In this document: piece after piece, positions 1 through 23,552 of the stretch
How the letters are laid out: every line of letters starts with the position of its first letter
Position numbering within the stretch: the first letter of the stretch is position 1
DNA from: an uncultured Roseburia sp.
Lineage (GTDB): Bacteria; Bacillota_A; Clostridia; Lachnospirales; Lachnospiraceae
NCBI GenBank assembly: GCA_900753715.1
Contig: CAAEAE010000098.1
Location: forward strand, 1-23,552
Direction: 5' to 3'
DNA length: 23,552 bases
Made by a program: the position numbers and the translations under genes
The notes under the pieces: generated by a model
Told to the model about the DNA's origin: nothing
What the model saw: only the letters and a program-made list of their open reading frames with translations
Database searches by the model: none

Positions 1-80
1 GGCAGAGGTGGATTCGAACCACCGAAGCAATTTGCAGCAGATTTACAGTCTGTCCCCTTTGGCCACTCGGGAATCTGCCC
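1..80 (-). tRNA. tRNA-Tyr (anticodon GTA), 3' end cut by window edge
   Basis: Read on the minus strand, the segment begins GGGCAGA and ends TCTGCC, which form the acceptor stem. The last acceptor base, the discriminator base and any CCA lie outside the window. The T arm GGTGGTTCGAATCCACC is perfect. The anticodon loop CTGTAAA gives anticodon GTA, hence tyrosine. Between the anticodon and T arms is a long variable region, as expected for bacterial tRNA-Tyr (a class II tRNA). It has its own promoter about 50 bp upstream, so it is probably the first gene of a transcript running out of the window. Confidence 0.95.
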
Positions 81-127
81 ATTCAATATTGTAAGCGATT
101 GCTAAAGCAATGCCCTAACAATAATAG

Positions 128-156
128 ATTATAGCATACTCTTTTGGAACACGCAA
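128..156 (-). promoter_or_regulatory. Sigma-A promoter of tRNA-Tyr
   Basis: On the minus strand, TTGCGT (156-151), a 17-bp spacer and TATAAT (133-128) form a sigma-A-type promoter. A TG dinucleotide one base before the -10 makes it an extended -10. The predicted start near 121 gives a leader of about 40 nt before the tRNA. The -35 matches consensus only in TTG; the -10 is perfect. Confidence 0.65.
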
Positions 157-181
157 GAGTTAAATTCATTTTTCCGACATT

Positions 182-1651
182 TTATGCCTTCTTTTTGCGC
201 ACCAGTGCCAGTCTGAAAATTACAATCAGAAAGAACGCCGCCACGGCAAACCACGGAATCATGTATTTTACTCCCAGCGGCGAAAACATATCATAATATC
301 CCTTCAGATAAATGATAACAACGATTACCGGTATGATATAAGTCATATGTTTTCTTAAGATTGCAGGAAATTTTCTTCCATCTCCTGTGTTGGCTTCCTG
401 GATAAAATTATCCCAGCCCCATCCGTTTCTGCTGGTGCAGAACATCACATAGACAAGCGCTCCAAGCGGCAACAGGTTACTCGACACCAGAAAGTCCTCC
501 ATGTCCATGATATTGCTTCCAGGTCCAAGCGGCTCAATTCCAGACCACAGGTTAAAGCCAAGAATACACGGCATGGAAAGCAATGGAAGTGCCACTGCAT
601 TGACCGCCACCGCAGTTTTTCGTTTCCAGCCAAATAAGTCCATCGCAAACGATAGAATATTTTCATAGACGCCAATCACCGTAGAAAGCGCTGCGAAAAA
701 TAAAAATACGAAGAACAAGACGCCCCAGATTTCACCACCTGCCATCCGGTTAAAGATTGCCGGCAGTGTGATAAACACGAGGGACGGACCGCTTCCCGGC
801 TCAATGCCATAGGCAAAGCACGCCGGAATAATAATCATCCCCGCCATAATCGCTACAAATGTATCCAGCAGTGTAATACTGATGCTCTCCCCGGTAAGGG
901 AACGGCTCTTATCCAGATAACTTCCAAAAATCGCCATGGAGCCCATTCCAATGCTCAGTGTGAAGAATGCCTGGGACATTGCTCCAAAGACAACATTTCC
1001 GATACCCATTTTTTTCATTGCGGCAAAATCCGGAACCAGATAAAATTTTACCCCTTCCATCGCGCCCGGCAACGTCAGTGAATGAATTGCAAGCACTGCG
1101 ATAATTCCAAGGAGACATAGCATCATAATTTTTGTGATTTTCTCAACACCCTTCTGCACTCCAAACGAGCAGATTCCAAGTGCCAATGCCACTACAAGCA
1201 GCATACAGATTGTAAGGATTCCGGGGGAGGACTGCATCGTCTGAAATTTTTCCGCAATCTGTTCCGTCGTCATCACACTTCCGGTAAATTCTCCCCGAAT
1301 GGTGCGCACGCAGTAATAAAGCATCCACCCTGTAACCATCGTGTAAAACATCATCAGCAGATAATTTCCCGCAATGGCAAAATAGCTCCACTGATGCCAC
1401 TTTGTTCCCTCAGGCTCTAATTTATGAAAGGATGCCGCACAGCTTTTCTGACTTGCACGTCCCACCGAAAATTCGCAGACTAGAATCGGAAATCCCAAAA
1501 TCAGCAAAAACAGCATATAAACGAGAATAAATGCGGCGCCACCGTACTGCCCGCACATATATGGGAACTTCCACACATTTCCCAGTCCGACCGCACAGCC
1601 CGCTGAAACCAGTATAAACCCGAGCCTTGAACCAAACTTTTCTCTTTCCAT
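182..1651 (-). CDS. Sodium:neurotransmitter symporter (NSS/LeuT-family) transporter
   Basis: A 489-residue polytopic membrane protein of the LeuT/MhsT family, which couples sodium entry to uptake of an amino acid or related small molecule. Residues 9-30 contain the unwound TM1 sodium/substrate motif (AVGLGN at 20-25, then WKFP). TM6 carries SQAFFTLSIGMGSM (226-239), nearly the same as LeuT's TM6 hinge. I count about 12 hydrophobic segments, the last near 463-483, ending in a basic RKKKA tail. LeuT Asn21, a sodium/substrate contact, aligns with Cys19 here. The ATG is preceded by GGGAGG at good spacing. The gene stands alone: its own promoter lies just upstream and the small-RNA terminator separates it from the chemoreceptor. 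Substrate cannot be told from sequence; an amino acid is most likely. Confidence 0.93.
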   Translation of the reverse strand: MEREKFGSRLGFILVSAGCAVGLGNVWKFPYMCGQYGGAAFILVYMLFLLILGFPILVCEFSVGRASQKSCAASFHKLEPEGTKWHQWSYFAIAGNYLLMMFYTMVTGWMLYYCVRTIRGEFTGSVMTTEQIAEKFQTMQSSPGILTICMLLVVALALGICSFGVQKGVEKITKIMMLCLLGIIAVLAIHSLTLPGAMEGVKFYLVPDFAAMKKMGIGNVVFGAMSQAFFTLSIGMGSMAIFGSYLDKSRSLTGESISITLLDTFVAIMAGMIIIPACFAYGIEPGSGPSLVFITLPAIFNRMAGGEIWGVLFFVFLFFAALSTVIGVYENILSFAMDLFGWKRKTAVAVNAVALPLLSMPCILGFNLWSGIEPLGPGSNIMDMEDFLVSSNLLPLGALVYVMFCTSRNGWGWDNFIQEANTGDGRKFPAILRKHMTYIIPVIVVIIYLKGYYDMFSPLGVKYMIPWFAVAAFFLIVIFRLALVRKKKA

Positions 1652-1695
1652 TTTCCTCCCTCACCCTAACAGGCTTTCTCCTGTCATATTTTTTT

Positions 1696-1724
1696 ATTAT
1701 AATCTATCCACTTTGCGTTTACAA
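1696..1724 (-). promoter_or_regulatory. Sigma-A promoter of the NSS transporter
   Basis: TTGTAA (1724-1719), a 17-bp spacer and a perfect TATAAT (1701-1696) on the minus strand. The predicted start near 1689 gives a leader of about 37 nt, which holds a small hairpin (ACAGG/CCTGT, about 1670-1685) and the GGGAGG ribosome binding site. It lies 27 bp beyond the terminator of small-RNA copy 1, so the transporter is transcribed separately from the chemoreceptor. Confidence 0.65.
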
Positions 1725-1750
1725 CAAAAATCCTATGGAAAACATTAGGC

Positions 1751-1787
1751 AAAAAAGCAGCCAGTCTTGGGGAGACTGGCTGCTTTT
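1751..1787 (-). terminator. Intrinsic terminator of small-RNA copy 1
   Basis: An 11-bp perfect stem (1757-1767 with 1773-1783) and 5-nt loop, extended by A/T pairs to 15 bp. On the minus strand it is followed by six T (1756-1751). It also ends read-through from the chemoreceptor gene. The A-run/T-run symmetry could let it work weakly on the plus strand as well. Confidence 0.85.
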
Positions 1788-1849
1788 AGGAGAAGGTATT
1801 TTTACTATGGGGTATAGTAAAAACTATATATAATGTATTGGGGGTTTTT
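1751..1849 (-). ncRNA. Candidate small RNA, copy 1 (C-rich loops, about 99 nt)
   Basis: Read on the minus strand from a predicted start near 1849: five A then CCCCC (1844-1840), an AU-rich stretch, a 10-bp hairpin (arms 1823-1814 and 1808-1799) closing an ACCCC loop, an unpaired linker with CCTTCTCC, and an intrinsic terminator with loop CCCCA and six U. The 67 bases 1784-1850 match copy 2 (4064-4131) except for one extra C in copy 2. No reading frame with an ATG exists on this strand. It lies between the chemoreceptor stop (1940) and the transporter promoter. The copy-to-copy conservation of promoter, hairpins and terminator in non-coding DNA is the basis for calling an RNA. Family unknown to me; function (SD-directed antisense regulation) is inferred. 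Confidence 0.65.
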
Positions 1850-1855
1850 ACATGT

Positions 1856-1906
1856 ATTATAATATCATGTCCCAGCCAATAAGTGTGCACAAACTTCACA
1901 ATTTTT
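1856..1906 (-). promoter_or_regulatory. Promoter and conserved upstream block of small-RNA copy 1
   Basis: A perfect TATAAT (1861-1856) lies 19 bp downstream of a 26-bp block (1906-1881) that is identical in copy 2 (4187-4162). On the minus strand the block contains TTGTGAAGT followed directly by TTTGTGCAC, an imperfect direct repeat of TTGTGMA with a 9-bp period. The 19-bp spacer itself is not conserved, as expected for promoter DNA. No good TTGACA lies at 17 bp, so the block may be an activator site or a non-standard -35 region. It begins about 32 bp after the chemoreceptor stop codon. Confidence 0.6.
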
Positions 1907-1937
1907 CATATATATTTTTGTGCACTATGTATATTTT

Positions 1938-3716
1938 CTATACGATGAACCGTTCTACGTTCTTCTGTAATTCATCCGCTGACGCATGTGCCGCCGCTGC
2001 CTTTTCTTTGATTTCAGAAGCACGTGTTACAACAACCCCGGTCTTTTCTGCAATATCTGACGTTCCGGTCGCACCTTCTGTTGCTGCCTTGCTGACTTCC
2101 GTAATTGCATCCATCACACCATTGATAGATGCCAGCAATTCTTCCGATGAAGCAGAAAAATCCGTTACAAGTGAATCTACCCGTTCCGCATCCTGGCTAT
2201 AAGAATCCGCTATTTTGGAAAATTCCGCCAGATTCTGTACCACATCCGTTCCGACAAATTCCAGAAGCTGTTTTGCCCCGTTTGCTAAATTTTCTACAGC
2301 TCCGACCACATTCTGGGTAACATCCTGGATGTGTACAACCGCAGCCTTTGACTGCTCTGCAAGAACTCTGATTTCATCCGCAACAACTGCAAATCCCTTT
2401 CCGGCTTCTCCTGCACGTGCAGCCTCGATAGAAGCGTTGAGTGCCAGCAGATTTGTCTGCCCTGTAATCTCCATAATAGATTCCGCAAGCACCTCAATCT
2501 GGTCTACAACCTTGATATCTTCAAGTGCTTTTGTGAGACCAGAATTAATTTCTCCGTGAACCTGCTTGGTGCGCCTGTCATTCTCATCTGTCGTTGTCTT
2601 AATACCTACTGCACGCTCACGGATTTCATCCGCCTCCGTTGCACCATCCTGAGAACGCACTGCAATACTCTTTGCTGCACTCTCAATTTCATGTGACATG
2701 GCATTGATTTCTTCCGAGGATGCTGCAGTCTCTTCCATACCCGCCGCAAGTTCCTCTGTGGTGGCGGAAACACTTTCGATTTCTTCATCCAAAGCCGTAA
2801 TATTTTCATCAATCTCCTGAACCATACTTGTAATTTCGAGTGCTTCTTCCTTAACTGCTCCAATCAGCCTGCCCACTTCCGTCCGCATAGCTTCCAAGGA
2901 TACCGCAAGCTGCCCAAAATCATCCTGCTGTTTTAACAGATTTGCATCCAACGCATGGGAAAAATCGCCCTGTTCCATCTGTTTTAAAGATTCTTTTGCT
3001 TTCTGCAGCGGCTTTACAATACTAATAATAATGGCAATCAAAAGTGCCACAAGAATTGCGCCCTCAATAAAAGCAGCGGCAGAAAATACCGCTCTTCTTT
3101 CTGAAGCATAATTGGAAAAATCAGCTTTTACAGCCGCAATCTGGTCATCAATGTGGTCGGTATAATTTCCAGTCCCAATCACCCAGCCAAATGGTTCAAA
3201 CGCCTTGCTGTAAGAACGTTTCGGAGATGATTCTGTCTCCCCTTCTTTCGGGTAAACATAGTCCGTATATCCGCCGTCCGGCTCCTGACCAATACGGATG
3301 ATTTCTTTTACCATCTGATATCCATCAGCATCCTTTGTCTCCATATGGTTCGTTCCCTCTGTCTGGCTTCCGAGTAAAACTACATTTGTGCCATCGTACT
3401 GGTCAACCCAGAAATAACCACCCTCTCCATAACGAAGTGCACGAATCTCATCTGCCGCAATCTTTTTAGCCTCATCCTCAGTGTATTCCCCCGCCTGATA
3501 CTTATCATAAATCACCTGGCAAAGAGATATTACATTTTCAACCTGCTGTTTGATAAGTTCGTCATACGACTCTCTCTCATCATTTTCGATAATTTCAAGT
3601 GCCTGATTCTGCATCTGTGCCATACTGTTTGTAGAAAAAACAACACACAACGCAAGTGCTGCAATCGCAACAAACATTACGATTAACAGCTTAGTCCGTA
3701 CCTTCATATTTCTCAT
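1938..3716 (-). CDS. Methyl-accepting chemotaxis protein with Cache sensor domain
   Basis: A 592-residue chemoreceptor. TM1 is at about 9-28. The extracellular sensor (about 35-205) has the sCache_2 signature [12 protein letters not shown] (99-110) and [12 protein letters not shown] (176-187), typical of small-molecule-binding single Cache domains. TM2 is at about 212-234, a HAMP domain at about 235-288, and the cytoplasmic coiled-coil signalling domain follows. The conserved CheA/CheW-binding hairpin tip is [21 protein letters not shown] (417-437, shown except its last two residues in the family core). The C-terminus NVERFIV lacks a CheR/CheB tethering pentapeptide. The ATG at 3716 follows AGGAGG at good spacing. 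No other chemotaxis gene is adjacent. Ligand unknown. Confidence 0.93.
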
Positions 3717-3792
3717 CCCAAACTCCTCCTATCTTTTTCATGATTTTCTCTGTCTTAAATCATATTTCTTTTGACTTTAACATCTAATAAAT

Positions 3793-3821
3793 AGTGTATC
3801 ATATTTCCTATATTTTCGCAA
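3793..3821 (-). promoter_or_regulatory. Possible promoter of the chemoreceptor gene
   Basis: TTGCGA (3821-3816), a 17-bp spacer and TACACT (3798-3793) preceded by TGA (extended -10), read on the minus strand. Each hexamer matches 4 of 6. I looked for a motility sigma-28 promoter (TAAA-N15-CCGATAT), which often drives chemoreceptor genes, and found none at correct spacing. Confidence 0.4.
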
Positions 3822-3835
3822 TAAGACGCACAATA

Positions 3836-3866
3836 AATCCCCGACCTTATAATTGAGCCGGGGATT
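3836..3866 (-). terminator. Terminator-like hairpin after the InlB-type remnant
   Basis: An 8-bp stem (AATCCCCG 3836-3843 with CGGGGATT 3859-3866) lies 20 bp beyond the stop codon of the surface-protein remnant on the minus strand. The following T-run is short and interrupted (TTTATTG), so termination may be weak. Probably the original terminator of the lost gene. Confidence 0.5.
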
Positions 3867-3886
3867 ATCACTATCCTGTAAAATTT

Positions 3887-4027
3887 CTATTTTTTCTTCC
3901 ACTTTGCATAAAATGTGACGTTTCTGGTACTGCCCTTCTTTATCTGTGTCACTTTCTTCGTGCATTTCTTATCGGAATACCAGCCTTTAAAGATGTAGCC
4001 TTTCTTTTTAAAACCATTCTCCGGCAA
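3887..4027 (-). pseudogene. C-terminal remnant of an InlB-repeat surface protein
   Basis: An open frame without a start codon encodes 46 residues beginning LPENGFKKKGYIFKGWYS and ending VTFYAKWKKK, followed by TAG. This is the InlB B-repeat / Listeria-Bacteroides repeat fold (consensus GYTFxGWY ... YAKW), found in extracellular and cell-wall proteins of gut Clostridia, where it often forms the C-terminal end. Everything upstream of the final repeat is missing: the frame runs directly into the terminator of small-RNA copy 2 (U-run at 4036-4030). I therefore read it as a decayed 3' fragment left by a deletion or rearrangement rather than a short functional gene. No ribosome binding site and no start codon were found. 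Confidence 0.75.
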
Positions 4028-4029
4028 AC

Positions 4030-4067
4030 AAAAAAAGCCCCCGGTCTTGGGGGAACCGGGGGCTTTT
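4030..4067 (-). terminator. Intrinsic terminator of small-RNA copy 2 (and of ftsH)
   Basis: A GC-rich 9-bp stem (4037-4045 with 4055-4063) is extended by four A/T pairs. The inner part holds one wobble, one mismatch and the conserved 5-nt loop. Seven T follow on the minus strand (4036-4030). It is the only strong terminator downstream of ftsH. Confidence 0.85.
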
Positions 4068-4130
4068 AGGAGAAGGTATTTTTACTATGGGGTATAGTAA
4101 AAACTATATATAATGTATTGGGGGGTTTTT
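4030..4130 (-). ncRNA. Candidate small RNA, copy 2 (C-rich loops, about 101 nt)
   Basis: Second copy of the element at 1751-1849. On the minus strand from about 4130: five A, six C (4125-4120), AU-rich stretch, 10-bp hairpin (4103-4094 with 4088-4079) with ACCCC loop, linker containing CCTTCTCC, then the terminator with loop CCCCA and seven U. It differs from copy 1 by one extra C near the 5' end and by the terminator stem, where three base pairs are exchanged by compensatory changes. It lies just downstream of ftsH and abuts the InlB remnant. The same gene-tail location as copy 1, in unrelated flanking sequence, suggests a dispersed small-RNA family. Confidence 0.65.
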
Positions 4131-4136
4131 ACGTGT

Positions 4137-4187
4137 ATTATAGTACCATGATGTACTCCAAAAGTGTGCACAAACTTCACAATTTTT
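4137..4187 (-). promoter_or_regulatory. Promoter and conserved upstream block of small-RNA copy 2
   Basis: TATAAT (4142-4137) sits 19 bp downstream of the same 26-bp block (4187-4162) seen at copy 1; the spacer sequence differs between copies but its length does not. Additional TTGTGCA-like motifs occur between the block and the ftsH stop codon (for example TTGTGCATA at 4260-4252), echoing a second GTGCAC (1920-1925) near copy 1. Confidence 0.6.
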
Positions 4188-4259
4188 TGCATCTTGTTTT
4201 AGCGATTGTGTACAGTACCTTCTTCCTGTTTTTTCTTTTTTCATCGTAATTATGCACAA

Positions 4260-6086
4260 TTACGCTTCAAACAATGCCTCAAACTCCTGCTGGCTGATTT
4301 TCTCTTTCTCCAAGAGAAGGTTTGCACAGGCATCGAGTACGCTGCGGTTTTCCATGATAATGGTGCGCGCTTTATCGTAGCACTCATCAATAATCCGCTT
4401 GATTTCCTGGTCAATTGCGGTTGCAACCCCTTCACCATAACCTCTTGTATGTGCAAGGTCTCTGCCGATAAATACCTCATCGTCATCGTTATCGTAACAA
4501 ATCAGACCGATATTTTCTGACATTCCGTACTTGGTGACCATCGCCTTTGCCATCTGGGTTGCCTGCTTGATATCCTGGGATGCGCCGGTTGTAATATCAT
4601 CAAATACCAGTTCTTCCGCCACACGTCCGCCGAGAGAAACAATGATATCCTGTAACATCTTTCCCTTGGTGTTAAACATCTCATCCTTTTCCGGCAACGG
4701 CATCGTATAGCCGGCTGCACCTGCTCCGGTCGGAATGATGGACACGGAGTAGACCGGTCCGACATCCGGAAGTACATGGAATAAGATTGCATGACCGGAT
4801 TCGTGGAATGCCGTGATACGCTTCTCTTTTTCTGAAATGATACGGCTGCGCTTCTCTGCGCCGATTCCGACTTTTACAAACGATTTCTTGATATCATTCT
4901 GGGTGATAAATGCACGGTCTTCCTTCGCTGCAACAATTGCTGCCTCATTTAACAGATTCTCAAGGTCTGCACCGGTAAATCCGGCTGTCGTCTGCGCAAT
5001 CTCTTTCAGGTCGACGTCATCGCCGAGCGGCTTATTCTTGGCATGAACCTTAAGAATCTCTTCTCTGCCACCCACATCCGGACGTCCCACATGAACCTTT
5101 CGGTCAAAACGTCCCGGACGCATAATTGCCGGGTCTAAGATATCGACACGGTTGGTCGCCGCCATCACAATAATTCCCTCGTTGACTCCAAATCCATCCA
5201 TCTCGACAAGCATCTGGTTTAAGGTCTGCTCGCGCTCGTCATGTCCGCCGCCCATACCGGTTCCACGGCGTCTTGCCACCGCATCAATCTCATCGATGAA
5301 CACGATACAAGGTGCATTTTTCTTTGCCTCTTCAAACAAATCGCGGACACGGGAAGCTCCGACACCCACGAACATTTCCACGAAATCAGAACCGGAAATG
5401 CTGAAAAATGGCACACCTGCTTCTCCTGCAATCGCTTTTGCAAGAAGTGTCTTACCGGTTCCCGGAGGTCCCACAAGAAGGACACCCTTCGGAATTCTTG
5501 CTCCGAGCTTTGTATACTTGCCTGGAGCCCGTAAGAAGTCTACAATCTCCTGTAGTTCTTCTTTTTCCTCTTTCAATCCGGCTACTTTATCAAACGTCAC
5601 ACGCTTTGCCGGGTCATCCATCATCATCTTGGCACGGCTCTTGCCAAAATTCATCATCTTGCTGCCGCCGCCTGAGTTTGCGGCTGCCTGGTTGGACATG
5701 ATGATAAAAAAGATAAACATTGCCGCAAAGATAATAAGATATGGCAGGATTGCGACAAGCCAGCTCTCCTCCGGCGGATTCTGTACAACATATTTTAAGA
5801 ATCCGTTTTCTTGCAGATACTGCTCCATTTCCTGTACATCGCTTACTACCAGTACCTTCGTGCTCGCATCTTTAAATGTAATTTCAAGGCTTCCGGTTGG
5901 AATCTCCCGGTTCTGGATTACCTGAATGGATGCAATCTGGTCTGTCTGTAATGCAATTTCAAATTCTGCTCTGGTGTAAGTATTCGTTGCAGATGAACCA
6001 TCCAGCCAGTACCAGATAGCGATTACTGCGAGAATCAGCAGCAGATAAAAACCAAATCCTCTGTAAGTGCTTCTTTTTGTATTCAA
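4260..6086 (-). CDS. ftsH: ATP-dependent zinc metalloprotease FtsH
   Basis: A 608-residue membrane-anchored AAA+ protease that degrades unfolded or regulatory membrane and cytosolic proteins as a hexamer. TM1 is at about 11-28, a small extracytoplasmic domain at 30-105 and TM2 at about 109-131. The AAA module has Walker A GPPGTGKT (206-213), Walker B IVFIDEID (261-268) and the second region of homology ending RPGRFDR (323-329). The M41 peptidase has HESGH (428-432) and a third zinc ligand Asp505 in ASQDIKQAT. Length is normal. The start codon is TTG (6086-6084) behind AAAGGAG at 9 nt; no in-frame ATG precedes TM1. It is the last gene of spoIIE-tilS-hpt-ftsH, 18 bp after hpt, the order known from Bacillus and Clostridia. 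Confidence 0.97.
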
Positions 6087-6104
6087 TACTTGCCTCTCCT
6101 TTAA

Positions 6105-6635
6105 TTATTCCTCTATTTCAACGAATCCGATATAAGGCAGATTGCGATAACGCTGGTCATAATCAAGCCCATATCCCACAACAAATTCATCCGGAATTAC
6201 AAATCCAACATAATCCACATCGACGTCTACTACACGGCGATCCGGCTTATCCAAAAGGGTACAGAGCTTAAGGCTCTTCGGATTCCTTGTTTTCAAATTC
6301 TCCAACAGATAGCTTAAGGTTCTTCCGGAATCAATAATATCCTCTACTACGAGTACATTCTTTCCCTCGATGCTTGTGCCAAGGTCATTGACAATCCGTA
6401 CCACACCGCTTGAAGTTGTACCGGAACCATAGCTTGAAACAGACATAAATTCCATCTCCACCGGATTGGTGATACGCTTGGCAAGCTCACAGGTAAAAAA
6501 TACAGAACCTTTCAGAATACAAATCAGGCAGACCGGTTCCCCGTTGAAATCTTTGCTGATTTCTGCGCCCAATTCCCGTACTCTCGCTTCGATTTCTTCC
6601 TCTGTAATGTGGACATTGATGTTTTTAATTTTCAT
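6105..6635 (-). CDS. hpt: Hypoxanthine phosphoribosyltransferase
   Basis: A 176-residue purine-salvage enzyme that joins hypoxanthine (and usually guanine) to PRPP to make IMP or GMP in the cytosol. The PRPP-binding loop VLVVEDIIDSGRT (94-106) carries the paired acidic residues of type I phosphoribosyltransferases. Residues 62-70 contain the flexible-loop region (EFMSVSSYG) and the C-terminal part has the base-binding VGFVIPDEFVVGYGLDY. Length is typical. Its ATG overlaps the tilS stop in ATGA, and its GGAGG ribosome binding site lies inside the tilS 3' end, so translation is probably coupled. The tilS-hpt-ftsH order is conserved across Firmicutes. Confidence 0.97.
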   Translation of the reverse strand: MKIKNINVHITEEEIEARVRELGAEISKDFNGEPVCLICILKGSVFFTCELAKRITNPVEMEFMSVSSYGSGTTSSGVVRIVNDLGTSIEGKNVLVVEDIIDSGRTLSYLLENLKTRNPKSLKLCTLLDKPDRRVVDVDVDYVGFVIPDEFVVGYGLDYDQRYRNLPYIGFVEIEE

Positions 6636-8131
6636 TTTTCATTTCCTCCAGTCATCTGTACTTCAAGAATCTGTTCCGTATCCTGTGTAACCCGGCAGGC
6701 AGCACTCATCCTGCCACCGGTAACCCATACAATATGAGCACCATCTGCCAAAAGCCATATCTGCTCCCGCTCTTCCTTCGGAACTTTTTCGTCTATAAAA
6801 TACGATTTTAATTTCTTTTTATGTCCCGCTTCATCAAGCGTGAGGTAATCCCCGCTCTGTCGTTTACGAAATACGAGACCATTCTGTATTTTATCATAAT
6901 CAAACCATTTCGTATACCGCTTTTTCGCAATTTCCTTCATTTTTCCGGGGAAATCCACTGCTGTAAGCGTCTGTAACAGTTCCCCTGCGGGGTATAATTT
7001 TAAGAAAAAAGTCACATCCCCGGTCTCTATTTGAATTTTTCCATTCTCAATGCTCTGCGACAATTGTCTTTTATCAATTTCAATCGAAGCTTCAGCCCCT
7101 TCTCCCACCGTACAAGCCGGATTCTCCAGTCCAAGGCGTACCCCCTCGTAAACTCTTTCTGCCACAAGCTTTCCCGGAAGTTCCATCCTTCTGCCCACCT
7201 GCCTGCCTGCAAGGTCATATACTGCTTCCACATGCACTTCTCCGATGTCTTTTCCACCGCCCGAAAGCTCTGCTAAAAGTTCATGAATCAGTTCTTTTAT
7301 CACGAGTGCCGGTGCCTCATCAAACAACGCCCTGCCAAGAAGCACCGTTTCACCATCCCTTTTACAGTAGCTTTTCTCTGCCAGCTTAACCTGTTCCAAA
7401 AGAAATTGCCTCAGTTCTGCCAAAAGCGCCCCGGTTCTGCTGATATGCGAAACTGCCTGCGGATTGACCTCGGCAAGCTGCGGCATCACAAGATGCCGCA
7501 GTCTGTTCCGGCTGTATTCCACATCATTGTTTGTGCTATCCAAACAAAAATTCTGGTTTTTCCGGACAAGTTCTGCCTCAATTTCTTTTCTGGTACACCC
7601 AAGAAGCGGGCGGATTAAGTCTGCTCCCTCTGTAAGTTCCCGCTTTGACGGCATCCCGCAAAGCCCGGTCAGACCGCTCCCACGCACCATCTGAAACAGA
7701 ATCGTCTCCGCATTGTCATCCGCATGATGTGCCAGCGCAACACGAATCCTCCGCATTTTATTATCTGACCTTTGTCGTATTCTTTCTATTTCTTTCTGAT
7801 AACAATCATAGCGCAATAATCTTGCGGCTTCCTCAAGTCCGATTCCACGCTCTTTTGCAAACGCAGGCGCATCAACCGGATATATCCGGCATGGAATTTC
7901 CTGTTTTTCACAAATTTTTCTTACAAACGCTGCATCCGCAAGGCTTTCCTCCCCGCGGATTCCATGCTCAATATGCACCGCAGAAAGGGTGCAGGCTAAC
8001 TGCTCTTTTGCTTCCTTTAACAGAAGCAGAAGGCACACGGAGTCCGCACCGCCGGATAATCCAACGATTACATGGTCTCCTTTTTCAATTAAATGCTCTG
8101 TGTAAATCCACTTTAACATTTGTCCAATCAT
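6632..8131 (-). CDS. tilS: tRNA(Ile)-lysidine synthase TilS
   Basis: A 499-residue enzyme that attaches lysine to C34 of the CAU-anticodon tRNA-Ile, so that it reads AUA and is charged with isoleucine; essential in most bacteria. The N-terminal PP-loop ATPase has SGGADS (26-31), followed by HIEHGIRGEES and the ALAHHADDNAETILFQMVRGSG substrate region (quoted in part: HHADDNAET). The C-terminal third resembles the TilS_C domain (around 400-490). The ATG directly follows the spoIIE stop with no gap (TAGATG), with GGGAG in the spoIIE tail as ribosome binding site, so the two genes are probably translationally coupled. Confidence 0.96.
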   Translation of the reverse strand: MIGQMLKWIYTEHLIEKGDHVIVGLSGGADSVCLLLLLKEAKEQLACTLSAVHIEHGIRGEESLADAAFVRKICEKQEIPCRIYPVDAPAFAKERGIGLEEAARLLRYDCYQKEIERIRQRSDNKMRRIRVALAHHADDNAETILFQMVRGSGLTGLCGMPSKRELTEGADLIRPLLGCTRKEIEAELVRKNQNFCLDSTNNDVEYSRNRLRHLVMPQLAEVNPQAVSHISRTGALLAELRQFLLEQVKLAEKSYCKRDGETVLLGRALFDEAPALVIKELIHELLAELSGGGKDIGEVHVEAVYDLAGRQVGRRMELPGKLVAERVYEGVRLGLENPACTVGEGAEASIEIDKRQLSQSIENGKIQIETGDVTFFLKLYPAGELLQTLTAVDFPGKMKEIAKKRYTKWFDYDKIQNGLVFRKRQSGDYLTLDEAGHKKKLKSYFIDEKVPKEEREQIWLLADGAHIVWVTGGRMSAACRVTQDTEQILEVQMTGGNEK

Positions 8132-9973
8132 CTATTTCTCCCAGATGCAGGCAGCGAGAATAGTCATATCGTCCTGCACTTTTCCTCCGGTAAAAAGAAG
8201 CACCCGCTCCATCATTCTTTTTGCAAGAATTCCCGGATTGTTCGTCTGAATGCTCTCTATCATTTCCTGCATCGTTTCCTCCGGTTCCGGAACACGTAGA
8301 TATTCTAACACACCATCCGTGACCATGACAACAAAATCCCCGTTTTGTAAGACTCTTTCGCTCGTCTCAATCTCCACCTGGGCATCCGCTCCGACCGGAA
8401 GGTTCTTGGAGCTGATGCATTCCACTGTATCGCCGTGTTTGATAAACGCTGCCGCCGCTCCGATTTTGTAAAATCCTGCCCTGCCGTCGTACAGATTAAT
8501 CCGGCAGAGGTCTACCGTGGAATACAAATCGTCCTCCCCCTTCATCACCATCGCGGAATTCATCATGCGCACAGCTGTCTCCACAGAAAATCCGGCTACC
8601 AGAAACCGTTCCACCAGATCTAATACCATCTCGCTTTCCTTGCAGGCGGTACTGCCGGAGCCCATTCCGTCGGAAAGTCCAAGCAGCACTTCTCCACATT
8701 CCTGCTCCAGAAAAGAAAAGTTATCCCCGGATATCTGCGCACCGTCTTTTTTCATCCGCGCAATCCCGTGCACATTGCGGAATTTCGTGTCCTCATACAA
8801 GACAAACCTTGCCGCTTCCTTTGCGATAAAGGTCTTACATTCAGAATCAAGACGCAATGTCTTTGAGAGTGCACCGCCCGCAGCAGCTACAAACGTCTTC
8901 ACTGCAATGCAGCCGCCTTTCTTGCTGCGCAGCATTGCTTCTAAACGGATATGCCCGTCAAGCGTCCGTATCAGATGCATTTCTTCTATTACGATTCCAT
9001 GCTCTTTTGCCCGGTAACGGATTTCTGCCATACTCCGCCGCTCCTGCCTGTCAAGCACCTGTTCTTCCCTTGCGCAGTCCTGCATAATGTATGCCATGGC
9101 GTCGAGCTGTTCCGCAATTACCTGCCGGTTCTCGAGCAGTCTGTGATACCACGCCCGGTTTAAATTGACCCGCTGAAACACCCAGACTGCCTGTTCGATC
9201 ATGTCACGGCTCTTTTTGCAGTACTGCCCTAACACTTCCTCGCTGTCCTCCGCCGGCTTCCCCGTATGCCAGATTCCGGTTAAAAGCTCTGAAATTGCAC
9301 CATATAGAGGGGAGGAATCTCTCTCCCAGCAGACAGCGCAGGAATCGCAGGACGCACAGATTTTTCCGGTCAGTTCGTTTTGCACCTGTCCAAGTTCTGC
9401 CGGATTGTACTGGTTCTTCGGATTACTCATCGACATAAAAATCTGCGAAAGTCCCTGAAAGGATTCCGCATAGCCTCTGAGACGCTCCTCATTCCCGCTA
9501 TGCTCTTTTATCTCCTTTAGACGTGGCTGCCATTCCCACTCCAAAAAGCCGTGTATTCCTCTGTTTAACAATACTACCACTCCACACACAAAGACAGCTT
9601 CCAAAAACACTACAAGCGGTTCCGGCTGGTTTTTCCATTGCAGCATGCTTCCGCAAAATGATATTATAATTGTAGTGATTCCGGTGAGCCCACCGGCAAG
9701 CATCGCAGGACAGCCTTCATTTGCCCACTCCACAAGCTTGACTGCAAGCGCCGTCACCAAAAGAATTACCATGTATTTTATCATGGCGGTAAGCGGCATA
9801 AATAAGAACATTCCTATGTACATAATTCCAAGCAGGGCCAGTCCGTTTCCATTTTCTAAATACAGCGCCGTAAAATATGCCGGTGCGACCGGATAGCAGC
9901 CCATGACTCCTATTTTGCAGACCACGCTTCCAAGCAGTGTCAGTATCATTTGTCTTGTTCCCATCTTCTTCAT
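8132..9973 (-). CDS. spoIIE: Stage II sporulation protein E (PP2C phosphatase)
   Basis: A 613-residue membrane phosphatase that dephosphorylates SpoIIAA to activate sigma-F in the forespore and acts at the polar septum. The N-terminal hydrophobic region (about 10-140) holds roughly four to six membrane segments, shorter than the ten of the 827-residue Bacillus protein. A central domain has the cysteine cluster CASCDSCAVCW (206-216) typical of SpoIIE. The PP2C domain has LSDGMGSG with Asp435, VTDGV with Asp553 and QDDMT with Asp601/602. I chose the ATG at 9973 because AAGGAG precedes it by 10 nt. An upstream TTG at 10042 keeps the frame open but lacks a ribosome binding site and is itself the -35 hexamer of the promoter. 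First gene of the operon with tilS, hpt and ftsH. Confidence 0.93.
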   Translation of the reverse strand: MKKMGTRQMILTLLGSVVCKIGVMGCYPVAPAYFTALYLENGNGLALLGIMYIGMFLFMPLTAMIKYMVILLVTALAVKLVEWANEGCPAMLAGGLTGITTIIISFCGSMLQWKNQPEPLVVFLEAVFVCGVVVLLNRGIHGFLEWEWQPRLKEIKEHSGNEERLRGYAESFQGLSQIFMSMSNPKNQYNPAELGQVQNELTGKICASCDSCAVCWERDSSPLYGAISELLTGIWHTGKPAEDSEEVLGQYCKKSRDMIEQAVWVFQRVNLNRAWYHRLLENRQVIAEQLDAMAYIMQDCAREEQVLDRQERRSMAEIRYRAKEHGIVIEEMHLIRTLDGHIRLEAMLRSKKGGCIAVKTFVAAAGGALSKTLRLDSECKTFIAKEAARFVLYEDTKFRNVHGIARMKKDGAQISGDNFSFLEQECGEVLLGLSDGMGSGSTACKESEMVLDLVERFLVAGFSVETAVRMMNSAMVMKGEDDLYSTVDLCRINLYDGRAGFYKIGAAAAFIKHGDTVECISSKNLPVGADAQVEIETSERVLQNGDFVVMVTDGVLEYLRVPEPEETMQEMIESIQTNNPGILAKRMMERVLLFTGGKVQDDMTILAACIWEK

Positions 9974-10009
9974 AACAACGATTCTCCTTTTCTTTTTCGG
10001 GTGAATCTG

Positions 10010-10042
10010 ATTATAGATTTGGGAACCGGAAATGTTTGTCAA
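10010..10042 (-). promoter_or_regulatory. spoIIE promoter with 21-bp spacer (Spo0A-type)
   Basis: A perfect TTGACA (10042-10037) and a perfect TATAAT (10015-10010) are separated by 21 bp on the minus strand. Spacing this wide is poor for sigma-A alone but is the known hallmark of Spo0A~P-activated spoIIE and spoIIG promoters in Bacillus. The predicted start near 10003 gives a leader of about 30 nt to the spoIIE ATG. Confidence 0.65.
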
Positions 10043-10067
10043 AGCGGGGGCCTGTTTTTAAAAACTT

Positions 10068-10102
10068 TTCGCCAAAATCTCTTTTGCTTTGTCTTTTCGA
10101 CG
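10068..10102 (-). promoter_or_regulatory. Two Spo0A-box-like sites upstream of spoIIE
   Basis: On the minus strand, TGGCGAA (10074-10068) matches the 0A-box consensus TGNCGAA exactly and CGTCGAA (10102-10096) matches in six of seven positions. Both are followed by AAG, and their centres are 28 bp apart. They lie upstream of the 21-bp-spaced promoter. A weaker CCTCGAA occurs near 10130. Short motifs like these arise by chance; position is what makes them credible. Confidence 0.5.
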
Positions 10103-10166
10103 GACTTTGAAGTTCTTTATGCTTTCGAGGCTCTTACGGTATCTGACCTTTACTTTCCCATAACGT

Positions 10167-10199
10167 AAAACGGGAGACAGAATTCATTCCTGTCTCCCG
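10167..10199 (-). terminator. Intrinsic terminator of the hup-divIC cluster
   Basis: A perfect 10-bp stem (CGGGAGACAG 10171-10180 with 10190-10199) with a 9-nt loop, followed on the minus strand by TTTT. It lies 20 bp after the divIC stop codon and separates that cluster from the spoIIE promoter region. Confidence 0.85.
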
Positions 10200-10219
10200 G
10201 ATACTTCTTGTTTTCTATG

Positions 10220-10525
10220 TTATTTCGCTTTTGTCTCTTTGAAAATGATTTCATTCTCATATGCCATTCCAAGCTTGCTCTTTGCAACATTCTCTACATA
10301 CTGGCTGGACTGCATATAATCCTGATACTCTTCTAATGATGCCTGACGTTCCTCTTCATCCTGAAGCTGCTCCCGCAAAGCTGCCTCTTTCTGTATGTAC
10401 TCCTGATCCTTCTCGTATACACGCACAATCTGAATGGACATCACTGCCACAAATACAAGGGCGATCATGGTAATGCAGCGTTTTCCTGCACGGCTGTTCT
10501 TCTTATGTTTCATATGTCCTTTCAT
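10220..10525 (-). CDS. divIC: Septum formation initiator family protein (DivIC/FtsB-like)
   Basis: A 101-residue single-pass membrane protein of the DivIC/FtsB family, part of the FtsL-DivIC(-DivIB) complex that activates septal wall synthesis. A basic cytoplasmic N-terminus (1-17) is followed by one membrane segment (about 18-35), a coiled coil (about 38-78) rich in E/Q/L, and the family's short C-terminal motif VAKSKLGMAYENEIIF. The ATG at 10525 follows AGGGGGAG; an internal ATG at codon 5 is less well placed. It ends the cluster hup-rqcP-yabP-yabQ-divIC, the same place as in Bacillus subtilis. FtsB and FtsL homologues are hard to tell apart by sequence; context supports DivIC. Confidence 0.88.
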   Translation of the reverse strand: MKGHMKHKKNSRAGKRCITMIALVFVAVMSIQIVRVYEKDQEYIQKEAALREQLQDEEERQASLEEYQDYMQSSQYVENVAKSKLGMAYENEIIFKETKAK

Positions 10526-10541
10526 AACCGCTCCCCCTTTG

Positions 10542-10994
10542 CTAATGCTTAGATATTCCTATTTTAATCGCTTTCCACACTTTTTTCAATTGTTTTCTAA
10601 AAAAAACATGGATTTTTTTTCCGATAAAGCAAAACGGATGAAAAATGACAGATACCACTTTTCCAACAGTTCCAAACAGGGCTTTTAGCACCAGCACATT
10701 GAGCCGGATTACAAACCGGCTGAGCAGCCCATAGTAAAGCAGCATTCCGACCACAACGCCACCGATTGCATAACCGCGGATTTTTCCGTCATTTTGGGTA
10801 TAGAGCATCACAAATACCGCTGCCGTGCAGACCATCCAGTACAAAAAATCTTCTATTCCTATCCAGATTGTCCCATGTGGAAAGACTCTGCGCAGAATGC
10901 GGAAGCAGTCATACAGCAAAAACATCCCGGTCCCTAAGAGCACAGATACTCCTAAAAATGACGCCTCCTGCCCGATAACTTCACTGACCGCCAT
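10542..10994 (-). CDS. yabQ: Spore cortex biosynthesis protein YabQ
   Basis: A 150-residue polytopic membrane protein. Hydrophobic segments lie at about 12-30, 50-65 and 74-92, with a basic hydrophobic C-terminal tail. The N-terminal pattern (FLLYDCFRILRRVFPHG) followed by IEDFLYWM is typical of YabQ. In Bacillus, YabQ is made in the mother cell, locates to the outer forespore membrane and is needed for cortex formation. The start codon directly abuts the yabP stop (TAAATG) with only a weak upstream GGAAGG, so translation is probably coupled to yabP. Sixteen bp separate it from divIC. Confidence 0.88.
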   Translation of the reverse strand: MAVSEVIGQEASFLGVSVLLGTGMFLLYDCFRILRRVFPHGTIWIGIEDFLYWMVCTAAVFVMLYTQNDGKIRGYAIGGVVVGMLLYYGLLSRFVIRLNVLVLKALFGTVGKVVSVIFHPFCFIGKKIHVFFRKQLKKVWKAIKIGISKH

Positions 10995-11282
10995 TTATTT
11001 AAACAGCCTTCCAAGGACGGACTGCGCCTGTTTCCCGGCGGTCTTTACATCCGAATAAGTTAATGAATCAATCCGCCCCTCTATGTCAACCTCCCCTTTT
11101 TCTAACGTCAGCCTGTTTACATGAAGGTCATGCCCTTTGATTAAAAGCATCCCAAGTTCCGTTTCCAGCAGAATCTCTGCCACATCAAAGGACAGCACAT
11201 CCACCACGCCGCTGAATGCCCCACTTTTGCGGTTCGACAGCAGCACCTTGTGTGTTTTCGCCACATTATTTTTCTCGTCCAT
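10995..11282 (-). CDS. yabP: Sporulation protein YabP
   Basis: A 95-residue cytoplasmic protein of the YabP family. It has the family core HKVLLSNRKSGAFSGVVDVL followed by a small beta-rich domain containing the GxLxIKGxDLHVxxLxLExGxVxIEGxI pattern. It accompanies YabQ in sporulating Firmicutes; in Bacillus the two are co-transcribed late in the mother cell, and the exact role of YabP is unclear. The ATG is preceded by a perfect AGGAGG at 9 nt, but that site is buried in a 13-bp hairpin (11286-11324), suggesting control of translation or transcription at this junction. Confidence 0.9.
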   Translation of the reverse strand: MDEKNNVAKTHKVLLSNRKSGAFSGVVDVLSFDVAEILLETELGMLLIKGHDLHVNRLTLEKGEVDIEGRIDSLTYSDVKTAGKQAQSVLGRLFK

Positions 11283-11324
11283 AAAAACGCACCTCCTACA
11301 GAAAACTATATTAGGAGGTGCGTT
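11283..11324 (-). promoter_or_regulatory. Hairpin sequestering the yabP ribosome binding site / terminator
   Basis: A perfect 13-bp inverted repeat (11286-11298 with 11312-11324) and a 13-nt loop lie between the rqcP stop and the yabP ATG. On the minus strand the 3' arm reads TAGGAGGTGCGTT, so it contains the yabP Shine-Dalgarno sequence (11297-11292). Five T (11287-11283) run directly into the ATG. It has the form of an intrinsic terminator and of an SD-sequestering hairpin at once. Confidence 0.8.
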
Positions 11325-11327
11325 CTT

Positions 11328-11570
11328 TTATGATACATATTCAAACAAATCTTTTGCTTCTTCTTTCTTGGTGGTGTCTAACAGATTTAACACCTTCACC
11401 TTCACGGTTTTGGTTCCAAAGGCGATTTCTATGATATCGCCAACCTTTACGTTGACGGATGCCTTTGCCGGTTTACCGTTCACGCTCACCCTGCCCGCAT
11501 CGCACGCCTCATTGGCAACCGTGCGGCGCTTGATTAAGCGCGATACCTTTAAAAATTTATCAAGTCTCAT
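11328..11570 (-). CDS. rqcP: RqcP/YabO, S4-domain ribosome quality control factor
   Basis: An 80-residue protein that is essentially one S4 RNA-binding domain: MRLDKFLKVSRLIKRRT at the N-terminus, then GRVSVNGKPAKASVNVKVGD. It closely follows Bacillus RqcP (YabO), which works with RqcH on obstructed 50S subunits to add C-terminal alanine tails to stalled nascent chains. The C-terminal DTTKKEEA is also characteristic of RqcP. I start it at the ATG at 11570, preceded by GGAGG, because an earlier in-frame ATG (11624) lies in the loop of the hup terminator. It sits between hup and yabP, its usual neighbours. Confidence 0.93.
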   Translation of the reverse strand: MRLDKFLKVSRLIKRRTVANEACDAGRVSVNGKPAKASVNVKVGDIIEIAFGTKTVKVKVLNLLDTTKKEEAKDLFEYVS

Positions 11571-11604
11571 GTCATACCTCCATTTCATCCAGATTCTGGT
11601 ATTT

Positions 11605-11639
11605 AAAAACGGGTTCCTACACACGTAGGAACCCGTTTT
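11605..11639 (-). terminator. Intrinsic terminator of hup
   Basis: A perfect 15-bp stem (11606-11620 with 11625-11639) with a 4-nt loop, followed by a run of five T on the minus strand (11609-11605, partly in the stem). It lies 15 bp after the hup stop. It should make hup largely monocistronic, with rqcP expressed by read-through or a weak internal promoter. Confidence 0.9.
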
Positions 11640-11654
11640 GCTTATCCCATATAA

Positions 11655-11930
11655 TTAAGCGTTTACGATATCTTTTAAAGCTTTTCCTGCTTTAAACTTC
11701 GGAGCCTTAGAAGCCGGGATGGTCATCTCTTTACCAGACTGCGGGTTTCTTCCGGTTCTCTCTGCTCTCTCAGCTACTTCAAAAGTACCGAATCCTACTA
11801 ACTGAATCTTCTCACCTTTTTTTAATTCCTCAGCAACAACATCTGTGAATGCCTTTAATGCTGCCTCTGCGTCTTTTTTGCTTAACTCAGCCTTCTCAGC
11901 CATAGCTGCAACTAACTCTGCTTTGTTCAT
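11655..11930 (-). CDS. hup: DNA-binding protein HU
   Basis: A 91-residue histone-like protein that binds and bends DNA as a dimer and compacts the nucleoid. The whole HU/IHF fold is present: helical N-terminal part, GFGTFEVAERAERTGRNP (47-64) with the conserved GFGTF and the RxGRNPQTG-like DNA-binding arm, and the C-terminal FKAGKALKDIVN. Length is typical. GGAGG lies 10 nt before the ATG. A strong consensus promoter and a strong terminator flank it, consistent with high expression as a separate unit. Confidence 0.97.
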   Translation of the reverse strand: MNKAELVAAMAEKAELSKKDAEAALKAFTDVVAEELKKGEKIQLVGFGTFEVAERAERTGRNPQSGKEMTIPASKAPKFKAGKALKDIVNA

Positions 11931-12002
11931 GTCAAAAATTCCTCCTCTGGATTTTCAAATATTAATGACGGTAAGTTCATTTCAAAAATTACCTACTTCA
12001 TA

Positions 12003-12031
12003 TTTATACTTGTTTTCTGTGCCTTTGTCAA
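12003..12031 (-). promoter_or_regulatory. Strong sigma-A promoter of hup
   Basis: On the minus strand a perfect TTGACA (12031-12026), 17-bp spacer and TATAAA (12008-12003). The predicted start near 11995 gives a 5' leader of about 65 nt. It starts 25 bp past the phosphoglucomutase stop codon, where no clear terminator is visible, so some read-through into hup is possible. Confidence 0.8.
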
Positions 12032-12056
12032 GAAAAATCCTCCATTTCAGCGACTT

Positions 12057-13790
12057 TTACAGCATTGCGTCAATCATCGTATGAACGGCTGCTGACAGCT
12101 CCTTTGATTTTTTCTCTGCATCGTCTAATGAGGTTCCTTTTACACCCAGATAGAATTTTACCTTCGGCTCTGTTCCGGAAGGTCTGACGCATACCCAGGC
12201 ATCGTCTGTCAACTCATAATAAAGCACGTTGGAAGAAGGAAGCCCTGTCGGCTTTACTGCTCCTGTTTTTACATCTGTAATTGTATCTTTTTTGTAATCG
12301 CGTACAGCTGTTACCTGGTATTTGCCGATTTCTGCCGGTGCGTTTACACGGAGTGTATCCATAATGGACTGGATTTTTGCAAGTCCCTCAATGCCTTTGA
12401 GTGTAATAGAGGTCACATCATCCTTGTAGTAACCATAGCGCTCGTACATTGCAAGCATTGCATCCCAGAGCGTCATGTTTTTGGTCTTATAGTAAGCCGC
12501 AGCCTCGCAAAGCGTCATGGAAGCAACAATGGCATCCTTGTCCCTCGCATAGGTTCCGGTCAGACAGCCATAGCTTTCTTCCATACCAAACAGATAGGTT
12601 CCTTTTCCGGTCTTTTCAAATTCCAGAATCTTCTGTCCGATAAACTTAAATCCGGTCAGTACTTCAATCAGCTCAATGCCATAATATTTTGCAATGGCAT
12701 CTGCCATATTGGTAGAAACGATGGAACGGATAAATGCACCGTCTGCCGGAAGCCCTTTTAACTCTTTTCTCTGTCCGATGACATAATCACCAATCAGACA
12801 GCCGGACATATTGCCGGTTAAGCTGTGATATTCTCCGGTCTTGGAATCTTTTACATAAACACCGAGACGGTCAGCATCCGGGTCTGTGGCAAGGATTAAG
12901 TCCGCATCTACTTTTTTGCCGAGTGCAAGTCCAAGTTCAAATGCCTCTGCTGCCTCCGGGTTCGGATAGCTTACGGTCGGGAAATCCCCATCCGGCAGTT
13001 CCTGCTCCGGAACCACATAGACATTCTGAAATCCCAATTCTTTTAATACGCGGCGTACCGGGATATTTCCAGTTCCATGCAACGGTGTATACACAATTTT
13101 TAACTCTGCCCCCACCTTGTCGATGCAGTCCTGATGAAGAACGAGCTTCTTTAATTCCGCAATATACGGGTCATCAATATCAGCACCGATGACCTGATAT
13201 AATCCTGCCTTCTTTGCATCCTCAAGCTCCATGGTCTTAACGGTCGCATAATCGGTCACTTTCTTTACTTCCGCCATGATTCCGGTATCGTGAGGCGGTG
13301 TAATCTGTGCGCCATCCTCCCAGTATACCTTATAACCATTGTATTCCGGCGGATTGTGGCTTGCTGTGATATTAATTCCGGCAGTGCAGCCGAGTTTTCT
13401 TACCGCATAGGAAAGCTCCGGTGTCGGCCGCAGGGATTCAAATACATACGCTTTGATTCCGTTTGCAGCAAGGCAGAGTGCTGCCACATCTGCAAATTCC
13501 GGTGACATTCTTCTTGAATCATAAGCAATTGCAACGCCTTTTTTTTCTGCGCCGACACCAAGAATATAGTTTGCCAGCCCCTGCGTTGCCTTGCGGACGG
13601 TGTACACATTCATACGGTTGGTTCCGGCTCCGATAATTCCGCGGAGTCCCGCCGTACCAAATTCCAGATCCATGTAAAAACGTTCTTCAATTTCCTTTTC
13701 ATTTCCGGCGATTGCCTGTAGTTCTTTTCTGGTCTCCTCATCAAAATATGGATTGTTCAGCCATTCTTCATACGATTCTCTGTATCCCAT
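12057..13790 (-). CDS. Alpha-phosphoglucomutase / phosphomannomutase
   Basis: A 577-residue alpha-D-phosphohexomutase that interconverts glucose-6-phosphate and glucose-1-phosphate (or the mannose forms), feeding UDP-glucose, glycogen and envelope sugar synthesis. All four active-site segments are visible: phosphoserine loop TASHNP (142-147, Ser144), metal loop DPDADR (303-308), sugar-binding loop EESYG (404-408) and phosphate-binding RPSGTEPK (536-543). Length and the RFYMDLEFGTAGLRG start match the Bacillus PgcA/YhxB type. The ATG follows AGGAGG. It lies 68 bp downstream of the lipoprotein gene without a clear terminator between them. Confidence 0.95.
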   Translation of the reverse strand: MGYRESYEEWLNNPYFDEETRKELQAIAGNEKEIEERFYMDLEFGTAGLRGIIGAGTNRMNVYTVRKATQGLANYILGVGAEKKGVAIAYDSRRMSPEFADVAALCLAANGIKAYVFESLRPTPELSYAVRKLGCTAGINITASHNPPEYNGYKVYWEDGAQITPPHDTGIMAEVKKVTDYATVKTMELEDAKKAGLYQVIGADIDDPYIAELKKLVLHQDCIDKVGAELKIVYTPLHGTGNIPVRRVLKELGFQNVYVVPEQELPDGDFPTVSYPNPEAAEAFELGLALGKKVDADLILATDPDADRLGVYVKDSKTGEYHSLTGNMSGCLIGDYVIGQRKELKGLPADGAFIRSIVSTNMADAIAKYYGIELIEVLTGFKFIGQKILEFEKTGKGTYLFGMEESYGCLTGTYARDKDAIVASMTLCEAAAYYKTKNMTLWDAMLAMYERYGYYKDDVTSITLKGIEGLAKIQSIMDTLRVNAPAEIGKYQVTAVRDYKKDTITDVKTGAVKPTGLPSSNVLYYELTDDAWVCVRPSGTEPKVKFYLGVKGTSLDDAEKKSKELSAAVHTMIDAML

Positions 13791-13858
13791 CTTTTTCCTC
13801 CTGCTTTAAAATGATTCTTTAAATATGATAACGTGTCTGCCACGCAATCTTCCTAATT

Positions 13859-15277
13859 CTAATTGCTTGAACCTGAACTTCCGCTTATTACCTTTAACAG
13901 CTCTGATAAGGTAGAAATATAATCGGAAGAACTGCTACTGCTCGTGGAACTGCTGTCATTGTCAAGCAGTTCATTTACAACGGTATCTATGGATGCCGCA
14001 TCTAACGCAGTGCTGCTTGAACTGCTTCCCGTACTGCTACTGCTTCCGGTGCTGCCTGCGGTACTGCTCCCCGCAAGACTTCCTGCAAGGCTTCCTGCCG
14101 CTCCTTCCGCACCCGCACTGCTTGTGCTGTCTGAAGTGCTTCCGGTACTGCTACTGCTTCCGGTGCTGCTTCCTGAACTGGTTCCCGAAGCCGTGGAAAC
14201 CGTTTCTGCATCCTGCATTTGCACTACAATCGTCGCTTCTTTGGAATTGACATATAATTTCTTGCTGTAGGTGTCGTAAGAATCCGCCGTGACAATCAGG
14301 CTGTGCAGTCCATACTGTAAGGAAATCGGCTCACTGTAGTTGACCTCTTTTCCATCAATTAACATCTTTGCATCCTGCACATCCACTGCAAAAAGAATCG
14401 AACCGAATTTCGGTCCTTCCCCTTTTAATTCATCAAGGTCAAGCGTCAGGGTCTCGCCCTGCTCTATCGTAATATCCTTACTGCCGCCATATCCATTGTT
14501 CGCCACTGTCACCGTGTAGGTTCCCTCCGGAAGTTCCATCTCAAGGTCATCCTTTACCTCGCAGAAAATCTCTTTTCCAATCTGCATATAACTTCCGTTG
14601 AACAGTTCCGTATTTTTTAATTCAAGCTTTCCATGACCCGAAGTCACCGATACCGACAGAATCTGTTTACCGATTCCCACGGCACGTATTTCATCCATAT
14701 CACTTAAATCCGAAAGTCCCAGCGCATTTCCATCCGCATTGACATAAATGTTTGAATCATAAGAATATTTTGTATCTCCGATATAAAAGATTCCTCTGTC
14801 CATGTCCACGGAAAAACGCACGATGTCCGCATATTCCCACACTTCATCCGAAAGATAAAGCTCTGTCAGACGTCCCTGTTCATCCCGTTTGCCAAGCGTC
14901 ACAACACGCCCCGGCTCCATCGCAGAAATCGTTGTGTAATCTCCATATTTATCAAAAAAACGGGTGGTCAGGGAATAGTAATACATATATTGCGTACCGG
15001 TTGAAACCTGTTCCAGAATCAGGCTTTCTTCCTGCATGTTCACTGAAATGACCATAAATAAATCATTCCCGATTGTAATTTCTTCCGCCTCGGTCTGCTG
15101 TGTTTCCTCTTCCACTGCCTCCTGTGCCTGAGTCTGTTCCTGGGTCTGGCTCTGTTCCGGGGTCTGGGTTTCTCCTGTATAATAGCGCTGTCCCATCACT
15201 GTTTTTGGTTCTTCTCCGCAGCCCGCCATAAAAAGCAGGGCGAGCAGACAGATGTATAATAATATCTTTTTTCTCAC
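13859..15277 (-). CDS. PEGA-domain lipoprotein with Ser-rich repetitive tail
   Basis: A 472-residue predicted lipoprotein of unknown function. The signal peptide MRKKILLYICLLALLFMAGC ends in a lipobox with Cys20 as the lipidated residue. A low-complexity Gln/Glu/Thr linker (36-66) follows, then a novel-looking beta-rich region (67-220), a PEGA-like segment (about 222-280) and a clearer PEGA domain (about 292-353: ILFAVDVQDAKMLIDGK ... YGLHSLIVTADSYDTYSKKL). Residues 360-472 are mostly Ser, Gly, Thr and Ala. PEGA domains occur in surface proteins that may bind wall or S-layer material. The start codon is GTG behind GAGG. The gene may be co-transcribed with the phosphoglucomutase downstream. 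Confidence 0.82.
   Translation of the reverse strand: MRKKILLYICLLALLFMAGCGEEPKTVMGQRYYTGETQTPEQSQTQEQTQAQEAVEEETQQTEAEEITIGNDLFMVISVNMQEESLILEQVSTGTQYMYYYSLTTRFFDKYGDYTTISAMEPGRVVTLGKRDEQGRLTELYLSDEVWEYADIVRFSVDMDRGIFYIGDTKYSYDSNIYVNADGNALGLSDLSDMDEIRAVGIGKQILSVSVTSGHGKLELKNTELFNGSYMQIGKEIFCEVKDDLEMELPEGTYTVTVANNGYGGSKDITIEQGETLTLDLDELKGEGPKFGSILFAVDVQDAKMLIDGKEVNYSEPISLQYGLHSLIVTADSYDTYSKKLYVNSKEATIVVQMQDAETVSTASGTSSGSSTGSSSSTGSTSDSTSSAGAEGAAGSLAGSLAGSSTAGSTGSSSSTGSSSSSTALDAASIDTVVNELLDNDSSSTSSSSSSDYISTLSELLKVISGSSGSSN
14023..14169 (-). repeat. Duplicated 33-bp coding repeat in the lipoprotein tail
   Basis: Bases 14023-14055 and 14137-14169 are the same 33-bp sequence with one mismatch, set in a longer stretch of CTG/CTT-type codon repetition. 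They encode the repeated STGSSSSTGS blocks of the Ser-rich tail. Such in-frame repeats can change number by slipped replication. Confidence 0.75.
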
Positions 15278-15304
15278 GTAAATTCCTCATTCCTGTGTTA
15301 AACT

Positions 15305-15447
15305 GCCGTGGCAGCTCGATTCCGCTTCGCTCCTTCTCGCTGTCGGGCTGTCGCCCTACCAGCCCCGTACTTCATCGCGCGTACGGCAAAAGCTCTATTT
15401 ACTCGCCGTGGCAGCTCGATACTTCATCGCGCGTACGGCAAAAGCTC
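15305..15447. repeat. Mosaic of two direct-repeat units in non-coding DNA
   Basis: Unit A, 16 bp (GCCGTGGCAGCTCGAT), occurs at 15305-15320 and 15405-15420. Unit B, 28 bp, occurs perfectly at 15368-15395 and 15420-15447 and contains GCGCGTACGGC. Between the first A and first B lies a hairpin-forming GGGCTGTCGCCC (15345-15356). In the second occurrence A and B are joined directly. The 293-bp stretch between the lipoprotein and kinase genes holds no convincing gene; small open frames across it repeat the same peptide in step with the DNA repeat. GC content is clearly higher than in the neighbouring intergenic DNA. It resembles dispersed intergenic repeat elements, but I cannot name a family. Confidence 0.7.
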
Positions 15448-15465
15448 AAAAAACCTTCGGTTTTT
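15448..15465 (-). terminator. Probable terminator hairpin after the kinase operon
   Basis: AAAAACC and GGTTTTT form a 7-bp stem with a 3-nt loop; on the minus strand six T end at 15448. It lies about 105 bp after the kinase stop, inside the repeat mosaic. A-run and T-run symmetry makes it potentially bidirectional. Confidence 0.5.
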
Positions 15466-15485
15466 CGATCCCGCGGGCGCGTTCA

Positions 15486-15538
15486 AATGACATTTTCTGA
15501 TGCGTGTATGTAAACATCACACCTCAGAAAATATCATT
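15486..15538. repeat. Long imperfect hairpin downstream of the kinase gene
   Basis: Arms 15486-15500 and 15524-15538 pair over 15 positions with one C/A mismatch. Within the 23-nt loop, GTGTATG and CATCACAC add an inner stem with one bulge. No T-run follows on either strand, so it is not a standard terminator. It lies 33 bp after the kinase stop codon. It may be an RNA-processing or REP-like element. Confidence 0.6.
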
Positions 15539-15570
15539 CTCACTTTTGCCTACGCGCTCATTATATCACA

Positions 15571-16548
15571 TCAACCGGTAAAGTGAAATAAAATCTCGAG
15601 AAACTGGCTCCTTGCATTTTCCTGCGCTATCACTTTTTCAAGTTTTTCGATGTTTCTGCCGGAGAGCCATGCTTTGTGTGTGTTGTAATAATGATTGGCA
15701 ATTTTCCAGAATTTTTCCGGATAGGCAAGGTAAAGATAAAGGTATCTTAATTCCTGCGCAGAGAGTTTTCGCACCCCGTCATACGCCCGGATTAAGTCCA
15801 TGCCAAGTCCCGTATTCCAGTTATTTTTCTCTAACATCTTACGGATAAAATTGGCAAGGTCGCTGACCCGGATATGGTAGGAAAGGCTGTCAAAATGCAC
15901 AATTGCCGTTTCCTTCGCCGAAAACAGCACATTGTGCTGATTGTAATCCCCGTGGCAGAATCCGAATATTCCTTCCTCCGGCAAAAGTGCCTCAAGCATT
16001 GCCGTCACTTCCCTTGCCCGTCCCATAAAATAGTCGTATTTTCCGGCAAATAATACTTCAAATTCATTCTTTTTCTTTTTACTTCGTATGTAGTTTTTCA
16101 CCTTCCCAAGCTCACGGTTATGCTTTTCATAAAGATGTAAAAGCGCCTGTTTTTCCGTCTGAATATACGCAGGGACATTCCCCTCATAATGCTCTGCCGC
16201 GTTGTGAAATTTTGCAAGCATACGCACCGCCCGCAGCATTTCTTCCCGCTGTCTGGTATCACATTCTGCGCCGGAAAATGTATCGAGCAGAATATATTTC
16301 TGTTCCTCCTCGTCCACCGCAAGGGGACTGCCCTCCTTCGTGCGGTTTACCGTTTCCACTAAGAGTTCGTTTTCCCGCAGGAAGGTAAGAATTTCATACA
16401 TAAATTCCGCACGCTCGGCAGAACCTCTGTACTCCTTTAATACCTTCTTTCCCTGGCTGGTGTCACAAATATAGCCTTCACGCCCCTTGGAAACAGATTT
16501 CACTTCCAACTCATACTGTTCTAATACCTGTTCCGGTCGATTATACAC
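15571..16548 (-). CDS. CotS-like kinase-fold protein (spore coat / APH superfamily)
   Basis: A 325-residue protein with the aminoglycoside phosphotransferase / protein-kinase-like fold, closest by eye to the CotS/CotI spore-coat kinases. The catalytic loop is HGDYNQHN (199-206), with the catalytic Asp201 and Asn206, and a metal-binding Asp220 follows in IVHFD. The N-lobe Lys in GKKVLKEYRG (33-42) is a likely ATP contact. The C-terminal half has the CotS-like ISDLANFIRKM and YLAYPEKFWKI features. Bacillus CotS-family proteins are coat components and CotH/CotS-type kinases modify coat proteins; the substrate here is unknown. Start codon GTG, with GGAGGGG seven nt before it. Last gene of rlu-GGDEF-cca-kinase. 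Confidence 0.85.
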   Translation of the reverse strand: MYNRPEQVLEQYELEVKSVSKGREGYICDTSQGKKVLKEYRGSAERAEFMYEILTFLRENELLVETVNRTKEGSPLAVDEEEQKYILLDTFSGAECDTRQREEMLRAVRMLAKFHNAAEHYEGNVPAYIQTEKQALLHLYEKHNRELGKVKNYIRSKKKKNEFEVLFAGKYDYFMGRAREVTAMLEALLPEEGIFGFCHGDYNQHNVLFSAKETAIVHFDSLSYHIRVSDLANFIRKMLEKNNWNTGLGMDLIRAYDGVRKLSAQELRYLYLYLAYPEKFWKIANHYYNTHKAWLSGRNIEKLEKVIAQENARSQFLEILFHFTG

Positions 16549-16559
16549 AAAAACCCCTC

Positions 16560-16604
16560 CATATGATTATCCTACGGCTATCCGCCGTGTCTCTTCATCA
16601 TATG
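16560..16604 (-). promoter_or_regulatory. Two-tier hairpin in the cca-kinase junction
   Basis: CATATGAT (16560-16567) pairs with ATCATATG (16597-16604), and ACGGC/GCCGT (16574-16578 with 16584-16588) forms an inner stem. On the minus strand the structure spans the cca stop codon and ends right at the kinase ribosome binding site GGAGGGG. No T-run follows, so it may influence kinase translation or mRNA stability rather than termination. Confidence 0.45.
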
Positions 16605-17938
16605 TCCGGGGTCATTATTTTATGTGCCTGTTCAAGTAAATTCTCTTTCGTATTCTGTGCCGGGTCATCGAGCACAAGTTCAAGCAGACCGTTTAAGACA
16701 GTTCCGATTTCTTTTCCCGGCTTCATCCCCGCCGCAATCAAATCGGAACCGTTTATGGCAAGCTGCTTTAAGCAGATACACTGTTTCTTTTGCAGGATTT
16801 CTTCGTACTTTCTCTCATAGGCATCCACATACGAAAGCTTTTCTGCTCTGTGATAGTCGCTCTGTGCGAGGATATCCGCCCTCTTTACTGCAAAAAGTGC
16901 CGGATACTGCTCCTCTCCGATGCGGTTTAGGGCGCGCCGCACCGTCCGCTCACTTAATTCCGGGTTGTCATCATGCCACTGCACCAGGCGCTTCACCCGG
17001 TCTGTCGTGTCATTGTCAAACTTTAACCTTCTTAAAATTCCGGCTGCCATCACACTTCCTCTTGCCGGATGTCCATGAAAATGTGCAATGCCGTCCTCTC
17101 CGATTACCTTGCACTCCGGCTTTGCCACATCGTGAAGAAGCATCGTAAGGCGCAATACCTTATCATTCGGACAGTTCTGCATCGCCTTTATGGTATGCTC
17201 TCCGACCGTATAACAGTGATGCGGATTCTCCTGCGTGGTCTGCATCATACGGTCAAACTCCGGCAGAAACACCTTAGTCAGCCCTGTCTCGTATGCGGTG
17301 CGGATTTCTTCCGGATGGTTTGATGTTAAAAGTTTCACAAGCTCTACCTGAATCCGTTCCGCACTGACCTTCGCAATCGTCGGCGCTAAAAGCTTCATCG
17401 CAGCCTTCGTCTCCACCTCAATGGAAAAGCCAAGCTGTGCAGCAAACCGCACTGCACGCAGCATCCGAAGCGCATCTTCCGAGAAACGTTCTTTTGCATT
17501 GCCCACACAGCGGATAATGCCGCGTTTTAAGTCTGCCAGCCCGTCAAATGCGTCCACCAGACCGTCTGTATCGTTATACGCCATCGCATTGATAGTAAAA
17601 TCACGTCTTTTTAAGTCTTCCAACAGATTTGAGGTAAAGGTCACTTCCTTGGGATGTCTCGCATCCTCATACTCCCCGTCAATGCGGTAAGTTGTCACCT
17701 CAAATCCCTGCCGTCCTATCATCACGGTCACGGTGCCGTGCTGGATTCCGGTATCAATTGTATGCCCGAACAGTGCTTTTACCTGCATCGGTTTCGCTGA
17801 GGTTGTGATATCCCAGTCCATCGGGGTGCGCTTCAGCACAGAATCCCTGACACAGCCGCCCACCGCATAAGCTTCAAACCCATGCTCCATCAGCCTTCCG
17901 ATAATCATTTTCACTTCTTCTGGCAAATTTATTTTCAT
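16598..17938 (-). CDS. cca: CCA tRNA nucleotidyltransferase (HD-domain type)
   Basis: A 446-residue enzyme that adds or repairs the CCA end of tRNAs. The class II nucleotidyltransferase head has GGCVRD (27-32), the catalytic DWD (41-43), and RRDFTINAM (111-119) in the ribose/base-recognition region, followed by SEDALRMLRAVRFAAQL. A C-terminal HD phosphohydrolase domain has LLHDVAKP with His269-Asp270, as in many clostridial enzymes; the HD domain may process 2',3'-cyclic or phosphate ends. Its ATG overlaps the stop of the GGDEF gene in ATGA, which argues for one operon and coupled translation. Confidence 0.95.
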   Translation of the reverse strand: MKINLPEEVKMIIGRLMEHGFEAYAVGGCVRDSVLKRTPMDWDITTSAKPMQVKALFGHTIDTGIQHGTVTVMIGRQGFEVTTYRIDGEYEDARHPKEVTFTSNLLEDLKRRDFTINAMAYNDTDGLVDAFDGLADLKRGIIRCVGNAKERFSEDALRMLRAVRFAAQLGFSIEVETKAAMKLLAPTIAKVSAERIQVELVKLLTSNHPEEIRTAYETGLTKVFLPEFDRMMQTTQENPHHCYTVGEHTIKAMQNCPNDKVLRLTMLLHDVAKPECKVIGEDGIAHFHGHPARGSVMAAGILRRLKFDNDTTDRVKRLVQWHDDNPELSERTVRRALNRIGEEQYPALFAVKRADILAQSDYHRAEKLSYVDAYERKYEEILQKKQCICLKQLAINGSDLIAAGMKPGKEIGTVLNGLLELVLDDPAQNTKENLLEQAHKIMTPDI

Positions 17939-20900
17939 ATCCGATAAGTTCCTTTTCTGGATGTTTTAATGCTGTAAAGCAGCTCGTCTGCATGCTTAAT
18001 CATGTCATTGATTTCATCCTCACTGGAAACTTCTTTGTTTGCCACGATACCGATGGAGCAGGAGATTCTCTGCGCCTCATCAATTTCAACCGCAGTGTGA
18101 AGCTGCTCTGAAATCTCCGCTGCAAATCCGTTTGCCGCCGCAATCTGTGCATAAATCTGTTCGGCAAGCTCCCGAAGACGTTCCTCCTCCGCCGTATCAA
18201 GGACAATGATGAACTCATCTCCTCCATAGCGGCAGACAAATCCTGTTTTCTCGCAGACCGCAGAAAAAATTTCCGCCATCCGCTTCAGAATCAGATCTCC
18301 CACATCATGTCCAAACGTATCATTATAATGCTTAAAGTTATCCAGGTCGATGAACATCAAACCAAGTGCTGCATTCCGCTGACCTTTTGCAATCTCTTTC
18401 ATCAATGCCGCAAGCTTCTGGTAAAAGCCCTCCCGGTTGTAAATTCCGGTGAGCTGGTCTGTCACGGCAGAAAGATAAAGCTTTGTATTCATCTCATAGA
18501 TTTTATCATATGCATCCAGCCGGTTCAAGGAATATCGCACCTCACGGAAGAGAAGCTGGTAGAGGTTCAAGTCATCCTCGTCTAACATATAGCGGTTTAC
18601 AGACGAATGCCAGTTGTCCTTCATCAGCACATAGGCAATCAGAAAACTTTCAATTTTTGCATTGTTAAAAAATGGAATTGCCACCATCGAGCACACTTCA
18701 TCTTCCCCAAAAATTGCAGTCACATCCTGATACTCGGCGTAATTGCTGCTGATTTTGGAAATTGCAAATCCGGATGGATTCTGCTGGAAGGTGCGTCGGA
18801 TTCGTTCTAACACTTCCCCGCTCATCACCACATGAGTGTTATTGTAGAGAACCTGTGCACTCCGCTCAATGTAACGCACATAGACCGCACAGTCGATGTT
18901 AAAGTGATTTAAAAATGCACGCATCACCGATTCCGTCATTTCTTCTGCCGTAACGCCCGTCACATCAATTAATTTCTGCCAGGTTGAAATAAACTCCAGT
19001 TGTCGTTTTTTACTCTTGTAGGCGAGCAGAATACTCTCATTATTTAACAGCTCATCAATCTTTGCCAACGGAATTTCCTCGCTGCACTCCTGCTGTTTTA
19101 GTTCACGCATCGAAAAAAGCCGTTTTCCCATCGTATCAAGCAGTCCCGCATAGCGTTTTTCATGTGCCTGTTCATACTCCTGTAAACGTTTCTCCTCCGC
19201 TTCCATCAGGTCATATCTGCCCATGGTGTGATAACACTTCATGCGGCTGCTACGGAATAACACGTAGCTGAAAAACTGGTTTCCATGTGCGCGTTGCAGA
19301 TATTCCTCTGCCCTGTCATAAAATGTGCCCGCCTCATCGTAATTTTCTTCCATCTCCGCAAGAAGCGCCTGTGAAAAGGTATACAAAAACAGGTCATCAT
19401 CGACCTTTGCATAATCATGGACGGTTCCAAGCCCGGTCTCCATCTTCTCTTTTTCGAGGACATAATTCAAAAACTGCCTGCATTTGTTCAGGTAGCGCTC
19501 ACAGTTAAAGCGGTTGCCCTGCAGCACTGCCACTAGCGCTAAAAGCCCATAGAGTTTTGACAGGTTGCAGACCCTTAAACTATTCAGATGCAGTTTCACA
19601 ATTGCCTTCATGCACAGCATCAGGTATCCCTCTGCCCTCGCATACTGCCCGAGCATAATGCAGTTTAAGGACATATTATACTGTACCTCCGCGATGTCCT
19701 CCGGGCGTTTCAGACGGTAGAGCAGTCTGATTGCCTGGTTGTAATAATACTGTGCCTGTTCATTCTGCCCGATTGCACACAGATTATACGCAATTCCCGA
19801 ATAGATACGTCCGCCCTCTAAGGATTCTTTTTCCCGTAATGCCTCATAGGTGCGCACCGAATACAGCAGTGAAATCTCATACATTCCGTTTGTGGATGCC
19901 AGCATGATATTTTTGCGGTATGCAGTGTTGATTAGCTGCTCATTTCCGATTTCTTTTGCAATGGCAATTCCCTTACTGAAATAGACAAGTGACTCCTCGG
20001 AATGGTATGCTTTCGCAACGATTTCCGGCTTGTTGTCATACGCATAGATATAGACATGGGCAAGATGATTTTTAAACCGGTATTTCTCCAGTTTTCCAAG
20101 CAGTCCCTGTGCCACCTGTACATCCTGCGCACAGAAAAAGATGTTGTACCAGCCGGACATCTGAATCTGCGTTTCCAAAAGCTCGGTCAGGAATTGTCCG
20201 TATTCATCCTGTCTTTCCTGCGCAATTTTTTCGGCGTCCGCCGCATGCTTTAACGCCTCTGGCAATTTTCCCTGATACATATAGATGGTTGCAATCAGAT
20301 ATTCACGTTCAAACCGCCCCTCTTTTTCCCTGCCGGGAATCCGGATTGCCGCAAAGTCCTCACAGAGTTCAAGTGCTTTGGACAGTTCTCTTGTCAGCAC
20401 CGCAACCTTTGCAAATCCAAGCAGCAGAAGATACTTCGTACGTCCATCCATTGCGAGATTGTCAAACTTAATCCGCCGCTCCAACCGCGAATAAATATAA
20501 AATGCCTGCTCATAGTCCAACAGTTCTACCAGATTTCCCAGTTTTGTATTTTCCTGAACCTCCCCATACTCTTCGCTATATTCATGCTCACCCGCTTCGC
20601 CTTTTTTCTGTCCGGAGCTTCCGATGTGATATACCCTGCTTCCATCCTCCATCTTTTCATAGATGGTCTCCCACACCGGCAGCAAAAATTCCGGGATGCT
20701 CTGGGTTTCGTTGACCCCAAGAATCAGTCCGATATTTTTTCCGCGGGAGGCAGAAAGAAGCCGCCCGGTCAGAATCATCGTGCTGCGGGAGGCAAGCTGG
20801 AAACGGTTTAAGAGAATAACCACCGGACATTTTTCCGCTAGTGCAAGAAGCATCGTAAGAATCGCCTCTGTCATTCTCTGCTGTTCATATTCGACTTCGT

Positions 20901-21258
20901 CCAATAAAACCGGCTCCTCCCGCTCACAGACACCATTTTCATAATAGCTTTGTAACAGCGGACGGTGCAGCTTATAAACCTCACATTTTTCCAGAAATGC
21001 GACAAAACTGCCCGTTCCATAACGCCTGAACATGGTGCAGATGATATCTAAATACGGCTCATATGCCCCCGCAATCTGTCCATATTCAAATTCATGGTAC
21101 GCAAAGAAAGGCGACTCTTTCTTTTTCGCCTCCTTTACGCACTCTAAATTTTCCACGGAAAATTCGTTGCTGTAATGCACCAGTATACTGTTTTCTTCTG
21201 TTATACCGATACCCCCAAGTACCTGCTCGATTGCCCCATTGTAATATTTCTCAATCAT
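17935..21258 (-). CDS. Large GGDEF protein: degenerate AAA-like head, TPRs, GAF-like, diguanylate cyclase
   Basis: A 1107-residue soluble protein with no membrane segment. Residues 1-230 resemble the AAA/STAND-type ATPase head of large sensor proteins (SPFFAYHEFEYGQIAGAYEPYLDII; quoted in part as AYEPYLDII), including a Walker-B-like VVILLNRFQ near 145-155, but I find no P-loop GxxxxGK[ST], so ATP use is doubtful. About 250-720 are helical TPR-like repeats. About 740-900 look like a GAF-type sensor, followed by a short coiled coil. The C-terminal GGDEF domain has TDQLTGIYNREGF, Asp971 in FIDLDNF and an intact GGDEF (1012-1016), so cyclic-di-GMP synthesis is likely. The inhibitory RxxD site is absent (EKTG there). 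Weak ribosome binding site (GGGGAAG). It lies between rlu and cca. Confidence 0.85.
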   Translation of the reverse strand: MIEKYYNGAIEQVLGGIGITEENSILVHYSNEFSVENLECVKEAKKKESPFFAYHEFEYGQIAGAYEPYLDIICTMFRRYGTGSFVAFLEKCEVYKLHRPLLQSYYENGVCEREEPVLLDEVEYEQQRMTEAILTMLLALAEKCPVVILLNRFQLASRSTMILTGRLLSASRGKNIGLILGVNETQSIPEFLLPVWETIYEKMEDGSRVYHIGSSGQKKGEAGEHEYSEEYGEVQENTKLGNLVELLDYEQAFYIYSRLERRIKFDNLAMDGRTKYLLLLGFAKVAVLTRELSKALELCEDFAAIRIPGREKEGRFEREYLIATIYMYQGKLPEALKHAADAEKIAQERQDEYGQFLTELLETQIQMSGWYNIFFCAQDVQVAQGLLGKLEKYRFKNHLAHVYIYAYDNKPEIVAKAYHSEESLVYFSKGIAIAKEIGNEQLINTAYRKNIMLASTNGMYEISLLYSVRTYEALREKESLEGGRIYSGIAYNLCAIGQNEQAQYYYNQAIRLLYRLKRPEDIAEVQYNMSLNCIMLGQYARAEGYLMLCMKAIVKLHLNSLRVCNLSKLYGLLALVAVLQGNRFNCERYLNKCRQFLNYVLEKEKMETGLGTVHDYAKVDDDLFLYTFSQALLAEMEENYDEAGTFYDRAEEYLQRAHGNQFFSYVLFRSSRMKCYHTMGRYDLMEAEEKRLQEYEQAHEKRYAGLLDTMGKRLFSMRELKQQECSEEIPLAKIDELLNNESILLAYKSKKRQLEFISTWQKLIDVTGVTAEEMTESVMRAFLNHFNIDCAVYVRYIERSAQVLYNNTHVVMSGEVLERIRRTFQQNPSGFAISKISSNYAEYQDVTAIFGEDEVCSMVAIPFFNNAKIESFLIAYVLMKDNWHSSVNRYMLDEDDLNLYQLLFREVRYSLNRLDAYDKIYEMNTKLYLSAVTDQLTGIYNREGFYQKLAALMKEIAKGQRNAALGLMFIDLDNFKHYNDTFGHDVGDLILKRMAEIFSAVCEKTGFVCRYGGDEFIIVLDTAEEERLRELAEQIYAQIAAANGFAAEISEQLHTAVEIDEAQRISCSIGIVANKEVSSEDEINDMIKHADELLYSIKTSRKGTYRI

Positions 21259-21285
21259 ACTTCTTCCCCATTTTATCCGTAAGCT

Positions 21286-21942
21286 TTATTTCAGATGATA
21301 TGGCTGTTCAAGTTCAAATTTCATGGTTTTGTGTGTCACCGGATGCTTAAATCCAATGTGACAGGAACACAGTGCAAGCGCTTCCCCTGATGTATTAAGG
21401 TGTTCCCTGAAGTTATATTTTTTGTCTCCCACAATCGGAAATCCCGCATGGGAAAGCTGCACACGAATCTGGTGGTGGCGCCCTGTGAGAAGACAAATCC
21501 TAAGAACTGCTCTCCTGCCATCCGTCTCCACAACCTCATATTCTAACTCTGCCCGCTTTGCCTCCGGTGTATCCTTTGAAACAACGCTTGAAGTGTTTGT
21601 TTTTCCGTCACGCAAAAGATAATCGGCAAGACTTCCTTTTTTCTTCTCCGGCACGCCCTCTGTCATGGCAAAATAGTATTTGTCCGCGAGTTTCGTCTTC
21701 ACCTGGCGGCTCAAATCCGAAGCTGCTTCCTTCGTCTTGGCAAACACCATCACGCCGGACACCGGCTGGTCCAAGCGGTGCACCACTCCTATATATGGCA
21801 CTTCTCCCTTCGAAGCCCGGTAGTTTTTCAACAGGCTCTCCATATCCTTTTGCCCGAGCCGCTTCGTCTGGGTTGCAACTCCCGCAGGCTTTTTGCACAC
21901 CAGAAGCGCCTCATCCTCGTAAAGAATCTCCAGTTCTCCCAT
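21286..21942 (-). CDS. RluA-family pseudouridine synthase
   Basis: A 218-residue enzyme of the RluA/RluD family that isomerises uridine to pseudouridine in rRNA or tRNA. The catalytic motif is VHRLDQPVSGVMVFAKT with Asp58. LTGRHHQIRVQLSHAGFPIVGD later in the protein (LTGRHHQIRVQL quoted) is the second family signature. There is no N-terminal S4 domain, so this is a short type; the exact target base cannot be assigned. I start it at the ATG at 21942, preceded by GGAGAAGG; the frame can be extended to a TTG at 21963, which lacks a ribosome binding site. It leads the operon with the GGDEF gene (27 bp gap), cca and the kinase. Confidence 0.9.
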   Translation of the reverse strand: MGELEILYEDEALLVCKKPAGVATQTKRLGQKDMESLLKNYRASKGEVPYIGVVHRLDQPVSGVMVFAKTKEAASDLSRQVKTKLADKYYFAMTEGVPEKKKGSLADYLLRDGKTNTSSVVSKDTPEAKRAELEYEVVETDGRRAVLRICLLTGRHHQIRVQLSHAGFPIVGDKKYNFREHLNTSGEALALCSCHIGFKHPVTHKTMKFELEQPYHLK

Positions 21943-21997
21943 GTCCTTCTCCACATTCTGCAAATTTTTTCGTTTTTTTTCGCAATCTACTATCTAT

Positions 21998-22026
21998 ATC
22001 ATACTCATTTTTTTTCAAATAGTAAA
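21998..22026 (-). promoter_or_regulatory. Probable promoter of the rlu-GGDEF-cca-kinase operon
   Basis: On the minus strand TTTACT (22026-22021), 17-bp spacer and TATGAT (22003-21998). The predicted start near 21991 lies after the lysR stop (22043-22041) and about 50 nt before the chosen rlu start. The surrounding DNA is A/T-rich, which raises the chance of a random match. Confidence 0.5.
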
Positions 22027-22040
22027 GATTTAGTTTTTCC

Positions 22041-22934
22041 TCAGGCATGCTCTTCCAAAAGGATTTTTTTTAACTTCTGAGCCGCCATACTCATCGGCCG
22101 TTTGGAATCGTACACCATGCAGACATACCGTTTGGGGACCTCCTCCTTTAATGCAATCCGGATTGCTTCACGGTTTTTCAGTGCTTCCTCTGCCATTGGC
22201 TCCGGCAAAAATGCCAGTCCCAACTCACTTTTTACCAGCGGAAGTATCTGGTCTGTCGTGGCAGCCTCCGTATCCGGCGCAAGCTCCGCTCCATGTTCCA
22301 GAAACAACTGATTGTAAAAATCATAGGTCGCTGTTTCCGTTCCAAGACAGATAAATGGATATTCCTTTAACTCCTTAAGGGACAGCTCCTGGCTTCCAAG
22401 TGCCGTAAATGTTTTTCCTCCGACAAGAATTTCCCGGAATGCTTTCAGACTTATCTCCTTAAGCGGTGCCTCTAAATCTGTCGGTGTTGTGACGACTGCA
22501 AAATCAATCTCGCCGCTACGGACTGATCGGACGGCCTGCGGTGTGGAATGATTGCAGATTTTTAACCGGACGCCCGGATAAGCCATATGAAATCTGTTCA
22601 GTCTGTCTAACAGATAAATATTTAGCGCGGTCTCACTTGCGCCGATAGAAACACTGCCATTCTCAAGCTCCACACTGTCCGACAGCTCTTCTTCTGCACG
22701 CTGAAGCTGCGTCATTGCCGCCGAAACTCTTGTATAAAGCCGCTCCCCTTCCGGTGTCAGACAAACACCGCGGTTCGTCCGGATAAATAAAGTACAGTTG
22801 ACCTCATGCTCCAGACAATTCATTGCACGCGTGACATTTGGCTGGCTGTTGCCGAGTGCCCGTGCCGCCTTTGTAAAATTACTGTACTTTGCAACATAAT
22901 AAAAGATTCTGTAATATTCATAATTTACGTTCAT
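22041..22934 (-). CDS. LysR-family transcriptional regulator
   Basis: A 297-residue LysR-type regulator. The N-terminal winged helix-turn-helix spans about 5-64 (YSNFTKAARALGNSQPNVTR ... LTPEGERLY), a linker helix follows, and the effector-binding domain occupies about 90-297 (LysR_substrate fold; QAVRSVRSGEIDFAVVTTP region). The ATG follows GGGAG at 6 nt. It is divergent from the purA-like gene across 121 bp of A/T-rich DNA. LysR regulators often control the divergent neighbour, so a role in purine synthesis is possible, but the co-inducer is unknown. Confidence 0.93.
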   Translation of the reverse strand: MNVNYEYYRIFYYVAKYSNFTKAARALGNSQPNVTRAMNCLEHEVNCTLFIRTNRGVCLTPEGERLYTRVSAAMTQLQRAEEELSDSVELENGSVSIGASETALNIYLLDRLNRFHMAYPGVRLKICNHSTPQAVRSVRSGEIDFAVVTTPTDLEAPLKEISLKAFREILVGGKTFTALGSQELSLKELKEYPFICLGTETATYDFYNQLFLEHGAELAPDTEAATTDQILPLVKSELGLAFLPEPMAEEALKNREAIRIALKEEVPKRYVCMVYDSKRPMSMAAQKLKKILLEEHA

Positions 22935-22954
22935 TTACTTCTCCCTGACATATC

Positions 22955-23015
22955 AAATAATTATTTTCATCATATCAATAATAGTTTTTACTTATTCCTA
23001 ACATGAAATTATAAT
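22955..23015 (+). promoter_or_regulatory. purA-like gene promoter and possible LysR operator
   Basis: TTTACT (22987-22992), 17-bp spacer and a perfect TATAAT (23010-23015) form a plausible plus-strand promoter; the start near 23022 gives a 34-nt leader. Upstream, the 12-bp palindrome AAATAATTATTT (22955-22966) and two ATATCAA repeats (near 22950 and 22972) could be a regulator site. The promoter is reasonably supported; the operator is only a suggestion because the region is so A/T-rich. Confidence 0.5.
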
Positions 23016-23055
23016 CTCTTTAGTTTCAAAAAACAATCGTCAGGAGGATAAACTT

Positions 23056-23552
23056 ATGTTGACTGCTGTTACTGGAATTAACTGGGGGGACGAGGGAAAA
23101 GGCCGTGTCATCGACCTGCTCGCCGAAAACGCCGATATCGTCGTGAGATATCAGGGAGGAAATAACGCCGGACACACGGTTGTCACGGACGCCGGAAAAT
23201 TTGTTTTAAACCTGCTGCCTTCGGGTATTCTGCACCCGAATGTCGTCTGTATTCTTGGAGACGGAATGGTCGTAGACCTTGAACATCTTGCCGGAGAAAT
23301 TACACAAATCCGCTCGAAGGGTATTTCTGTCTCTCCGGACAATTTAAAGCTGTCAGCCCGCGCTACCATTTCCATGCCATGGCATCGTGTCCAGGATGAA
23401 CTTGAAGAGGACCGGCTCGCCAAATCCGGCTCGGCATTTGGCTCTACCCGACGCGGAATTGCCTACGCCTACAGCGATAAATACCGCAAAAAGACCCTTC
23501 GTCTCGGAGACCTTCTCCATCTGGAAGAAGCGCATATCCAGGCACGTCTGAA
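23056..23552 (+). CDS. purA: Adenylosuccinate synthetase-like protein, 3' end outside window
   Basis: The first 165 residues of a PurA-family enzyme, which joins IMP and aspartate using GTP on the way to AMP. The GTP/IMP loop is NWGDEGKGR (9-17, catalytic Asp12), and NNAGHT (36-41) holds the catalytic His40; YQGG, LLPSGIL and MPWHRVQDELEE match the fold. The IMP-phosphate segment reads FGSTRRGIAYAYSDK (128-142), similar to the clostridial form with FGST but with Tyr where GI[GA]P normally has Pro, and WGDEGKG is followed by Arg. AGGAGG (23042-23047) precedes the ATG by 8 nt. It is the only plus-strand gene in the window. Whether it is the sole PurA or a paralogue cannot be seen here. Confidence 0.9.
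   Translation, partial: MLTAVTGINWGDEGKGRVIDLLAENADIVVRYQGGNNAGHTVVTDAGKFVLNLLPSGILHPNVVCILGDGMVVDLEHLAGEITQIRSKGISVSPDNLKLSARATISMPWHRVQDELEEDRLAKSGSAFGSTRRGIAYAYSDKYRKKTLRLGDLLHLEEAHIQARL

Follow-up and report, generated by a model that had tools for sequence, protein, structure and literature searches.

A predicted C-rich small RNA family of Lachnospiraceae with a conserved promoter box

Two related elements in a Roseburia window

The window analyzed here, a 23,552-nucleotide stretch from an uncultured Roseburia sp., contains two similar intergenic elements (copies A and B), raising the question of whether they encode a regulatory RNA and, if so, how it might act. The original prediction described a small RNA gene in two copies, each with its own promoter, C-rich loops, and terminator. 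Inspection of the sequence located both elements at the predicted sites on the minus strand, with the identical 26-bp block at 1881-1906 and 4162-4187, 19 bp of spacer that differs in sequence, hairpin loop ACCCC and linker CCTTCTCC in both copies, and terminator runs of U6 in copy A and U7 in copy B. The proposed TATAAT is present as well (1861-1856 and 4142-4137 in plus-strand coordinates), but an overlapping TGn-TATTAT (A) or TGn-TACTAT (B), 16 bp behind the promoter box, may be used as an extended -10 instead. Copies A and B are 91% identical along 99 nt, and both fold far more stably than shuffled sequences (z -9.7 and -8.0; 0 of 200 shuffles as stable in each case). The elements are beyond chance, since hundreds of genomes carry the RNA. 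Their features are collected in Table 1.

Table 1. Predicted features of the two elements and the neighboring gene. Bit scores are from covariance model R1, whose building sequences include copies A and B.
Feature	Position	Strand	Basis
Copy A small RNA, predicted transcript ~100 nt	1751-1851	-	R1 match 1752-1851, 102 bits; fold z -9.7
Copy A conserved promoter box TTTGTGCACACTT, overlaps -35	1881-1893	-	sequence, box conservation
Copy A extended -10 region, TGa-TATTAT / TATAAT	1856-1867	-	sequence, promoter conservation
Copy A 5' C-run CCCCC, then invariant AAUAC	1840-1844	-	sequence, alignment, predicted unpaired
Copy A hairpin 1, loop ACCCC at 1809-1813	1798-1824	-	fold, pair counts
Copy A linker AAUACCUUCUCCUAAAA, invariant in alignment A1	1784-1800	-	sequence, alignment
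Copy A anti-Shine-Dalgarno-like CCUUCUCC within linker	1789-1796	-	sequence, alignment
Copy A intrinsic terminator, U6	1751-1787	-	sequence, fold
Copy B small RNA, conserved locus downstream of ftsH	4030-4132	-	R1 match 4031-4131, 96.8 bits; synteny
Copy B conserved promoter box TTTGTGCACACTT	4162-4174	-	sequence, box conservation
Copy B extended -10 region, TGg-TACTAT / TATAAT	4137-4148	-	sequence, promoter conservation
Copy B 5' C-run CCCCCC, then AAUAC	4120-4125	-	sequence, alignment, predicted unpaired
Copy B hairpin 1, loop ACCCC at 4089-4093	4078-4104	-	sequence, fold, pair counts
Copy B linker CCUUCUCC	4069-4076	-	sequence, alignment
Copy B intrinsic terminator, U7, C-rich loop (loop not conserved in relatives)	4030-4067	-	sequence, fold, alignment
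ftsH, conserved upstream neighbor of copy B, context only	4260-6086	-	Pfam M41 and AAA; synteny

The elements had not been recognized as a named family, and an Rfam 15 scan of the window agrees: at curated cut-offs it returned one tRNA and nothing else, with no known repeat among the matches. With E up to 10, the best match was PsrR1, whose 29 bits fall short of its cut-off of 42, and neither LhrC nor RsaE/RoxS was matched; Rfam 15 presumably includes the LhrC and RsaE families. Five distant or related loci, scanned against Rfam, again gave one tRNA and nothing else.

Distribution and conservation of the family

The covariance model matches 219 of 299 sampled Lachnospiraceae species and 59 of 196 species of the order Lachnospirales, with no further matches in class-level and phylum-level samples. 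A pattern scan of named genomes found 65 loci, 60 of them true, and Roseburia faecis and R. inulinivorans are named carriers. The expectation of multiple copies was borne out, as at least 21 of the 219 matching genomes hold two to five (counts per genome are lower bounds), and tandem copies occur at L066, L108, L112, and L134. Host-encoded Hfq, which marks Hfq-dependent small RNAs, was found in none of 29 carrier genomes (profile PF17209; the control matched in 5 of 14 named genomes).

What the family keeps is three unpaired C-rich motifs, near-invariant throughout: 5' CCCCC(C)-AAUAC, loop CCCCAUA, and linker AAUACCUUCUCC. In alignment A1 (57 rows) the terminator changes while these segments stay near-invariant. 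The C-rich terminator loop, counted among the C-rich patches in the original prediction, is peculiar to the window; the 57 aligned copies do not conserve it. Mean predicted unpaired probability is 0.99 for the 5' C-motif, 0.99 for the loop, and 0.87 for the linker, and exceeds 0.5 in 141/141, 138/141, and 129/141 folded sequences, respectively, a set that includes three without a detectable middle C-run and one chance match (L050). The C-rich segments are thus conserved and predicted to be unpaired, as in the C-rich class of small RNAs that block Shine-Dalgarno sequences.

Since RNAalifold alone missed hairpin 1, pairs were named and counted. They are paired in 93.6% of alignment cells, versus 31-57% for slid positions, and show 53 two-sided changes versus 11 in shuffles. 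The terminator holds 49 of the 53, with covariation at all six counted pairs. In hairpin 1 two-sided covariation is small (1 of 11 pairs; 4 cells), and certain pairs are disrupted in as many as 18 of the 57 rows. Copies differ in the length of the 5' C-run, which is 4 to 9. Distant copies depart further: L113 and L121 have another GC-rich stem as hairpin 1, with the second C-run just behind it, keeping the C-runs and linker; L125 and L127 carry CAUACCUC in place of the 5' C-run; L122 lacks CCUUCUC; and the third copy at L112 lacks the loop C-run.

The promoter is kept along with the terminator in homologs, as the original prediction required; both are assigned by conservation and not from mapped transcripts. 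A strict box, TTTGTGnACACTT, sits over the -35. An upstream match of at least 10/13 to the box occurs in 136 of 140 copies, 118 of which have it 12-19 bp before a -10, and the gap from box to TATnnT is exactly 16 bp in 86. Two loci, L116 and L117, have no clear box. Across 27 scanned genomes, 26 of 29 TTTGTGnACACTT box matches are the C-rich RNA itself. A wide regulon of the box was considered and rejected, as just three matches lie outside the RNA (two within genes, one without the RNA), against one in the backward control.

Proposed mechanism and candidate targets

We consider it probable that the elements belong to a trans-acting small RNA family of Lachnospiraceae and related families in the order, one that covers Shine-Dalgarno sequences; its transcription, activator, pairing, and targets are what we infer. 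A predicted activator would bind the TTTGTGnACACTT box over the -35 and, once bound, would activate an extended -10 promoter of housekeeping type. The transcript, of ~85-105 nt and ended by the intrinsic terminator, would come from one to five gene copies. Its unpaired 5' end, hairpin loop, and linker could base-pair with mRNAs at their G-rich Shine-Dalgarno regions; ribosomes would not start at a Shine-Dalgarno sequence blocked in this way, and the mRNA would be silenced with no need for Hfq. Because LhrC (PMC4132741) and IsrR (PMC9410917), which are laid out alike, act on Shine-Dalgarno sites according to the available portions of those reports, they support such pairing.

Target searches yielded one weak lead. 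In a duplex screen of 1743 start regions (2.0 Mb of one genome, G108), the linker reached a mean of -8.9 kcal/mol versus -5.3 to -6.3 for five shuffles, whereas the 5' segment and loop showed no mean pairing excess over shuffles; means for gene interiors are spoilt by no-duplex values. Duplexes below -14 were counted at 1743 starts and 1448 interior regions: 46 versus 21 for the 5' segment, 25 versus 23 for the loop, and 40 versus 24 for the linker. Sites near ATG were then compared across 29 genomes with backward controls, which lack the bias toward G-rich sequence ahead of ATG. Of 73 matches to the linker complement, 44 are the RNA's own antisense, and the other 29 compare with 30 in the control; the 5'-segment complement TGTATTGGGG has 44 (four being the RNA) versus 13; and TGGGGGTTTTT-ATG, a complement of the 5' end, has 7 versus 0.

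Loci were obtained for 30 of the 73 linker-complement matches; 11 are not the RNA, and the sole clear gene start is L186, a lipoprotein, the other inspected ones lying inside genes or lacking an ORF. Two of the linker-complement loci, L194 and L200, share one interior peptide coding stretch. Among 30 inspected TGTATTGGGG loci (three being the RNA), one is a clear gene start (L366) and one a possible one (L355). TGGGGGTTTTT-ATG lies at gene starts in four of seven cases (L381, L382, L384, and L386), L384 being a DtxR-family gene of G149. In 9 of 30 homologs of this gene, GGGG precedes the start, versus a 9.5% background (p 0.0014; 0.0045 without the genome in which the gene was chosen), values that concern one hand-picked gene and are uncorrected for choice or phylogeny. 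The DtxR-family gene is a weak lead, and the inspected sites hold no other recurrent target gene. The start regions of ftsH, hpt, and tilS are ordinary as predicted targets; for a transporter-ATPase candidate, a search at E 1e-100 matched 4 of the 29 genomes.

The RNA might instead titrate an RNA-binding protein, with the three C-rich segments as docking sites, in the way that Rsm/Csr-type RNAs titrate CsrA/RsmA. Several like unpaired motifs per molecule and several gene copies would fit, and the invariance of AAUAC beside the 5' C-run, with AUUAUAU nearly invariant in A1, exceeds what a plain anti-Shine-Dalgarno seed needs. However, CCCCCCAAUAC, ACCCCAUA, and CCUUCUCC are not one repeated site, they are C-rich, unlike the GGA bound by CsrA, and Hfq, the sole protein looked for, was found in none of the 29 genomes. 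We regard titration as unlikely.

A mainly cis role, in which a promoter and terminator cassette isolates or regulates a neighbor, chiefly at the end of the ftsH transcript, draws on synteny. The flanking ftsH had been called unrelated, but the 4030 copy occupies a syntenic locus downstream of it: among 67 copies in named loci, 39 follow ftsH on the same strand at a distance of up to 1 kb, and for 35 of these the distance is ~85-231 nt. Other copies, however, occur away from any ftsH or next to another copy of the sequence in tandem, conservation falls on unpaired RNA segments and not on the terminator, and the ftsH start region is no better a predicted target than average, which makes this reading improbable. 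Two others are very improbable. In both window copies AGGAGAAGG lies 10 nt before a plus-strand ATG (ATGGGG), as if a Shine-Dalgarno site for a short peptide, but across 133 copies the peptide runs from 5 to more than 20 residues with many different ends (among the 40 commonest listed), C-run length shifts the frame, and the RNA strand bears the conserved promoter and terminator; an antisense peptide was rejected on its variable length and ends. A mobile or selfish repeat without cellular function would be multicopy, dispersed, and at times tandem, but long-term ftsH synteny, a strictly spaced promoter box, the presence of just one match in 198 of the 219 positive genomes, and order-wide conservation of the unpaired motifs stand against it. 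Phage origin was likewise rejected: six viral contigs with the short pattern lack the RNA (best match E 0.51).

Relation to known small RNAs and significance

The trans-acting RNA that we favor is, judging from its sequence, best read as a separate family, LhrC- or IsrR-like in layout. RsaE/RoxS directs C-rich UCCC-type motifs at Shine-Dalgarno regions in Firmicutes and is conserved order-wide; the present RNA resembles it in C-rich motifs that would be aimed at such regions and in wide conservation within an order, and differs from its UCCC-type motifs and Bacillales hosts. IsrR is single-copy, whereas this RNA has up to five copies. LhrC of Listeria monocytogenes, in the portions of the report available, is multicopy with all copies controlled by LisR, blocks a Shine-Dalgarno site, and binds Hfq (PMC4132741). 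Both RNAs combine multiple copies, a hairpin, a single-stranded stretch, a terminator, and three C-rich sites, and are G-poor; the third site is the 5' end here but the terminator loop in LhrC, the motifs are CCCCCC, ACCCC, and CCUUCUCC here versus UCCC there (PMC4132741), and Hfq, bound by LhrC, is found in none of our 29 carriers. Expression of LhrC depends on LisRK; the present copies carry a conserved box to which a regulator may bind. IsrR of Staphylococcus, as far as the available text describes it, has three stem-loops plus terminator and Fur boxes and contacts Shine-Dalgarno regions, versus one stem-loop plus terminator and the TTTGTGnACACTT box here; it is alike in three conserved single-stranded C-rich regions, one with 4-7 C by species, and in conserved primary sequence with a poorly conserved terminator (PMC9410917). 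The LhrC host belongs to a different bacterial order from the carriers. Of LhrC-type traits, several gene copies, including tandem sets, loop ACCCC, and linker CUUCUCC are present, while most aligned relatives have a terminator loop that is not rich in C. Apart from that loop, conservation supports the multicopy regulator originally proposed, equipped with a promoter and terminator of its own and with unpaired C-rich motifs.

Our literature search turned up little on regulatory RNAs of Lachnospiraceae, of which Clostridium phytofermentans is presumably a member. None of the listed titles and abstract openings concerned this RNA, which may be unnamed among the 3161 candidates of PMC8040213 or in the tables of PMC5171806. 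The latter, a C. phytofermentans start-site paper, reports some non-coding RNAs, none recognizable as this RNA in its available parts.

GacA reaches its targets through RsmY and RsmZ, a model for a more ambitious reading in which one signal passes to many mRNAs solely via small RNA. The box and -10 hardly occur elsewhere in 27 genomes, and near-exclusive activator control is therefore proposed. We tentatively suggest that this may be a core, order-wide RNA of gut Clostridia, an Hfq-free hub with a dedicated activator acting almost exclusively on it. If so, one signal would reach many mRNAs through this RNA alone. RNAs of the LhrC/RsaE-like kind are already known; this family is not recognized by Rfam. 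Found in 219 of 299 sampled Lachnospiraceae species, it would give a handle on post-transcriptional control there, through its covariance model, promoter box, and Hfq-negative hosts (29 genomes).

Two copies in the window and their relatives

The two minus-strand elements of the original prediction are borne out by reading of the window sequence and by a repeat finder, and lie 2.28 kb apart. Read in transcript sense, an identical upstream block of 26 bp is followed in each by a 19-bp spacer and TATAAT, then by a short lead, a C-run, AAUACAUUAUAUAUA, a hairpin whose loop is ACCCC, AUACCUUCUCC, and a terminator ending in U6 or U7. Each copy is predicted to fold cleanly into two hairpins, with energies of -32.6 and -32.9 kcal/mol and z-scores of -9.7 and -8.0 (0/200 shuffles for each copy). 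No known family had been claimed, and an Rfam 15 scan of the window at cut-off returned a tRNA only; when the limit was relaxed to E of 10, the best hit was PsrR1, which fell well below its own cut-off. The family is not recognised by Rfam, nor was it found described in the published literature searched.

A pattern spanning the hairpin-1 loop and the linker (the unpaired stretch before the terminator) was scanned over one genome per species, 84,980 species in all. It matched 65 loci, 60 with the element, three of these truncated by the locus end; L006, L008, L026, L050, and L052 were rejected as chance matches. Record titles of the true loci name Roseburia, Hungatella, Agathobacter, Eubacterium, Lachnospira, and Lachnospiraceae bacteria or, less specifically, Clostridiaceae, Clostridiales, and Bacillota. 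Sixty full-length copies including the window's two, minus three duplicates, gave a 57-row alignment, A1. From A1 we built the covariance model R1, which, with a count of copies, had been proposed as a check of the original prediction. At E up to 0.001, R1 matched 219/299 genomes in the family of R. faecis and 59/196 in its order; these are lower bounds owing to strict filters and few candidates scored per genome, and the weakest order-level matches (40–45 bits) are less certain. The class (17/391) and phylum (5/398) samples, likewise lower bounds, matched only genomes that the family or order sample had also contained; none was found outside the order. By hand count of the table, 21 of the 219 positive family genomes have 2–5 matches. 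R. faecis has four copies, three of them inside about 0.6 kb, and closely spaced copies also occur in L108, L112, and L134.

The box (the conserved promoter sequence over -35), C-runs, linker, and terminator were visible by eye in most of 20 order-level loci fetched. Among the exceptions, L125 and L127 have CAUACCUC in place of the 5' C-run, L122 lacks CCUUCUC, L116 and L117 show no clear box by eye, the loop C-run is missing from the third L112 copy, and L113–L115 and L118–L120 have CCUUCUCU. L115, L118, L119, and L120 (and L114) form a divergent subgroup of the order sample in which the 5' part is extended, additional CCCC and CAUCCC segments preceding the common linker. The small-RNA family is real, order-wide, and often multicopy, and the original reading stands with corrections.

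One correction concerns ftsH, previously taken as an unrelated neighbor. A same-strand ftsH lies within 1 kb upstream in 39/67 copies from named loci (59 of the 67 have 1 kb of upstream sequence), about 85–231 nt away in 35 of the 39. Pfam backs the names of the window genes SpoIIE, TilS, phosphoribosyltransferase (hpt), and FtsH, homologues of which precede the RNA in many named loci. Copy A is an extra copy. Elsewhere in the window, the intergenic repeat region has a very stable predicted minus-strand fold (-113.9 kcal/mol, a raw energy without shuffle baseline) and no Rfam match; it may be a structured RNA or multiple terminator. The frame beside copy B, without evident start, reads KKGYIFKGWYSDKKCTKKVTQIKKGSTRNVTFYAKWKKK, which we take to resemble one InlB-type B repeat, and is perhaps a gene remnant.

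Coordinates of the features (window unless a locus is named)
Feature	Position	Strand	Context
Copy A	1751-1906	minus	between mcp and SNF-type transporter
Copy B	4030-4187	minus	behind ftsH
Frame	3893-4026	minus	between mcp and copy B
Repeat region	15278-15570		intergenic; two 45-bp direct repeats, 87% identical
DtxR-family gene	L314:17364-17729		homologues L315-L344

A conserved promoter box

Upstream of 136/140 copies, TTTGTGnACACTT is matched at no fewer than 10 of its 13 positions, and perfectly in 70. The box lies 12–19 bp before TATnnT in 118 copies, exactly 16 in 86; spacer positions 15–24 carry about 0.1 bit each, while conservation is seen at the TG of an extended -10 and in an ACAAAA block upstream. 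Eighteen box-bearing copies fall outside this rule, including L067, L103, L024, and L048, with TACTAT at 16 bp, and nine Hungatella-type copies (L009, L011, L018, L031, L043, L049, L051, L058, L071), whose weaker box (10–11/13) stands 27 bp from TATTAT rather than 16, a difference of 11 bp or one helical turn. In L025, L056, and L099 the box match is too far upstream to count. Four copies (L021, L040, L116, L037) score below 10/13. An inverted repeat replaces the box in L021, L040, and, by eye, L053, as though a different regulator had taken the activator's place. The repeat of L021 is GGCCGGATA...TATCCGGCC, and the three are related Roseburia genomes.

Because the -35 place reads ACACTT, unlike TTGACA, the sequence suggests that the promoter is activated. 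Box and -10 at the right distance occurred 29 times in 27 genomes, against one in the control; 26 are the small RNA, two lie inside genes, and at one no RNA was seen.

C-rich motifs predicted to be exposed

Invariant columns of A1 include C-run positions, AAUAC, CCCCAUA, and AAUACCUUCUCCUAAAA. The terminator stem varies freely, with two-sided changes in 6/6 counted pairs; hairpin 1 has them in 1/11, and several of its pairs are broken in 8–18 of the 57 rows as aligned. L113 and L121 have a different GC-rich stem as hairpin 1, with the second C-run just behind it, yet the C-runs and linker are kept. C-run length ranges from 4 to 9 (4, 30, 60, 20, 4, and 3 copies, respectively; n = 121). The 5' C-run, loop C-run, and linker have mean predicted unpaired probabilities of 0.99, 0.99, and 0.87 over 141 folded sequences, which include one chance match, L050. 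Since unpaired motifs are kept while stems change, exposed RNA sequence seems to be under stronger selection than the stems.

Candidate target and mode of action

Scanning for the linker complement gave no excess (29 non-RNA matches, 30 in the control). The 5' complement gave 44 matches against 13, the excess mostly within genes (30 inspected), and the poly-A/C-end complement seven against 0, four at gene starts. The only target lead, a possible one from sequence, is a metal regulator assigned to the DtxR family by Pfam match and present in 29/29 carriers; its gene has AGGGGGTTTGTATTATG in genome G108 and TGGGGGTTTTTTCATG in G149. GGGG precedes the start in 9/30 homologues drawn from 29 genomes, compared with a rate of 9.5% across 1743 start regions (p 0.0014; 0.0045 without G108), p-values that are uncorrected, ignore phylogeny, and concern a gene chosen from the top of the screen.

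On start regions from 2.0 Mb of a carrier genome, the linker CCUUCUCC outpairs five of its own shuffles, an excess that any anti-Shine-Dalgarno sequence would give; mean pairing of the 5' segment and loop was no greater than that of shuffles. None of 29 carriers matched the Hfq model (Pfam PF17209), with E. coli and B. subtilis positive as controls. C-rich unpaired segments of LhrC are reported to aim at Shine-Dalgarno sites (PMC4132741), and the same mode is reported for IsrR (PMC9410917). Membership of the family in LhrC, RsaE, or IsrR is not supported; what the analogy does support is a mechanism that would resemble theirs.
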